The translations under genes and the position numbers were made by a program. A DNA stretch of 64,000 bases, from NCBI GenBank assembly GCA_913057775.1, contig CAJXOG010000011.1, forward strand, positions 1 to 64,000. The letters are read 5' to 3'. The stretch is from an uncultured Fodinibius sp. Lineage in GTDB: Bacteria > Bacteroidota > Rhodothermia > Balneolales > Balneolaceae. Below the pieces are notes generated by a model. The model saw only the letters and a list, made by a program, of their open reading frames with translations. It ran no database searches and had not been told where the DNA came from. Of this stretch, positions 1-64,000 are shown piece after piece. Position 1 is the stretch's first letter. The number at the start of each line of letters is the position of its first letter.

Positions 1-1133
1 CACTCCTGCTGCACCAGATCATACATGCGAACGGTGGTAAAGCGATCAATACAGATCATCATCCCTTTGCCCAGATAGCCCCGGTCCAGGAAGTGCTGCA
101 CCACGTCTTCGGCAATGGCTTCGAGGCGGTCTTGCCGGGTAATCAAGTGATACTCCTGACGAAACTCCCGCTCCAGCTTTTCCTCCTGCGCCTCGTTAAG
201 CATGGCTTCATCCAACAGCTCTTCCAGCTCTTCGTTGAGGTGCTCGTTGGTGAGCTGCAGCTCAGGGATGCGGTTTTCGTAGTAGAGCGGCACCGTGGCG
301 CCATCTTCAATGGACTGCTGAAAATCATAGACGCTCACGTAATCCCCAAATACTTCCCGGGTCTTCTCGTCCTGTCCTTTAATAAGCGGCGTGCCGGTAA
401 AGCCCAAGAAGGCAGCGTTCGGTAACGCCTTGCGCATATTCATCGCCAGCTTGTCATACTGCGTGCGGTGGGCCTCGTCGGTAATGACAATAATATCATC
501 GTCGGTGCTGAGGACGGGGAAATCTTCGTTATCCCGGCTGTGAAATTTATGGATGAGGGTAAAGACGTAGCGGTGGTTTTCGCTGAGCAGCTGCTGGAGC
601 TCTTCCTTGCTGTCGGCCCGTACGTTGTCTTCGGGTTCGGTGACGGCCCCAACGGAGGCAAAGTTCTTGTAGATCTGATCGTCGAGATCCAGTCGGTCGG
701 TGACGATGACAAACTTCCAGTCTCCGGCAAGCTCGCGCATGATTTTCCGCGTCAGAAATACCATGGAAAAGCTTTTTCCACTTCCCTGCGTATGCCAGAA
801 GACCCCGAGCTTTCCTTTGTTCTCTTCAATAGAACGTACCGCTTCGATAGCATTATTCACGCCCAGATATTGGTGATTTCGGGCAAAGAGTTTCTTCGGA
901 TTCGACTTCGCGCTTTCAAAGAGAATAAAATGCTCCATCAGATCTGACAGCCGCTCTTTCTCGCAAATCCCGTAGATAGCCGTTTGGAGGCTGACCAGCC
1001 CCGGCTCGTCTTCATCACTGATCTTTTTCCACTCCCCGTAAAATTCCCAAGGTGACGTGATGGTGCCCACTTTGGTGTCCGCGCCGTTCGACAGAATAAT
1101 GATCTGGTTGTACCAGAACAGCTGGGGGGTACT
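1..1133 (-). pseudogene. hsdR: Type I restriction enzyme R subunit (HsdR), 5'-truncated
   Basis: This encodes the ATP-dependent motor part of a type I restriction endonuclease of the kind whose C-terminus carries DUF3387. The minus-strand frame is open from 1133 to the window edge. It has a Walker A motif (HTQGSGKS, plus positions about 768-794), a DEAH-type Walker B (TDEAHRTQ, about 462-485) and further helicase motifs such as GFTGTP. An in-frame TAG at 1134-1136 directly precedes the recognisable homology, and the usual N-terminal PD-(D/E)XK nuclease domain and start codon are missing. The DNA beyond 1134 is suddenly AT-rich and unrelated, so the break looks like a rearrangement junction. 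The 3' end lies outside the window. Without the nuclease domain the protein should not cleave DNA. The family call is secure; the truncation is seen directly. Confidence 0.85.
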
Positions 1134-1362
1134 CTAAAAATAAGTGCTTTGCTCAAAAAACTTTTAAAAGTAGTTAGTTTTTCTGTGCATAGTGACTTCC
1201 TCCGTCAAAAAGTTCTATGCTCTTAAAAAGATCAAATATAATCCTAGAAAGCACTTAGATACTTCTACCAAACCTATAGTTATTTAAATGTAAAATTTTT
1301 GGTAAGATTGAGAGTAATATAGTAGTCAATAATAAAAGCAACCTAATTTATTCTAATTTTAC

Positions 1363-2451
1363 ATGAATAATAGATTAGTTTTACTTCTATTTATATTTAC
1401 AACTATTCTTTTTGCAATCTCATGCACCACTTCCTCTGTTGAAACTAGTAATGAAGTTAAATTTGAAGATTGTGCCGGAGAAAATTGGATCATTCCTTGT
1501 CAGCAAATAGTAAACGCTGTAGGGAAAGATGATATCCCATCTATTGATAATCCTAAATTCACTACTGCCTCTGATGTTTCTTTTCTGGAAGACTGGGAAC
1601 TTGTACACGGTATAAAAATTGGAGATAAACTTAAGGCTTATCCCAATGTTATATTATACTATCATGAGATAGTGAATGACTCTATCAATGGTACCCCTAT
1701 AGCAGTAACTTATTGTCCATTAACAGGGTCGGGTATTGCATGGAATAGAACTATTGGTGGCCAAACAACATCTTTTGGAGTATCTGGCTTTATACATAAA
1801 AATAACTTAATCGCCTATGATCGATCAACAAATAGTTTTTGGTCACAGATGAAAAATCAAAGCATTGGTGGGGAATTCAAATCTACCACTACAGAAACTA
1901 TACAAATAGTCGAAATGACGTGGGGAGCCTGGAGAAACGCTTTCCCAGAATCACAGGTTCTAAATACAAATACAGGTTTTGATCGTAATTATAACCAATA
2001 TTTATATGGGAAAGACTACTCAGAAGATGATGAACGCATTTTATTCCCAATTTTTAATGAAGATAATAGACTTAAACGTAAAGAATTGGTGCATAACGTA
2101 ATTGATAATTTACAAGCAAAAACTTATCCCCTATCGAACTTTGGCGACAATTTTAAAGTAATTAACGATTCATTTGAAGCCACCAATTTAGTTGTAGTAG
2201 GAAATAGTAAGATCAATATGGCCATTTCATTTTCCCGTATACTGGAAAATGGAACAGAATTAACATTTAGTTCCACTGATAAGAAATTCCCAATAGTTTT
2301 AGAAGATCAAGAAGGTACTAAATGGAATATATTTGGAGAGGCTGTAAGTGGTCCCCGAAAAGGTCAAGAATTAAAACAAATACAAAGTTATAATGCTTAT
2401 TGGTTTGCAATAGCTGATTTTTACCCTTTCCCAACCATATTTAAAAATTAA
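1363..2451 (+). CDS. DUF3179 domain-containing lipoprotein
   Basis: A 362-residue exported protein of the DUF3179 family, whose biochemical role is not known to me. The N-terminus has a hydrophobic stretch ending in a lipobox (FAISC, Cys about 21), so it should be a lipoprotein. The family signature is clear: an IPSIDNPKF segment, a D.ELVHG segment, AYP and a HEIVND segment near residues 55-110, and a TYCPLTGSG segment with a conserved Cys. It stands alone between an AT-rich upstream stretch and a convergent gene whose end lies 4 bases away. It is AT-rich compared with the hsdR fragment to its left, consistent with a different origin across the junction at about 1134. Confidence 0.8.
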   Translation: MNNRLVLLLFIFTTILFAISCTTSSVETSNEVKFEDCAGENWIIPCQQIVNAVGKDDIPSIDNPKFTTASDVSFLEDWELVHGIKIGDKLKAYPNVILYYHEIVNDSINGTPIAVTYCPLTGSGIAWNRTIGGQTTSFGVSGFIHKNNLIAYDRSTNSFWSQMKNQSIGGEFKSTTTETIQIVEMTWGAWRNAFPESQVLNTNTGFDRNYNQYLYGKDYSEDDERILFPIFNEDNRLKRKELVHNVIDNLQAKTYPLSNFGDNFKVINDSFEATNLVVVGNSKINMAISFSRILENGTELTFSSTDKKFPIVLEDQEGTKWNIFGEAVSGPRKGQELKQIQSYNAYWFAIADFYPFPTIFKN

Positions 2452-2455
2452 TCAC

Positions 2456-5398
2456 TTATGAAGTTAACCGATTAAAATCAGGTCCCAAGGGAATGGACAA
2501 TTTATCAGCTTCGTCCATTAACCGGTTCGAAGCTTCTTCGTCACCGCGTTCATTCATCAGATTTACTAATGCCGCCCTGGCTTTCAAGTGATAAGGGTTA
2601 TAGTCAAGCGCCTGCCGATAACTGCTTACAGCTTCATCTACATTGTTATCGACATCAGCCATCACAGCTTTCACATATTCAAAGTCGCCTCTTTCCTCGG
2701 GTAACGTAAGATCCTCAACTTGATCCAGCACTTCTTTTCCATCGCTCACGCGATCCAGGCCGGCATAAACTTCAGCAAGCAGAAGCTTTTCCGCAAAACC
2801 CAACTCCTGTCTATTGATAGAGTCAATCAGATCTTCCGCTTCAGCATTTTGACCATTTTCGGCGTGGATTTTGGCAATGTGCAGCGTGTAATCAACACGC
2901 TCATTATCGGCAGCGGATAAAATCCGCTGTCCTTCCCGCAGTACTTCTTGCGCTTGATCTGGTTCGTCGGCCAGCGTAAGCACCTCCGCATACCTCAAAA
3001 GATACTCAAAGTTTTGAGGATTTTGATCGATCAGCGTTTCAAAGTAATCCGTCATTTGTTCTGAATATCCCAGCAAACTCCGCATATACTTGGCAAATGT
3101 TTCAGCCTCTTCTTTTCGATCTCGGAGATAGGTCGAAATGGTCGGTGCCTCTTCTACATATCCTTCAGCAACTTCTATCGATTCGGCCCAATTTCCGTAA
3201 CTCTTATTGCGCTCCCGGTAAAGCCGGTTGAGACGTGCCCGTTCGGCAAGATCTGTTTCAAGGGTTTCAGCCTTTTCCAAAAAGACTATTTGTTCCTCAA
3301 TTGCTTTGTCAAACGAAAGTCTTCCCTGTACCGCTTCCTCATGAATGACATTAGCTTTAGTTACATAAATCGGGGCGTATTCCTCATCCAACTCTTTTAC
3401 ACGGGCAATCTTATCTTCAGCAGTATCGAACTCACCCTGTGTAGCATCAACTTCGGCATATTCCAGTATGGCCGGCATGTAATCAGCGCTGTGAGTCAAG
3501 GCGGTATCAAGGTATGCCACAGCAGTATTCAGATCATCACTGTTGCCAGCTCGTTCAGCAAGCGAGAGGTATGTCTGGGCCCAATTATCAGCCATAACTT
3601 CTTCATTGCCGGAAAGATATTCCTGCTGTTTCTGCAGAAGGGAATCCAAAAAAGTATAATAAGCAGGATCTTTATCCTTTATATACTGCCGGGTATTCAT
3701 CGATTTATGATTAAGCGGATGTACTTTCTTCTCCGAAAGGAATCCCGCATATCCCTGTGCGAAAAATTCACTTTCATTATTGGATGCATAGTAGTCCAAC
3801 GTGCGATTGTTTTTCATTGCCTTGTGATACAGCGAACGAATACGTCGACTTTCCTTATCCGTTAAAATGCGTCCGTGGTATAGATGTGCATATTCATGGG
3901 CTAATACATTGCGCTCCCAGTGGGCACCCCGCTCAAGATATTCGATACCCGTAGCTCCGCTACCGACTCCGCGAATATCCATCCACTGCCGATTATCAAA
4001 AGTAGTGCCATACCGAAAATAGTTTGACTCCATCGCTTCAGCTAAATCAATATGAAGCGGGGGAATGGCAAAATCAGAATCAAATTTATTAATCATCGGC
4101 AAATAGGCCTTACTCGGACCTATCTGCTGGGCAATCATTTTTTTTACGCGATCACCCGGGTAGTAGTTTGCATCTTCAAAGATATTATAGAATACCGATC
4201 CCTCTTCCGGTATTTCCGTTTCTTCAACCCGTTCCTTCAACTCTTTAAATCCATCCAGCTGCTCAAATTGACGCTGTTTGATAACGGCGGCCAGTCCATT
4301 GTGAGCGGGTCCATAATTTTGCTTTTTCTCCAGGATAGATCTAAAAATTGTTTGGGCAGAATCAAGCCGTGTCGCCCGATCCATATCATAATACATATAA
4401 TAAATTGAGCCCCGCATCATCGCCGGCAGTACCGACTCAGGATATTCCGATTCCACTTCCCGGGTAATATCAATCGCCTCATCGAGCCTGTCTTCGGATA
4501 TTAACGCATCAGCCTCATCAAGACGCGGCCGCACCAAACTATCAGTAGGATGAGCATAATTGGCATAAGTCAAATTAGTATGTCCATTTCCAAAATGCCA
4601 ATGTGTAAGATAGTGTAACGGGTTAAGTTCAAAAGCCAGATTCCACTGGGCAGCCATATCATCCAGCTGGGTAGCATCAACGCGTCGCCAGATGGCATAT
4701 CCATAGCTAAACCGTGCATCGGGATTAAACGGGTTCAACTCTATAGCACGAATCAACGGCCCCTCAGCCCCGGCAGGATCCTGTGACCAAAAACGACTTT
4801 CTGCTTCCAACAGATATCCACCGGCAAATTCCGAATCCCACTCCTGTAACCTATTCGCCCACTGCAAGGCTTCATCATAATTGCGATTTAACAGCGCAAC
4901 TCTGCCCCGAATCATTCCAACTTCGGCATCACGATCATTTTCTTGCAGCAATTCAGCTGCCAGCTGATCGGCCTCTTCCAGTTGCCAGGCCTGAATATCC
5001 AACTCCGCCTGCAGCAGTTGTGCTTTACGACTGCCGGGATTAGACTGCAAAACTTCATTGACAATACGTTCAGCATCTTCGTATCGGTGCTGCTTGAACA
5101 GTAGTTGTGCCCTTATCAACCTGTACTCTGTATTATTTTCATCGATACTATCAAGGTGGGTTTCTGCCTCTGTCCATAGACCCAGCTCAATAAGCTGTTC
5201 AATATTTTCCGGAGTCACTTCTTCGTCCAGTTCTGAACGTACCTCCGATCGCTGCTCATCAAGCATATCCCGAGCCTGGTCAACTTCATTTACGTAGGGT
5301 TCGGGATTACTGGAACATGTTATTAGAGTAATAGATAGTACTGCACATATACATAGTGCACCTAACCATTGCTTTGCTCGTATCATTATAGAAGTCAT
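2456..5398 (-). CDS. Large TPR-repeat lipoprotein with HExxH zinc-protease motif
   Basis: A 980-residue exported protein. The leader ends in a lipobox (LITCS), suggesting membrane anchoring. Most of the chain is TPR-like helical repeat: residues about 60-390 and again about 600-970, with typical A-x-x-L and N/P turns. Between them, at about residues 499-503, lies HEYAH within a VLAHEYAHLYHG context, followed about 45 residues later by NESEFFAQGYAGF, where Glu could be the third zinc ligand (gluzincin pattern). It is therefore probably a peptidase or peptidase-like protein embedded in a TPR scaffold; substrate unknown. No operon partner is evident: a gap of about 280 bases separates it from the amidohydrolase genes, and the gene to its right end is convergent. 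The TPR call is firm; catalytic activity is inference. Confidence 0.75.
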   Translation of the reverse strand: MTSIMIRAKQWLGALCICAVLSITLITCSSNPEPYVNEVDQARDMLDEQRSEVRSELDEEVTPENIEQLIELGLWTEAETHLDSIDENNTEYRLIRAQLLFKQHRYEDAERIVNEVLQSNPGSRKAQLLQAELDIQAWQLEEADQLAAELLQENDRDAEVGMIRGRVALLNRNYDEALQWANRLQEWDSEFAGGYLLEAESRFWSQDPAGAEGPLIRAIELNPFNPDARFSYGYAIWRRVDATQLDDMAAQWNLAFELNPLHYLTHWHFGNGHTNLTYANYAHPTDSLVRPRLDEADALISEDRLDEAIDITREVESEYPESVLPAMMRGSIYYMYYDMDRATRLDSAQTIFRSILEKKQNYGPAHNGLAAVIKQRQFEQLDGFKELKERVEETEIPEEGSVFYNIFEDANYYPGDRVKKMIAQQIGPSKAYLPMINKFDSDFAIPPLHIDLAEAMESNYFRYGTTFDNRQWMDIRGVGSGATGIEYLERGAHWERNVLAHEYAHLYHGRILTDKESRRIRSLYHKAMKNNRTLDYYASNNESEFFAQGYAGFLSEKKVHPLNHKSMNTRQYIKDKDPAYYTFLDSLLQKQQEYLSGNEEVMADNWAQTYLSLAERAGNSDDLNTAVAYLDTALTHSADYMPAILEYAEVDATQGEFDTAEDKIARVKELDEEYAPIYVTKANVIHEEAVQGRLSFDKAIEEQIVFLEKAETLETDLAERARLNRLYRERNKSYGNWAESIEVAEGYVEEAPTISTYLRDRKEEAETFAKYMRSLLGYSEQMTDYFETLIDQNPQNFEYLLRYAEVLTLADEPDQAQEVLREGQRILSAADNERVDYTLHIAKIHAENGQNAEAEDLIDSINRQELGFAEKLLLAEVYAGLDRVSDGKEVLDQVEDLTLPEERGDFEYVKAVMADVDNNVDEAVSSYRQALDYNPYHLKARAALVNLMNERGDEEASNRLMDEADKLSIPLGPDFNRLTS

Positions 5399-5674
5399 TA
5401 TGTTGAAATTCTATTTCCTCATCTTAGACTGAGAACATTATTACTTATCAAGCATTAAGGACTTAATTTGTTTGTAAGTCTTGTAACAGTATGTAATTCT
5501 GCCCCGCCCTATCTATCGAATTCATATTTTACCATCCTGCCTGCCCGGCCAAAACACTCCATTATTTACTGTTCAGATTTGTATCGATACTGTTGTACCA
5601 CCCCAAATGAAGATCAGTAATAAAATTATCGCCGAAGAGAATAAATTTGGACACTTTTTGCCCAAACATAAAAG

Positions 5675-7276
5675 CTATTCTTCTTCAATTAAAAAGGGCT
5701 CATTTGCAATATTCGGCTCAGCCCCTTCCTTGGATTCTTTCACCATCCGGGCCACTTCTTCCATCAACTTATCGTTGTTGACAACAACTCCGTCTTTGAT
5801 TGTATGAATGATGCCATCGGTACGATACATTTCATCACTATTATCCAGGGTCACAGCCCCGAAAGAATAGAGAAATCGTAGGTTTTCCAGTGGACTTCCA
5901 TCAACAAGGATAAGATCCGCTTCATAACCCGGACGCACCAATCCTGTTTCATCTTCTATGCGAAGAGCTTTCGCGCTATTGTGAGTGGCTGCTTTTAATA
6001 CTTCGAGTGTATGCATCCCTGACTCACGAATAAGCTGAAGCTCACGGACATTTGAAAAGCCCGGTGTTGCCCAGATATAATTGTCATCAGTTCCGTAAGC
6101 CACGGTGCCGCCCCGCTTGTTGAATTCATAAATCAAATCTCCCCACAGGTCATAAGCCTCATACCAAATTTGCTCGTCATCAGAGGTCCATTCGTAGTGA
6201 TAGGAACCGTGATATGCCGGATCGGGTAGATTCCATTCTATGAGCAACTGATGGGTATATTTTTCGTGCCATGGCAGATTTTGAGCCCTCAAAATATCAC
6301 GATTTGCTTCATACACCACTCGTGTCGGCTGCATAATAACACCGTAGGCTGCCAGCGAATCAGCCACTTCGCCAAGAAGTTTTTCCTTGTTGGCCTGTTG
6401 CCATACCGTTCCCGCTTCTCTGAAACGGTGATTTTCATTATCGAAATTATAGTTACGTGGATAATCCTGCACCTGCCTGTCAAGGGATGATTCAGCATAT
6501 CCATAATGATGTAGTATCATAGTAACACCCAAGCGTGCCGCGTCTACTGCATCTACTACGGCTGTATTTGAGGGAGGAATATGTACCCCTGTTACTCCGC
6601 CGGCTTCCCAAACAGCTTCGGCAGCGGCCTCAAAAAGGTCATCATTCCAGGTTATGCCATTCAGATATACCTGATGAGCACCTTTCTCCACCATCTCCCG
6701 GGCAATTTGTGGAGCATTATCGGGATTCTCTAAAAACTCCTGATCATAATCCAGCCCCGATCCCCAAGACCATAGTGGGTACATCGTAGGAGCTAATATT
6801 TCATTATTTTCTTCGAGGCGTACTTCTTCCATTGCATTTTCAACCCCGCGATCCGATGCCGGCCCAAAAGTGGTTACCCCATGGGCAAGCTTCAAATAGT
6901 AAATATATTCAAGTGACATTGGCTCCTGTCGAAGGTGTCCGTGAAGGTCAATTAATCCCGGCATTACATATTTTCCACTGGCATCGATAACACGATCACC
7001 GGTCGGGCGTTCCAGATCATCACGTCGTTCTGCCGTAACCGGATCAAACGGGATCATTTCGGTTATCTGATCCTGCTCAATAACAATGTCATACGGGCCT
7101 ACCGGTGGTCCTCCATGGCCCGGAATCACCATGGCGTTGCGAATCACCAAGCGATCGTACGGACCTTCGGCCAGATCACCGAACTTCTTTTGAGCTTCGC
7201 TGCTTTGCATCCCCAAGCCCAAAATGATCAGGCTTAAGCATATACCTTTCACAATGCGACTGATTAGTCGTTCCAT
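5675..7276 (-). CDS. Secreted amidohydrolase, COG1228-like (paralog 1)
   Basis: A 533-residue metal-dependent amidohydrolase-superfamily protein, the kind that includes imidazolonepropionase-like enzymes and Xaa-Pro dipeptidases. It has a signal peptide ending in SSEAQ (about residue 29), so it should be periplasmic. The first metal motif HGH is at 112/114, other candidate ligands are His232 and His256/257, and Asp397 lies in YGTDD. Where paralog 3 has the expected bridging lysine this one has Tyr204, so the metal centre may be altered. It is 54 bases downstream of paralog 2 in the same direction, probably one transcript. At roughly 530 residues it is longer than the usual 400-450. Substrate is not known from the sequence. 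Confidence 0.8.
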   Translation of the reverse strand: MERLISRIVKGICLSLIILGLGMQSSEAQKKFGDLAEGPYDRLVIRNAMVIPGHGGPPVGPYDIVIEQDQITEMIPFDPVTAERRDDLERPTGDRVIDASGKYVMPGLIDLHGHLRQEPMSLEYIYYLKLAHGVTTFGPASDRGVENAMEEVRLEENNEILAPTMYPLWSWGSGLDYDQEFLENPDNAPQIAREMVEKGAHQVYLNGITWNDDLFEAAAEAVWEAGGVTGVHIPPSNTAVVDAVDAARLGVTMILHHYGYAESSLDRQVQDYPRNYNFDNENHRFREAGTVWQQANKEKLLGEVADSLAAYGVIMQPTRVVYEANRDILRAQNLPWHEKYTHQLLIEWNLPDPAYHGSYHYEWTSDDEQIWYEAYDLWGDLIYEFNKRGGTVAYGTDDNYIWATPGFSNVRELQLIRESGMHTLEVLKAATHNSAKALRIEDETGLVRPGYEADLILVDGSPLENLRFLYSFGAVTLDNSDEMYRTDGIIHTIKDGVVVNNDKLMEEVARMVKESKEGAEPNIANEPFLIEEE

Positions 7277-7331
7277 AACATCACTCTTTAATTAAAATTA
7301 ATTTCGTCCTATTATTTTTTATAAAAAGCAC

Positions 7332-8924
7332 TTATTCTTTAATAAATGGTTCTGTCATAGCATTAGAAGGAGATACTCCTTCTTTTGATTCTTCAACCAT
7401 ACGAGCCACCTCTTCCATAAGGCGATCGTTATTCGTAACCACTCCGCCCTTAATCGTATGTTCAATGCCATTGGTGCGATACATCTCCCCATTATCATCC
7501 AGCGTGAGGGCACCAAAAGAATACATGAAACGCATGTTATACAACGGACTTCCGTCAACTATAACCAAATCGGCCGTATATCCCGGTCGCACAAGCCCCG
7601 TTTTCTCTTGCCTCAGGGTCTGGGCACTGTTATGTGTTGCCGCCTTTAACACTTCCAGGGTATGCAGTCCGGTTTCACGGAGCAGCTGTAGTTCCCGAAT
7701 ATTTGAAAAGCCCGGCGTCGCCCAGATATAATTGTCATCAGTTCCGTATGAGACATGTCCTCCGCGCTTATTGAATTCATAGATCAGATCACCCCAAAGG
7801 TCAAACGCATAATCCCAGTAGTACTCGTCATCGGATGTCCAGTCATAATGATATGACCCATGGAAAGCGGGATTAGGTAAATTCCAGTTAATTAAAGCCT
7901 GGTGGGTATACTTCTCGTGCCAAGGCAAACTTGAAGCTCTCAAAATATCTCGATTGGCCTCGTAAACAACCCTCGTGGGAAGCATATGCACACCATATTC
8001 CACTAATGAATCGGCAACTTCTCCCAACAAGCGTTCTTCATTGGCTTCGGTCCATACTTTTCCGGCATGACGAAATCTTTCATTTTCATCATTATAGTTA
8101 TAGTCACGCGGATAATCCTGAACCTGTCTGTCGAGGGATGATTCGGCATACGCATAATGGTGCTCAATCATCGTAACACCGAGCCGCGCAGCGTCTACAG
8201 CCTGCGTTACAGCAGTCGTTGACGGGGGAATGTGATAAGTTGTTATTCCACCGGCATTTTCCACAGCCTCAGAAACCGCTCCAAGTAGCTCCTGGTTCCA
8301 GCCCAGATTTCCCACACTCACAACATGAGCACCCTTCTCTACCATCTCCCGGGCAATCTGAGGAGCATTATCTGGATTCTCCAAAAACTCCCGGTCGTAA
8401 TCGGTATTACTACCCCAACCCCAAATCGGAAACATCCGAGGAGCCAATATTTCATTTCGCTCACTGCGTGTAGCTTCATTCATGGCCTCATCAAGACCAC
8501 GATCAGGTGCCGGTACCAGCGTAGTTACCCCGTGAGCCAATTTTGTATAGTAAACATACTCGATAGGCATTGGTTCTTGCCGGAGATGCATATGCAGATC
8601 AATCATTCCGGGCATCACATATTTACCGTCGGCCTCAATAACCCGATCACCGGTCGGGCGATTGGCATCTCCTCTTCGTTCTGCAGTAACCGGATCAAAC
8701 GGGATCATATCCGTAATTTTATCCTGCTCAATCATAATATCGTACGGACCAACGGGCGGTCCACCGTGACCGGGAATCACCATGGCATTGCGAATCACCA
8801 GACGGTCATACGGACCTTCAGCCAAATCGCCAAAATCTTGCGCCTTTCCATTCTGAAATCCTGCGAAAAAACATACAATGGTTACAATTACCGTTTTAAA
8901 TATTATCCCCTTTTGCCATCCCAT
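7332..8924 (-). CDS. Secreted amidohydrolase, COG1228-like (paralog 2)
   Basis: A 530-residue close relative of the neighbouring paralog 1, with which it shares long near-identical stretches including the mature N-terminus. The signal peptide ends near GKAQ (about residue 29). HMH at 111/113 and His231, His255/256 and Asp395 occupy the ligand positions expected for the amidohydrolase superfamily. The position of the bridging lysine is Ser203. Paralogs 1 and 2 are clearly a recent tandem duplication, while paralog 3 is more distant. A strong terminator just upstream separates it from the susC-susD-paralog 3 transcript, so it may have its own promoter in a very short space or depend on read-through. 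Confidence 0.8.
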   Translation of the reverse strand: MGWQKGIIFKTVIVTIVCFFAGFQNGKAQDFGDLAEGPYDRLVIRNAMVIPGHGGPPVGPYDIMIEQDKITDMIPFDPVTAERRGDANRPTGDRVIEADGKYVMPGMIDLHMHLRQEPMPIEYVYYTKLAHGVTTLVPAPDRGLDEAMNEATRSERNEILAPRMFPIWGWGSNTDYDREFLENPDNAPQIAREMVEKGAHVVSVGNLGWNQELLGAVSEAVENAGGITTYHIPPSTTAVTQAVDAARLGVTMIEHHYAYAESSLDRQVQDYPRDYNYNDENERFRHAGKVWTEANEERLLGEVADSLVEYGVHMLPTRVVYEANRDILRASSLPWHEKYTHQALINWNLPNPAFHGSYHYDWTSDDEYYWDYAFDLWGDLIYEFNKRGGHVSYGTDDNYIWATPGFSNIRELQLLRETGLHTLEVLKAATHNSAQTLRQEKTGLVRPGYTADLVIVDGSPLYNMRFMYSFGALTLDDNGEMYRTNGIEHTIKGGVVTNNDRLMEEVARMVEESKEGVSPSNAMTEPFIKE

Positions 8925-8950
8925 GATACATCCTCATCTCATTAAATTTT

Positions 8951-8985
8951 TAAAAAAAATATGCCCCTGATTATCTCAGGGGCAT
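8951..8985 (-). terminator. Rho-independent terminator after amidohydrolase paralog 3
   Basis: A perfect 10-bp stem (8961-8970 with 8976-8985, ATGCCCCTGA arm) with a 5-base loop is followed on the minus strand by a run of eight T (8952-8959). It ends the transcript containing susC, susD and paralog 3. Confidence 0.9.
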
Positions 8986-9010
8986 GAACTTCATATTTTA
9001 AATAATACCG

Positions 9011-10618
9011 TTAGTACCATTCCTTTTCTCCCTGCTCTTCGGCTTGCTCATCAACCATATTTCGAACATCCTCGAGCAGCTCCTGGGCATCATATACAAT
9101 TCCATCCTTAATCGTATACTTAACACCACCTGCTCGTTTCACCTCATTGACCCCCTCTACTTGAACAGCGCCATTTCCATAAAGCACTTTCAGATTTTCC
9201 AGCGGATTCTCATCCACAATTACCAAATCTGCAAGCTTGCCGGGACGTATGATACCAAACGGGGGATCTTCATCTAACTTTTTATACAATTCTTCTGCAC
9301 CAGACATTGTTGCCGAACGAATAACTTCAAGCGGATGAAAACCGGCTTCCTGTAAAAGCTCCAACTCCCTTACATATCCAAAGCCGTAAAGCTTGTAAAT
9401 AAATCCGGAATCCGATCCTGTTGTTACTCGTCCGCCTGCATCCTTATAATCATCAAGGAACTGCATCCAGCGGTCATAAAAGTTTTTCCATTCGATCTCA
9501 TCTTTCGTTGTCCAATTAAACCAGTATGATCCGTGGGCACGTCTGCTTGGAGAATAAAACTCCCACAAACTTGGCAGCGTATAGTCTTTATGCCATTCAG
9601 CTGCACGTGCTCGCATTACATCACGACTGGCTTCATATATTGTCATTGTGGGATCCATGGTAAGATCATGCTTCAGAAACTTCTGAATAAGCTCATTCCA
9701 TTCCTTGCCACCGGGTTCCACAATCTTGTCCCACTGCCGTGCTACCTGACCAAAGCGGTGTTGCTCATTTTGATAGTTATGATCATAGGGATAGGGCTGT
9801 ACATCATGATCATCATACATGGATTCAAACAAACCATAATAGTGTGTCTGCGCGCCCAACCCCAATTTAGCAGCGTCCAGTGTATTCATACGGGCAACGC
9901 CCATCTGGTCGAGGTGAGCTGTACTATTCAGGTTTAGCTTCTCTGCTTCGTCCAATACAGCTTCCATGATATCCGGATCATGAGCTCCAAGCTTTAGGCC
10001 ATCAATGCCCTGGTCCTTTGCCCAACGTACCCATTCCCGCGCCGACTCCGGATCCGTGACCTCGCGATCTTCCCATCCGGAACCTATTCGGTGATAGCTG
10101 TACATTCTGGGAGCGGTAATTTCATTGTTATTTGCCCGTTCCTTCTCACTCAGCGACCATTCCATCGCATCAAAAGGAACGCCTCGTACCGTTGTTACGC
10201 CGTGCCCCATCCAAAGCTTATAAGTATATTCGGCATTGGGTACCTTCGGTTTTCCACCAGTATGCACATGCATATCTATAAAACCGGGCATTACATACAT
10301 TCCCGAAGCAACTATCTCTTTAGTAGCTCCATCGGGACGCTTTTCCTCATCAATGGGAACTCCCGGGTATCCTACACTTTCTACTGCTACTATTCGGTTA
10401 TCCTCAATAACAATATCCTTAGGTCCCGATGCCGGAGCACCTGTCCCGTCAATAACCGTTGCACCTCGTATGATAAGTCGCTCATAAGGCCCTTCCCCCT
10501 CATCGGATGCACGATCCGGTGCAGCATCAGATGGCTGTGCCCATATTGGAGTTGATATTGCCACTAAAAGGAAACTGCCAACAATAATTGATAGCCCTAT
10601 TCTAAATAATTTACCCAT
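9011..10618 (-). CDS. Secreted amidohydrolase, COG1228-like (paralog 3)
   Basis: A 535-residue amidohydrolase-superfamily protein with a signal peptide ending near IWAQ (about residue 28). All expected metal-centre positions are present: HVH at 117/119, Lys209 in GLKLGAHD as the likely carboxylated bridging lysine, His235, His259 and Asp403 in TGSDSG. It is therefore the catalytically most canonical of the three paralogs. It follows the SusD-like gene by 50 bases on the same strand, and the transcript ends at the terminator at 8951-8985, so susC-susD-amidohydrolase form one operon. That links its substrate to whatever the SusCD pair imports. A dipeptidase acting on Xaa-Pro peptides is my favoured guess, given the proline dehydrogenase nearby. 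Confidence 0.82.
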   Translation of the reverse strand: MGKLFRIGLSIIVGSFLLVAISTPIWAQPSDAAPDRASDEGEGPYERLIIRGATVIDGTGAPASGPKDIVIEDNRIVAVESVGYPGVPIDEEKRPDGATKEIVASGMYVMPGFIDMHVHTGGKPKVPNAEYTYKLWMGHGVTTVRGVPFDAMEWSLSEKERANNNEITAPRMYSYHRIGSGWEDREVTDPESAREWVRWAKDQGIDGLKLGAHDPDIMEAVLDEAEKLNLNSTAHLDQMGVARMNTLDAAKLGLGAQTHYYGLFESMYDDHDVQPYPYDHNYQNEQHRFGQVARQWDKIVEPGGKEWNELIQKFLKHDLTMDPTMTIYEASRDVMRARAAEWHKDYTLPSLWEFYSPSRRAHGSYWFNWTTKDEIEWKNFYDRWMQFLDDYKDAGGRVTTGSDSGFIYKLYGFGYVRELELLQEAGFHPLEVIRSATMSGAEELYKKLDEDPPFGIIRPGKLADLVIVDENPLENLKVLYGNGAVQVEGVNEVKRAGGVKYTIKDGIVYDAQELLEDVRNMVDEQAEEQGEKEWY

Positions 10619-10668
10619 AACTAATCCTTATTAAGTTTTATGAAAAGATTTGGAATAATTTTGAACTA

Positions 10669-11946
10669 CTATACATCAGGGTTTGCCAATCTTTCATTTG
10701 ATGGAATTGGCAGTAATACACCCGGCGTTTGTAATGCATCTTCTCCTGACAACCAATTATCTGATTGCGTGCCAAACCGATACATATCATTTAGCCTTCT
10801 ACCTTGCAGATAAAGGTTGGCTCGACGTTCATGCTCTATAAATTCAACAAAGCTATCACCAGGCTCCATATCAGGCAAACCGTCAAGTGATCGTACTGCA
10901 TTTATTTGGCTACGCGCTTCTGTATCATTTGTTCCCACTGCTTCTTCAGCAATAATCAAACGCATTTCACGCGCTGATAACCATGTTAAAGGAGAATAGC
11001 TTTCGGTATAGGAATCCGTATCTCCAAAATCCTCTTGAATAGCTACAACCCGGGGATCATCTTCGTTAGTCTTGATATCATCAAAAGGTTCTGACAAAGT
11101 AATTTCTCCTCGACTATTTACCTGATCTGCCAAATAATTTAGCAATTGAGGTTCATTATAGTTGAATTTAGCTTTGTAATCTTGGTTCATTAAAGCCAAG
11201 GCTGCCTCTGCATCATCCGATGCTCCTGTCCCTGAAACCAATGGGTCTTGAGGAACTTCACCCTTGGGATTTAGCTTTTCCCAGACTCCTTTAGCATGCT
11301 TGGCACGAGCACGAACTCCCAACGCCTGCATCTCATAAGTCTCATTCCCGATTTCTTGGGACATACTTACTGCTTGATCTAACATGCCGATAGCTTGATC
11401 ATAAAGCTGACTCATATTCCCCTCACCTATTGGTGGGCTCGTCTCCCGACCATCAGAGAACACAAAGTTATCGTATGAATCAGCAATCGTTATGCGTGCA
11501 AGTGCACCATAAATATATGTGCGAACCAAGATTGACCTATCATCCAATTCCCCATTGGAATCAAACTCTTCTAATCTTGAAATAGCCAAATCCGACATAT
11601 ATCGTGCTTGGCTAATTTCAGGGTACCCGGCAACGGTAATTTCATTCTCTTCGAAGGCAACTCTTCCTTCATCATAAGTCTTGTATGATTCATATGAGCC
11701 AGTCCAATATATTTCATCACTTACTGTAGTAATTGATGCATAAGTCCATCCCGTTCCAGTCATTAATGCACTGAGTACACCATTTTTTAAACCATTTGCC
11801 GAAGAAGGAACACTTATATCTTCTTCAGTCAGGCTATTGGGATTTTCTACATCCATCACCCCACAGCTACCCAGAAAGAAAATGAACAATGATAGAACGA
11901 ATAGTTCACTAAAACGTATTTTAAGATCAGTTAATAAGCGTTTCAT
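10669..11946 (-). CDS. SusD/RagB-family nutrient-binding outer-membrane lipoprotein
   Basis: This is the surface lid of a SusCD importer, which captures substrate above the TonB-dependent channel. I place the start at the ATG at 11946 (MKRLLTDL), giving 425 residues with a hydrophobic leader and lipobox FLGSC. A more upstream ATG at 12003 would overlap the end of susC and put the leader deep inside the protein. The mature N-terminus (MDVENPNSLTEED) and the following helical TPR-like region are typical of RagB/SusD proteins, though it is short for the family (usually about 450-600). It lies 46 bases downstream of the susC-like gene and upstream of an amidohydrolase. The ligand cannot be read from the sequence. 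Confidence 0.88.
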   Translation of the reverse strand: MKRLLTDLKIRFSELFVLSLFIFFLGSCGVMDVENPNSLTEEDISVPSSANGLKNGVLSALMTGTGWTYASITTVSDEIYWTGSYESYKTYDEGRVAFEENEITVAGYPEISQARYMSDLAISRLEEFDSNGELDDRSILVRTYIYGALARITIADSYDNFVFSDGRETSPPIGEGNMSQLYDQAIGMLDQAVSMSQEIGNETYEMQALGVRARAKHAKGVWEKLNPKGEVPQDPLVSGTGASDDAEAALALMNQDYKAKFNYNEPQLLNYLADQVNSRGEITLSEPFDDIKTNEDDPRVVAIQEDFGDTDSYTESYSPLTWLSAREMRLIIAEEAVGTNDTEARSQINAVRSLDGLPDMEPGDSFVEFIEHERRANLYLQGRRLNDMYRFGTQSDNWLSGEDALQTPGVLLPIPSNERLANPDV

Positions 11947-11992
11947 AATTGACAATATTTTTGATATGAAAATTGGTCTCACGAAGTATCTT

Positions 11993-14900
11993 TTAAAAAT
12001 CAAACTTGAGAGTCATTGTATATGACCTTAAAAGCGGTGTTCCATAGGTATCCATACCACCCCCAAAGTTCTCTTGCAAATCAGCTCCTTGCCCTAAACT
12101 AGCCTCACCAGTAGCGAGAGGGTCAACACCTCCGTACTTACTCCACAAGGCAATATTACTTCCAGAGACTGTCACAGATGCATTATTTATACCTAAGCTT
12201 TCTACTTTATCAGATGGGATTTGATAAGATATACTTAGGTTTTGCCATCTTATATAATCAGCCTTCTCTATTTCATTAAGTCCATCAAAGGGAGAAAGGG
12301 AGACCATCTCATTTACCCAAGTGCGAGCAGCAGAAATTCTTTCATCTGTACTACTGCTTGGATCTTTTAAAGTAGCTTCTAATTGAGCAGACTTCATAAA
12401 GTTTCGGCCGATAGCACTGTTTACTCTTCTAAAAGCATCGGTCAGGTTATGATGATAGTAGTTACCTGTCGCATATTGAAACCGAGTACTTATTGTGAAG
12501 TTTTCAAATATATTTGCATTGAATCCAAAGCTTCCTTCCCAGTCAGGGGTTTGCTTTCCCAGATAATGACCTAAATAAGTAGATCCTCCCGGTAACGCTT
12601 CTCCATCAGGACCAGCAACCATAATAGCTGAGTTAAACGTCCCCGGATCTACTGGACCTGAGAAAAAGCTTTGAAGTTCTGACTGTGAGTCAGGGGTCCC
12701 GTCCTGATTACTATCGAAAGGAAAGTCGATACCTGACGGCAACTTAGTTCCAAAATAAGAGCCGGGAGCATAACCCTCTCTAATAAACATTCGGTCACGA
12801 ATATAGGTTGCATCAACTTTTATTGGGGGCTCCCCTCCCAGAGAATTAACATTTTCATATAGATAGGCTCCATTTACAAAAACATTCAGATCTAAGTTTT
12901 GACTTTGTATTACATCACTATTTAAACCTAATTCGACGCCCCTGCCCTCAAGTTCTGCTGCATTTGTAAGTTGTGGCGTTGTAAAACCACCGGAAGGCGC
13001 AAAGGTTCGGTCGATAAGCGCATCTTCTACCGTCCTATCCCAGTAAGTCGCTTCAATTCCTACTCGATCTTCTAACAATCCAATCTCAAAACCAGCTTCC
13101 CATTCTGTTGCGATTTCCGGCTTTAGGTCAGGGTTTCCTGGATTTCCAGGTAACACACCGGAACCTTCAGGGGAATTGACCGGAGTATAGGTTGTAAACC
13201 TGTCAAATGCACCGGGCTGTTGACCGGACTGTCCCCAGGCTGCACGCAATCGAAGTGTTGAAACATTATTTATTTCAAAGTTAAAAGCATCGGTCGGCAA
13301 AAATGATGCTGAAATCTTTGGATATGTTGCATAGTTAAAGTCATCCCCAAATGCACTACTTGCATCTAAACGTACTCCTACCGTAAAATAAATCCAATCG
13401 CTATAGTCAATTTGCTCTTGAGCAAAAAGACCGGCATTAACTACTTCCTGAAACCCAGAAATACTAGTTTGAAAAGCTGTCGCATCTAAAACCTCTAACC
13501 CTGGACCGGAAAAATTTGTGCCTGTACTTGCTGTAGTGTTTTGCTCGTCATGATACCCCTGAAATCCCGCCACAAATTTTGATTGGATATTTTCTGTAAA
13601 ATCTTTAGACCAGTTCATTTTTGCTTCCACAGACCAAACCATTTGTTGCCTTGTTCCTATAGTAATTTCACCATCAGGAGTAGGTGCAAGTCCGTCAACA
13701 GCATAACCAAATGGCAAGTAGTTAGCACTGCGCTGATCACGATAATCAACACCGAATGAAGCATCTACTGAAATATTATCAGAAGGAAAATAGTTGGCCT
13801 GTAAAACAAATCTTCCTTGATTTGAAACATCCGTTACTTGCGGATATGTACCTTCTCTCACTGTAGCAAATAAGGGGATCCCGAAAGTATCATATTCACT
13901 CACTTGCCCTACACGTTCTGGCTTCGCATAGCGAGCGGTACTTGTAGGAGTATATATGGTAATTCCACTTTCGTAAATGTCTATATTTGAATTCGTATAA
14001 GACGTTTGAGCTCTCACACGAAAGTTATCTGTAGGGATAAAATTTAAATTCCCGGTAAAATAAAACTTCTTATATATATCAGTAGATTGACCTACTTCAC
14101 CACCATTAAAATTGGAAGGCTGAGGATCCCAAGGACCATCAGTATGATTGTAGCGGAGATTAGCAAAATAAGTCATCGATTCTCCGCCACCTTGTACTGA
14201 ACCTGAAAACTCTTGCCCAATTCCCAAACTATACAGATCAATAAGATTAACTGGGGACTCAAATGGCTCATATAAATCAACATTTACTCCCAATACATCT
14301 CTTATATTTTGCTGTTCAGCAGTAGTCTCAGCAAAACCGGCATTTTTCTTAAATTTATTTGGCATTTGGTGTAAGCTCGCTCCTAATTCTATATCAAACT
14401 GAGGAGCTGATTGTTCACTTCCCTGTGTAGTAAAAATCTGCATTACACCTGCATTTGCTTGCGAACCATAAAGTGTTGCTGCAGCAGGCCCCTTCAGTAT
14501 CTCGACTCTTTCTATTGCATCGAAATTTATATTAGATAATCCCGATGGCGAACCCAATCCTCCGGCATCAAATCCTGGAGCAAATCCTCCCGTCCCATTA
14601 ACTCGAACCCCATCAACATATATCAGGGGTTGATTAGACATTGCCAAACTTGAGGTTCCCCTAATTCGTATTTTTGGCTCTTGATCAATTGCCCCACTTT
14701 GGTTGTTAATACTTACGCCAGCAATTTTTCCTTGTAGAGCATCTTGTACAGAGTTTGAAGCAACATTTTCTACCCCATCCAGTTCAACAGAAGAAATGGT
14801 ATGACCCAATGACTTACGCTCAACTTCTCCCCCCGTTCCCGTAACAACTACTTCGTCTAAATTCATTGTTGAGGTTCTCAATGTAAAATTAACTTGAGCA

Positions 14901-15184
14901 ACTTCATCAGCAGTAACCTCAACTTCTTTTGTTTGGGTACTATAACCAATAAAACGAGCAGTAACTTCTACTACTCCTACCGGAACTGAGGTTATACGAA
15001 AGTTCCCATCTGCATCTGTTGTTGAACCGATATTTTCACCTTCAACAACCACATTAACCCCTGGCATTGTTGTTCCGTTGCTTTCCGTAACCTGTCCTTC
15101 TACTATTCCTGTTTGTGCCCACCCGATACTTGAAAGACACAAAAGAAAAAACAAAACTAGAGCCGTTTGTATATATATCCTCAT
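11993..15184 (-). CDS. SusC/RagA-family TonB-linked outer-membrane protein
   Basis: A 1063-residue TonB-dependent transporter, the channel half of a SusCD pair. In order: signal peptide (ends near IGWAQ, about 24); a carboxypeptidase-regulatory-like beta domain with TGIVEGQV and GVNVVVEG segments (about 25-105); the plug domain with the TonB-box-like LDEVVVTG stretch and the PLIYVDGVRV motif (about 110-235); then a 22-strand-type barrel ending in the aromatic terminus LKFDF. The length is usual for the family. It is the first gene of an operon with susD and amidohydrolase paralog 3. A peptide substrate is inferred from the neighbouring peptidases and proline dehydrogenase, not from the channel itself. 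Confidence 0.93.
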   Translation of the reverse strand: MRIYIQTALVLFFLLCLSSIGWAQTGIVEGQVTESNGTTMPGVNVVVEGENIGSTTDADGNFRITSVPVGVVEVTARFIGYSTQTKEVEVTADEVAQVNFTLRTSTMNLDEVVVTGTGGEVERKSLGHTISSVELDGVENVASNSVQDALQGKIAGVSINNQSGAIDQEPKIRIRGTSSLAMSNQPLIYVDGVRVNGTGGFAPGFDAGGLGSPSGLSNINFDAIERVEILKGPAAATLYGSQANAGVMQIFTTQGSEQSAPQFDIELGASLHQMPNKFKKNAGFAETTAEQQNIRDVLGVNVDLYEPFESPVNLIDLYSLGIGQEFSGSVQGGGESMTYFANLRYNHTDGPWDPQPSNFNGGEVGQSTDIYKKFYFTGNLNFIPTDNFRVRAQTSYTNSNIDIYESGITIYTPTSTARYAKPERVGQVSEYDTFGIPLFATVREGTYPQVTDVSNQGRFVLQANYFPSDNISVDASFGVDYRDQRSANYLPFGYAVDGLAPTPDGEITIGTRQQMVWSVEAKMNWSKDFTENIQSKFVAGFQGYHDEQNTTASTGTNFSGPGLEVLDATAFQTSISGFQEVVNAGLFAQEQIDYSDWIYFTVGVRLDASSAFGDDFNYATYPKISASFLPTDAFNFEINNVSTLRLRAAWGQSGQQPGAFDRFTTYTPVNSPEGSGVLPGNPGNPDLKPEIATEWEAGFEIGLLEDRVGIEATYWDRTVEDALIDRTFAPSGGFTTPQLTNAAELEGRGVELGLNSDVIQSQNLDLNVFVNGAYLYENVNSLGGEPPIKVDATYIRDRMFIREGYAPGSYFGTKLPSGIDFPFDSNQDGTPDSQSELQSFFSGPVDPGTFNSAIMVAGPDGEALPGGSTYLGHYLGKQTPDWEGSFGFNANIFENFTISTRFQYATGNYYHHNLTDAFRRVNSAIGRNFMKSAQLEATLKDPSSSTDERISAARTWVNEMVSLSPFDGLNEIEKADYIRWQNLSISYQIPSDKVESLGINNASVTVSGSNIALWSKYGGVDPLATGEASLGQGADLQENFGGGMDTYGTPLLRSYTMTLKFDF

Positions 15185-15637
15185 AGCTGTATCCCTGTAT
15201 ATTTTATTTATCCTTCCGAAGATTAGATTGTTTTAATTCGACTTGGTATAGTTAGCTAATACAACCATAAAGTCAACACCCCAACTGTAAAAAGATGAAA
15301 AAAAGTATAAGGCTGTATAATATTCATTCTTCTTTCATAAAAGAAAGGCAGAGAACCTTCTCTAAAACTTTAGCATGTAGTTATCTACTAACAATATCCC
15401 CACACTAATATTCTCACTAGTTTTACTATCAATTAAAGATAATTTTGAACCCTCTGCAGCTACAATAAGGACACTATACAAAGAAATGTCTCCCAACCCT
15501 TTTAGTCCTTTTACTTAAAAAGCATACACCCAAATTGTGGCATGATGTAACTTTCAATTTGAACTCTCGCTACGATAAATTAAAAAATGGCATAACATGA
15601 GATATGCTATGCCATTAAAATATGACTTATTAAAAAT
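15185..15637. other. Intergenic stretch between S10 peptidase and susC
   Basis: About 450 bases without a convincing gene. It holds the promoter region of susC (right of 15184, read on the minus strand) and the terminator of the S10 peptidase at 15582-15616. The rest is AT-rich with no recognisable RNA or protein remnant. Confidence 0.6.
15582..15616 (-). terminator. Rho-independent terminator of the S10 peptidase gene
   Basis: A 9-bp stem (AATGGCATA at 15587-15595 with TATGCCATT at 15608-15616) is followed on the minus strand by a T run (plus-strand A run 15582-15587), 21 bases beyond the stop of the peptidase gene. Confidence 0.8.
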
Positions 15638-17152
15638 TTAATATTTTGCCGGCTCTCCTTCAGCGGGCATCGATTCTCTTATAAATTCCCGAATGTGCTC
15701 ATTCGATGTTTCCAAATCTTCAGTCCGCAAATACATCATATGACCACTTCGATAACCTTCAAAATGGAAACGATCTTTCATTTTACCACTGGGATCAATA
15801 TTCCACATTACATATTTGGCTGAAAAGTAATCAGTAGCTCCATCGTAATAGCCTGACTGTACCAAGACTTCCAAATTGGGATTCTCTGCCATGGCCTGAC
15901 GTAGCATTTCTCCGGTTTCATTTCCCTGTCGATTCCAAGGGCGAACCGGACCTGAAACGTAATATTGCAGATCTGTTTTAAAGCCAAGCTGGTCTTGTAC
16001 ATAATGATTTATAGCCGGAGTAAATGAATGCTTCCAAGAGGAGTACTCCGGAGAATAATCAGGTCTGTCACCGCCATCTGTTTTATCAATTCCTGTATAA
16101 CGGGAATCAAGTCGGCCAATGGTATAACCTTCATCACGAAGCAGTTCTTTCCAAAACACTGACGCCGGTACCGCCAAATTATAATCAAGAACAAAATCTT
16201 CTGACAGTCCCGAATAACGTGCAATTTGTGGGGCCAGATCCTGCTTCCGTTTTTCGTCGATGAATCCACCACGTGAAAGGGCCGGCAAAAGTTCTTCAAT
16301 GGTAAATTCTTCTACTTTAGGCAAAATCTCTTCCAACTCCTGGCTCTGCAGATCCTGCGGTAACTGCTCATGATACCAGGCAGCAGCAGTAAAGTATGGA
16401 AGTTTCAATACCGAAGCACGGGGGGACGGACCTTCAGGCTCTAATCCCAAACCGGTTGGAGATACGAGAATAACACCATTTAAAAACATCCAGTGATCTC
16501 CCTGCAATTGACCGGCCAAACCGGAAACACGCGGAGTTCCATAACTTTCTCCAATCAGGTATTTAGGTGATTCCCAGCGTTCCTGTCTCGAAATAAAATT
16601 ATCGATCCAGTCAGCTAAATACTTTAGGTCCTCATTAACACCAAAAAATTGCTCTTTTTCACCATCATTGAGAATCCGGGAAAACCCCGTATTAACCGGA
16701 TTTACGTACACAATATCCGCTACGTCCAGAATGGAATGCGGGTTGTCCTCAACCCCATATGGCTGTACGGGATAACCTTGATCACTGATTTTCAGGCGTT
16801 TGGGACTGGTATATCCCAGATGCATCCATAACGAACCCGCGCCGGGTCCACCATTGAAAGACACAAAAACAGGACGATCCTCTTTATTCTCCACATCAGT
16901 TCGTTCGTAATAGGTATAAAACAGGGAGGCATCAGGCTTACCGTCTTCGCCGTAAACAGGTTGAGTCCCTACACTTACACGATAAGGCACTTCTTCACCC
17001 TTAATCGTCACATTATCTGTTGAAACAATCGTTGTGTCTGCCGGTAACTTTCTCTCTTGGGCATGACTTTTTGTAGACATCATCACCAAGGCAAGAAATA
17101 AGATTACAAAACAGGAATACTCCAAATAGATATTTCTTTTTCTTATATCCAT
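15638..17152 (-). CDS. Secreted S10-family serine carboxypeptidase
   Basis: A 504-residue peptidase that should remove C-terminal residues from peptides. A leader with cleavage near SHAQ (about 32) points to export. The S10 substrate-binding segment FNGGPGAGS is at about 99-107. The catalytic Ser203 lies in GESYG, the Asp in GYYDGATD (437 or 441), and His471 in SGHMMY. The order Ser-Asp-His and the length match bacterial S10 peptidases. It has its own terminator and its own upstream region facing the transporter gene, so it is monocistronic. The position between SusCD and an amino-acid transporter supports a role in peptide breakdown. Confidence 0.9.
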   Translation of the reverse strand: MDIRKRNIYLEYSCFVILFLALVMMSTKSHAQERKLPADTTIVSTDNVTIKGEEVPYRVSVGTQPVYGEDGKPDASLFYTYYERTDVENKEDRPVFVSFNGGPGAGSLWMHLGYTSPKRLKISDQGYPVQPYGVEDNPHSILDVADIVYVNPVNTGFSRILNDGEKEQFFGVNEDLKYLADWIDNFISRQERWESPKYLIGESYGTPRVSGLAGQLQGDHWMFLNGVILVSPTGLGLEPEGPSPRASVLKLPYFTAAAWYHEQLPQDLQSQELEEILPKVEEFTIEELLPALSRGGFIDEKRKQDLAPQIARYSGLSEDFVLDYNLAVPASVFWKELLRDEGYTIGRLDSRYTGIDKTDGGDRPDYSPEYSSWKHSFTPAINHYVQDQLGFKTDLQYYVSGPVRPWNRQGNETGEMLRQAMAENPNLEVLVQSGYYDGATDYFSAKYVMWNIDPSGKMKDRFHFEGYRSGHMMYLRTEDLETSNEHIREFIRESMPAEGEPAKY

Positions 17153-17518
17153 ATTTCCATCAATTTTATTTTCAATTACAATTATCGTTCAAATAGACTT
17201 ACTTATATAGCATTAGCTTTTACGCCTATTACATTCCAATTTAAAAATTACTATAACTAACCTTCACCTCTTTCCAAAAGGCAGCAGGGGTGTTTTACAA
17301 TAATTTATAATATCACATATCACTCTCTCGACTTATTAATAAGATATACCACATATAGAACATGTTATGATTTCTGCTTTTTACCCTTATCCGAAAACGT
17401 TAATTCGTATTATTTACAAAGTTTAACTGCAGTACACTTTGATCATATCCTAAATAATTCATAGTAGTTAGCAGTTACATTCTTGGCTAATCAGAACAGT
17501 TTCATAAATAACTTTAGC
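17153..17518. promoter_or_regulatory. Divergent promoter region of S10 peptidase and NSS transporter
   Basis: About 365 AT-rich bases between two outward-facing genes, so both promoters must lie here. I cannot assign boxes with confidence and see no RNA gene or gene remnant. Confidence 0.5.
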
Positions 17519-19024
17519 ATGAAGTCCGATAAAAAGAATGCCAGCAGTACTGCCCTATTTTCTACTAAATTAGGGTTAATCCTAAGTGTTTTGGGAATCG
17601 CAGTTGGAACCGGCAATATTTGGCGTTTCCCACGAATTGCAGCACAAAATGGCGGTGAAGAAGGAAGTGGAGCTTTTATAATAGCTTGGTTATGCTGTCT
17701 TTTTTTGTTCTCCATTCCACTAATTATTGCAGAGTATGGAATTGGCAGGTATGGGCGAAAAGGGGTGATCGGCTCATTTGTTAAGCTGGTAGGAAAACGA
17801 TATGGATGGATGGGAGCATTCATAGGTTTCGTTGCTACTGCAATTATGTTCTACTATAGCGTAGTTGCAGGTTGGTCACTATTCTACCTGATCGAATCTA
17901 TCACATCCAGTTTACCTAAAAATATGCAGCAGGCCAACATGATTTGGGATGGATTTCAAGGTTCTTTCTGGCCCTCTGTTTTTCATGCTATTATGATGGG
18001 TTTGGGGGGGCTTATTGTTATAAAAGGTATTTCATCAATTGAACGTATCAACAAAATTCTGATTCCCTCATTACTTTTAGTAGTTGTAATCTCATTAGTT
18101 CGGGCCGTCACTCTTCCGGGTAGTATGCAAGGGCTGGAGTATTTATTTACCCCCGATTGGCATACGCTTTTAGAACCAAGCCTATGGCTCGAAGCACTTA
18201 CCCAAAACGCCTGGGATACAGGGGCCGCATGGGGTCTTATTTTAACATATGGTGCATACATGCGCTCCAGAGATGATATAACCATTAGTGCATTTCAAAC
18301 AGGCATCGGTAATAATATTGTATCACTTCTTGCTGCCATGACTATTTTTGCAACAGTCTTTGGGACCTTGGGCAGTACTATGAACAATGTTGAGATTTTG
18401 GAAATAATGAAAACCTCCGGTCCCGCTTCAACAGGTCTAACTTTTATGTGGATGCCTCAGCTCTTCAACGAAATGACAGGGGGTAAGATTTTTGCAATTT
18501 TGTTTTTCTTAGGCTTAACATTTGCCGCTTTTAGTTCCTTAATATCAATGATTGAATTAGCAAGTAGGGTATTTGTGGATATGGGATTCCCTCGCAGATC
18601 AGCAACCATTTTCATCTGCTTGACCGGCTTTTTTATGGGATTGCCCTCAGCTCTTTCAGTAGATATTCTGGCCAATCAAGATTTTGTTTGGTCTGTCGGG
18701 CTGATGGTATCCGGGGCTTTTATGTCTTTTGCTATTATCCGATTCGGTCCAGAACGTTTTCGATCAGAGATTGTTAATAACGGAGAACAAAAATATACCC
18801 TCGGTGGGTGGTGGGAAGTTATTATTAAGTACGTAGTTCCCGTTGAAGTTATATCCTTGCTAATTTGGTGGATTTATTTGAGCATTTCCTCCTATGCTCC
18901 GGATACTTGGTATAATCCTCTCAGTGCATTCTCTGTTGCTACTATATTAGTACAATGGGGGATAGTTATGGGGCTTCTCTACTATTATAATGGGACTATC
19001 TCTGAAAAATCCTCACCGGCTTGA
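17519..19024 (+). CDS. Sodium-dependent amino-acid transporter, NSS/SNF family
   Basis: A 501-residue inner-membrane symporter of the LeuT/neurotransmitter:sodium symporter family, which takes up amino acids or related amines with sodium. The family signature is at the N-terminus: G.AVGTGNIWRFP in TM1 followed by AAQNGG and GAFIIAW. About 11-12 hydrophobic segments run to the C-terminus. I start it at the ATG at 17519; an in-frame TTG at 17483 would add 12 polar residues not expected before TM1. It is divergent from the S10 carboxypeptidase and converges with proline dehydrogenase. The sodium coupling suits a saline habitat. Substrate is inferred only. Confidence 0.9.
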   Translation: MKSDKKNASSTALFSTKLGLILSVLGIAVGTGNIWRFPRIAAQNGGEEGSGAFIIAWLCCLFLFSIPLIIAEYGIGRYGRKGVIGSFVKLVGKRYGWMGAFIGFVATAIMFYYSVVAGWSLFYLIESITSSLPKNMQQANMIWDGFQGSFWPSVFHAIMMGLGGLIVIKGISSIERINKILIPSLLLVVVISLVRAVTLPGSMQGLEYLFTPDWHTLLEPSLWLEALTQNAWDTGAAWGLILTYGAYMRSRDDITISAFQTGIGNNIVSLLAAMTIFATVFGTLGSTMNNVEILEIMKTSGPASTGLTFMWMPQLFNEMTGGKIFAILFFLGLTFAAFSSLISMIELASRVFVDMGFPRRSATIFICLTGFFMGLPSALSVDILANQDFVWSVGLMVSGAFMSFAIIRFGPERFRSEIVNNGEQKYTLGGWWEVIIKYVVPVEVISLLIWWIYLSISSYAPDTWYNPLSAFSVATILVQWGIVMGLLYYYNGTISEKSSPA

Positions 19025-19064
19025 CCTATAAAGTAGTCTTTACTAAAGGTTTTACCCAGCACAG

Positions 19065-19916
19065 TTATTTTTGAAATAAAGTAGAAAGGACAAACCAGAT
19101 ATTTTCTTTACGCTCCATTAAACGGCGTTTAAAATAGGCAAACCACATCGTGCCAAAAGGGACATAGATACGGGCATTGTATTCGTCGGACGCAAATTCT
19201 TCCATTGTTTTCTGTCGAAGCCCGTAAAGCATCTGGAATTCAAATCGCGAAGGATCGATACCATTTTGACCTGTATACTCCTTCGTCCAGTTTATAATCT
19301 CGTCGTCGTGGGTAGCGATGCGCGGATAGGGTGTTTTCTCCAACAGTACTTTAGCATATTCTTTAAAAGCGACGCGTATATCATCCATATTTTGCAGCGC
19401 AATATCTTTGGGCTCTTTATAGGCTCCTTTGCACAAACGCACATCAGCACCCATATTAGCAAGTTCCTCGATATCATCTTTTGTACGATGTAAGTATGCT
19501 TGAATAACTATACCCGCGTGGTTGCCATATTCCTGAAAAGCTTCTTTAAACATATTTATTGTCACTTGGGTATAATCCGAACTCTCCATGTCGATACGAA
19601 CAAATTGATCATTTTCTCGAGCTATATCCAACAACTTAAATAGATTATCGCGACAGTAGTTCCGATCAATATCCAATCCCATCATGGTTAGCTTGATGGA
19701 GATTGTGCTGTTCAGATCAGACTGATCTATATTTTGCAACAATTGAATATAACTTTCAACTGTTTGATCGGCTGTCTGACGATCTTCTACATTTTCACCC
19801 AGCAAATCAACGGTGACTGTTATGTCTTTTTTGTTGAGCTCTTTTACTTTGGGAATGGTTTGATCAAACGTTTCTCCAGCGACAAATCGCTTCGCCAACG
19901 CAAAGGGTAGTTTCAT
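19065..19916 (-). CDS. Proline dehydrogenase (monofunctional, PutA-like)
   Basis: An FAD enzyme that oxidises L-proline to pyrroline-5-carboxylate, passing electrons to the quinone pool. It shows RRFVAGET-like KRFVAGETFDQ at the N-terminus, TVDLLGENV, the ADVRLCKGAYKEP segment, ATHDDE, FEFQMLYGLR and the C-terminal YFKRRLMER motif of the proline dehydrogenase barrel. I choose the ATG at 19916 (MKLPFALAKRF), giving 283 residues, instead of an upstream TTG at 19958, because the intervening codons fall entirely within a perfect palindrome that looks regulatory. No aldehyde dehydrogenase domain is attached, so the second step needs a gene elsewhere. Confidence 0.88.
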   Translation of the reverse strand: MKLPFALAKRFVAGETFDQTIPKVKELNKKDITVTVDLLGENVEDRQTADQTVESYIQLLQNIDQSDLNSTISIKLTMMGLDIDRNYCRDNLFKLLDIARENDQFVRIDMESSDYTQVTINMFKEAFQEYGNHAGIVIQAYLHRTKDDIEELANMGADVRLCKGAYKEPKDIALQNMDDIRVAFKEYAKVLLEKTPYPRIATHDDEIINWTKEYTGQNGIDPSRFEFQMLYGLRQKTMEEFASDEYNARIYVPFGTMWFAYFKRRLMERKENIWFVLSTLFQK

Positions 19917-19927
19917 TTTTGAAGATA

Positions 19928-19968
19928 TTTTAAGTAGTTGTCTATTAGTAATAGACAACTACTTAAAA
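19928..19968. promoter_or_regulatory. Perfect 41-bp palindrome upstream of proline dehydrogenase
   Basis: Twenty-base arms (starting TTTTAAGTAGTTGTCTATTA) pair perfectly around a single central G at 19948. The element lies 11 bases upstream of the chosen start codon. It could be an operator for a dimeric regulator or a hairpin in the mRNA leader that hides the start. It does not sit after any gene on the plus strand closely enough to be an obvious terminator. Confidence 0.6.
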
Positions 19969-20048
19969 AAAGAAAGTTAAACTTCCTGAAAAGGAAAGTG
20001 CTTTTTAACAACTTATAACAGTTTCAAATAATTACCTTTTAAAGATAA

Positions 20049-20935
20049 TCAAGTTCTTAACCCTAATATGACTGATACACATTCAAGGACCTCGTTACAC
20101 GTCTGGGCGAAGAGCTGGCGGTCCAACTGATCGGGTGATACGTTATCCAGCTCATTTTCGATCGTAACTTTCACATCGGCGATGCGTTTCTGTTGTTTGG
20201 TCCAGTCCATGACCAACTTCTTCTACTTTGTAGTAGGTTCTGATACCCCTTATTTGATCTCTTTACGTTCTTCCTCCTTCAGATCTATTTTTCGCGCTGC
20301 GTTTTTAAATCATAAAGGCCAATTCCTCTTCGATCATGTTTTCTTTTGCGCTTCCCTCACGCTCTTCATTCAGATCCTGATACAGCTTCAAAAACTCCTC
20401 GAACTGCACATCTAGATTGATGCTGTAGTTATTGTGCTTCTCGATCATCTCCTCAAAACCGATCCTTAAAGTCCATCCGCGTGCGGTTCTCTTCAACCAT
20501 TTTCTGGATCTGGTTTTCAATCTTGGTCTTCAGCCCCTGCAGGGCTACGCGTTTATGTTTCTTCTTGGCAAAACGCTCTTTAAGCTTCTCAAAATCAATC
20601 TGCCTAATATGTACCAGATCATTATCCCCGTCAATCCAGTAAGACTCACTGACAATAGATTCGTCCAGCTTACCCTTGATGTGTTTGCGGATATCGGAAA
20701 TATCATCATTCTCTTCCGAGCCCAGTATCTTGATGCGATCTTTAATGGTTTTCAGTGCTGAGCGAATCATCAAAAATCCTGAGCATTAGGATCAGTAAGA
20801 ATTGCTTTATACAATATTTTCACCACATTGGCATGGGTAACAAACTGCTTTTTCTTTTCCTCGTTGATAAGCACCTCTTCCACGGCATCATCCGGTTCAT
20901 GGCCAGTGGCATAGTTAACTCGTGGGAAGGAATAT
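20049..20935 (-). pseudogene. hsdR: Decayed hsdR C-terminal region (DUF3387)
   Basis: On the minus strand, fragments in different frames line up in the order of the HsdR C-terminus: YATGHEPDDAVEEV near 20915, then IDFEKLKERF and IENQIQKMVEENRTRMDF (20453-20773), then EEFLKLYQDLNEE (about 20345-20400), then VMDWTKQQKRIADVKVTIE close to the end at 20049. At least three frame changes and internal stops break the reading frame, and the helicase and nuclease parts are absent, so it is a pseudogene. It belongs to the same HsdR type as the fragment at 1-1133 but covers a different part of the protein. No HsdM or HsdS is nearby. Confidence 0.8.
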
Positions 20936-21006
20936 ATTCTGCTTCAAATAAGGGGAATGGAGATTCAAGAATAGATTTTCCAACCATTCTATCGAAATTT
21001 TAAAAT

Positions 21007-21271
21007 TTATAAAAGCCACTCTGCATCCTCATCGTTCAGCTTGCTTTGTAAATGGTTCCTGTAGTTAGCGACTTGTTCCGCCCAAGCCTCAGCGTCCATG
21101 TCTTGACCCGTTCGTAGCACACCTGACTTTACCTTCAATTTCAAGTTGCATGGAATCTTTGTAAAGGCCTTGAACCCTTGCAAACTTATCCAAGGCACCC
21201 GCACTTGAATAAAGTTCAATAGTGGTTTCAATATTAAACACTTCTTTCCTATTGGCTTTTTTATTTGCCAA
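21007..21271 (-). pseudogene. Small gene of unknown function with a frameshift
   Basis: Two overlapping minus-strand frames each look protein-like on one side only. The first runs from about 21271 (MANKKANRK, then IETTIELYSSAGALDKF and DSMQLEIEGKV). The second continues from about 21120 to 21007 (TGQDMDAEAWAEQVANYR and SKLNDEDAEWLL). One single-base change near 21115-21135 would join them into a protein of roughly 87 residues. I do not recognise the family. It lies just before the decayed hsdR and the SOS cassette, in a region of general decay; a sequencing error is the alternative to a true pseudogene. Confidence 0.5.
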
Positions 21272-21387
21272 GATAACCCCTCGATGTAAGACAGAAATTA
21301 ATCTGGTACAAGGATTAGGCTCATATAGATCGAAACATTTTTATAGCCTTCCACTGCTTAACTCTACTAGAAGTGCACTTAATCCAA

Positions 21388-21512
21388 ATACAAAAAGCCC
21401 GCCCCTCCGGGCAGGCTCAATGTAACTCTCTCTTGATATTTTCAACGGCTTATCTGTAAGTAAGACCATTGTGTCGGGCAATCCTTACAAAATTCTTTTA
21501 TTTCATATTATA
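21388..21512. repeat. Copy 1 of a duplicated noncoding block upstream of lexA
   Basis: About 120 bases recur at 63514-63634 in the same orientation, nearly identical except for a few changes, including a two-base length difference in a CT repeat. The block includes the terminator-like hairpin at 21395-21416 and the shared stretch GGCTTATCTGTAAGTAAGAC. In both places it lies upstream of the small Pmp3-type gene. Confidence 0.9.
21390..21500 (-). ncRNA. Candidate small RNA ending in a strong terminator
   Basis: Read on the minus strand, the conserved block ends in a GC-rich hairpin (AGCCTGCCC arm, 4-base loop, GGGCGGGCT arm, one internal mismatch) followed by TTTTT, the layout of an intrinsic terminator. 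No open gene feeds it. The roughly 110 bases upstream are conserved between this copy and the one at 63.5 kb, but short reading frames in them are not conserved because of an indel. A small RNA transcribed away from lexA is the simplest reading; a terminator for an undetected small peptide gene is the alternative. Confidence 0.35.
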
Positions 21513-21561
21513 ATTACTAATATTCATGTGGTTATCCATATAAATTTGCACAATATTAGCT

Positions 21562-22209
21562 ATGAAGTCACTAACCGACAAACAGCGGAAACTTTGGGAA
21601 TACATTCTGGACTTTTATGAGGACTACAGTCAGTTTCCCAGCTACGATCATATGCAGGATGAATTTGGCTATAGCTCCTCTAACAGCATCTACCAACACC
21701 TGCAAGCACTGACCAAAAAGAATTACCTGGCCAAACACGGTCGCGGCCAGTACGAGATCCATCCGAGTAAACGCAATGAACTCTCTGGTTTTTATCCCGG
21801 CATTCCCGTAAAGGGGAGGATTGCCGCCGGAGCAATGCACGAAGCCATCAGCGAGAACCTCGGGCACCTGCCGGTGGAAATTCATCCCGAAAAGTCGGAT
21901 CACTACTTTGCGCTCATCGTCGATGGGGAAAGCATGATTGATGCCGATATCCGCGATGGGGATTATATTATTATTGACCCGCGTGAGCCCAGTGATGGTG
22001 AGATTGGCGCTATTCGCTACCGTGGAGAGACGACGCTCAAAACCATCCGAAAACGAGCAGATGGGATCACCCTGCAACCGGAAAACCCCACCTATGATCC
22101 CATTGACATTACTCCTGATGAGTGGGAGAAGATCACCGTATATGGTACCTATGTGGGGAAGGCCTGGAAAAACGGCAACGATTGGGGCTTAATCTTTCGA
22201 TCCGGATAG
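21562..22209 (+). CDS. lexA: LexA-family SOS repressor (S24 self-cleaving)
   Basis: A 215-residue repressor of DNA-damage genes. The N-terminal winged helix (about 1-70) has the LexA pattern (T-x-x-Q-R-K-L, SYDHMQDEFGYSS recognition region). The C-terminal S24 domain carries the self-cleavage site Ala89-Gly90, the nucleophile Ser124 in DGESM and the general base Lys160. It heads a cassette with a membrane peptide, an unknown protein and a Y-family polymerase, which fits control of translesion synthesis. It may be the host LexA or a cassette-specific repressor. An inverted repeat (CTAATATT at 21517-21524 with AATATTAG at 21552-21559) just before the start could be its own operator. Confidence 0.9.
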   Translation: MKSLTDKQRKLWEYILDFYEDYSQFPSYDHMQDEFGYSSSNSIYQHLQALTKKNYLAKHGRGQYEIHPSKRNELSGFYPGIPVKGRIAAGAMHEAISENLGHLPVEIHPEKSDHYFALIVDGESMIDADIRDGDYIIIDPREPSDGEIGAIRYRGETTLKTIRKRADGITLQPENPTYDPIDITPDEWEKITVYGTYVGKAWKNGNDWGLIFRSG

Positions 22210-22307
22210 CGCGGCGCCAGGTTAAACTGGAAGAAACAAAACAGAGACTTAGCTGGTTGTAACTGTATGCGGATTAAAAATTCTAATTACTGAATTGGGA
22301 TCAACAT

Positions 22308-22466
22308 ATGGATCTTATAAAGATTATTTTTGCGGTACTCCTTCCTCCTCTGGGAGTTTTTTTGGAAGTGGGACTCAAGGGATCATTTTGGTTAAATATT
22401 CTACTAACTATCCTTGGATATCTTCCGGGCATTATCCATGCAGTGTGGGTGATTGCCAAAAACTGA
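22308..22466 (+). CDS. Pmp3/YqaE-family small membrane protein
   Basis: A 52-residue hydrophobic protein with two membrane segments, matching the Pmp3/UPF0057 family: FAVLLPPLGVFLEVG in the first and NILLTILGYLPGIIHAVWVI in the second. Family members are linked with membrane potential and salt or stress tolerance. It lies about 100 bases after lexA, on the same strand. A near-identical copy is at 63760-63918 with only a few residue changes, and both copies are followed by the same opposing gene. The small size hides it from length-based gene calling. Confidence 0.9.
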   Translation: MDLIKIIFAVLLPPLGVFLEVGLKGSFWLNILLTILGYLPGIIHAVWVIAKN

Positions 22467-22517
22467 TAGTCACCGACACTTGCAAGAGACTCTCGTCGCT
22501 CAAAAGAGAGCAACGGA

Positions 22518-22880
22518 TTATTCATTGGGTCCTGATCGCCCGTTCCACTGGATTTCGACATCCACCTCTTTTTCGTCAAAGAGCATCTGATCATCGAACT
22601 CATAGAGCAGGATCCAGATAACCTTGTCGGCATCATACACCAGATGAAAATACCGGTTGTCCTCGCAGCGAATGACAAAGTGGACCTGCAGGCGTTTGCC
22701 CTTGCGTTGGGCGTATGAGCGCCGAACCTCTTTGATTTTCAGCACTTTACCCTTTTTGCGCTTTACGTACCGGGGCTCGATGCGCTTGTGTTCCCATCCG
22801 CTTCGGGAATGGACATTACTATCTTTGAAGCTGCGAAAGACGGCATCCACGTTAACCTTTTCTTTGAGGACTGTTTGCAT
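22518..22880 (-). CDS. Unknown basic protein of the SOS cassette
   Basis: A 120-residue protein that I do not recognise with certainty. It is rich in Lys and Arg in the first half (RKKGKVLKIKEVRRSYAQRKGKR) and has a beta-rich second half with a RYFHLVYD segment and a WILLYEFDDQM segment. The layout recalls small proteins (DUF6504-like) found beside translesion polymerases, but that resemblance is weak. It is divergent from the Y-family polymerase with 81 bases between the starts, so they probably share an operator. The C-terminal end of a second copy begins at 63923, again after the Pmp3-type gene, showing that the pair moves together. Confidence 0.7.
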   Translation of the reverse strand: MQTVLKEKVNVDAVFRSFKDSNVHSRSGWEHKRIEPRYVKRKKGKVLKIKEVRRSYAQRKGKRLQVHFVIRCEDNRYFHLVYDADKVIWILLYEFDDQMLFDEKEVDVEIQWNGRSGPNE

Positions 22881-22891
22881 GAAATGCTATA

Positions 22892-22925
22892 TTGTAATTC
22901 ATATATTTTTTCATGTATATTACAA
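22892..22925. promoter_or_regulatory. Inverted repeat between the unknown gene and the Y-family polymerase
   Basis: Arms TTGTAAT (22892-22898) and ATTACAA (22919-22925) are separated by 20 AT-rich bases, in the only space between two divergent genes of an SOS-type cassette. It also contains TGTATATTACA, a shorter palindrome. A LexA operator is a reasonable but untested guess. Confidence 0.35.
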
Positions 22926-22961
22926 ATAAATACTCCATAAGTTCAATTATTATTCATATCC

Positions 22962-24296
22962 ATGATGCCTGCTGTTAACCCCGGAACCTACAACCCTGAT
23001 GAGGATGTCCACAAGATTACCGACTACCGGTGCGTGAGTCGTGACATGCAGCACTCCTCGATCAAGGAACGGCTGTATCTGCACCTGGATATGAACTGCT
23101 TCTATGCGCAGGTCGAGCAGCAGTGCTTTAAGCTCCACGGGCTGCCCATTTACATCGGCGGATGGTATAAAGGCGACCAGAGAACACCTCGAGGCATCGT
23201 TGCCACCAGCTCCTATGAGGCTCGGGCGCTGGGGATCAAGACGGCCATGAGTGCCTACGAGGCCGAGCAGATCTGCCCCTATATTATTGGCTTGCAGGCC
23301 GACTACGAAAAGTACAAAGGTATCAGTGTCCTTATTGAAGACGTGCTGGAAGAATTCGCACCCACCGTCGAAAAATATTCAATGGACGAGTACTTCCTGG
23401 ACGTCAACTTTTTGAAGAATAAATCGAGGCAAGAAATTGAGCAGTATGGCGCCGACCTGCGCAACTTGATCTACCGAGAAATTGGGCTCGTCTGCTCCAT
23501 CGGCATCTCCTACTCGAAGACCTATAGCAAGCTGGCCAGCGACATCAACAAACCCGATGGACTGACACTGATATTGGACAAGGAAGAGGCCCGGAAGCTG
23601 CTGTGGCCGATGCCCTTGAATGAGGTGTGGGGTATTGGACGCAAGCGCTACGCCAAACTGAAGGACAACGGACTGGAAACAATTGCCGATGGCATTGACC
23701 GCGGCTATCCAATCTTCCAAAAGCTGTTCGGGCAATACTTCGGCAAGATCATCTGGGAGATGATTGCCGGCAAGGACCGCGCAAAAGTGCTAACGGGTCA
23801 ACACATTACCAAGGAGCAGCTCAGCTATAATCATACCTTCAGCACGCGCACCGGCGATATCGTCCAGGTACGTGGGGAGATAATGAAGGGGATTACGCGA
23901 CTCAGCTACCGGATGCGGGCCTACGGGATACAAGCCCAAAAATATTTTTGCTTTATCGGGATACAGCATAAAGATCACAAAGGATTGGGATTCCGATTTA
24001 ATACCAATGGCTATACCAATCTCGACGATTACATTCACTACGAATGCATGCGCAAAGCCCGTCCTCGCATCAAGGCGCTACTGGATCGGGACTTCACTCT
24101 TCGAAGGATGAGTATTGGTACCGTAAAAGTAGATCACTCGGGCCAACAGGAAATGTTTTTTGCCGAAGATGCCCAAATGCGCAATTTCTATCTGGCGCAA
24201 GATGCAATCAACAACCGCCACGGCAACGGCACCATCACCAAGGCCTCGATCATGGACAGTGTGCCGGGCAAGACGCATTTCCTGGAGCGATCATAA
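22962..24296 (+). CDS. Y-family DNA polymerase (DinB/UmuC-like)
   Basis: A 444-residue translesion DNA polymerase that copies past damaged bases. The catalytic residues are Asp43 in LHLDMNCFYAQVEQ and Asp142-Glu143 in YSMDEYFLDV, with Tyr48 at the steric-gate position. The thumb helix-hairpin-helix (EVWGIGRKRYAKLKDNGLE) and little-finger regions follow. The N-terminus is about 35 residues longer than usual before the first catalytic Asp, and no better start lies inside. DNA here is more GC-rich than its neighbours. The position after lexA and an inverted repeat suggests damage-induced expression. I leave the choice between DinB and UmuC open. Confidence 0.9.
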   Translation: MMPAVNPGTYNPDEDVHKITDYRCVSRDMQHSSIKERLYLHLDMNCFYAQVEQQCFKLHGLPIYIGGWYKGDQRTPRGIVATSSYEARALGIKTAMSAYEAEQICPYIIGLQADYEKYKGISVLIEDVLEEFAPTVEKYSMDEYFLDVNFLKNKSRQEIEQYGADLRNLIYREIGLVCSIGISYSKTYSKLASDINKPDGLTLILDKEEARKLLWPMPLNEVWGIGRKRYAKLKDNGLETIADGIDRGYPIFQKLFGQYFGKIIWEMIAGKDRAKVLTGQHITKEQLSYNHTFSTRTGDIVQVRGEIMKGITRLSYRMRAYGIQAQKYFCFIGIQHKDHKGLGFRFNTNGYTNLDDYIHYECMRKARPRIKALLDRDFTLRRMSIGTVKVDHSGQQEMFFAEDAQMRNFYLAQDAINNRHGNGTITKASIMDSVPGKTHFLERS

Positions 24297-24327
24297 GTAT
24301 CGCATTGAGATTGGTAATATGGCATCC

Positions 24328-24585
24328 TCACAGATAACCCTGTATTACTGATTTGATGATATTGCAGGGAATCAAGCCTGGCTTATCAGTAATACTTACC
24401 GATAACTTATTGTCTTCAAATGCCACTTCTCCGGTAACGTCACCACCCGGTACAGAGATAGTAAATGCTCCTACATTATCGTTCATCTGTATTTCGCCGT
24501 TATTGCCGCTGATCTCTTCAGTGATAATTGTTTTAACCTCATCAGTACTTTTCGAATAATTGATCTCGAAATCGCATTTGGCCAT
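24328..24585 (-). CDS. Small conserved-looking protein of unknown function
   Basis: An 85-residue acidic protein, convergent with the polymerase gene. It has alternating charged and hydrophobic stretches (KCDFEINYSKSTDEV, AFTISVPGGDVTGEV, FEDNKLSVSITDKPG) suggesting a small alpha-plus-beta fold with an N-terminal strand, a helix and C-terminal strands. The layout recalls small polyhydroxyalkanoate-granule system proteins, but I would not assign that. No leader or membrane segment. The reading frame has good amino-acid composition for a real gene. Confidence 0.55.
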   Translation of the reverse strand: MAKCDFEINYSKSTDEVKTIITEEISGNNGEIQMNDNVGAFTISVPGGDVTGEVAFEDNKLSVSITDKPGLIPCNIIKSVIQGYL

Positions 24586-24768
24586 AGGGTTATAATGAGT
24601 AATAAGTTTAAATTGTTGATATTAAAGTGGTATAGTACAAAACGTAAGCTCCCAACGAAAACAAACACCTTTTTTATGTGTAGGCGATATACGCTTACTG
24701 AAACCGATAACGTGGCTACGACCCACAGAATATTCTTAAGTAAAATTTAAATTCAAGGACCGTTGGTA

Positions 24769-24843
24769 TCACTCGACGATGAACTCTTTGTGAACAGTCG
24801 GCAGCTCTCCACCTTCTGTCTTAGGTGTTCTCGCATTGGGTAT
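24769..24843 (-). pseudogene. C-terminal relic of a cupredoxin-like gene
   Basis: The minus-strand frame ends in VHKEFIVE-stop, matching the MHKEFIVE end of the intact gene at 25980-26921, and the DNA around both stop codons is alike (TTGGTATCACTC). An in-frame TGA cuts it off after 24 codons and no upstream part is found. It is the worn end of a third tandem copy. Confidence 0.6.
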
Positions 24844-24848
24844 TCAGT

Positions 24849-24996
24849 CTACTTTCGCTCAGCGGTAAATGTTCCGTTGGGTTGGTAGATCACCCTCTTC
24901 GTGAGCGTTCTGTGGAACGTGGCGACATAGTTGTTGAGCGGGATCCGGCAAAGCCGGGTTTCCTCAGACACTGCTTGTACGTCGGACCGTTATGTA
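24849..24996 (-). other. Possible protein remnant of unknown origin
   Basis: Between the stop of the gene at 24997 and the relic at 24769-24843, a minus-strand frame without a start reads protein-like (IPLNNYVATFHRT, YQPNGTFTAERK, stop at 24849). I do not recognise it. With the inner hairpin around CCGGCAAAGCCGG it could equally be part of a recombination or insertion site. Confidence 0.25.
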
Positions 24997-25911
24997 TTAT
25001 TTCTCGTAGCGATCAGGGATGGACAGGTCTCCCCTTTCTTCATGCCACATCAGGTTGACGATCCACCAGCGCTTTCCGTCATACCATAACTGGAAACTGT
25101 TAATGCCACGACCGATTGGTTCGGGCCCTTCGGCTTTAACAGCACTCTCATAGGTAGAGAAAACATGGGCCATATCCCCAAAGCGCTCCATCACCGAATG
25201 TATTTCATATTCCACAAAACGCTTTTTGGATAATTCTTCGATGTTCGCTCCTTCAAGATAATTTTCAACGGAGAAGAAGTTTTTTACCGGAACACCATTA
25301 TTTCGACCGGTGGGAATAAGCCGAGCCTCGGGCAGGAAGAGGGATCGTAGCCGATCCAGATCCGGTTTTTTGCCATCGGCCATGGAAATAGATTCATAAG
25401 CGGCCGTAACAATTGCTTCCGGACTCTTGACATCGGCGGGGTTCGCCTCTGGCTGCTGCGACGGCAGCGAAGCCTGAGCGCCGGGCGGGGAAAGGGTGAT
25501 CGGCCATGAGCGGCCGTTCTTTGTCCACATTCCCTTGATCGTCGTGTCGGCCGCCGCGAGCACACCCTCGAACCGGCCGTCGACGCTTTCAAACTCAAGG
25601 GTCAGGCTGTCGCCATCGACCGAGACCCTTGACGCTGAAATGCCGGTTGCACCCTCATCGGGGCTGTCCATCGAGGCGGTCAGGGCGCTGTCCTCTGCAC
25701 GTTCGATGTGAAAGACAGCACGTAACTCCTCGCCTCCCGCCTTAAGCACTCCTGACCACGTACCGATAAAAGCCTCACGGGAATGATCCGATTTTTGGGC
25801 CTGCATATCGTCAGGAAAGAGAACCGCAATAATCAGGCCAGTCATTACCACGGTTAAAGCTATGTGAAAGTATCGGTGAAAATGATCCTTTACATTATTG
25901 CTGAAAAACAT
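24997..25911 (-). CDS. Exported protein with NTF2/SnoaL-like C-terminal domain
   Basis: A 304-residue protein with an N-terminal leader (hydrophobic 14-32, likely cleavage near DMQAQ). Residues about 45-140 form a beta-rich region with a GTWSGVLKAGGEELR start, lipocalin-like in style. Residues about 165-300 look like an NTF2/SnoaL-like cone: SPEAIVTAAYESIS, LRSLFLPEARLIP, and a final NSFQLWYDGKRWWIVNLMW strand pair. The function is unknown. The first 30 residues resemble the leaders of the two cupredoxin-like neighbours (MFFSNNVK against MLFSNAAK), although the mature proteins are unrelated. The GC content is higher than in flanking genes. Confidence 0.65.
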   Translation of the reverse strand: MFFSNNVKDHFHRYFHIALTVVMTGLIIAVLFPDDMQAQKSDHSREAFIGTWSGVLKAGGEELRAVFHIERAEDSALTASMDSPDEGATGISASRVSVDGDSLTLEFESVDGRFEGVLAAADTTIKGMWTKNGRSWPITLSPPGAQASLPSQQPEANPADVKSPEAIVTAAYESISMADGKKPDLDRLRSLFLPEARLIPTGRNNGVPVKNFFSVENYLEGANIEELSKKRFVEYEIHSVMERFGDMAHVFSTYESAVKAEGPEPIGRGINSFQLWYDGKRWWIVNLMWHEERGDLSIPDRYEK

Positions 25912-25979
25912 AACATGAATGGTTTATTAGTTTTAACAAAATCTCCTTTGGTAAAACTTTCATTCAATAAACATTGGTA

Positions 25980-26921
25980 TCACTCCACAATGAACTCTTT
26001 GTGCATGGCCGCCGGGTCTGCTCCCTGGTAATTCCATTGCCAGAGGTACCGGCCGGAGGAGAGGTCAACCGTGACGTAAGGCGTCCGTCCGAACTCGATG
26101 TACTCGATACCGCCCAGAAAGTCGGTCGGGGCTGGATTCCAGTAGGGCCACTGCACCACGCTATCCACAGAGGTCTCGGGGCCGAGTCGGGCGATCGTTG
26201 CGTAGTAGGCGCTGTCCACTTCTGCCGGGACCTCCTCGACCTCAAATTTTACCGTGTGCGTCCCGGCGGAGAAGGTGTCGTCAAAAAGAAGGTTCCTGCC
26301 AGAAATGCGGGCCGTGAGATTCGGCTCGGGCGGTGTAGCCCCATTCTTTTCCTCCGTTACAGTAAAGAAATGGCGCATCCCAAGAAAGGAGTGTATCCTC
26401 CCATTAGGGGCCCGAATTGTACAGTGCATCAGATAGGTCCCCGGCTCAATATTGACGGTGTTCTGTGCCGAGAGGCTTGGGGCCAGATAGCCCATCCCGC
26501 CTCGTTTTCTCAAATTCGCCGTCTTGGCCCAGTATGGCACGATTCTCTCGTATGCTTTAAACATCTCCGTCGAATCTATCTTCCCCGCGCGAAGTAACCG
26601 CCAAAGGCTATCGGCTGGGGCAATGAAGGCGTTTCGAAAGTCCTCGGCGGTGCGCCCCTCCGGCAGCAGGTGCAAGTGAAAATTATGGTGCTCCGCGCCC
26701 TTATTAGTCATTCGAAATGTGGTCCATCCAGATGGGATGGAGTCGGGTGCCTGGAAGGCATAGTCCACTGCCTCAACCTCCACAACAGGTGGGGAACTTC
26801 TTGTATCAGCTTCATCTGAATGGTTTTGCCAGCCGATAAGTCCGGTTGCAAGCAATATTATGAGCAAGAAGCTGCCACAATAGAATTGTTTAAGAAATTT
26901 TGCAGCATTACTGAATAACAT
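25980..26921 (-). CDS. Exported cupredoxin-like protein (copy A)
   Basis: A 313-residue protein with a hydrophobic leader (about 14-32). Residues about 45-190 fit a cupredoxin-type beta barrel: VEAVDYAFQAPDSIPSGWTTF, MTNKGAEHHNFHLHLLPEG, and PGTYLMHCTIRAP with a later H and GM giving a C-x9-H-x4-M pattern that could bind copper. A second beta-rich domain follows (about 200-313), ending in HKEFIVE. The next gene on this strand (copy B) has the same plan. Whether a metal is bound is not certain, because the spacing differs from plastocyanin. GC-rich compared with its surroundings. Confidence 0.65.
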   Translation of the reverse strand: MLFSNAAKFLKQFYCGSFLLIILLATGLIGWQNHSDEADTRSSPPVVEVEAVDYAFQAPDSIPSGWTTFRMTNKGAEHHNFHLHLLPEGRTAEDFRNAFIAPADSLWRLLRAGKIDSTEMFKAYERIVPYWAKTANLRKRGGMGYLAPSLSAQNTVNIEPGTYLMHCTIRAPNGRIHSFLGMRHFFTVTEEKNGATPPEPNLTARISGRNLLFDDTFSAGTHTVKFEVEEVPAEVDSAYYATIARLGPETSVDSVVQWPYWNPAPTDFLGGIEYIEFGRTPYVTVDLSSGRYLWQWNYQGADPAAMHKEFIVE

Positions 26922-26991
26922 AATACGAATGATTAGTATTTTAAGAGTCTATCATTCCGAATCATATTTCTTCATATTTATATGCGCAGCA

Positions 26992-27942
26992 TCAATTCAC
27001 TATGAACGGTTGTATATCCCCTTCCTTGGGTGGGTTCCCTAACACCCACGCATACCGGCCCGGAGTCAGGTCTACATGCATGTAAGCTGTGTTTCCATCA
27101 AGCATACTTTGAGGTCCGCCGATAAAATCAACAGGAGAGGGCATAACAGGATCCCATTTCATCCAGTCGGCCAGCTCTTCGGGACTCGTCTCATTCTCTA
27201 ACCGAGCCAAGTGGAGGTGCTGATTATAAAGATACAGGGGATCGGTTTTTGCCTTCTTGCCAAAATGGACGGCAATCGTATGAGATCCGGGCGATACCAA
27301 TGTATCCGCCTTCATTTGTCCTTTTGAAAGGGAAATACTCATGTCGGCCTGGGGTGCTAAAGCCTCGGTGGAATCTTTTGTTACTACCAGTGGCTTCTCC
27401 ATTCCCCGTAGAAAATGGAACCTGCCTTCTTCCGTTCTGACATAACACTCCATCACGTAATTTCCCGGTTTTAGTTTGAGGGTTGTTTTGGCCGTCCGGC
27501 CCGGTGCTGTCAGACTCACACCCCCGATTGGTTTAGTCTCTTTCGGAAACCAATCAGGTATCATGCGAGCGAGCTTCTTTTGGGCGGTAGTTGTGTCAAT
27601 AGCACCTTTTCTCACGAGCGTTCTCATACTGTCCAAGGGAACTGCTACCTTGTTGTGGAAGTCGGCATAGGTAATCCCTTCGGGTAGCTCTGTTATCACG
27701 AAGAGGTGGTGCTCCTTACCCTTATTGGTCATTTGCAATGTAACCCATCCTGATTGAACGGTATCCGGAGAGGAGAAGGCATAGTCCACTGCCGTTATCT
27801 CAACTACAGGCGGTTTGCCGTTTTCATTGGCGTTATCAGACGAGCTTTGACAACTGACCAGCACCGCAGCTAGCAGAACAAGCGTAAAAATTGCATGATT
27901 GCAAAGCTTGTGACGAAATGACTCGGCTGAATTTGAAAGCAT
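26992..27942 (-). CDS. Exported cupredoxin-like lipoprotein (copy B)
   Basis: A 316-residue paralog of the protein encoded at 25980-26921. The leader ends in a lipobox (AAVLVSCQ), so this copy should be lipid-anchored, whereas copy A has Trp at that place. The shared framework is VEITAVDYAFSSPDTVQSGW, MTNKGKEHHLFVITELPEG, and PGNYVMECYVRT with RFHFLRGM giving the same C-x9-H-x4-M spacing. The C-terminus ends in QPFIVN. Copies A and B are separated by 70 bases and probably transcribed together. The function is unknown; redox or metal binding is inference. Confidence 0.65.
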   Translation of the reverse strand: MLSNSAESFRHKLCNHAIFTLVLLAAVLVSCQSSSDNANENGKPPVVEITAVDYAFSSPDTVQSGWVTLQMTNKGKEHHLFVITELPEGITYADFHNKVAVPLDSMRTLVRKGAIDTTTAQKKLARMIPDWFPKETKPIGGVSLTAPGRTAKTTLKLKPGNYVMECYVRTEEGRFHFLRGMEKPLVVTKDSTEALAPQADMSISLSKGQMKADTLVSPGSHTIAVHFGKKAKTDPLYLYNQHLHLARLENETSPEELADWMKWDPVMPSPVDFIGGPQSMLDGNTAYMHVDLTPGRYAWVLGNPPKEGDIQPFIVN

Positions 27943-28306
27943 GATTCTACTTTCCTTGCTTAGAAAGCACGCAGACTCTCATGACACATGATGAATATAT
28001 ATCAATATTTTGAACAAGTATATAAAAATCAAACACTTAGGATAGTGCTGTAGAATCCATTTTCCCGTCAAAAATCTTCGTGATGAAATCTCTGGCTTTT
28101 AGGACCGGTATTGCAGTCGGTGAATACTTTACAGCGCTTATTAATTTAGAAATATACCATCTATTTTTGCTTCAAGATTTAACGAACTATAACAGCCTGT
28201 TATTTGTAAAAGCATCAAAGAGTGTTATCTATACTGGTTCAACATGGAAAGTTTAAGGATTAGATGTTTTTTGCTCATATATCTAAAATTATATAGTCAT
28301 TAAGTT
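27943..28306. other. Intergenic stretch with a possible gene relic
   Basis: About 360 bases between divergent genes, so promoters for both lie here. On the minus strand, 28037-28171 reads protein-like without a start (AVKYSPTAIPVLKARDFITK, then FDGKMDSTALS-stop) and may be the end of a lost gene. I do not recognise it. Confidence 0.3.
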
Positions 28307-29434
28307 ATGATTTCCAAGACGTCTCTAACCATCCTGGCTGTTTCGATAGTTCTGTGCATCTCCTGTACCAGCGAAAAAAACGACACGGTATTTTCTGTGG
28401 AAGGAAAACTCAATAGCATTGATACTGAGAATGTAATATTGTATCAAGCAAAAGGGCTTAATGCTAACCAGTTCGATGTGGTAGATACCTTGGCCGTTGA
28501 TGCCGACAGTACATTTTCATCTACCTACAGCCTTGAACCCCACTATTACCGTTTGCGTATTCACGACTCCCTGCAGGTACCCTTCATTGCTGATTCCGGG
28601 CAACATATTACAATGAATTTTCCCGCTGAAGGTGAGTATGATGTTTCTGGTTCACCGGACACCGAACTTTTTGAAGAGTATGAAGCATTCCGAATGGAGA
28701 TTTTGAGAGAGACGGTGTACCCCATAAGAGGTCAATTGGAAGATTTGGTGGAAGAAGATAACCCGGAAGACGCCGCACGGATAGAAAAGCTTGGAAATCG
28801 GGTGTTAAAGGCAGAAGAATCGTATCGGGATACCCTGATCCATGCTGTAAAAAAGATGGGAACCTCTATCGCTATTTATCCGACCATGGTTCGTTGGAAC
28901 GGCGATAAGCACATGGATTACTATGAAGAACTGGCCGCTGATTTCTCTGAACGACATCAAGAACTTGAAGTAGCAGAACTGGTATCAGAGAAAGTCAGAA
29001 TTTTAAAGCAGGTTTCCCTCGGTGGTAAAGTTTCTGAAATAGTCGCTCCGGATACGTCCGGCGTGGAGCGATCACTATATGATAATCTCGGCAAGTACAC
29101 ATTAATAGATTTTTTTGGAAGTTGGTGTGGTCCCTGCAGATCAGAAAGTGATCATTTGGCAAAAATGTATAACCGGTACAATAGCTCCGGTTTCGAGATT
29201 TTTGGCTTTGGCATCGAGTATGAAAAAGACCGGTGGCTCCAAGCCATTAACAAAGACAATAGAACATGGACAAATGTATCCACGGTTGACGGTTATTCCA
29301 ATGAGATTGCCCAAGAGTATTCCATAACGGCGATCCCAAAAAATTTTCTTGTCGATGAGAACGGCATCATAATCGCGAAAGATATTCATGGACAAGAACT
29401 TGAAGAGAAACTTGAGGAGTTATTCTCAGAGTAA
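28307..29434 (+). CDS. TlpA-like thioredoxin-fold lipoprotein
   Basis: A 375-residue exported thiol-disulfide protein. The leader ends in a lipobox (LCISC, Cys about 20). Residues about 28-120 form a beta-rich N-terminal domain of the DUF4369 kind common on Bacteroidota thioredoxin proteins, followed by a helical linker (about 125-240). The C-terminal thioredoxin domain (about 245-375) has the active-site motif WCGPC at about 273-277 and the cis-proline segment ITAIPKNFLVDENG. It probably reduces or repairs envelope disulfides or supports cytochrome c maturation; the target is unknown. It stands alone on the plus strand. Confidence 0.88.
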   Translation: MISKTSLTILAVSIVLCISCTSEKNDTVFSVEGKLNSIDTENVILYQAKGLNANQFDVVDTLAVDADSTFSSTYSLEPHYYRLRIHDSLQVPFIADSGQHITMNFPAEGEYDVSGSPDTELFEEYEAFRMEILRETVYPIRGQLEDLVEEDNPEDAARIEKLGNRVLKAEESYRDTLIHAVKKMGTSIAIYPTMVRWNGDKHMDYYEELAADFSERHQELEVAELVSEKVRILKQVSLGGKVSEIVAPDTSGVERSLYDNLGKYTLIDFFGSWCGPCRSESDHLAKMYNRYNSSGFEIFGFGIEYEKDRWLQAINKDNRTWTNVSTVDGYSNEIAQEYSITAIPKNFLVDENGIIIAKDIHGQELEEKLEELFSE

Positions 29435-29716
29435 CTACAATGGCTGCCCTTCAACGCTATGTAAGAGGAGGTTGTACTTTAAAATAAAGACCGTAGCAGT
29501 TGTTTAACCAACGGCCAAGTAGTCTGTTTTTTGGCATAACAAAGCCACCACTACAGAAGCAATACGGGCATTTATGTAGTAAGATGGCCATTAAGGTAGC
29601 TTCAAAAAACGATTTGGGGAAAATACTTGAAACGGGTTTCCACTAACAAAACAGACCTTGGAATTATTTGCTGTATCCAAACTCATTAGGTTGTACCAAA
29701 TAAAGATACCTTGATT

Positions 29717-30832
29717 TTACTCCATCGTTGTCTCTTCGAGTGTAACCACGCGTGTATACTTATTCTGTTTTACCGTATTTGCTGCCCCCATCTTGGCATA
29801 TTTTTCACCGCTGCAGGTATAGTTGATCCCAATATTTCCTCCAATATCTAACTCTATATCATTCGTATCATCAGTATCTCCCACCAATACAGAACCATTA
29901 ATAGTAGGTGTGCCATGCCCATCGAAAAGCTGTGCATTTTCAAAAATGACCAACCCGTTAAATTCAAAATTTCCCCTAATGCTAACCGTATTTCCATCTT
30001 CATTCTCATAATCCATATGAGCACTATCTTTGATAACCATTATACCATAACCCTCACTCTGCTGCCCCGTCAGTGAAACATTACCGTCTATAAAAAAGAC
30101 TCCGGGATTTTCTGCGGTTCCCAAGTTATCACTGTAATCTGAGTTCACCGTAGTTGCATTCTCTGAATTTTCAAGTCGCGCTATTAGTTCGTCCGTTGGC
30201 TCATAATCTAACTGATTATCGACTGCAATATCTCCATCCAGATTCAGATCATGACTTTGCAACCCATCTTTTGTTTGCGAGTTATTTACTGTGATGGGTG
30301 GCTTATCTTCACTGCAATCCGGATCTTTACCATTGATTTCATGAGCAGATCCATCTACTGACAAGGAACCATAGCCACTGGGCAGCTGAAGCGCTCCGGC
30401 AAATTCAGGAACCAAGTTGCTAAATGGGGCTACTTCGTACACACTTTTCACACTTGCTTCATACTTATTGTCAATCGTCGCCTTGGAAATTAGTCGTACC
30501 TTATCCTCTTCAAAATAGGGGTTCGTTTCCCAGTCACTATTTAAAAACTCTATTGAAAACTCAATTTCAGCTCCATTAACTTTTGAAGAAGTCCACGTAT
30601 TACTGCTATTTCTGTCATCAACATACTGTTGATCCATATTTTCAATACCTTTTTCGTTGATTTCCTCCATTACAATTTGGATAGCGGTATGAGCAGCATT
30701 CAAAGCCTGTGTTTTCTGGGCATACTCAACTGTTTTTTCAGTCAGCATCTTACTCTGACCTGATGTTCCCATCGATACGATACCTAGTGCAACCAACATT
30801 CCCGCACATATTATTAACATTGCTCGTCCCAT
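29717..30832 (-). CDS. Pilin-like surface/assembly protein, PilX-type position
   Basis: A 371-residue protein with one N-terminal hydrophobic helix (about 4-24), then a heptad-like stretch (KTVEYAQKTQALNAAHTAIQIVMEEI) and a beta-rich, Asn/Asp/Gly-rich body with phrases like GTPTINGSVLVGDTDDTND. This is the layout of PilX-like minor pilins, though no classical G-F-x-x-x-E prepilin site is visible. It is the last of three consecutive genes with the same N-terminal design, 18 bases after the previous one. A role in a pilus or secretion filament is an inference from that design. Confidence 0.55.
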   Translation of the reverse strand: MGRAMLIICAGMLVALGIVSMGTSGQSKMLTEKTVEYAQKTQALNAAHTAIQIVMEEINEKGIENMDQQYVDDRNSSNTWTSSKVNGAEIEFSIEFLNSDWETNPYFEEDKVRLISKATIDNKYEASVKSVYEVAPFSNLVPEFAGALQLPSGYGSLSVDGSAHEINGKDPDCSEDKPPITVNNSQTKDGLQSHDLNLDGDIAVDNQLDYEPTDELIARLENSENATTVNSDYSDNLGTAENPGVFFIDGNVSLTGQQSEGYGIMVIKDSAHMDYENEDGNTVSIRGNFEFNGLVIFENAQLFDGHGTPTINGSVLVGDTDDTNDIELDIGGNIGINYTCSGEKYAKMGAANTVKQNKYTRVVTLEETTME

Positions 30833-30850
30833 AATAACACCTCTTACTTG

Positions 30851-31477
30851 TTAAACATCTTCTAAATTAGGGGGCGAAAAACGCTTTTCCCAAATAGTCC
30901 GTATAAAACGTCCATCATCGCCCGCATTGTTATATACTTTAGCAGTACTCTGTAATTCCAAGGTAATATAAAGCTGTCGAATATTATTTAGATCAGAACT
31001 TGCAACCGGTGTTGCCATATGGTTGCTAACCGGTTGTCCATATTCATCCAAGTACTTAATATTAAAGTTAGTTACTCCCAATCGTATAGGAGTTTCACTT
31101 ATAATACTTCCTGTGTCTACATCCTCAACCGTTCTTTTTAATACATAGGCATTGGGACTTCCATTACCAACAGCCGTACTTGTAAACTCCCAGGTTATCA
31201 GTTCAACCGAGTTGTCACTGCTGTTGTCAATGTTACTTCGAAATGCAATTTTCTGGTTATCCGCTTCTACTAAAACGGGACTGGTCTTGCTATTTCTGTT
31301 AAACCCCATTTTTTGGATATCATGGGTGATCATCTCCTGTACACCCGTTGCTTTTTCCCGGGTTGTTTCAGTAAGCGTCAACTCTGTGGAGCTATTGGAC
31401 ATAGACATATTTAGTGCAAGGATTCCTATCAAAAGGATCCCGCCAATAACATAACTCGTCACTAATCCCATATTCAT
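30851..31477 (-). CDS. Pilin-like protein, PilW-type position
   Basis: A 208-residue protein with an N-terminal hydrophobic helix (about 5-25, SYVIGGILLIGILALNMSMS) and a polar body with a long N-terminal helix (ATGVQEMITHDIQKMG) typical of PilW-like minor pilins. The C-terminal part (ITLELQSTAKVYN, RTIWEKRFSPPNL) resembles the conserved end of such proteins. It lies between two other single-helix genes with gaps of 14 and 18 bases. The family call is by architecture only. Confidence 0.55.
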   Translation of the reverse strand: MNMGLVTSYVIGGILLIGILALNMSMSNSSTELTLTETTREKATGVQEMITHDIQKMGFNRNSKTSPVLVEADNQKIAFRSNIDNSSDNSVELITWEFTSTAVGNGSPNAYVLKRTVEDVDTGSIISETPIRLGVTNFNIKYLDEYGQPVSNHMATPVASSDLNNIRQLYITLELQSTAKVYNNAGDDGRFIRTIWEKRFSPPNLEDV

Positions 31478-31491
31478 AATACTATCCTCCG

Positions 31492-32046
31492 CTAATCAGC
31501 GTAGTAATTTCTAACAAATTCGAGACTATATAAGGTAGGACTGCCTGAACCCTGCCGATCCAAATATTTGCTGGTTATATACACGCGTAGTTTTTTAAAC
31601 GTCGTTTGTGTATTTGTTGATTCAAAATTTGTCTCATCTACATAAAAAACTTCGGCACGAATATTAAATTCTCCATGCTCCGTTTCTACCACATCTTCCC
31701 ATCCGTTATAGTCGTCAAAATCATCAAATTCATGGCGGGTTACTTTCCCATCCCCATTTTGGTCATCATCTTGAGTCCCACTGGTTTCTGGTCCCAAAGT
31801 AGAGGGGGTTTTAAAATCACCCGGTATATCAGCCGGTGGTGCCGTTGCACCAACGGAAACCTCATCAAATTCTTTCGTACGGGCCTCTTCAATAATATCT
31901 TGAGCCAACGCAATAACTTCCTGTTCCAGTTCTCCCTCTATCTGCATATAGGTATTCCGCTGAATCATGCTCGTAGCGCTGAGCAATATCAGCGAAAAAA
32001 TGACCATTGCCCCAATTGTCTGCAGTACTTCTCCGTAACCAACCAT
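31492..32046 (-). CDS. Pilin-like protein, PilV-type position
   Basis: A 184-residue protein, first gene of the pilin-like trio. The N-terminus MVGYGEVLQTIGAMVIFSLI offers a possible prepilin-like Gly before a hydrophobic helix with an early Glu, but it is not the standard pattern. An EF-hand-like acidic stretch (DDDQNGDGKVTRHEF, about 94-108) may bind calcium. The C-terminal half is beta-rich. No pilus ATPase or peptidase is in the window. Whether the trio builds a fibre is open. Confidence 0.5.
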   Translation of the reverse strand: MVGYGEVLQTIGAMVIFSLILLSATSMIQRNTYMQIEGELEQEVIALAQDIIEEARTKEFDEVSVGATAPPADIPGDFKTPSTLGPETSGTQDDDQNGDGKVTRHEFDDFDDYNGWEDVVETEHGEFNIRAEVFYVDETNFESTNTQTTFKKLRVYITSKYLDRQGSGSPTLYSLEFVRNYYAD

Positions 32047-32147
32047 AGCTAATTATTTATAATTACGTCCTGCTAACGTTAGAAATTTTTAACATTATAT
32101 CAACGCTATCTATTCAATTCTAACCTTCTTCTTTTCAAATGAGTAAA

Positions 32148-32180
32148 TCCGCCGGACAGTAAATAAGTCTGTCCGACGGA
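32148..32180 (-). terminator. Hairpin after the DUF4382 gene
   Basis: A GC-rich inverted repeat (TCCGCCGGACAG arm with CTGTCCGACGGA, one mismatch, loop about 9 bases) lies 35 bases past the stop of the DUF4382 gene. The T run after it on the minus strand is weak, so termination is likely but not certain. Confidence 0.55.
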
Positions 32181-32215
32181 CCTACCTTATAGGCAGTTAT
32201 TACTATTCAATTCTG

Positions 32216-33031
32216 CTAATTTTGAGATACGGTTATTGTTCCCAACTCATTCGTTTCACCTACACTCACTTCAACATCATCGACATTTTCTGTAGCGTAT
32301 GAATCATCGGTAGGATCAACTGAAACAGTATATGATCCTTCTTCAAGTCCAATGAGCTTAAATTCGCCATTTGATGTATCAGCTTTGGTTGAAGAAAGCG
32401 TATCTCCTCCGGCTATAGCATATACATACGGTTCAGAATTAACAGGTTCAACAGCTCCTGCAATATTTCCTGTTACTGCCTCATTTGAAGCACTTATCAC
32501 CGGCTTCAGCAAATAGTCTTCACCTGATTGCTGATTACCTCTTACTACCACCGACCGCGCAGCATCAAAATCGAGCAATAAGGTGTAGGTAATGTCGGGC
32601 TCAATTTCAGCATTTACATTTAGCTTGACACCCGTCTGTGCACCACTGGGTACAAACATGCTGTGTTCTTCTCCATCAACTACCACACTGTGACCATCAC
32701 TGCTGAGGATCAGTCGAATTTGTTCGTATGTTCCAACGGGCAATTCGGCAGAACCAAGTTCTTCTGTTACTCCATTTGTGAGCTCGAGAAGGTCATAGCT
32801 TTGCTGGGGACTGCCAAGTTCTACCCATCCTTCATCATTATCAGTGTTATTAACCTCTATTCGTTCGACAAAAACGTTTACTTCATCATAGTTAGCCGGT
32901 GCATCATGGAGCATGACCTCCATTGTTCCGGTATCCCCATCCGCATTGGTTCCGCTGTTGCAACCCATAAATACAACTGAAACAGCTAATAAAAGTACAA
33001 ATGGTATTTTTAGTAACTTCTGTGTTGTCAT
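32216..33031 (-). CDS. DUF4382 domain lipoprotein
   Basis: A 271-residue exported protein. The leader ends in a lipobox (VFMGCN, Cys 24). The DUF4382 domain (about 35-175) shows GTMEVMLHDAPANYDEVNVF and VERIEVN, GWVELG, YDLLELTNG and LPVGTYEQIRLIL segments. A carboxypeptidase-regulatory-like beta domain follows (about 185-271, GNIAGAVEPVNSEPYVYA and GLEEGSYTVSVDPTD). The family is common in Bacteroidota and in archaea, with unknown function. Monocistronic, with an upstream gap of about 160 bases. Confidence 0.85.
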   Translation of the reverse strand: MTTQKLLKIPFVLLLAVSVVFMGCNSGTNADGDTGTMEVMLHDAPANYDEVNVFVERIEVNNTDNDEGWVELGSPQQSYDLLELTNGVTEELGSAELPVGTYEQIRLILSSDGHSVVVDGEEHSMFVPSGAQTGVKLNVNAEIEPDITYTLLLDFDAARSVVVRGNQQSGEDYLLKPVISASNEAVTGNIAGAVEPVNSEPYVYAIAGGDTLSSTKADTSNGEFKLIGLEEGSYTVSVDPTDDSYATENVDDVEVSVGETNELGTITVSQN

Positions 33032-33193
33032 AATTATTACCCTGTAGATTTATTATTGGTGTTAAATTTAGGGTATATGACGACCGAGATTTCTAAAGGT
33101 TACCAACTTTTTGATAGGCTCACTATTTCCCTTGATAAACAGCGTCAATACGGATCTCGAATGGCAAAGTAATCTACAATTCCAGATTGCTAA

Positions 33194-34102
33194 TTAGCCA
33201 TTGCCGGAATTATTGCCTCTATTTCCTTTACCGGGATTATCCTCCATTCCTTTGGGGATATCGCCAGGCGGCCCACCTCCTACATTTCCATCAAACAATT
33301 TTTGCAAAATATCTCGCGCCGGTACTCCCTTCTGCAACTGATTTCCAACTCCTCTGATTATATTTGATGCGGGAATTTGACTTCGCTTCTGTGCCATATT
33401 CAAGGCCATGGGCAGCTTTTGAAATTCACCGGCTTCAAATCCTCCCTTCAACGCCCGAACAATAAATGAACGTGTAAGTTCGGGCTGATCCTGCATAGGC
33501 AAGTCCGAAACAATATCCATTGCAGAAACGATGTTAGATCCTGTGGTTTGTGATAGTACTGACTTGTCACCTATATCAGAAAGAAGTTGTCCAATATTTT
33601 CCGGCGAAATATTTTGTGTTATAGCCCGAGAAGACGATTCCACAAGTCTGTTACGCATGCCTCCCCCCGGCTCATTTTGTCCGCCCATTATTTGTTTTAC
33701 TTCTGGCTTTGCAATCCACGGATCAACGACCCCGGCTGCCTGACGAGTGGCACTTGTCATTCTATTTATATAAGGAACAATCCGTGCATCGGGCACTCCT
33801 TTTGATAGTCCTTCCAGTGCCTTTTGCAAGACATGGTTTGCCGGCAAATTATCTTCAGCAAGTTGTACTGCCGGCTCAATCATATTTGCCAACTGCTGAT
33901 TACTTAAACCTCGTGCTTCTTTTTTGGCCTTAAGATCATCAATTACAGATTGTTCTATTCCTGCATTACCTGCCCGTTCTTCCAGTTTATCCAGCGATTC
34001 TGTTTGCCCAAGGGTATTATCAGGAATACCAAAATAAGCACAAGCAACCACCAAAAGTGCGATGACCTTTATATGTAAATTTAAAACCTTCATCATATTC
34101 AT
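33194..34102 (-). CDS. Unknown exported protein of the sigma/CBM48 operon
   Basis: A 302-residue protein with a signal peptide (hydrophobic about 10-28, cleavage near TLGQ). The body is mostly helical, with a weakly repeated pattern (LEGLSKGVPDARI near 110 and NQLQKGVPARDIL near 265), and it ends in a Gly/Asn-rich tail. I do not recognise a family. It is the last gene of an operon starting with an ECF sigma factor, 10 bases after the outer-membrane protein gene, so it probably serves the same envelope process. Confidence 0.6.
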   Translation of the reverse strand: MNMMKVLNLHIKVIALLVVACAYFGIPDNTLGQTESLDKLEERAGNAGIEQSVIDDLKAKKEARGLSNQQLANMIEPAVQLAEDNLPANHVLQKALEGLSKGVPDARIVPYINRMTSATRQAAGVVDPWIAKPEVKQIMGGQNEPGGGMRNRLVESSSRAITQNISPENIGQLLSDIGDKSVLSQTTGSNIVSAMDIVSDLPMQDQPELTRSFIVRALKGGFEAGEFQKLPMALNMAQKRSQIPASNIIRGVGNQLQKGVPARDILQKLFDGNVGGGPPGDIPKGMEDNPGKGNRGNNSGNG

Positions 34103-34112
34103 TTCATTTAAA

Positions 34113-35381
34113 TTATTGAACTAATAACAGTGCGTTTTGTCCGCCAAATCCATCTTCGACGGTATACGTCTCGCTGGAAAACTCAACCCAGCCTTCTTCT
34201 CCATCCTCAATTTTGAGCACTTTATATTCATAAGAACCGGCATCCAGCTCAAGCTCAGTTCTATACCGATCCTTCTTAACATTTATGAGTGGTATACCGG
34301 GACGCGACCAGTTATTAAAATCGCCCACCAGATAAATACGTCCATCCCCTGAGTAGGAGATTTCCACCTGCTGCATTTCTTTTTCATTATTCCAGTCCGG
34401 CGATATTTTACCTCTATCTTTTCTTGACTTTGGCTGCAGCGTCAATCTAATTCCGCCAGAAACCTGTATGTCATTGATATTCTGATTGGTCGCAGTTGTG
34501 TTATAACGCAGTCCTTCAGCACTCACAAAGGCCCTTAGCTGGGAGTTAATGGGATAACTACCTTCAATTCCCAGCCGAATAATGCGGTTGGTCTCTTCAA
34601 TAGTTTCTGTTGTTCCGGTCGGCCCTCCTCCCACAGGTGGGAAACCGCCCCCTCCGCCACCGGTAGTTACCGTTTGTTGGTTTTGATACTGCTCAAGACC
34701 AACCTTAAATCTAATTTTTGAACCCTTCTCAAAAATCCGGCCCGCAGCCACAAACGAACTAAATCCCTCCTGTATATCTGGAAAAGAATCGAAATTCCCA
34801 TACAACCCTGTAGACAGCTGCCAATTAAAGCTGGGCCAGGTCTCAAACTCAAGAGCATATAAATCAGATCGATCATTGATAGAAGTGGCCACACTGTCAA
34901 CCATATAATCTCGGTAAGACCGAAAGTTCGAACCCACTTTTACTTTTAGTTGGCTAAATGGCGTTGGCGACCACGTTAATGTGGGTTGAGCCCAAAACAT
35001 GCTCCGGCTGAAAGAGGAATTAAAATAACTCCCTCCCATTTCTATTCCTCCACTTACCGAAGGACTAAATTGGTGCTGATATCTTGCCAGAGCTAATCCT
35101 CCTTTCCACGTATCTAAACCGGAAAAGAACGGTTCCAAGACAGCAACTCCCGTTAACTCAACCATATCCTTATCGCCAAGCCAAGTGCTTTGGCCAATAC
35201 CCGAGAGTGCTCCAAAAGAAGTATTTTGAGCACGATTCCACTCTGCGTAATAGGGATTTAAATAGGTATTGGTTGAATATCCCACTCTGGAATCAACAGA
35301 AAATACTGTCTGCCAATCTTGGGCTAACATTTCGTTTGATATAGAAATTAATAACATCACAATAATGAGACCTATTCTCAT
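34113..35381 (-). CDS. Outer-membrane protein with C-terminal CBM48-like domain
   Basis: A 422-residue exported protein. After a signal peptide (cleavage near MLAQ, about 21) the bulk (about 25-320) alternates aromatic beta strands and short turns, as in outer-membrane barrels, with a Gly-rich loop (TTGGGGGGFPPVGGGP) in the middle. Residues about 340-422 form an E-set/CBM48-type domain like the glycogen-binding domain of AMPK-beta, with the signature VGDFNNW at 352-358. The last residues (EDGFGGQNALLL) echo the end of the upstream anti-sigma-like protein. The start overlaps that gene's stop by 4 bases. A polysaccharide ligand is inference. Confidence 0.7.
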   Translation of the reverse strand: MRIGLIIVMLLISISNEMLAQDWQTVFSVDSRVGYSTNTYLNPYYAEWNRAQNTSFGALSGIGQSTWLGDKDMVELTGVAVLEPFFSGLDTWKGGLALARYQHQFSPSVSGGIEMGGSYFNSSFSRSMFWAQPTLTWSPTPFSQLKVKVGSNFRSYRDYMVDSVATSINDRSDLYALEFETWPSFNWQLSTGLYGNFDSFPDIQEGFSSFVAAGRIFEKGSKIRFKVGLEQYQNQQTVTTGGGGGGFPPVGGGPTGTTETIEETNRIIRLGIEGSYPINSQLRAFVSAEGLRYNTTATNQNINDIQVSGGIRLTLQPKSRKDRGKISPDWNNEKEMQQVEISYSGDGRIYLVGDFNNWSRPGIPLINVKKDRYRTELELDAGSYEYKVLKIEDGEEGWVEFSSETYTVEDGFGGQNALLLVQ

Positions 35382-36091
35382 AAGTAGATCACTGCATTTT
35401 TATTGCCAAATCCATCTTCGCGCTGCATCGGAGCCATTGGATCGGTCACCCATTTCTCCCCATCCTTCACAAACATATACCGGTGCTCTCCTCTACTCAT
35501 CGCTACCAATCCGGTCCAAACCTGTTCTCCGTTCACCTCTTGTTTGTCGAGAGAAATAGGCTTCCAGCCGTTAAAGTCGCCGGCAACTTCAATCGATTGC
35601 GCATTTTCATCTATATAAACAAAACGTACCCACACCTGGTCCTGACTATGGGCAACCTGCTGTACCGATTCTTGCGGAGTGCTATTTACCTGTGATACCT
35701 CTTGGGAAGCATCAAAATTAAGTGGCATCAATATGAATATCGCTAATACCATTGCTGCAGCAACGCCATATACCGGTCGCAAATGTATCTCTCGCGGCAT
35801 CCATAATCCTTTTATCCAGCTTTTTATCTCCTCGAATAGCGAGATATTCTGCTCTGGCTGTTCAGCTTGTTCAATACTATACATCACCTGATCTGTAAAC
35901 CCTTCGGGCACTTCCGGTTGGTCATACGCATCCGTTTCACTAATCGTACTTCGGACTGATCTTTCGAAAGAAAGCATTTCCCGCATTGCCGGATCTTCTG
36001 CTATAATATGGAGGGCTTCCCGTTCCTCCTCACCGGATAATTCGCCATCCAGATATTTTCGCAGTATCTCTTCCTTGTCCATATTCATCAT
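35378..36091 (-). CDS. Anti-sigma-like membrane protein with CBM48-like domain
   Basis: A 237-residue protein directly after the ECF sigma gene. The N-terminus (about 1-60, EEILRKYLDGELSGEEEREALH) looks like an anti-sigma cytoplasmic domain but lacks a zinc-binding His-Cys-Cys pattern. One membrane helix lies at about 106-124. The periplasmic part (about 152-237) is a CBM48/AMPK-beta-like domain with AGDFNGW at 170-176 and a final DGFGNKNAVIYL. A sensor that releases the sigma factor when the outer domain binds a glycan or partner is a natural reading. Three bases separate it from the sigma gene, and its stop overlaps the next start. Confidence 0.7.
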   Translation of the reverse strand: MMNMDKEEILRKYLDGELSGEEEREALHIIAEDPAMREMLSFERSVRSTISETDAYDQPEVPEGFTDQVMYSIEQAEQPEQNISLFEEIKSWIKGLWMPREIHLRPVYGVAAAMVLAIFILMPLNFDASQEVSQVNSTPQESVQQVAHSQDQVWVRFVYIDENAQSIEVAGDFNGWKPISLDKQEVNGEQVWTGLVAMSRGEHRYMFVKDGEKWVTDPMAPMQREDGFGNKNAVIYL

Positions 36092-36094
36092 CTC

Positions 36095-36658
36095 CTAATT
36101 ATATTGGTTAACATGATCCTGCAGCTCCTTACGCGCTCTGTGCACGCGCACTTTCAGTGCCCCTTCTGTGGCGTCCAATCGCTTTGCCATCGCTTTGTAC
36201 GTCATATTATCACGATACTTCATCAAAAAAGCCTCGGCATAAATCGGTGTAATGGCAGAGAGGGCCCGTTCCAATATTGCCCTCTGTTCCTGCTTCTCAA
36301 TATCATCGTTGGGTAAATCCTCAACTTTCATTTGGGATTCAAGTTCATGGGATTCCATTTCACTGAACTCCTTATTTGATCGCCTGATATTCTTGGCGTA
36401 GTCCAAGCAGTGATTCCTTGCCAACGTATAAAGCCAGGAAGAAAACTTTGACTGCCTCTTAAAAGAATCCAGTCGCTCATAAGCCTTAACAAAAATCTGC
36501 TGAGCCAATTCTTCCCTGTCAGCTTTTCTGCTCACAAATTTACCAACGATACTAAATACCATCGATGCATACCTGTCAACAAGTATCCTGTAACCATCTT
36601 GCTGACCGTTCAGGATATCTTCTATTAATTCAAATTCTTTCTCCTTAGAATCATCCAT
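36095..36658 (-). CDS. ECF-type RNA polymerase sigma factor
   Basis: A 187-residue alternative sigma factor. Region 2 (about 22-95) shows YRILVDRYASMVFSIV, REELAQQIFVKAYERLDSF and FSSWLYTLARNHCLDYAKN. Region 4 (about 130-180) shows the helix-turn-helix segment MTYKAMAKRLDATEGALKVRVHRARKEL. It starts an operon with an anti-sigma-like protein, an outer-membrane protein and an unknown exported protein, and probably controls that operon. The target promoter is not identifiable here. Confidence 0.92.
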   Translation of the reverse strand: MDDSKEKEFELIEDILNGQQDGYRILVDRYASMVFSIVGKFVSRKADREELAQQIFVKAYERLDSFKRQSKFSSWLYTLARNHCLDYAKNIRRSNKEFSEMESHELESQMKVEDLPNDDIEKQEQRAILERALSAITPIYAEAFLMKYRDNMTYKAMAKRLDATEGALKVRVHRARKELQDHVNQYN

Positions 36659-36973
36659 TTAGCAGAAAACATGTATCGCACATAATTAGCGGGCTTGAAC
36701 CCCCACTCAGTTATGTGACGACTGACTTTTAAAATGGTTACTAAAAAAGTGTAATTGAGTAGAGGAATTTTTTCCAGGTTTTTATGGTTCAAACAAACCA
36801 TTTATTATAACCCTTCATTTCTCTTCTTTCATTAATGGTATAAAATAGTATAATGGAACCGAATTCTTATTACTTCAATTAAGGGAATCGGCCGCACTTA
36901 TTTAGATTGATATTTCATTTTTCTTGGCAACCGGATCATATGCTATGCATTAAAATATAAAAGACTCATAGTT
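36659..36973. promoter_or_regulatory. Divergent promoter region of sigma operon and histidine kinase
   Basis: About 315 AT-rich bases between outward-facing genes. Both promoters must lie here. I see no RNA gene, repeat or remnant, and cannot fix promoter boxes. Confidence 0.45.
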
Positions 36974-38218
36974 ATGAAATTTAAGCAGATCCTGTTAAGC
37001 AGCAAGGCTATTGCTTTCATGCTTCTATTGTTTGGATATGGGTGGATCATCACCTCAGATTTTATTGCTGCCTCTATCAATGACAATGCCTTTAGTCTTC
37101 TTAACATCCAAATACTAAAGGGGCTCCTTTTTGTAACTATTGCCTCGGTGGGTGTATATGCGCTACTCTATCTCAAAGACAAAGAACTGGAACAAAGGCG
37201 CAAATATACTGATTCCATTTTGGAAACAATCGATGTGGCGATCCTTGTCATTACCGAAAAGGGTATGATCGATCGTGTAAACACCGCCTTTAAAAATATT
37301 TTTGGCTACACCCGAAAAGAAATTGTAGGGCGTCATTTTTCCTATTTGCTTAGTGATAATAATTATGAGAGAGGATACCATGATTTTCAAAAGCTATTAG
37401 AAGGCCAGTCGTTTCCGAATGAAGAATGGGTGATAAACGACAAATCTGGTAATTCTATTTCCTTGATCCTTAATTCCGAAACTCTGCAGGATGGTGATGA
37501 AAAATACCTGATTTTAAGTGCCATGGACATTACTGATCAAAAGCAAACCCAAGCCAAGCTTGAACACTCCCTTGTAGAAAAAGAGGTTCTTCTATCCGAA
37601 ATTCATCACCGGGTAAATAACAACTTAGCTATTATTTCGGGGCTCATGCAGCTACAGATTTATGAAGAAGAGAATCCCAACCTAAAAGAAAAACTGGTTA
37701 ACTGTACTACCCGCATTCAGGCAATTGGATCTATCCATGAACTATTATATGAGTCAAATAGCCTTTCGCAATTACGCTTTGACAAAAGTATAAAACAACT
37801 TGTTGAGAATTTGCACGATATGTACGATCAGCTGCAGGCGACAGATTTTGATCTCAACCTATCTCCCATTACTATTAATATTAACCAAGGGGTGCCTGCC
37901 TGCTTAGTCATTAACGAAATTGTTACGAATGCCCTGCAACATGCGTTTTCTACCAGAAAAAAAGGCCTCATTTCTATAGACTTATCCAAAAGTGAGGATG
38001 AAGTGCTTACCCTAACTATTTCTGATAACGGGAAAGGCTTACCTGATCATTTTACATCAATTTCCCAGAATGGCTCCCTCGGCTTCCAGCTTGTTGATAC
38101 GCTTTTAAAACAACTCGAAGCTGAACATGAAGTTGACTCTACCAAACAGGGGACTAAGTTTACTTTCTCATTCAAGAAAACATCCAAAAAGGGAAGCAGC
38201 AGTAGCTTTGAAAACTAG
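36974..38218 (+). CDS. Membrane PAS-domain histidine kinase, HisKA_2 type
   Basis: A 414-residue sensor kinase. Two membrane helices (about 12-32 and 47-66) are followed by a PAS domain (about 78-190, IDRVNTAFKNIFGYTRKEIVG). The phosphoacceptor region has the HisKA_2 pattern EIHHRVNNNLAIISGLMQLQ, with His211 or His212 as the phosphorylation site. The ATPase domain shows the N box (INEIVTNALQHAF), the G1 box (DNGKGLP) and a G2-like GSLGFQLV. No response regulator is adjacent, so its partner is encoded elsewhere. The signal is unknown. Confidence 0.9.
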   Translation: MKFKQILLSSKAIAFMLLLFGYGWIITSDFIAASINDNAFSLLNIQILKGLLFVTIASVGVYALLYLKDKELEQRRKYTDSILETIDVAILVITEKGMIDRVNTAFKNIFGYTRKEIVGRHFSYLLSDNNYERGYHDFQKLLEGQSFPNEEWVINDKSGNSISLILNSETLQDGDEKYLILSAMDITDQKQTQAKLEHSLVEKEVLLSEIHHRVNNNLAIISGLMQLQIYEEENPNLKEKLVNCTTRIQAIGSIHELLYESNSLSQLRFDKSIKQLVENLHDMYDQLQATDFDLNLSPITININQGVPACLVINEIVTNALQHAFSTRKKGLISIDLSKSEDEVLTLTISDNGKGLPDHFTSISQNGSLGFQLVDTLLKQLEAEHEVDSTKQGTKFTFSFKKTSKKGSSSSFEN

Positions 38219-38307
38219 CTTGTATCTTAGTCTTTTAATTAACGTTGTACCCTTTTCAATTTTCTGTATTTTAGAGCAGTAAATATTCAAGAATCAAAAA
38301 TACTATT

Positions 38308-38631
38308 ATGACCCAAGAAGAAATTAACAAGGGCAACCGCCTGATCGAAGATCTGATGGGATCCACTATTAAAATAGACCAGGATGATGTAAAAGATATT
38401 CCCCTGGCGTTTCTTCAACTCGAAGACATGAAGTTTCACTTGTCTTGGAAATGGCTTATGCCGGTAGTTATGAAAATTGAAGATGACCTTGGCTATTCCG
38501 TACTTATCAAAGATAAAGCATGTATGGTTGTAGTTGACGATGACACTTCTTTTGAATCTGAAACCGACACAAAAATGGAAGCTGTCTGGCGGGCCATTGT
38601 TGAATTTTTAGATTGGCATAAAGATCAGTAA
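38308..38631 (+). CDS. Conserved-looking small protein of unknown function
   Basis: A 107-residue acidic soluble protein. It has a WKWLMPVVMKIEDDLGYSV segment and a C-terminal MEAVWRAIVEFLDWHKDQ helix, the style seen in small Bacteroidota hypothetical proteins. It has its own terminator at 38655-38690 and lies 89 bases after the kinase gene. No function can be assigned. Confidence 0.7.
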   Translation: MTQEEINKGNRLIEDLMGSTIKIDQDDVKDIPLAFLQLEDMKFHLSWKWLMPVVMKIEDDLGYSVLIKDKACMVVVDDDTSFESETDTKMEAVWRAIVEFLDWHKDQ

Positions 38632-38654
38632 AATTGCCCTCCACTTTACTTTTG

Positions 38655-38690
38655 GCCCTAAACTCTTGGTTAGTTTAGGGCTTTTTATTT
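38655..38690 (+). terminator. Rho-independent terminator
   Basis: A perfect 10-bp stem (GCCCTAAACT with AGTTTAGGGC, loop 7) followed by TTTTTATTT, just after the small gene that ends at 38631. Confidence 0.9.
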
Positions 38691-38776
38691 TGGGATTTCT
38701 TTTCCTTTGGCTCATTTTCTAAACAGATGTTACATCTAGCATAATGCCAACTACCCTTTAACCCAAAAATACCTTT

Positions 38777-39757
38777 ATGACAAAGAGGGCGTTTGTTACA
38801 GGCGGCACCGGTTTTATTGGCTTCAATTTAGTTAAACAACTTGTTGGCCGAGATTGGGATGTTACAGCACTGCATCGGTCTACATCTGACTTGTCAAAAC
38901 TAAAACAACTTCCGGTTGCTTTAGTTGAGGGTTCTATTACCGACCTTCCTTCCCTGCAAAAAGCAGTACCCAAAGATATCGACGTTGTTTTTCACCTGGC
39001 AGGTGACACAAATATGTGGTCACAAAAAAATAAGCGTCAAACCGAGGTTAATGTCACCGGCACTAAAAATATGGTTCAGGCATCCGCCGGAAAAAATGTC
39101 GGCACCTTCATTCACACTTCCAGTGTATCGGCGTGGGGAAAAGTAAAGGGAACCATTTCCGAAGAAACACCACAACAGGGAAACAATTCGTGGGTGAACT
39201 ACGAACGCACCAAATGGCTTTCTGAGCGTGAAGCGCTACAAGCTCGCGACCACGATATAAAAGTCGTAATTATGAATCCGGCAATGGTTGTCGGTCCGCA
39301 TGATGCCAACAATTGGGGACGCCTGTTTTTTGCTTTGCGCGATGATGATCTGCCCGGAGTAACGCGTGGAAATATGAGCGTGGCTCATGTTGAGGAGGTT
39401 GTAAATGCGCATATTTCAGCCGTTGAACAGGGCAGCAACGGAGAGCGCTATATTTTAGGAGGTCAAAATTGTACCTTTGCTGAATTTGTATCTATCATCG
39501 CAGATGTATCCGACCTTTCGGCAAAACCAAAAATAATTCCCGCTCCTATTCTCAAACTGGTCGCCTATCTTCAAGCCGGGATTTCTTATTTTACCGGTAA
39601 CGAACCCGACCTTACGCCGGAGCTTGCAAAACTCATGACCCGAAATGTTGTCTACTCCAGTGATAAAGCTAAAAGGGAATTGGGCTACCGAATTCCTCCT
39701 GTGAAAAAATCCGTTCAGGATTGCTATAACTGGTTGATTCAGGAAAAGTTGCTATAA
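38777..39757 (+). CDS. NAD(P)-dependent epimerase/reductase (extended SDR)
   Basis: A 326-residue Rossmann-fold enzyme of the extended short-chain dehydrogenase group. The cofactor motif is TGGTGFIGFN at residues 8-17, the active-site YERTK near 143-147, and the segment NPAMVVGP follows. It is closest in style to dihydroflavonol-reductase-like or NAD-epimerase proteins; the substrate is unknown. It converges with a sugar nucleotidyltransferase gene 15 bases away, which may or may not be meaningful. Confidence 0.85.
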   Translation: MTKRAFVTGGTGFIGFNLVKQLVGRDWDVTALHRSTSDLSKLKQLPVALVEGSITDLPSLQKAVPKDIDVVFHLAGDTNMWSQKNKRQTEVNVTGTKNMVQASAGKNVGTFIHTSSVSAWGKVKGTISEETPQQGNNSWVNYERTKWLSEREALQARDHDIKVVIMNPAMVVGPHDANNWGRLFFALRDDDLPGVTRGNMSVAHVEEVVNAHISAVEQGSNGERYILGGQNCTFAEFVSIIADVSDLSAKPKIIPAPILKLVAYLQAGISYFTGNEPDLTPELAKLMTRNVVYSSDKAKRELGYRIPPVKKSVQDCYNWLIQEKLL

Positions 39758-39772
39758 AATCATTTCTTATTG

Positions 39773-40534
39773 TCATGGGATAAACGTCCTTAATGCTTTA
39801 AAGTATCCCTCAAAATTGCCCGTATCATGGCGGGTTAACCCATCTGCCAACGGATATCCCAGCACCAAATCTCCCTTTGTAATCATCTTGCGGATAGCGG
39901 GAGTAAGCTGCAGTTCGCCATTATTATCGAGGGTTGTTTCTTTAAGAATTTCGAAGATTTTATTATCCAATACATATCGACAAGCCGTTGCCCAAGGCTC
40001 TTTGGGGGTTGAAGACGGCTTCTCTATTATATCTGTTAATCGCACTCTTTTATCATTTGTATATTTATCAACTTCAAATTTTACCACTCCTCTTGACGAG
40101 GCTTCTTCTTTGCCTATTGGATAGATGGCCAATACTCCCATAACATCTTCTTCTCTTTTCAGAGATATAAGATCTTTTAAATATGTTGCTCTTCCAGAAC
40201 CTTTCAGAGGAGCATCGGCAAAGGTCACCACAAAATCTTCTTTTCCTACAAAGGATTCTGTTTTCAAAATAGCACTACCCGGTCCCGAATAAGAATCATC
40301 AAAAACAAACTGTACCGATGTATCATCCTCAAAATAATCAACCATTTTTTGATCATCGCTTTCTGCAACGACGGCGACCTCCTTTATTCCTGCTTCTTTT
40401 AGCTCTTCGATGATATGTTCCAGCACTGGCTTCTTACCTAACGGCAGCATCGGTTTCGATATATAATTGGTAAGCGGACGCATCCGAGTTCCCTTGCCCG
40501 CAGCCGGTATTACAGCCTTAGTAATTTTTGGCAT
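39773..40534 (-). CDS. Sugar-1-phosphate nucleotidyltransferase (GalU-like)
   Basis: A 253-residue enzyme that couples a nucleoside triphosphate to a sugar-1-phosphate. The signature VIPAAGKGTRM is at residues 8-18, followed by SKPMLPLGKKPVLEHIIEELKEAGI, FADAPL for the metal-binding Asp, IIEKP, and a C-terminal RHDTGNFEGYFKA segment as in UTP-glucose-1-phosphate uridylyltransferases. It is slightly short for GalU (about 290). Divergent from mnmG. Confidence 0.85.
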   Translation of the reverse strand: MPKITKAVIPAAGKGTRMRPLTNYISKPMLPLGKKPVLEHIIEELKEAGIKEVAVVAESDDQKMVDYFEDDTSVQFVFDDSYSGPGSAILKTESFVGKEDFVVTFADAPLKGSGRATYLKDLISLKREEDVMGVLAIYPIGKEEASSRGVVKFEVDKYTNDKRVRLTDIIEKPSSTPKEPWATACRYVLDNKIFEILKETTLDNNGELQLTPAIRKMITKGDLVLGYPLADGLTRHDTGNFEGYFKALRTFIP

Positions 40535-40752
40535 CAGTTTATTGTTAATTTGTTAAATATCAATTCCTTCATCTCGTATCATATTTCAGAATAATAACTC
40601 TTATTCAGAAGGTTAAATATTTTGCTTAAAAACCCTTATTTTTGGAGACTCTCAATACTATCGCTGGTTTAGCAACGGATTGAGGCGACAGCAATCAAAT
40701 CCACAAATTTTTAACTTCATAAGTGTAATAAAAACATACACTTAAACACAAT

Positions 40753-42642
40753 ATGGATTCTCTTTTCCCAAAATACGATGTCATTGTAGTCGGTGCCGGT
40801 CACGCAGGCAGTGAAGCCGCAGGCGCTGCTGCAGAAATTGGTGCCAACACATTACTCATAACGATGAACCTCGATGCCATTGCAAAAATGTCTTGCAATC
40901 CGGCTATCGGTGGTGTTGCCAAAGGGCAGTTAGTACGAGAAATTGATGCACTGGGTGGATTAATGGGCAAAGTTGCAGATAAATCCGGTGTGCAATTTCG
41001 TATCCTAAATACGAGCAAAGGACCGGCAATGTGGAGTCCGCGCTGCCAAAGTGATCGCGCCCTTTACAGCAAGACTATGCGCGAAGAACTCGAAAAGAAA
41101 GAGAATCTTCATTTTCGCCAGGATAATGTAATTGATGTTTTGACCACCGACGACGGAAAAAGAGCAACCGGGGTAAAAACCTCAACAGGACAAAACTTTG
41201 AGGCCGATGCCGTTATTCTTACTACCGGCACTTTTGGTAATGGCTTGATGCATATCGGCGAAACTAATTTTGGCGGGGGACGTTCTGGCGAACGTGCTTC
41301 GATTGGAATTTCTGCAGCTCTTGAAGATCTCGGCTTTGAAGTCGGTCGACTTAAAACCGGTACGCCTCCCCGTATCGACGGACGTTCTATTAATTATGAA
41401 GATCTGGAAATTCAGTATGGTGATGAAGATCCCAATGCATTTTCTTTTATGACGGAGTCGCTTCCATCCCAAGAAGAACAGCTCACCTGCTGGATCGGCA
41501 ATACCAATGAGAAAGTTCACGACATGCTCCGCTCTGGATTTGATCGAAGCCCCATGTTCAATGGTACAATCGAATCCACCGGACCTCGATATTGCCCCTC
41601 TATTGAAGATAAAATAAATCGGTTTTCTGATAAAGACAGTCACCAACTATTTCTTGAACCCGAGGGATGGAATACATACGAGATGTATCTGAATGGCTTT
41701 TCCACCTCCCTGCCCGAGGATGTACAATACAAAGCACTCCGAACTATTCCCGGCTTTGAAGATGCCGTTATGCTTCGTCCGGGTTATGCCATTGAATACG
41801 ATTACTTTCCTCCGTATCAAATCCGGCGCAGTATGGAAACCAAAATTACAGAAGGACTCTTTTTCGCCGGACAAATTAACGGCACCACCGGCTACGAAGA
41901 AGCTGGTTGCCAAGGACTTATGGCGGGCATCAATGCGGCGCGAAAAGTCCAGGGCAAAGAAGAGTTTATCCTCAAAAGATCTGAAGCATATATCGGCGTG
42001 CTTATCGATGATCTTATCACTAAAGGTACCGAAGAACCTTATCGGATGTTCACCTCTCGCGCCGAGCATCGCATTTTGCTCCGTCAAGATAATGCCGATC
42101 TGCGCCTGACTGAACTCGGACATAAAATTGGCCTTGCTTCTGATGAACGCTTTGAAAAGTTCAAAACCAAAAAAGAATCTATCGATAAGATCCATGACCT
42201 GTTTGCAGACTATACGGTCTATCCCGAAAAAATGGACCCTATGCTTAAAGAGCAAGACACCTCTACCCTTTCCCAACCTGTAAAAGCAAAAACGCTTATT
42301 CCTCGTCCCGAGCTTTCTATCTTTAACTTGATGAATGCCGATCCTGAACTCAAAGAGGAAGCACATGAGATCACTACTGATGAACTTGTTTACGAGCAGG
42401 TTGAAATTCAGATCAAATATGCGGGTTACATCGAAAAAGAGTTTGAAATGGTTGAGGAAATGAAGAAACAGGAAGACACCCACATTCCGGACGAGCTTAA
42501 CTATGACAAAATTAACAGTCTTTCTGCTGAGGGAAAACAGAAAATGGATCGTATTCGTCCCGAAACCTTGGGTCAGGCAAGCCGAATTAGCGGAGTAACA
42601 CCCAGTGATATCTCTGTTCTGATGGTTTACCTGAACAACTGA
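40753..42642 (+). CDS. mnmG: tRNA uridine-34 carboxymethylaminomethyl modification enzyme MnmG (GidA)
   Basis: A 629-residue FAD enzyme that, with MnmE, modifies wobble U34 of several tRNAs. The FAD-binding motif VVGAGHAGSEAA is at residues 12-23, followed by the MSCNPAIGGVAKGQLVREIDALGG signature region, the catalytic-loop stretch CPSIEDK, and the C-terminal helical domain with the ISGVTPSDIS end. Length is standard. It is followed 47 bases later by rsmG, the usual gid pair, and the intergenic space carries a parS-like site. Confidence 0.96.
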   Translation: MDSLFPKYDVIVVGAGHAGSEAAGAAAEIGANTLLITMNLDAIAKMSCNPAIGGVAKGQLVREIDALGGLMGKVADKSGVQFRILNTSKGPAMWSPRCQSDRALYSKTMREELEKKENLHFRQDNVIDVLTTDDGKRATGVKTSTGQNFEADAVILTTGTFGNGLMHIGETNFGGGRSGERASIGISAALEDLGFEVGRLKTGTPPRIDGRSINYEDLEIQYGDEDPNAFSFMTESLPSQEEQLTCWIGNTNEKVHDMLRSGFDRSPMFNGTIESTGPRYCPSIEDKINRFSDKDSHQLFLEPEGWNTYEMYLNGFSTSLPEDVQYKALRTIPGFEDAVMLRPGYAIEYDYFPPYQIRRSMETKITEGLFFAGQINGTTGYEEAGCQGLMAGINAARKVQGKEEFILKRSEAYIGVLIDDLITKGTEEPYRMFTSRAEHRILLRQDNADLRLTELGHKIGLASDERFEKFKTKKESIDKIHDLFADYTVYPEKMDPMLKEQDTSTLSQPVKAKTLIPRPELSIFNLMNADPELKEEAHEITTDELVYEQVEIQIKYAGYIEKEFEMVEEMKKQEDTHIPDELNYDKINSLSAEGKQKMDRIRPETLGQASRISGVTPSDISVLMVYLNN

Positions 42643-42681
42643 TACTAATTTACAAGCCATAGCCAACCACCAAATCAAACA

Positions 42682-42697
42682 GGTTTCACGTGGAACA
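42682..42697. promoter_or_regulatory. parS-like ParB-binding site 1
   Basis: GGTTTCACGTGGAACA matches the centromere consensus TGTTNCACGTGNAACA except at the first base. It spans the GTG start codon of rsmG. Confidence 0.75.
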
Positions 42698-43325
42698 ACA
42701 TAATATCATTCGGAAATCCGTTCCACGTGAAACGTTTGCTCAAATCGATGGGCTTATTGATAAATTCCGGGATGAGCTCGAATTCTATCTAGATAAACTC
42801 CTCTGGTGGAATGAGCGTGTAAACCTTGTTAGCCGAGGGGTTTCACGTGAAACTATATGGGAACACATTCGCCATTCCTTACTCCTTTCAAAGTTACAAC
42901 CCTTTCAAGAAAGCAAACTATTCCTTGACGCTGGAACCGGCGGGGGGCTACCTGGCATCCCCTTAGCAATTACGCATCCAGACAAACATTTTGTACTCAA
43001 CGATTTAGTTACTAAAAAGTGCCTGGCCATGAAGCAAATAGCACGAGAGCTAGGCCTAAAAAATATTGGCATTGTCGATGGATCAATCGAGGACTTGCAT
43101 CATGAAGGAGAATGTATTCTTATCTCAAAACATGCCTTTAAGATTGACAATCTCATTGAAATGACCGGTCATTTATCGTGGGAAAAGATGGTTTTTTACA
43201 AGGGTTTAAATTTTGAGGATGAGCTCCAAGGCCTGCCAAAACCACTAAATATTACATGCTTTGATCTCTCCAATGGTTCCAATTTTTATAGCGGTAAAGC
43301 TATAATTATCATCGGGAAATCTTAA
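42690..43325 (+). CDS. rsmG: 16S rRNA G527 N7-methyltransferase RsmG (GidB)
   Basis: A 211-residue SAM-dependent methyltransferase of 16S rRNA. The SAM motif FLDAGTGGGLPGIPLAI is at about 76-92, and the WWNERVNLVSR and HIRHSL segments before it are typical of GidB. The start is a GTG at 42690, inside parS site 1; no ATG lies in frame before the conserved region. Two more parS sites fall within the coding sequence and produce the residues PRET and SRET, which are extra to the enzyme's needs. Partner of mnmG, but no parA or parB follows. Confidence 0.92.
   Translation: MEQHNIIRKSVPRETFAQIDGLIDKFRDELEFYLDKLLWWNERVNLVSRGVSRETIWEHIRHSLLLSKLQPFQESKLFLDAGTGGGLPGIPLAITHPDKHFVLNDLVTKKCLAMKQIARELGLKNIGIVDGSIEDLHHEGECILISKHAFKIDNLIEMTGHLSWEKMVFYKGLNFEDELQGLPKPLNITCFDLSNGSNFYSGKAIIIIGKS
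42719..42734. promoter_or_regulatory. parS-like ParB-binding site 2
   Basis: CGTTCCACGTGAAACG, matching the 14-base core pattern GTTNCACGTGNAAC, within the 5' part of rsmG. Confidence 0.8.
42839..42854. promoter_or_regulatory. parS-like ParB-binding site 3
   Basis: GGTTTCACGTGAAACT has the perfect palindromic core GTTTCACGTGAAAC, within rsmG about 105 bases after site 2. Confidence 0.85.
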
Positions 43326-43408
43326 ACTTTCTCATTTTTATTCACTGAGAATCTCTGCGGTATCACTTATATTGGACTTTCATCCACCACTAAAAATCAC
43401 CCGACTTA

Positions 43409-44353
43409 TTGATGAACAGTTCCGAGCGTAGAATGAAGCTCATCCTTATGCTTCAACAATCAAACAGCCGTATTACGGTAGATAAAATTGCCGATAAATT
43501 TAACATAAGTCGCCGAACCGTTTTTCGCGATTTTAATGCCCTCTCAGAAATGAACGTGCCCGTCACCCATGATAAATACCACGGCTATGGGATTATGCAG
43601 GGCTATAAAATTCCCCCGCTGATGTTCACGAATAAAGAGCTTGCCACCATTATGGTAGGACTCAATTTTGTGAAGTCGCAGGTTGACCAAAAACTCATTG
43701 AGGATGCCAAAGGTGTTGAGCTAAAAATAAAAGAAGTGGTGCCGGATGAGCTGCGAGACTTTATGGAATCACTGGAAGAACGAACGGTAGTGGACCCCTA
43801 TCTAAATTTTGGTGCTGAAAAAATGGAGGGCGGAGACTGGTATGTCATTAGTAATGCCATCGCCAAAAACAAAACCATCCGCTTTAACTATCGGGCCAAA
43901 TCAACAGAAGAAATCAGTAGCCGAAAAGTCGATCCATATATTATCGTTTTTTATCGCGACCACTGGAATGTAATAGGTCACTCCCATAAAAGAGACGATA
44001 CTAGAAATTTCGTGCTCGATCGCATGTCAGACATCAAAATTTTGAATGAAGAATTCGTCCCATATGGCAAAATCGACGTAGAGGGGCTTATTTTTCGATC
44101 TGACGAGAGTTCGGAAAAAATAATAGTAGATGTATATGAGAAAGCATTGAAGCGATTTCAGGCTAATTTGCCGACAAAAATTATTAAGAAAAACAAAATT
44201 AAACCTAATTTATTTAGGATAGAGTTTTATTTTGATAATTTGAATTTCATCAATGAATGGCTATTACAATTCCCAAAAGATGTCAAATTGATTTCCCCAG
44301 ATATATTATTAGAAAAAAGAAATGAATTATTAAAAGAAATGATTGATAATTAA
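43409..44353 (+). CDS. WYL-domain transcriptional regulator
   Basis: A 314-residue regulator. The N-terminal helix-turn-helix (about 8-60, ITVDKIADKFNISRRTVFRDFNALSE) is of the HTH_11/DeoR-like type. The central WYL domain (about 145-225) has the segments IRFNYRAKS, RKVDPYIIVFYRDHWNVIGH and RNFVLDRMSDI. A WCX-like C-terminal domain follows. Such proteins often sense nucleic acids or nucleotides and regulate DNA-damage or defence genes. The stop of rsmG is about 80 bases upstream; no obvious target is adjacent. Confidence 0.9.
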   Translation: MMNSSERRMKLILMLQQSNSRITVDKIADKFNISRRTVFRDFNALSEMNVPVTHDKYHGYGIMQGYKIPPLMFTNKELATIMVGLNFVKSQVDQKLIEDAKGVELKIKEVVPDELRDFMESLEERTVVDPYLNFGAEKMEGGDWYVISNAIAKNKTIRFNYRAKSTEEISSRKVDPYIIVFYRDHWNVIGHSHKRDDTRNFVLDRMSDIKILNEEFVPYGKIDVEGLIFRSDESSEKIIVDVYEKALKRFQANLPTKIIKKNKIKPNLFRIEFYFDNLNFINEWLLQFPKDVKLISPDILLEKRNELLKEMIDN

Positions 44354-44388
44354 ATATTATCATAGAATTAAAAAGCTAAAAATAGATT

Positions 44389-45339
44389 ATGATTCAACGA
44401 AGAACAGTTGGCATTATCGGTACGGGAAATGTTGGAGTAGCCGCGGCCTATGCCCTCTTCAATCAACGAATAGCAAGCGAGATCATTTTAGTTGATCAAA
44501 ACAAAGAAAAAGCTGAAGGCGAAGCCATGGATCTAATGCACGGTCAACTCTTGGTCGGAAATGTAAAAGTGCGGTCTGGCAGCTACCAAGATCTTAAAGA
44601 CACCCAGGTAATTGTTATCACCGCGGGTGTTGGACAAAAATCTCCCGATGAGTCTCGGCTTGAACTCCTTAACAGAAATGCAGCTGTTTTCAAGGATATT
44701 ATTTCAAAGCTGGATAAACATGCGCCCAATGCTATTCTGATTATTGCCACCAATCCGGTGGATATTCTTACCTACGTATCACAAAAGCTGAGTAGCCGAG
44801 AGCCGCAAAGAATTGTAGGAACGGGAACTCTTTTGGATACCGCCCGGTTTCGTGCCCTCCTTGGCAATTACTATAGTGTGGATCCACGCTCGGTACATGC
44901 ATATATCCTTGGTGAACACGGCGACTCTGAAGTACCCATCTGGAGCCAGGCCAATATCGGTGGAAAACCCATTGAACATAACACCATCATGAACAAACCT
45001 TATAAACGTAAGGAGTTGGAGGAGCTTTTTATACAAGCAAAAAATGCAGCTTATAAAATTATTGACCGCAAAGGATTTACCAATACTGCCATTGGGGTTG
45101 TTATTGCACGCATCGTTGAAGGGATTTTGGAAGACGAAAAAAGTGTAATCCCTGTTAGTGTTTTTTGGGATGGTGAATACGGCATCACCGATGTCTGTAT
45201 GAGCCTGCAAAGTGTTATCGGCCTGGAGGGGGTTAAAAATAAGATTACTCCTGATCTTACCGACGAAGAGATAGAAGGGCTTACCAAATCAGCAAATATA
45301 TTAAAAGAAAGTCTCTCTGCAATTGAAGAGATTGATTAA
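44389..45339 (+). CDS. ldh: L-lactate dehydrogenase
   Basis: A 316-residue NAD-dependent 2-hydroxyacid dehydrogenase. The nucleotide motif GTGNVG is at residues 11-16. The substrate-discrimination position is Gln84 (GVGQKSPDESR), which favours lactate over malate, where Arg is usual. Catalytic His178 lies in GEHGDSEVP, Arg154 in LDTARF, and Arg91 on the mobile loop. It reduces pyruvate to lactate or the reverse, in the cytoplasm. It is followed by a bidirectional terminator. Confidence 0.9.
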   Translation: MIQRRTVGIIGTGNVGVAAAYALFNQRIASEIILVDQNKEKAEGEAMDLMHGQLLVGNVKVRSGSYQDLKDTQVIVITAGVGQKSPDESRLELLNRNAAVFKDIISKLDKHAPNAILIIATNPVDILTYVSQKLSSREPQRIVGTGTLLDTARFRALLGNYYSVDPRSVHAYILGEHGDSEVPIWSQANIGGKPIEHNTIMNKPYKRKELEELFIQAKNAAYKIIDRKGFTNTAIGVVIARIVEGILEDEKSVIPVSVFWDGEYGITDVCMSLQSVIGLEGVKNKITPDLTDEEIEGLTKSANILKESLSAIEEID

Positions 45340-45341
45340 AA

Positions 45342-45369
45342 AAAGACCAGTCACGTTAGACTGGTCTTT
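45342..45369. terminator. Bidirectional terminator between ldh and the small lipoprotein
   Basis: A perfect 11-bp stem (AAAGACCAGTC with GACTGGTCTTT, loop 6) lies between the converging ends of ldh and the lipoprotein gene, with A-rich and T-rich sides. Confidence 0.85.
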
Positions 45370-45391
45370 AAATAATTATTAGTTAATATTT

Positions 45392-45811
45392 TTATTGTTC
45401 TGGGTCTGGTCCATCATCTTTACACATTGTTTCCTCTGCCACATAATCACCATCTTCTTCATATAGTTTAAGGCATTTACCTTCATCAAGTTGATCTTGA
45501 ACACAACGCGCAAAGCTAACTCCTCCACCTCTACACACTTCTTCTCCGGGTTCACCAAGCGATGCCAGGTAATTGCTATCCTCACCCTTTTCTGCCCAGG
45601 TTGCTTCCCATCCGTCATAGATTTGATAATCGATCTCATTATCATCCGTTATTCCTGTTATAACCAACAGGTTTTTATCTAGGGAAGAGTTATTAATCAA
45701 CTGCAACAACTTTTCATCTACAGAATCCTTATCGTTTTTATTCTTCTGTAAATCACAAGCGGTGATCCCCAAAAGTAGCGTTAATACCACTAATGAACTT
45801 ATATATTTCAT
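45392..45811 (-). CDS. Small cysteine-containing lipoprotein of unknown function
   Basis: A 139-residue exported protein. The leader ends in a lipobox (GITACD, Cys 19). The mature part is acidic, with a heptad-like start (VDEKLLQLINNSSLDKNLLV) and four cysteines in the C-terminal part (CRGGGVSFARC, KCLKLYEE, MCKDDG), which may form disulfides. I do not recognise a family. It has an inverted repeat 22 bases upstream of its start and shares a terminator with ldh. Confidence 0.65.
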   Translation of the reverse strand: MKYISSLVVLTLLLGITACDLQKNKNDKDSVDEKLLQLINNSSLDKNLLVITGITDDNEIDYQIYDGWEATWAEKGEDSNYLASLGEPGEEVCRGGGVSFARCVQDQLDEGKCLKLYEEDGDYVAEETMCKDDGPDPEQ

Positions 45812-45832
45812 AATGATGTATAGTTAGTTGAT

Positions 45833-45872
45833 GTTTAAATAGCGCGTTTACTAATTAATGCGCTATTTAAAC
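45833..45872. promoter_or_regulatory. Inverted repeat upstream of the small lipoprotein
   Basis: Perfect 13-bp arms (GTTTAAATAGCGC at 45833-45845 with GCGCTATTTAAAC at 45860-45872) around a 14-base loop. No T run follows on either strand, so it is more likely an operator or leader hairpin than a terminator. Confidence 0.5.
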
Positions 45873-45907
45873 ACTAACCCTTAATCGCTTCTTTTGCAAG
45901 TTTTAAT

Positions 45908-45944
45908 AAAAAAACCCTGTCAGAAATTAACTCTGACAGGGTTT
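45908..45944 (-). terminator. Rho-independent terminator of gyrA
   Basis: A perfect 13-bp stem (AAACCCTGTCAGA with TCTGACAGGGTTT, loop 7) with a T run on the minus strand, 31 bases after the stop of gyrA. Confidence 0.95.
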
Positions 45945-45975
45945 GCATTTAAAGCTTATAAAGAGAGATTAATTA

Positions 45976-48432
45976 CTACACCGTTTCGTCCTCTTCTTCA
46001 TTAACGACACGCGTTACGGCAGCAATTTTTCCTTCAGTATCAAGACGCATAATTCGAACGCCTTGGGTATTTCGGCCCATCGTTCGAATACCGTCACAAC
46101 TCATCCGGATCACTTTACCGCCTTCGGTAATAACCATCAAGTCATCCTTATCCGAGACATCTTTGAGTGCAATAAGTTCACCGGTTTTCTTGGTAACTTT
46201 GAGAGTAATCACTCCCTTTCCTCCACGACTTTGTTCGCGATAATCTTCTACCAGCGAACGCTTTCCGTATCCGTTTTCGGAGATCGCCAGAACGGTAGCA
46301 CCGTGAGTATTTTTGATAACAACCATATCAACAAGCTCGTTATCTTTACCCAGATCCATTCCCTTAACACCGGAAGTGTTTCGACCCATATCACGGACTT
46401 CATCTTCGTGGAATCGAATGGCACGTCCTTTTCTGTTGGCAAGAATAATATTGCTCTCACCATTAGTAAGAGCAGCTTCGAGCAATGAATCATCATCATT
46501 AATATTGATGCCAATAATTCCATCTCGCCGTGGACGACTATAAGCCTCGAGGGTCGTTTTCTTAACCTTGCCCTCTTTGGTGGCCATAATAATATAATTG
46601 TTGTTGATGTATTCCTCATCGTCCAAGGTCTTCACCGGAACAAATGTTTTAATAGAATCATCCTTATCAATATCGATAAGATTTACAATTGCACGCCCAC
46701 GAGCGGTTCTCGAACCTTCGGGAATCTCATACACCTTCAACCAGTAACATTGCCCTTTCTCGGTAAAAAAGAGAATGTAATTATGGTTGGTCGCTACAAA
46801 TAGATGCTCTACATATTCGTCATCTTTGGTAGTGGTTCCTTTCATTCCCTTTCCACCGCGCTTCTGTCGGCGATAACCGCTGACCGGCATGCGCTTGATG
46901 AAACCTTTATTGGAGATAGTCACAACAACATCCTCATCAGCGATCATATCCTCAACGCTGAAGTCCTCGGCAGAGTGGACAATTTGGGTACGACGCTCAT
47001 CACCATAACGATCTTTAATCTCAAGAAGCTCATCCTTAATAATGGACTTCTGTCGACCGCGGTCTGAGAGAATTTCTCGGTAATCAGCAATTTTTTCTGC
47101 AATATCGTTGTATTCCAGCTCAATCTTATCGCGCTCCAGTCCGGTAAGCTTTTGCAGGCGCATATCCAGGATCGCTTTCGCCTGTAGATCGGTCAGCGCA
47201 AATTTTGAACGCAGTGCCTCATTGGCTTCCTGCGGGCTATCGGATGCTCGGATCGTTTTGATCACTTCATCAAGATCGTCAAGTGCAATCTTAAGTCCCT
47301 CAAGAATATGAGCACGTGATTCCGCCTGATCCAAATCATAAAGCGTGCGTCGAATAATAACTTCAACACGATGCTCTACATAATGATATATAAGCTCTTT
47401 AAGTGGCATCACTTTGGGTCGCCCTTTCACAAGCGCCAGACTAATAACCCCAAAAGTCGTTTGCATTTGAGTATACTTGTAGAGCTGATTAAGCACAATG
47501 CCTGTGTTGGCATTTCTTTTCAGTATTACCACAATGCGCATTCCGTCACGATCCGACTCATCACGGATCTCAGAAATTTCTTCAATCTTCTCGTTTTGTG
47601 TGAGCTTGGCAATCTTCTGAACTAAGGTAGTTTTATTGACCTGGTAAGGAATCTCAGTAATGACAATTTGTTCACGTCCGTGACGCAGCTCTTCTGTTGT
47701 GCAACGGGCACGCAGTGTAATCTTACCTTTTCCTGTTTCATATGCTTCCTTAACACCTTCGTACCCGTATATAATACCACCGGTAGGAAAGTCAGGAGCC
47801 GGAATGTGCTCCATCAGCTCCTTGCATTCGATATCCGGGTTATCCAGATAAGCAACAATCCCATCAATTGTTTCGGTTAGATTATGAGGCGCCATATTCG
47901 TGGCCATCCCCACAGCAATACCCGAGGCTCCATTTAGCAGCATGTTTGGCAACATGCTTGGAAGAACGGTAGGCTCTTGCAAGGTATCATCAAAGTTATC
48001 ATCGAAATCAACGGTATTCTTGTTGATATCCGTGAGCATTTCCTCAGCAATACGCTCCATGCGCGTTTCTGTATAACGCATTGCCGCAGCTGAATCCCCA
48101 TCAATTGACCCGAAGTTCCCCTGCCCGTCCACTAAGGGATAGCGCAAGGAGAAATCCTGGACCATCCGCACAATTGAATCGTAAACAGCCGAGTCACCAT
48201 GAGGGTGATACTTACCAAGCACCTCACCTACAATACGAGCACTCTTTTTATAATTTCTGTTGTGGAGCATGCCCAACTCACTCATTCCGTATAAAATACG
48301 TCGGTGTACCGGCTTCAGGCCGTCCCGAACGTCGGGTAGGGCACGAGATACAATAACCGACATCGAGTAATCGATATAGGCTGACTGCATCTCATCTTCT
48401 ATCGCAATAGGTATAATTTTATCTCTTGCCAT
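45976..48432 (-). CDS. gyrA: DNA gyrase subunit A
   Basis: An 818-residue subunit that cuts and rejoins DNA during negative supercoiling. The active-site Tyr120 lies in [10 protein letters not shown]. The quinolone-determining region [12 protein letters not shown] keeps the sensitive residues Ser81 and Asp85. The C-terminal DNA-wrapping beta-propeller carries the GyrA box QKRGGKG and several worn copies (QSRGGKG), confirming gyrase and not topoisomerase IV. It is transcribed after gyrB with a 117-base gap, and the transcript ends at the terminator at 45908-45944. Confidence 0.97.
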
Positions 48433-48549
48433 GGATAATATTTAGTACAGTGTTAAAATTAGATTCCTAATAGTGACTAAGTTTTAAAGTGTTTGATCGT
48501 TGACGTTCAAAGCCGAACATCAAAACCTCTGCACTCCGACACTTAGTCT

Positions 48550-50496
<1,947 letters not shown>

Positions 50497-50761
50497 TTAA
50501 AATAATGATGAAGACGCCTGAAAATAGGGCATAAATAAGCAAAATCAAAGAAAGTGATGGCACTTATTGACAAATGTCGAGATATGCTCGTAAATCAAAT
50601 CTATCCCCTATTAGAAGTCTTCCTAAAGTTCCTATTTTTGTTCCCCCAGAACGGCTTAATATGTGAAAAAAATATCTCTAAAAGAAACATTGATCTTTTT
50701 GGGGAATAAGCCTATTTTTCCAGTCTATATGAGAAATGTAAAATAACGTTTTATTCGTATC

Positions 50762-51007
50762 ATGGCACGTAAAGATGACATTACCGGAAAAGGAGCACAG
50801 AATGGATATCGCTCCTCAAATGCAAATAATAAGACGAAGCATAAGTTTCAGCAGAATCTTCAAAAAAAGAAGTTTTATGTTCCCGAGGAAGATAAGTGGG
50901 TTACACTAAAAGTTTCTGCCAAAACGCTTCGCACAATCAATAAAAAAGGCATCCATGCCGTGCTGAAAGAAGCAAGAAAAAAAGGAACTATCATTAAAGA
51001 CGTTTAA
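50762..51007 (+). CDS. rpmB: 50S ribosomal protein L28
   Basis: An 81-residue basic protein of the large ribosomal subunit. It matches L28 in the N-terminal KGAQNGYRSSNANNKTKHKF segment and the C-terminal LKVSAKTLRTINKKGI segment. It heads a three-gene operon with L33 and a DUF4295 protein, an order common in Bacteroidota. Confidence 0.95.
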   Translation: MARKDDITGKGAQNGYRSSNANNKTKHKFQQNLQKKKFYVPEEDKWVTLKVSAKTLRTINKKGIHAVLKEARKKGTIIKDV

Positions 51008-51091
51008 GTCAGTTAACAGTTAGGTATAATTGGTTGTTGAATTCCATTCATCACAAATAACAACTAACTGATAACCAGAAACAAAAGAATT

Positions 51092-51256
51092 ATGGCAAAA
51101 GGAAACAGAGTACAAGTAATTTTAGAATGCACCGAAGCACCGGGTACGTCTCGGTATCATACTACAAAAAACCGGCGTAATTCTCCCGATCGACTGGAGT
51201 TGAAGAAGTATAACCCCGTTCTTCGCAAGCATACCGTTCACAAAGAAATTAAATAA
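51092..51256 (+). CDS. rpmG: 50S ribosomal protein L33
   Basis: A 54-residue protein, too short for many gene callers. The sequence [20 protein letters not shown] followed by [20 protein letters not shown] and [14 protein letters not shown] is a full L33. It has the Cys-poor form (single Cys, no zinc ribbon CxxC). It lies 84 bases after rpmB and 22 bases before the DUF4295 gene. Confidence 0.95.
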
Positions 51257-51278
51257 GTAATACCTAAGTACCACCATC

Positions 51279-51449
51279 ATGGCTAAGAAGAAGACTTTCG
51301 GAACCAAAGAAGAAGAGCAAAAGTCGGGCGACCGACGAATGGCCAAAGTTATTGTAGCCCAAAAAACGGCTAACAATAAGTATGGTTACAAGGAAGCCAT
51401 TATCGATGAAGAAAACGTGCGGGACTTTATCAACGAGAATAAGGACTAA
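51279..51449 (+). CDS. DUF4295 small basic protein
   Basis: A 56-residue protein (MAKKKTFGTKEEEQKSGDRR at the start, YGYKEAIIDEENVRDFI near the end) of the DUF4295 kind that sits after L33 in Bacteroidota genomes. Its conserved place next to two ribosomal proteins suggests a ribosome-associated role, but its function is not established. Ends just before a terminator. Confidence 0.85.
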   Translation: MAKKKTFGTKEEEQKSGDRRMAKVIVAQKTANNKYGYKEAIIDEENVRDFINENKD

Positions 51450-51470
51450 CAGTTTTTCTTTATTTGATAA

Positions 51471-51508
51471 AAAGGTTGCATCCGCATAAGTGGGTGGAGC
51501 CTTTTTTT
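51471..51508 (+). terminator. Rho-independent terminator of the rpmB-rpmG operon
   Basis: A 13-bp stem with one mismatch and G-U pairs (AAAGGTTGCATCC with GGGTGGAGCCTTT) followed by a run of T at 51502-51508, 22 bases after the DUF4295 gene. Confidence 0.8.
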
Positions 51509-51549
51509 ATGAGCTTGTTCTACCCTCAAAAACTTTAAAACCAATTTTT

Positions 51550-52005
51550 ATGGCTATCAAAGACCAAATCATGGCCGACCTCAAACAGGCTATGAAGGAC
51601 AAAGAGAAGGATAAGCTGCGCGTACTACGATCCCTGAAATCAAAGCTGCTGGAAAAAGAGATCAGTGAACGCAAAGGCGGTGAAGGAGAACTCTCTGACG
51701 AGCAAACTATTGAGGTGCTCATGAAAGCAGCTAAACAGCGCAAGGAATCCATCGAGCAGTTTGAGAAAGGTGATCGTAATGATCTGGCCGATGCTGAAAA
51801 GGAAGAGTTGGAGATTATCGACTCTTATCTCCCAAAAATGCTTTCGGAAGATGAAGTGCGCGATAAAGCCAAAGAAAAGATTGAGGAACTCGGAGCCGAA
51901 GATATGTCCGACATGGGACAAGTTATGGGCATTCTGATGCAAGAGCTAAAAGGAAAGGCGGAAGGATCCGTAGTTAGCAAGGTTGTAAAAGAAGAACTTT
52001 CGTAA
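51550..52005 (+). CDS. GatB/YqeY-domain protein
   Basis: A 151-residue soluble helical protein of the YqeY family, related to the tail domain of the GatB subunit of tRNA amidotransferase. I start it at the ATG at 51550 (MAIKDQIMADLKQAMKDKEK); an in-frame ATG upstream at 51490 lies within the previous terminator. Segments LRVLRSLKSKLLEKEI and EELEIIDSYLPKMLSEDEV are typical. The role is probably linked to tRNA or amidation, but is not proven for the stand-alone family. First gene of a run with cvpA-like and tyrS. Confidence 0.9.
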   Translation: MAIKDQIMADLKQAMKDKEKDKLRVLRSLKSKLLEKEISERKGGEGELSDEQTIEVLMKAAKQRKESIEQFEKGDRNDLADAEKEELEIIDSYLPKMLSEDEVRDKAKEKIEELGAEDMSDMGQVMGILMQELKGKAEGSVVSKVVKEELS

Positions 52006-52016
52006 ACTCCGTCTCT

Positions 52017-52583
52017 ATGAATCTGATTGATTTCCTAATTTTGATTCCCATTGCTTACTTCGCTTATCGCGGATTCGCTAATGGAATCATCAAGGAAGTG
52101 CTCAGCATTGTCGGCATTATTTTAGGCGTTTTTCTTACCTTTCAATATATGGAGCCTGTTAGCGCAGCAATCAACCCACTCTTTGAAGAAGGTGCTTCTT
52201 TTGTCCCCTTTGTTTCGGCCATCGTTATTTTTGTCGGTACGTTATCACTTGTTCATCTTGCGGCATTTTTAAGCAAAAAGTTTTTAGAAACCATTAAGCT
52301 GAATTTTATTAATCGCATTGCGGGTGCTGCGTTTGGTTTTCTAAAAAGTGGCATCGTTATTAGTGCCATCCTAATAATTCTTGCCGGTTTCAGTTTTCCT
52401 TCCGAAGAAACCCGACAAAGTTCGGCCACCTATCCTTACGTTATCTATTTAGCACCCTGGGCATATGATACGGTGGCCACTGTTTATCCCGGAGCCGAGG
52501 ATTTTACAACAACCATCCAGAAGACTTTTGAGCAATATAATCCAATTGAAAATTTCCCTTTTTTAGAACAGAGCAATTCCTAA
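52017..52583 (+). CDS. CvpA-family membrane protein
   Basis: A 188-residue protein with four membrane segments. The family pattern is seen in the N-terminus (NLIDFLILIPIAYFAYRGF then NGIIKEVLSIVGIILGVF) and in the helix pair around 65-125 (INRIAGAAFGFLKSGI). CvpA-type proteins affect colicin V secretion, biofilm and envelope stress in other bacteria; the mechanism is unknown. It lies 11 bases after yqeY and 6 bases before tyrS, clearly one operon. Confidence 0.9.
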   Translation: MNLIDFLILIPIAYFAYRGFANGIIKEVLSIVGIILGVFLTFQYMEPVSAAINPLFEEGASFVPFVSAIVIFVGTLSLVHLAAFLSKKFLETIKLNFINRIAGAAFGFLKSGIVISAILIILAGFSFPSEETRQSSATYPYVIYLAPWAYDTVATVYPGAEDFTTTIQKTFEQYNPIENFPFLEQSNS

Positions 52584-52589
52584 CGATTT

Positions 52590-53804
52590 ATGAATTTTTT
52601 ACCAGTCGACGAACAACTTGAAGTAATTAGAAGAGGTACCGTTGAAATTGTACCCGAAGAGGAGCTTGTTGAAAAGCTCAAGAGATCAAAGAAAGAAGGC
52701 AAACCCCTTAAGATTAAGCTGGGTTGCGACCCTACTCGTCCCGATCTGCACCTGGGACATTCGGTAATCCTTCGTAAGCTGCGACAGTTTCAGGATCTTG
52801 GTCACGAAGCCATTCTCATTATTGGAGATTTTACAGCACTGATTGGTGATCCCACCGGACAAAACGAAACGCGTCCGGCCCTTTCGCGCGAGGAGATCGA
52901 AGAAAACGCCGAAACATATCTCGATCAGGCAACGAAGATTTTAGACGAAGACAAAACCACCATCGTATATAACTCGGAGTGGTTGGGCAAAATGGACTTT
53001 GAGGATGTTATTAAATTAACCTCAAAGCTGACGGTTGCCCGAATGATTGAGCGCGACGACTTTTCCAAGCGCTACGAAAACAATCAGCCTATTTCACTGC
53101 ACGAATTTTTATATCCGCTGGCGCAGGGTCAGGATTCCGTTCACCTGCAATCGGATGTAGAACTCGGCGGCACCGATCAGAAGTTTAATCTGCTCGTAGG
53201 TCGAGAGCTACAAAAAGATGACGGGCAAGAGCCTCAAATTGCTCTTATGATGCCGCTCTTAGTCGGTACCGATGGGACCAAGAAGATGTCGAAATCATAT
53301 GATAACTACATTGGTATTACAGAAGGTGCCAATGACATGTACGGGAAAGTATTATCTATTCCTGATGATCTAATCTACTCTTGGTTTGAATTACTTTCAG
53401 ATATTGATGTAGATGAACTGCCTAAATACAAAGAAAAAGCAGAAAAAGATCCCCGTAACACCAAGCACGAATTAGCCCTGGTTATCACCCGCATGTATCA
53501 CGGTGAGGAAGCTGCCAAAGCTGCTCGTAAGCACTTCGAAAAAACGGTTGTCGGCGATGAAATTCCCGATGACGCTCCTACCTTGGAATATGACTCCGGA
53601 ACCGAAGTACGTCTGTTGGATATTGTTTCTGATGCAGGCTTTACCGATAGCAATGGACAGACAAAACGACTGATCAAACAGGGCGGTATTTCGATTGACG
53701 ATGAGAAAGTTTCCGATAAAGGATTCAGCGTGACCTTTGACAATGATACTGAGTTTACATTAAAGGTTGGTAAACGAAATTATGCAGTTGTGAAAAGCAA
53801 GTAA
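52590..53804 (+). CDS. tyrS: Tyrosyl-tRNA synthetase
   Basis: A 404-residue class I aminoacyl-tRNA synthetase. The HIGH motif appears as HLGH at 54-57 in [13 protein letters not shown], and KMSKS at 232-236. An S4 RNA-binding domain forms the C-terminus (about 335-404, [17 protein letters not shown]). The PDLHLGH form is that of the TyrZ-type bacterial enzymes. It is 6 bases after the cvpA-like gene. Confidence 0.96.
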
Positions 53805-53885
53805 TTAGTAAAAAGTTCTGAGTAGAAAGAATTAACTACTCATGCTCAATCCTTCAACTTTTTACCTTCTACTTTCTACAATAAT

Positions 53886-54653
53886 ATGCTTAAAATCTCA
53901 TCCCTCAATGTAAACGGCATTCGTGCTGCGCATCGCCACGGTTTTACTGATTGGATCGATCAAACCGATCCCGATATTATTTGTCTACAGGAACTACGTG
54001 CCATGGAGCACCAAGTTCCAGGCCCTGTTCAAAAGCTAGATTACCATGAAGCCTATCATACGGCAGAAAAGAAAGGCTATTCTGGCGTGGGAATTTTATC
54101 GAAACAGCAGCCCCTCCGCATTGAAAAAGGAATGGGCGTAGACTGGATTGATAGCGAGGGACGCGTGATGATGGCTGAGTTTGAGAACCTATATGTCTTT
54201 TCCATTTATGCACCCAGCGGAACCACCGGTGATGAGCGTCAGGATTTAAAAATAGAATTTCTGGATTATTTTCTGCCTTTTGCTCAAAAGTTTCTCTCAA
54301 AAGAGAAGCCGATAGTAATGTGTGGCGACTACAACATCTGCCACAAACCTATCGATATTCATAACCCCAAGCGAAATAAAAGTACTTCGGGATTTTTACT
54401 CGAAGAACGAGAATGGGTTACGCGTCTGCTGCAAACCGGCTTTGAAGATGTCTACCGAAGTCTGCATAAAGGTGAAGAAGACCTATACAGCTGGTGGAGC
54501 TATCGTGCGGCATCCAAAGAGCGAAACAAGGGCTGGCGCATTGATTATCACATGAGCTGTCCAAAAATGCTGGAGGCCGCTGAAAAAGCCACTATTGAAA
54601 TGGAATGGGACTTGTCGGACCACGCGCCGGTAACAATTAGTTACGACCATTAG
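53886..54653 (+). CDS. xth: Exodeoxyribonuclease III / AP endonuclease
   Basis: A 255-residue base-excision-repair nuclease. The catalytic motifs of the exonuclease III family are visible: LNVNGIRAA at the start, LQELRA with the metal-binding Glu, GDYNICH (Asp/Asn), WWSYR, WRIDYH and the final SDHAPV with the catalytic His. The length is standard. It stands alone between tyrS and a MarR gene. Confidence 0.93.
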   Translation: MLKISSLNVNGIRAAHRHGFTDWIDQTDPDIICLQELRAMEHQVPGPVQKLDYHEAYHTAEKKGYSGVGILSKQQPLRIEKGMGVDWIDSEGRVMMAEFENLYVFSIYAPSGTTGDERQDLKIEFLDYFLPFAQKFLSKEKPIVMCGDYNICHKPIDIHNPKRNKSTSGFLLEEREWVTRLLQTGFEDVYRSLHKGEEDLYSWWSYRAASKERNKGWRIDYHMSCPKMLEAAEKATIEMEWDLSDHAPVTISYDH

Positions 54654-54725
54654 TGGCTTTCGCAACATCATTATCATATATTTTACTCTGCACTATTTAA
54701 TATCCAATAATTTAGGTTAGAAGTA

Positions 54726-55172
54726 ATGGGCACACATTACCAAGGCAGCGAAAGAGAGGAAAATACACTGGACGCATTTATCAAGTTGATGCGTGCCACT
54801 GATTCTATAAATAATCGGTTAAACCGACAGCTTAGCGATGTGGGACTGACCATTAGCCAGTTTGGGGTGTTGGAAGCATTGCTGCATTTGGGCCCGTTAA
54901 ATCAAAAAGCGCTGGGAGAAAAACTCCTGAAAAGTGGAGGTAACATTACCCTTGTTATTGATAATCTCGAAAAAAGCGGCTGGGTTGAACGTCATCAGGA
55001 TCCCGAAGATCGGCGCTCTATGCTAATTCATCTAACCGATGAGGGAGAAGAATTTATATCTAATTACTTTCCCAAACATCTGGAACGTATTATTTCGGAG
55101 TTTGAGGTTTTATCAGATGAAGAATTAGAACAGCTTGGTAATATCTGTAAAAAGTTGGGCCTGCAAGAATAG
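54726..55172 (+). CDS. MarR-family transcriptional regulator
   Basis: A 148-residue dimeric winged-helix regulator. The pattern LTISQFGVLEALLHLGPLNQ, KALGEKLLKSGGNITLVIDNLEKSGWVER and DPEDRRSMLIHLTDEG is that of the HHP-type MarR proteins. Ligand and targets are unknown. Its stop lies four bases from the convergent permease gene. Confidence 0.93.
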   Translation: MGTHYQGSEREENTLDAFIKLMRATDSINNRLNRQLSDVGLTISQFGVLEALLHLGPLNQKALGEKLLKSGGNITLVIDNLEKSGWVERHQDPEDRRSMLIHLTDEGEEFISNYFPKHLERIISEFEVLSDEELEQLGNICKKLGLQE

Positions 55173-55176
55173 TCGC

Positions 55177-56403
55177 TTAATCATACCTGATAGCATCAGC
55201 CGGAGATACCTGCGCTGCTCTTTTGGCAGGGTACCAACTGGCCAGCAGACAAAGTATTAAACTTCCCGCCAGCACAATGCTAACATCCATATAACTAATA
55301 CTTACCGGATACGCATCAATAATAAAGGCCGAAGAAAGTTTAATGAGCCCATATTGCTGCTGCATCCAGCTGAGTAGCAAACCTATTCCCCCTCCAATGA
55401 CACATCCAATAATTCCGATATAAAATCCCTGTCGGACAAATATATTTTTAATATCCGAAGGGGTAAAACCCATCGTCAACAAGATCCCAATATCCCGGTT
55501 TTTCTGGATAACAATCATGGTAAGTGATCCAATAATATTGAGTACGGCCACCAGTACGATAATCATTAAAATGACATAAGAACTCCATTTTTCGAGGTAC
55601 ATCACATCATATAACGGTTTCTGTAAATCATACCAGGTAGATATGTTAAACTCCGATCCCAGTGAAGCCTGTAATTTTTCTTTCACGGCCTTTGCCTCAT
55701 CAGTATTAGATATTCGCAAATCTATACCCGAAACTGTATTTCGCATTTCAAACAAGCGCTGGGCTGCTTCTTTATCAATAAAAACCCCGGGACTTTCGGT
55801 AATTTGAAGCTGGGAATAGCTACCCCGAATTTGAAATCGAAAACTGCGCGGAAGCGAAAATTGGGTGAGCGATTTGCGCATTCCGGCAGCGCTTAGCAAA
55901 ACAACTTCATCATCAATTCTGAGATTTAGTTCATTCATCAACTGCCCATTAATCAACATCCCCGGCTTTTTATCGCGAACGGATAAATCCAGCGTACCCT
56001 CGTTAATGTTTTCATTAAAGTTGTTCACCTCAAAATATTCATCGGGATCTATTCCCTGCACCTGCACCACTTTGTCATCACTGTGCTCAAATGCCAACAG
56101 CGCCTTCCCATCTACATACGACGCCATGGCCTGAACTTCCGGAATATCAGACAGCTTCTGTTCCATATCCCCTGTAAAAAGAAAGGAATTAGAAGCTGTG
56201 GACTCTATTCGCAGATCGGGATCGTTTTGAAGAAGAAGTCCCTGAATCACATCAAAAAAACCATTAAACACTGAAAGCACAACGATAAGCAGCGCCGTGC
56301 CAATAGTTACCCCAATGATACTGATGATAGTAAGTGTAGAGATCAGTGAGATATGCTTGCGCGAAAATAAATAACGTCTGGCTACAAATCCGGTTGTTTT
56401 CAT
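55177..56403 (-). CDS. LolC/LolE-type ABC transporter permease
   Basis: A 408-residue inner-membrane protein with one membrane helix at the N-terminus (about 25-50), a large periplasmic MacB-like domain (about 55-260) and three helices at the C-terminus (about 275-400) in the FtsX fold. The start VARRYLFSRKHISLISTLTIISIIGVTIGTAL and the end SPADAIRYD are typical of lipoprotein-releasing permeases. It probably helps move lipoproteins to the outer membrane. The ATPase partner is not in the window. Confidence 0.88.
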   Translation of the reverse strand: MKTTGFVARRYLFSRKHISLISTLTIISIIGVTIGTALLIVVLSVFNGFFDVIQGLLLQNDPDLRIESTASNSFLFTGDMEQKLSDIPEVQAMASYVDGKALLAFEHSDDKVVQVQGIDPDEYFEVNNFNENINEGTLDLSVRDKKPGMLINGQLMNELNLRIDDEVVLLSAAGMRKSLTQFSLPRSFRFQIRGSYSQLQITESPGVFIDKEAAQRLFEMRNTVSGIDLRISNTDEAKAVKEKLQASLGSEFNISTWYDLQKPLYDVMYLEKWSSYVILMIIVLVAVLNIIGSLTMIVIQKNRDIGILLTMGFTPSDIKNIFVRQGFYIGIIGCVIGGGIGLLLSWMQQQYGLIKLSSAFIIDAYPVSISYMDVSIVLAGSLILCLLASWYPAKRAAQVSPADAIRYD

Positions 56404-56559
56404 AGATCAGGAAAATAACGATAATGCTGAAAGATTACACCTTACAAAATTATGGATCTATCTTCGGTTCACAATTTTTTACCTAACAACCCACCCAATT
56501 TTTTATACATTACTTTTTCTAGGATAGAATTATCTAACTTAAACATAAAACAGGGATAT

Positions 56560-59500
56560 ATGTTGCTACCTAACAAAAAATATAAATGGAGCATAGTAGC
56601 GGTAGTTGCTTTGCTCTTTATGGGTATCTCATTCTCATCAACCCAGGCCCAACGTTTTGGAGAATCAGATCAAGCCGAAGGTATTGATGAGGTATCATTC
56701 GAGAATCCTTATCTACAAAATTTAGAATATCGAAATATCGGGCCCTTTCGGGGTGGTCGTTCGGTAGCCGTCACCGGTCATCCCGACCAGCCAAACACCT
56801 ATTATGCCGGCTTTACAGGAGGCGGGGTTTATAAGACTACCGACGGCGGGAAAAACTGGGTGAATGTTTCTGACGGTGATTTTAAGACCGGATCAGTAGG
56901 AGCCCTAACAGCCGCACCATCGAACAGTAACGTCATTTACGCAGGTATGGGAGAAACCTGTATCCGCGGGAATATGTCGGCCGGTGACGGTATGTATAAA
57001 ACCACTGATGGTGGAAAAAATTGGAAGCATATCGGCCTGCCGGAATCACATTTTATCGGTGAAATCGCTGTTCATCCCAAAGACGAAAATGTGGCGTGGG
57101 TAGCTGTAATGGGACACGCCTTCGGTACCGAAGGCAATGAAGAACGTGGCTTATATAAAACGACCGATGGCGGGGAAAGCTGGGAAAAGGTATTGTATCA
57201 CAATAAATATACCGGGGCGGTTGATGTGGAAGTTGACCCTACCAATCCCAATATTTTGTACGCTTCGCTCTGGGAAGCCTATCGCAATCCCTGGAAAATG
57301 TCGAGCGGCGGTGAAGGCAGCGGCCTTTATAAAAGTACGGACGGCGGCGAAACATGGACTAATATTTCGGAGCGCCCGGGCATGCCCAAAGGACTAATGG
57401 GCAAGGTTGGCGTAGCTATTTCTCCGGTTAATCCCGATCGCATTTGGACTATTATTGAAAGTGAACATGGTGGAGTTTTCCGCTCTGATGACAGCGGTGA
57501 AACCTGGAATCGTGTGAACAGTGAACGCAATCTTCGTCAACGCGCGTGGTACTATACTCATATTGTAGCCGATACACAGGACGAAGATGAAGTATATGTA
57601 CTCAATGTAGGCTTTTATAAATCTACCGACGGCGGAGAATCTTTCGAGCGTATTGGCACGCCTCACGGCGATCATCACGATCTGTGGATCGATCCCAACG
57701 ATGGTAACCGCATGGTCGTAGCCGATGACGGTGGTGGACAAGTTACCTACAACGAAGGGAAAAGCTGGTCATCCTATCACAAATATGCTACGGCACAGTT
57801 TTATCAGGTTATTACGGACAACGAGTTTCCCTATCGCATATATGGCGCCCAACAAGATAACAGTACCGTGGGCATTAAAAGCCGTACAGCCGATTACGGC
57901 ATTGATGAACGCGACTGGCATCCCGTGGCCGGTGGAGAAAGCGGTTATATTGCGCCCGATCCGGAAAATCCCAATATAACCTACGGAGGCAGTTACGGCG
58001 GATACTTTAATAAATTTAACGACTTTACCGACCAAAGTGACCGCATTGACGTATGGCCGGATAATCCGATGGGCGCGGGTGCCAAAGATCTGAAATATCG
58101 CTTCCAATGGACCTTCCCTATTTACATTTCACCGCACGATCCTGATATACTGTATGCGACGTCACAGTTTGTGCACCGCTCTGATGATGAAGGCATGAGC
58201 TGGGAAACCATCAGCGAGGATTTAACGCGAAATGACAAATCGAAGCAGGAGCAATCGGGCGGACCCATTACCAAGGATGATACCAGCGTTGAATATTACA
58301 ATACCATCTTTACCTTCGCTGAGTCTCCCGTTGAGCCTGGTGTGCTTTGGACCGGAGCCGATGACGGACTCATCCACATCAGTCGTGATAACGGCGACAG
58401 CTGGACCGAGGTCACGCCCGAAGGGATGCCCGAAGCAATGGCCAGTATCATCGATCCATCGCCCCATGATCCTGCCACTGCTTATTTAGCCGCAACGCGC
58501 TATAAGTTCGATGATTTTCAGCCGATGCTTTATAAAACCGATGACTACGGTCAAAGCTGGACAGAAATCACAACAGGCATCCCTGAAAAAGATTTTACGC
58601 GCGTCATTCGTGAGGATCCCAATAAAGAAGGACTCCTTTACGCGGGGACCGAAACGGGCGTATACGTTTCTTTTAATGATGGAAGCCTCTGGCAGCCGCT
58701 TCAACTCAATTTGCCCGCTGTACCTATTACTGATTTAGCCGTACACAAACGCGACAAAGACCTGGTGGTAGCAACGCAGGGCCGCTCATTTTGGGTGTTG
58801 GATGATCTGTCCATGCTCCATCAGCTTGGCGACCAAGTCACCCAATCCGACTATTACCTCTATCAGCCGGAAACAACCTACCTGTTTGGCAACCACACCG
58901 AACCCGATCCTGGGCAAACGCTGGGCGAAAATCCCAAAGATGGCGTGGTCGTCCATTATAATCTCAACACTGAAATCACTGAACAGGAAGTACAACTGCA
59001 ATTTGCGGAATCCAATGGTGATGTCATCCGCACCTTTTCTAACAAAGAAGATCTGGACGGCAAGGAGATAAAAGAATCAGAGGAATTTCATGAAAAAGAA
59101 CATGATGTACCCTCTGATGTGCTGACCACCAAGAAAGGGCAGAATACTTTTGTATGGAATATGCGATATCCTGGCGCTACAGACTTGGATGGACTACAAA
59201 TTCTGTGGGCTGGCTCTACCCGTGGACCAACAGCCATTCCGGGCACCTACGAGGTACGACTCATTGTTGATAATGAAGTGGTGATGAGTCAAAACTTTGA
59301 TATCACCAAAGATCCGCGCATTGATGTTACGCAAGACGACTTCGAGGCGCAGTTCGACCTTCACCGGACAATTATCAGCAAGCTTGATACAACCCATAAA
59401 ACCATCAATCGGATTCGAGAAATACGCGAAGAGTTAGATGCCATAAAATCGGACTACGCCGATAATCAGGAAGTGCAAGAACGTGTTGATGCGATGCTGT

Positions 59501-59778
59501 CGACGCTTTCGGATGCGGAAGGGGAATTGATGCAAACCAAAGCGGAGTCGTTCCAGGATGTGCTCAACTATCCCATTAAGCTCAATAACAAACTGGCTTC
59601 TCTGGCCAATACCGTAGGGACCGGTGACGGACGACCTACCGAACAGCAATATGCCGTTTACGAGGAACTGGCAGCACAAGTGGATGCGCAATTCGAACGC
59701 ATTGAACCTATTTTACGGGGTGATGCTTCGAACTTGATTCAAGAAATGGACAAAGAAACCATTCCCATTGAAAACTAA
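56560..59778 (+). CDS. Secreted VPS10/sortilin-like BNR-repeat protein
   Basis: A 1072-residue exported protein. I start it at the ATG at 56560 (MLLPNKKYKW) because this puts the signal peptide (cleavage near TQAQ, about 30) at the N-terminus; an upstream ATG at 56452 would precede it with 36 further residues. Many BNR/Asp-box repeats (Y-K-T-T-D-G-G-x-x-W and variants at about 80, 145, 195, 245) build two beta-propellers over residues about 60-770. The C-terminal part (about 780-1070) is beta-rich then helical with coiled-coil character (RIREIREELDAI). The family is common and abundant in Bacteroidota and marine bacteria; its function is not firmly known. Possibly glycan or peptide processing. 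Confidence 0.85.
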   Translation: MLLPNKKYKWSIVAVVALLFMGISFSSTQAQRFGESDQAEGIDEVSFENPYLQNLEYRNIGPFRGGRSVAVTGHPDQPNTYYAGFTGGGVYKTTDGGKNWVNVSDGDFKTGSVGALTAAPSNSNVIYAGMGETCIRGNMSAGDGMYKTTDGGKNWKHIGLPESHFIGEIAVHPKDENVAWVAVMGHAFGTEGNEERGLYKTTDGGESWEKVLYHNKYTGAVDVEVDPTNPNILYASLWEAYRNPWKMSSGGEGSGLYKSTDGGETWTNISERPGMPKGLMGKVGVAISPVNPDRIWTIIESEHGGVFRSDDSGETWNRVNSERNLRQRAWYYTHIVADTQDEDEVYVLNVGFYKSTDGGESFERIGTPHGDHHDLWIDPNDGNRMVVADDGGGQVTYNEGKSWSSYHKYATAQFYQVITDNEFPYRIYGAQQDNSTVGIKSRTADYGIDERDWHPVAGGESGYIAPDPENPNITYGGSYGGYFNKFNDFTDQSDRIDVWPDNPMGAGAKDLKYRFQWTFPIYISPHDPDILYATSQFVHRSDDEGMSWETISEDLTRNDKSKQEQSGGPITKDDTSVEYYNTIFTFAESPVEPGVLWTGADDGLIHISRDNGDSWTEVTPEGMPEAMASIIDPSPHDPATAYLAATRYKFDDFQPMLYKTDDYGQSWTEITTGIPEKDFTRVIREDPNKEGLLYAGTETGVYVSFNDGSLWQPLQLNLPAVPITDLAVHKRDKDLVVATQGRSFWVLDDLSMLHQLGDQVTQSDYYLYQPETTYLFGNHTEPDPGQTLGENPKDGVVVHYNLNTEITEQEVQLQFAESNGDVIRTFSNKEDLDGKEIKESEEFHEKEHDVPSDVLTTKKGQNTFVWNMRYPGATDLDGLQILWAGSTRGPTAIPGTYEVRLIVDNEVVMSQNFDITKDPRIDVTQDDFEAQFDLHRTIISKLDTTHKTINRIREIREELDAIKSDYADNQEVQERVDAMLSTLSDAEGELMQTKAESFQDVLNYPIKLNNKLASLANTVGTGDGRPTEQQYAVYEELAAQVDAQFERIEPILRGDASNLIQEMDKETIPIEN

Positions 59779-59808
59779 TTAGAATCTTCCTAATACTAAT
59801 TGATATCC

Positions 59809-59845
59809 AAGTAGCATCACGGCTTATTGTGGTGCTACTTTTTTA
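59809..59845 (+). terminator. Rho-independent terminator of the BNR-repeat gene
   Basis: A 12-bp stem (AAGTAGCATCAC with GTGGTGCTACTT, one wobble) with an 8-base loop and a T run from 59839. The stem also lies at the end of the convergent mscS-like gene, so it may serve both. Confidence 0.88.
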
Positions 59846-60727
59846 TTTTTGTGCCCCGCTATCAATAGGCAACTTTACCGAGCTGCGCATATGCAGATCG
59901 CGCTGGGGAAATGGAATTTCAACGCCATATTTTCTAAATGTGCGTACAATTGCCTGGTTGAGTTCGTTGCGAACTTTGGGATACTGCTTAACGTCGGGAA
60001 TCCAAGTACGAAGCTGCATATTCCATGACGAATCACCAAACTCATTAAGGAAGACTTCGGGCTCAGGATTTTGCATTACAGAACTATTATTGTCTGCGAC
60101 CTCCTGCAGTGCTTTCAGAACATTATCTAAATCAGAACTATAGGAAACGCCCACATTTACATCCAACCGGTAGGTAGAGTCGCCGTGGGAATAATTTATA
60201 ACATCCTTAGATACAAATTCGGAATTGGGTACTACAATCAAAATATTATTAACCGTACGCACCATGGTAGCCCGGATATTTATTTCGACAATATCTCCCT
60301 CTATTTGATTAACCATTACCCGATCTCCTACACTAATGGGACGTTCAAACAGGATAATAAGTCCCGATATAAAATTGGACGTTATATTTTGTAGACCAAA
60401 ACCAATACCTACCGAAAGCAATCCAAATATGACCGTTAGGCTACTAAGGTTGATCCCCACAAAGTTGAACGAAACAAGTACCCCGATCGTAATAATCAAA
60501 TACTGCGTAATCCGCGCCAAGGTATAGCTGGTACCGGAATCAACCTTTAGCCGTTTTAAAATGCGTCGCTGCAGGGCTCGTCTGGCAAAAATTCCAATCC
60601 CAATAAAAATGGTTAGTAGTAGTAAGAAAACAAGAATAGAAACAACGGTAACGGACGACTCGCTCATCTTGAACAGTTCAAAGTTCAAGATGTCCCGAAC
60701 GTAGCTAAAAAATTCATCCCAAGTCAT
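59843..60727 (-). CDS. MscS-family mechanosensitive channel
   Basis: A 294-residue small-conductance channel that releases solutes on osmotic downshock. Three membrane helices (about 25-50, 65-90, 95-115) lead into the pore helix region FGLLSVGIGFGLQNITSNFISGLIILFERPISVGDRV, the hallmark of the family, then the beta domain (VEINIRATMVRTVNNILIVVPNSEF) and the C-terminal cage domain. A channel of this kind is useful in saline environments. Confidence 0.93.
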   Translation of the reverse strand: MTWDEFFSYVRDILNFELFKMSESSVTVVSILVFLLLLTIFIGIGIFARRALQRRILKRLKVDSGTSYTLARITQYLIITIGVLVSFNFVGINLSSLTVIFGLLSVGIGFGLQNITSNFISGLIILFERPISVGDRVMVNQIEGDIVEINIRATMVRTVNNILIVVPNSEFVSKDVINYSHGDSTYRLDVNVGVSYSSDLDNVLKALQEVADNNSSVMQNPEPEVFLNEFGDSSWNMQLRTWIPDVKQYPKVRNELNQAIVRTFRKYGVEIPFPQRDLHMRSSVKLPIDSGAQK

Positions 60728-60756
60728 AGTGCCAATGATTTATTAATAGATATATA

Positions 60757-60793
60757 AATAGGGAGCCTGCCAATGATTAACAGGCTCCCTATT
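60757..60793. repeat. Hairpin upstream of the mscS-like gene
   Basis: Perfect 13-bp arms (AATAGGGAGCCTG with CAGGCTCCCTATT) around an 11-base loop, 30 bases before the channel's start codon. A run of A/T follows on the minus strand but not a clean T run. No upstream gene on that strand needs a terminator, so it may be a leader hairpin or a leftover terminator of a lost gene. Confidence 0.5.
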
Positions 60794-60986
60794 CAATATG
60801 CGTATTTAATTGGCCTTAAAAAGGCTCAAGCGCCAATATTTGGATTTTGGATACAAGGTAGACAACCGATTTCGGTACTAATATCGTACTTTTGGAAATT
60901 CAAATTATTGTATTTCCAAAAGCACCTTTCCCTAATTTATTTCATTGACCTCGAAAGCAACCCTAATTAAACTTCGAGGCACTTTT

Positions 60987-62114
60987 ATGGAATTCTCTAT
61001 TTATCCTTTCAAACGCTACGGTAAATTTCGACTCTACGTACGATTCCTAGATCCTTTTGATAATGAAGTTATCCGTTCGACCAGTATCAGCTATGAGTAT
61101 GATGCAACTGAGAAAGAGAAAAAGGAAGCTAAGGAGCAGGCTGAAAAGCGTGGAAAGCAGATCATGCAGGAATATTTTGATGAATATGATCATACGAATC
61201 GAGAGCCAGATAAGAATCCTCGGCTTTCCAACTTTTTAAAAGAGGACTTTTGGCCCAATAAAGAAATTAGCTGCGCGGAAAGTACGGTGACTCGGTACAA
61301 AAGCAACCTAAAAAACTTTCTCCGAATCTGTAAAGATCGTCCAATGGATGCGTATAAACGCATTGATATGGAGCGATATAAACAGACTCGACTGAAGGAA
61401 GGAATTGAGAAAACTACCGCAAATATAGAAATGCGTAGTATAAAGGTTGCATTTAATTGGGCCTATAAATATGACCTCACTGATAACAACCCATTCAAAG
61501 GGCAAGATTTTATGTTTGATGTAAAGAAAACCAAACGCGCATTTACTAAGGAAGAAGTAAATAAACTGTTGGAAGTAACCAAAGATGAAAGTTTCGGATT
61601 GCCTATCCGACTGGCCTATTATACCGGTATGAGACAGGGAGAAATTCGTCTTCTAACTTGGAATTATGTTTATCTAGATGAAAATTCCCATCTACATATT
61701 CCAGAGGATATCTCAAAAACTGGATCAGCACGTAAAGTACCTCTTGTTGGGAAGGCCTATGAGGTAGTTAAAAAGATGGAACAAAAACTAGAAGCAAAGA
61801 AGAAACGGTTACCAGCCGTTTATAAAGATCGTCCACAAGACGAAACATTTCTTCTGCAAAAGGATAGAGGTTGGGGAAGCTACAGCGCAAGAACCGTTCA
61901 AGAGCGCTTTCGTAAATACATGAGGGAGGCCGACCTACCCGAAGAGCTCACTTTTCACTGTCTAAGGCACTCTTTTGCCACACATGTCTTATCGAATAAT
62001 GGCGATCTTTACGCGGTCAGTAAGATCATGGGACATTCTACTACCATGGTCACGCAACAATTTTATGACCATACCTCGGGGCTTAATTTCCGGGATACTA
62101 TGGAGATGATATAA
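60987..62114 (+). CDS. Tyrosine recombinase / phage-type integrase
   Basis: A 375-residue site-specific recombinase. I start it at ATG 60987; the frame is open further upstream but without sense. An Arm-type N-terminus (about 1-60) and SAM-like core-binding domain (about 78-165) precede the catalytic domain (about 185-370) with Arg216 (TGMRQGE), Lys244, His324 and Arg327 (HCLRHSF), His350 (MGHSTT) and the nucleophile Tyr360. All active-site residues are present, so it may be functional. No tRNA or clear attachment repeat was found beside it. A terminator follows at 62130-62168. Confidence 0.92.
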   Translation: MEFSIYPFKRYGKFRLYVRFLDPFDNEVIRSTSISYEYDATEKEKKEAKEQAEKRGKQIMQEYFDEYDHTNREPDKNPRLSNFLKEDFWPNKEISCAESTVTRYKSNLKNFLRICKDRPMDAYKRIDMERYKQTRLKEGIEKTTANIEMRSIKVAFNWAYKYDLTDNNPFKGQDFMFDVKKTKRAFTKEEVNKLLEVTKDESFGLPIRLAYYTGMRQGEIRLLTWNYVYLDENSHLHIPEDISKTGSARKVPLVGKAYEVVKKMEQKLEAKKKRLPAVYKDRPQDETFLLQKDRGWGSYSARTVQERFRKYMREADLPEELTFHCLRHSFATHVLSNNGDLYAVSKIMGHSTTMVTQQFYDHTSGLNFRDTMEMI

Positions 62115-62129
62115 GATGTAGAATTTAAC

Positions 62130-62168
62130 AAACCCTTCTGTAAGGTCCTGCTTTGCAGAGGGGTTTTA
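62130..62168 (+). terminator. Rho-independent terminator of the integrase gene
   Basis: An 11-bp stem with one wobble (AAACCCTTCTG with CAGAGGGGTTT) and 15-base loop, followed by a short T run, 15 bases past the integrase stop. Confidence 0.75.
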
Positions 62169-62254
62169 TATGTGCATATATTTTTTTCTAATTTCGCGTG
62201 AAGGAAAATAGTTTATAAATTCACGATCATCGAATTTAAAATCAGACATACTTT

Positions 62255-63100
62255 ATGGGAGACGTGCAAACAAATGGAGAACTAGAAGAAGATCTGTATG
62301 GCCTATTTCATGAAATAAGGCACTTAAAAAATAGTGCAAATTATCTGCAATACTTAAACTTCATTTGCCGATTCAAAAAATACTCCGCTTTTAACGTATC
62401 GTTGGTTTACGCCCAAAAACCCAATACTAAATATTTTGCGACCAAAACCCATTGGGAAGACGAATTTGACAGACGCGTAAAAGCTGATGCACGACCTCTG
62501 GTAATGCTAAGACCCGGAGGACCGATTATGTTTGTGTATGACATCACTGATACGGTAGGAGAAGAAAAGCTGGTACCGGAAGAAATTAAAGAACCATTTA
62601 AAGTATCAGGAACCGTTGATCCTACCATTATAAGTGGCTTCAAGGAACATCTGGTCGAAAATCGCATTGACAGTCGAGAACTGAGCGAACCTGTACAACA
62701 CGGAGGACGAGTACATCGCCTATCTTCCAATGCGTATAACGAAGGACGGAGATTTTTGATTACACTCAATAAGAGGCAAAGTGATAAAGTTAACCTTCAG
62801 ACATTGATACATGAGCTAAGCCATATTTTTTGTGGACATTTACGTAGTCTTGAGGATGAAAAATGGCCACATAGACCCTCAGTAAGTCGGGAATCCGCTG
62901 AGTTTGAAGCTGAATCTGTTGGATATTTAGTGTGCAAACGACTTGGTCTACTAACTTCATCTGATCATTATTTAGCTGAGTATCTAGAAGGGCAGGAGCA
63001 AATACCTGAGATTTCAATTCAGGCAGTTATCAGATCCGTTGAGTGGATTGAAAAATTAATTAAAGGACATTCTATAAAGTTATATAAGAAAAAGAAGTAG
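62255..63100 (+). CDS. ArdC-like antirestriction/zinc-metalloprotease protein
   Basis: A 281-residue protein. Residues about 28-100 resemble the single-strand-DNA-binding N-terminal domain of ArdC (RFKKYSAFNVSLVYAQKP, TKTHWE, PLVMLRPGGPIMFVYDITDT). Residues about 150-250 resemble a zincin with HELSH at 186-190 (TLIHELSHIFCGH) and a downstream FEAESVGYLVCKRLGL supplying the third ligand. In known ArdC proteins this pairing protects incoming DNA from restriction; an ImmA/IrrE-type regulator protease is the alternative. It follows an integrase, as usual in mobile elements. Confidence 0.7.
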   Translation: MGDVQTNGELEEDLYGLFHEIRHLKNSANYLQYLNFICRFKKYSAFNVSLVYAQKPNTKYFATKTHWEDEFDRRVKADARPLVMLRPGGPIMFVYDITDTVGEEKLVPEEIKEPFKVSGTVDPTIISGFKEHLVENRIDSRELSEPVQHGGRVHRLSSNAYNEGRRFLITLNKRQSDKVNLQTLIHELSHIFCGHLRSLEDEKWPHRPSVSRESAEFEAESVGYLVCKRLGLLTSSDHYLAEYLEGQEQIPEISIQAVIRSVEWIEKLIKGHSIKLYKKKK

Positions 63101-63513
63101 TTTGCCTCTTTCTTCGTATTCAATGTTCTTTTATAAGGTATCTTATTTTAAAAATAGGTTAAATATGAGGTTACTTTATCCCCTTAGCCTATAGAAACTT
63201 TTATATAAATGATAATTGCTATTTGGCATGTTTCGACCAACTCTCTGTTAAATTTCCCGAATTAATCCGTTTTAAGACCATGAAGGGTGATTTTAAGACT
63301 AATCTCAAATTTTCATTCTAAGGGGATTAAAAGTATCCGTCAATGGTATACCATTGGTAATTTTGAAATTAGTAGGATTATTAAACGGGAAGTCCGTTTT
63401 GTTATAGCAAAATGTATTACTCCTCTTCCAGTTTCCTCAGTTTTTATGGAAATTTTATATGATGCTAATATTTAGGAAGTCTTGGGTTAAAAAACTTCTA
63501 TAAATGCCGCAAC
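63101..63513. other. AT-rich intergenic stretch after the ArdC-like gene
   Basis: About 410 bases with no convincing gene. A plus-strand frame of 62 codons (63287-63475) has no recognisable features and an unusual composition; I do not call it. The stretch leads into the duplicated block at 63514. Confidence 0.5.
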
Positions 63514-63634
63514 ATACAAAAAGCCCGCCCCTCCGGGCAGGCTCAATGTAACTCTCTTGATATTATCAACGGCTTATCTGTAAGTAAGACCATTGCAAGA
63601 CCCAATCCTTACAATATTCTTTTATTTTATATAT
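63514..63634. repeat. Copy 2 of the duplicated noncoding block
   Basis: Near-identical to 21388-21512, including the AGCCCGCCC/GGGCAGGCT hairpin with its minus-strand T run. Here it is followed by about 125 bases and then directly by the Pmp3-type gene, without lexA between. The same minus-strand small-RNA reading applies. Confidence 0.9.
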
Positions 63635-63759
63635 TACTTCCTGTGATTCATGCGGAAATCTTACATTGCTATTAGAAATCCGGTCAGCTGCGGCTAAGGG
63701 TTCGCCGGTCTGTGACGGTATGCATTTTTAATTTTTTAATTACAAAACGGGATCAACTA

Positions 63760-63918
63760 ATGGATCTTTTAAAGATCATTTTTGCGGTACTCCTTCCTCC
63801 TCTGGGAGTCTTTCTGGAAGTGGGACTTAAAGGCTCATTTTGGTTAAATATTTTGCTAACGCTTCTTGGATACCTTCCGGGTATTATCCATGCGGTCTGG
63901 GTGATTGCCAAAAAGTAA
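63760..63918 (+). CDS. Pmp3/YqaE-family small membrane protein (second copy)
   Basis: A 52-residue two-helix membrane protein differing from the protein at 22308-22466 in only a few positions (MDLLKIIF against MDLIKIIF, LTLLGYLP against LTILGYLP, final AKK against AKN). An ATG at 63712 in the same frame would add 16 residues not present in the other copy, so the start at 63760 is preferred. High identity with codon changes suggests a duplication old enough for synonymous drift. Confidence 0.88.
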   Translation: MDLLKIIFAVLLPPLGVFLEVGLKGSFWLNILLTLLGYLPGIIHAVWVIAKK

Positions 63919-63922
63919 CGAA

Positions 63923-64000
63923 TCATTCCTTGGATCCGGATAACCCGTTCCACTGGATTTCGACGTCAACCTCTTTTTCATCGAATAGCATCTGGTCGTC
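63923..64000 (-). CDS. Unknown SOS-cassette protein, second copy (partial)
   Basis: The last 25 codons (DDQMLFDEKEVDVEIQWNG, then LSGSKE-stop at 63923) match the C-terminus of the protein at 22518-22880. The rest lies beyond the window. A second Y-family polymerase gene would be expected further on if the cassette is complete. Confidence 0.8.
   Translation of the reverse strand, partial: DDQMLFDEKEVDVEIQWNGLSGSKE

Follow-up and report, generated by a model that had tools for sequence, protein, structure and literature searches.

An uncultured Fodinibius sp. carries a four-gene operon that probably encodes, at a probability that we put at roughly 55%, a glycan-responsive, self-amplifying switch in which a sigma factor and its anti-sigma factor act across the envelope to control surface proteins. 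The window, that is, the whole stretch of 64,000 nt of contig CAJXOG010000011.1 that was analysed, holds the operon on its minus strand (36658-33194). All four open reading frames were confirmed, in the order sigma factor, anti-sigma factor, outer-membrane protein (OMP) and gene 4. The reading frames of the anti-sigma factor and the OMP share 4 nt, and the gaps are 3 nt between the sigma and anti-sigma genes and 10 nt between the OMP gene and gene 4, in agreement with a preliminary description of this DNA in which the genes overlapped or nearly touched. Domains, conservation of order, promoter and target positions were read from sequence comparisons, and topology from structural models.

36095..36658, minus strand: ECF sigma-70 factor, 187 aa, with Pfam and TIGR02937 matches
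35378..36091, minus strand: class I-like anti-sigma factor, 237 aa, with a helical domain, a transmembrane (TM) helix and a CBM48-type domain
34113..35381, minus strand: OMP, 422 aa, with a 14-strand barrel and a C-terminal AMPK-beta/CBM48 domain
33194..34102, minus strand: gene 4, a helical secreted protein of 302 aa with no family match above cutoff
36714..36741, minus strand: operon promoter, predicted sigma-dependent, GTAAC-N16-CGTC-NNA
33076..33103, minus strand: second predicted sigma-dependent promoter, GTAACCTTTAGAAATCTCGGTCGTCATA
32216..33031, minus strand: DUF4382 lipoprotein, predicted main target, 271 aa, with DUF4382 and CarboxypepD_reg-like domains

Sigma and anti-sigma factors

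The sigma factor comprises regions 2 and 4 only (Pfam Sigma70_r2, 59.4 bits; Sigma70_r4_2, 48.9 bits; TIGR02937, 102.9 bits) and is adjoined by an anti-sigma factor with N-terminal helices and one TM helix, which is the arrangement of an ECF sigma factor with a class I anti-sigma factor (ASDI); the sigma factor may already fall within one of the numbered ECF groups. The NCBIfam antisigma match of its partner reaches 30 bits, under the cutoff of 100, and the anti-sigma assignment is therefore based on position, helices and TM segment. The same protein matches the Pfam profiles AMPK1_CBM (34.4 bits, cutoff 26.8) and CBM_48 (26.1 bits, cutoff 22.4).

An AlphaFold2 model built with 42 homologues has a helical cytoplasmic N-terminus, a helix at residues 106-126, a disordered linker at residues 129-148 and a beta-sandwich at residues 152-237. 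The helix is predicted to be a TM helix fit for the membrane, and the sandwich is predicted to be periplasmic, since basic residues precede the helix and acidic ones follow it. The CBM, modelled with a pLDDT of about 96, adopts the beta-sandwich fold of the family and superposes on the CBM of AMPK beta1 (6c9h_B; Z-score of 13.9 and r.m.s.d. of 1.3 Å over 82 residues), with a Foldseek search in support. The structure prediction proposed in the preliminary description has thus returned a confident CBM-type sandwich. The CBM is also the most conserved part of the protein, with a modal identity of 0.75; the sigma-binding domain reaches 0.60 and the linker and TM segment 0.35.

Outer-membrane protein

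The model of the OMP comprises 14 strands within residues 23-315 and a second sandwich from about residue 329 to 421. The latter scores 24.7 bits against AMPK1_CBM when the whole protein is searched, just below the cutoff, and 28.7 bits, above it, in the genome scan; homologues from Myxococcales, Gemmatimonadota and Eisenbacteria lie well over the cutoff at 37-41 bits. The best sequence relatives of both domains in the PDB are the glycogen-binding domains of AMPK beta. The pairing of CBM48-type domains in sensor and OMP put forward in the preliminary description is upheld by these profile matches, including the one that the OMP attains in the genome scan, and by the fold match of the anti-sigma domain; its motifs AGDFNGW (anti-sigma factor) and VGDFNNW (OMP) are real, and both domains match the AMPK1_CBM profile. 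The similar last residues that it pointed out are likewise present (DGFGNKNAVIYL and DGFGGQNALLLV); they form the final strand of the CBM fold and are not a separate feature.

An even number of strands behind an N-terminal signal peptide places the OMP CBM in the periplasm, where it would face the CBM of the anti-sigma factor. The nearest folds to the barrel are those of CymA (Z-score of 21) and OmpG (Z-score of 18.7), both 14-strand channels, at a sequence identity of 8-9% that limits the kinship to the level of fold. A T9SS_plug match on the OMP (14.3 bits) is sub-threshold, falls on the CBM and was rejected as evidence of secretion.

Conservation and spread of the operon

The anti-sigma factor was found in 28 of 58 related genomes, adjoined by the OMP gene and gene 4 wherever the contig permits. 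A survey of the four-gene order in Balneolota, suggested in the preliminary description, found that order fixed, with the second CBM in all full loci. A scan of the collection yielded 50 loci, about 30 of them from Balneolota (Aliifodinibius, Fodinibius, Gracilimonas and MAGs) and the others from Nitrospirae, Myxococcales, Deltaproteobacteria, Elusimicrobia, Gemmatimonadota, Eisenbacteria, Rokuibacteriota, Acidobacteria and a Deferribacteraceae MAG; the loci are mostly from MAGs, so individual taxon assignments may be wrong. In Myxococcales, Gemmatimonadota and Eisenbacteria, a barrel carries the second CBM as a fusion, as it does in the window. In loci of the Nitrospirota and Desulfobacterota type the second CBM is a separate small lipoprotein adjoining the sigma factor, and some of these loci have a CBM-less barrel downstream.

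Twenty further loci were collected, 17 from Nitrospirota (the phylum of genome G058) and three from other orders of the window's class. Sigma factor, CBM-bearing anti-sigma factor and second CBM are present in all 20, and gene 4 in 19, the single locus that lacks it stopping at a contig edge. The anti-sigma factor occurs in 25 of 118 sampled Nitrospirota genomes and in 7 of 148 genomes of the window's phylum, a patchy distribution. It is very improbable that the arrangement is an ordinary ECF operon with unrelated CBM genes beside it by chance or hitch-hiking: stand-alone AMPK1_CBM-like proteins are indeed common in related genomes, but several phyla preserve the combination of order, domains and promoter.

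Gene 4 belongs to the core of the module in every phylum examined, and relatives lie downstream of the anti-sigma factor or the OMP in 15 of the distant loci. Its product carries a motif like G-L-[SA]-K-G-V-P-x-x-R-I and a Gly/Pro-rich tail, and matches no Pfam or NCBIfam family above cutoff; a histone-like assignment was rejected, the Linker_histone match of 18.2 bits being sub-threshold noise. The preliminary description had overlooked gene 4 as a core part, along with the promoter, the DUF4382 targets and the occurrence in other phyla.

In a tree of the CBMs, the anti-sigma domains and the OMP domains of Balneolota, 27 of each, fall into two well-supported separate clades, so that a recent swap, duplication or conversion between the two proteins is ruled out in Balneolota, an alignment of 86 columns limiting this verdict to the shallower forks. 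The domain swap offered in the preliminary description is accordingly dropped, and the tree indicates that the two CBM types had already diverged by the time of the Balneolota radiation.

Putative sugar-contact face of the two CBMs

In AMPK beta, glucan is contacted by W100, K126, W133, L146 and N150. All 27 Balneolota sequences of the anti-sigma factor, and likewise all 27 of the OMP, keep the equivalents of W100, W133 and N150 without exception. The position of L146 is occupied by Phe or Tyr in the Balneolota CBMs, and that of K126 by Met in all Balneolota anti-sigma factors and by Lys or Arg in the OMP; the glucan-contact residues were counted as retained despite these replacements. Among the 40 CBMs of the 20 further loci (anti-sigma factor and partner), the W100, W133 and N150 equivalents are present in 40, 40 and 39, respectively. 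Of 15 distant anti-sigma factors, 5 lack the W133 equivalent, and one Deferribacter partner CBM looks degenerate, its aromatic face seemingly gone and the domain still kept. Since the contact residues are near-invariant, the sequences indicate that the face is under strong constraint, and sugar binding is predicted. A sugar-binding surface and a conserved operon, on which the preliminary description had made its reading depend, are both found. The K126-to-Met replacement, the W133 losses and the degenerate Deferribacter partner were counted against a glycan switch.

The main rival explanation, which we consider rather unlikely, holds that the CBMs serve protein docking: the outer-membrane CBM would contact the anti-sigma CBM directly or via gene 4, and failed delivery of the barrel or lipoprotein would break the contact and free the sigma factor, making the module a sensor of envelope-assembly stress. 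Each of the 20 further loci, like every full Balneolota locus, encodes a second CBM, which fits this proposal, as do a predicted regulon of envelope proteins without sugar metabolism (below) and the retention of the Deferribacter partner though its aromatic face seems absent. General docking, however, needs none of the W100, W133 and N150 equivalents that are near-invariant in both domains across phyla. Docking and glycan reading can both be true.

Promoter and predicted regulon

The operon promoter lies 55 nt ahead of the sigma start codon. Of 35 Balneolota regions upstream of the sigma gene, 33 carry GTAAC-N16-CGTC with a downstream A and one more has a spacing of 17; the same motif stands before the sigma gene in Nitrospirota, Eisenbacteria and Deferribacter loci. 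Such conservation points to an autoregulated promoter of the ECF type, which the sigma factor itself probably recognises.

The second copy in the window (33103-33076) lies 44 nt before the gene of the DUF4382 lipoprotein (Pfam DUF4382, 121.8 bits), a placement repeated in other species in a genus-wide search. In 30 of 33 loci DUF4382 is the neighbour of gene 4, and 26 of these 30 have the exact motif; in three more loci the motif lies ahead of a small gene that separates gene 4 from DUF4382. Exact sites other than that of the sigma gene precede DUF4382 in 28 of 64 cases in operon-bearing genomes, versus 0 of 15 examined sites in operon-less genomes (Fisher p = 0.0006). Pattern searches found no site in G001, an operon-less genome of the same genus, or on contig C9 of the window's genome, which carries a second DUF4382 gene. 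In the Nitrospirota genomes G058 and G060, all exact sites (three in each) cluster around the operon, no more than about 10 kb away on the same contig, and precede the sigma gene, Gly/Met-rich secreted proteins and lipoproteins. A reversed-pattern control gives about one to three chance sites per genome, so single distal sites are not to be trusted. No DUF4382 gene was found near the operons of distant phyla, and sequence searches returned no solved structure related to the DUF4382 lipoprotein, a family that to our knowledge has no known function.

The predicted regulon thus consists of the operon itself and surface lipoproteins. Together, the operon's own promoter and these targets were taken as support for the signalling role suggested in the preliminary description. 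No glycoside hydrolase, sugar transporter or porter, SusCD-type gene or glycan-degradation gene is among the predicted targets, and PADLOC gave no match that would link the module to phage defence. A regulon without sugar-use genes, unlike those of RsgI, and a DUF4382 family without function were likewise counted against a glycan switch.

A further rival is an RsgI-like nutrient switch, in which starch or cyclodextrin would enter via the barrel, be sensed by the CBMs and induce alpha-glucan use. CBM48 is an alpha-glucan-binding family, the nearest fold to the barrel, CymA, is a cyclodextrin channel, and RsgI offers a precedent; yet the barrel similarity is one of fold, OmpG scores nearly as high, and glycoside hydrolases, sugar porters and SusCD-type genes are absent from the predicted targets. 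We regard this explanation as improbable. Because the targets include no sugar-use genes, an envelope or self-made polymer is favoured over a nutrient as the signal.

Proposed model of the switch

ECF sigma factors are held by membrane anti-sigma factors, and are usually released by proteolysis or conformational change. In the resting state of the proposed glycan-responsive switch, the anti-sigma factor would keep the sigma factor at the inner membrane, and its CBM would reach into the periplasm by way of a flexible linker. Opposite it would stand the second domain of CBM48 type, presented from the outer membrane on the periplasmic end of the barrel here and on a separate lipoprotein in other phyla, and the gene-4 protein would be a member of the same complex. 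Both CBMs would read a glycan that is produced or exported at the envelope, alpha-glucan-like or another polymer; binding, or altered contact between the CBMs, would lead to proteolysis or a change of shape of the anti-sigma factor and release the sigma factor. Free sigma factor would then transcribe its own operon from GTAAC-N16-CGTC, together with the DUF4382 surface lipoproteins, or, in Nitrospirota, surface lipoproteins and Gly-rich secreted proteins, so that the overall output would be a remodelling of surface lipoproteins. We infer the glycan as signal, the joint action of the CBMs and release by proteolysis. The reading is supported by the identity and fold of the CBMs, their conserved face, the fixed gene order, the conserved promoter, the enrichment of sites before DUF4382 and the clustered sites of Nitrospirota.

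More tentatively, the module could be an ancient one for envelope signalling, in which the anti-sigma CBM48 and the outer-membrane CBM48 bridge the periplasm via a shared glycan and so measure envelope polysaccharide, with an obligatory gene-4 family and one promoter code across phyla (Balneolota and relatives, Nitrospirota, Desulfobacterota, Gemmatimonadota, Myxococcota and others). That it occurs in several deep phyla points to a long-established and general form of envelope monitoring. The module also ties families without a function (DUF4382 and gene 4) to a regulator, and provides exact predicted promoters. If the model is correct, Gram-negative bacteria would have their own version of glycan sensing by anti-sigma factors, one in which the sensor and its outer-membrane partner share a single sugar-binding fold.

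Comparison with known systems

The nearest system in working principle is clostridial RsgI, which combines a C-terminal CBM with a single membrane segment and an N-terminal sigma-binding part (PMC4711584). In Clostridium thermocellum and relatives, the sigma factor and RsgI are in one operon that the sigma factor reads from its own promoter (PMC4711584). The extracytoplasmic C-terminal CBM, single TM segment, N-terminal sigma-binding part and, by prediction, autoregulated operon are shared with the window. However, SigI differs in type from the window's ECF factor and RsgI-N is a different domain; Pfam gave no RsgI_N match on the anti-sigma factor, the sigma factor fits ECF models, and the window's unit lies outside the RsgI/SigI class. 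The RsgI systems carry CBM3, CBM42, PA14 or GH10 in place of CBM48, act at a Gram-positive surface, lack a second CBM partner and gene 4, and control cellulosomal enzymes. Given this precedent, the preliminary description overstated how unexpected a CBM on an anti-sigma factor is; the CBM48 module itself has no description in the literature searched.

FecR/TonB and RpoE-RseA-RseB systems share the trans-envelope logic and not the domains. As in the former, an outer-membrane barrel, a periplasmic anti-sigma domain and an ECF sigma factor form one unit, and a periplasmic domain of the barrel is predicted to face the anti-sigma factor. The window's barrel differs in being small, with 14 strands and a C-terminal CBM, and Pfam detected no plug, STN or TonB-receptor domain in it; CBM48 replaces FecR on the anti-sigma factor, in which Pfam found no FecR domain, and both OMP and anti-sigma factor lie outside the FecA-FecR-FecI class. 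With RpoE-RseA-RseB the module shares an ECF sigma factor, a single-pass anti-sigma factor and a secreted third protein in one operon, for which autoregulation is predicted here. It differs in having a second CBM protein and in the absence of RseA and RseB domains, none of which was detected in the anti-sigma factor or gene 4. The domains themselves resemble the glycogen-binding domain of AMPK beta in fold and in most glucan-contact residues, and differ from it in being bacterial, predicted to be periplasmic, and carried on an anti-sigma factor and an OMP.

Variants of the CBM48-type proteins

The outer-membrane protein of the operon is divided between two open reading frames in one compared genome (G007; locus L045, 3956-5208, minus strand), a 346-residue barrel and a 74-residue CBM, which overlap by about 13 nt; the split may be due to a frameshift, or the gene may really have undergone fission. 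Away from the operon, many relatives encode a stand-alone CBM48-type protein of 100-125 residues (loci L066, L076 and others), and several encode a protein of 780-820 residues with a CBM48-type domain. Neither has a positional relation to the operon. The partner lipoprotein in Deferribacter (L120, 3820-4149, plus strand) looks like a degenerate CBM that has no aromatic face.

Genes behind the promoter motif

In one genus (L051, L058, L060 and L175), gene 4, which encodes the secreted helical protein, is followed by the promoter, a gene for a 118-148-residue protein with an end resembling a type IX secretion sorting domain, and then the DUF4382 gene; in some of these loci a second copy of gene 4 follows. 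The motif also precedes a gene for a 288-300-residue lipoprotein in three genomes of the genus (L130, L150 and L159), the match of which to MbnP is weak (18.4 bits, below the cutoff). In Nitrospirota, GTAAC-N16-CGTC stands ahead of secreted proteins with Gly/Met-rich repeats.

Gly/Met-rich repeat secreted proteins in Nitrospirota
L108, 8619-8960
L109, 4507-4914
L110, 4536-4838

Downstream of the DUF4382 gene, the window holds three genes for pilin-like proteins that have membrane helices at the N-terminus (29717-32046, minus strand). Because the motif precedes a homologue of the 29717-30832 gene in G021 (L161) and a PilB-like ATPase gene in G040 (L172), there may be a tie to a type IV pilus.

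A similar, possible promoter in operon-less genomes

Three genomes that lack the operon (L180, L181 and L184) carry a GTAACGT...CGTC site ahead of homologous secreted proteins marked by a TSGGSIEV motif, which suggests a second, putative ECF regulon with a promoter resembling that of the operon.
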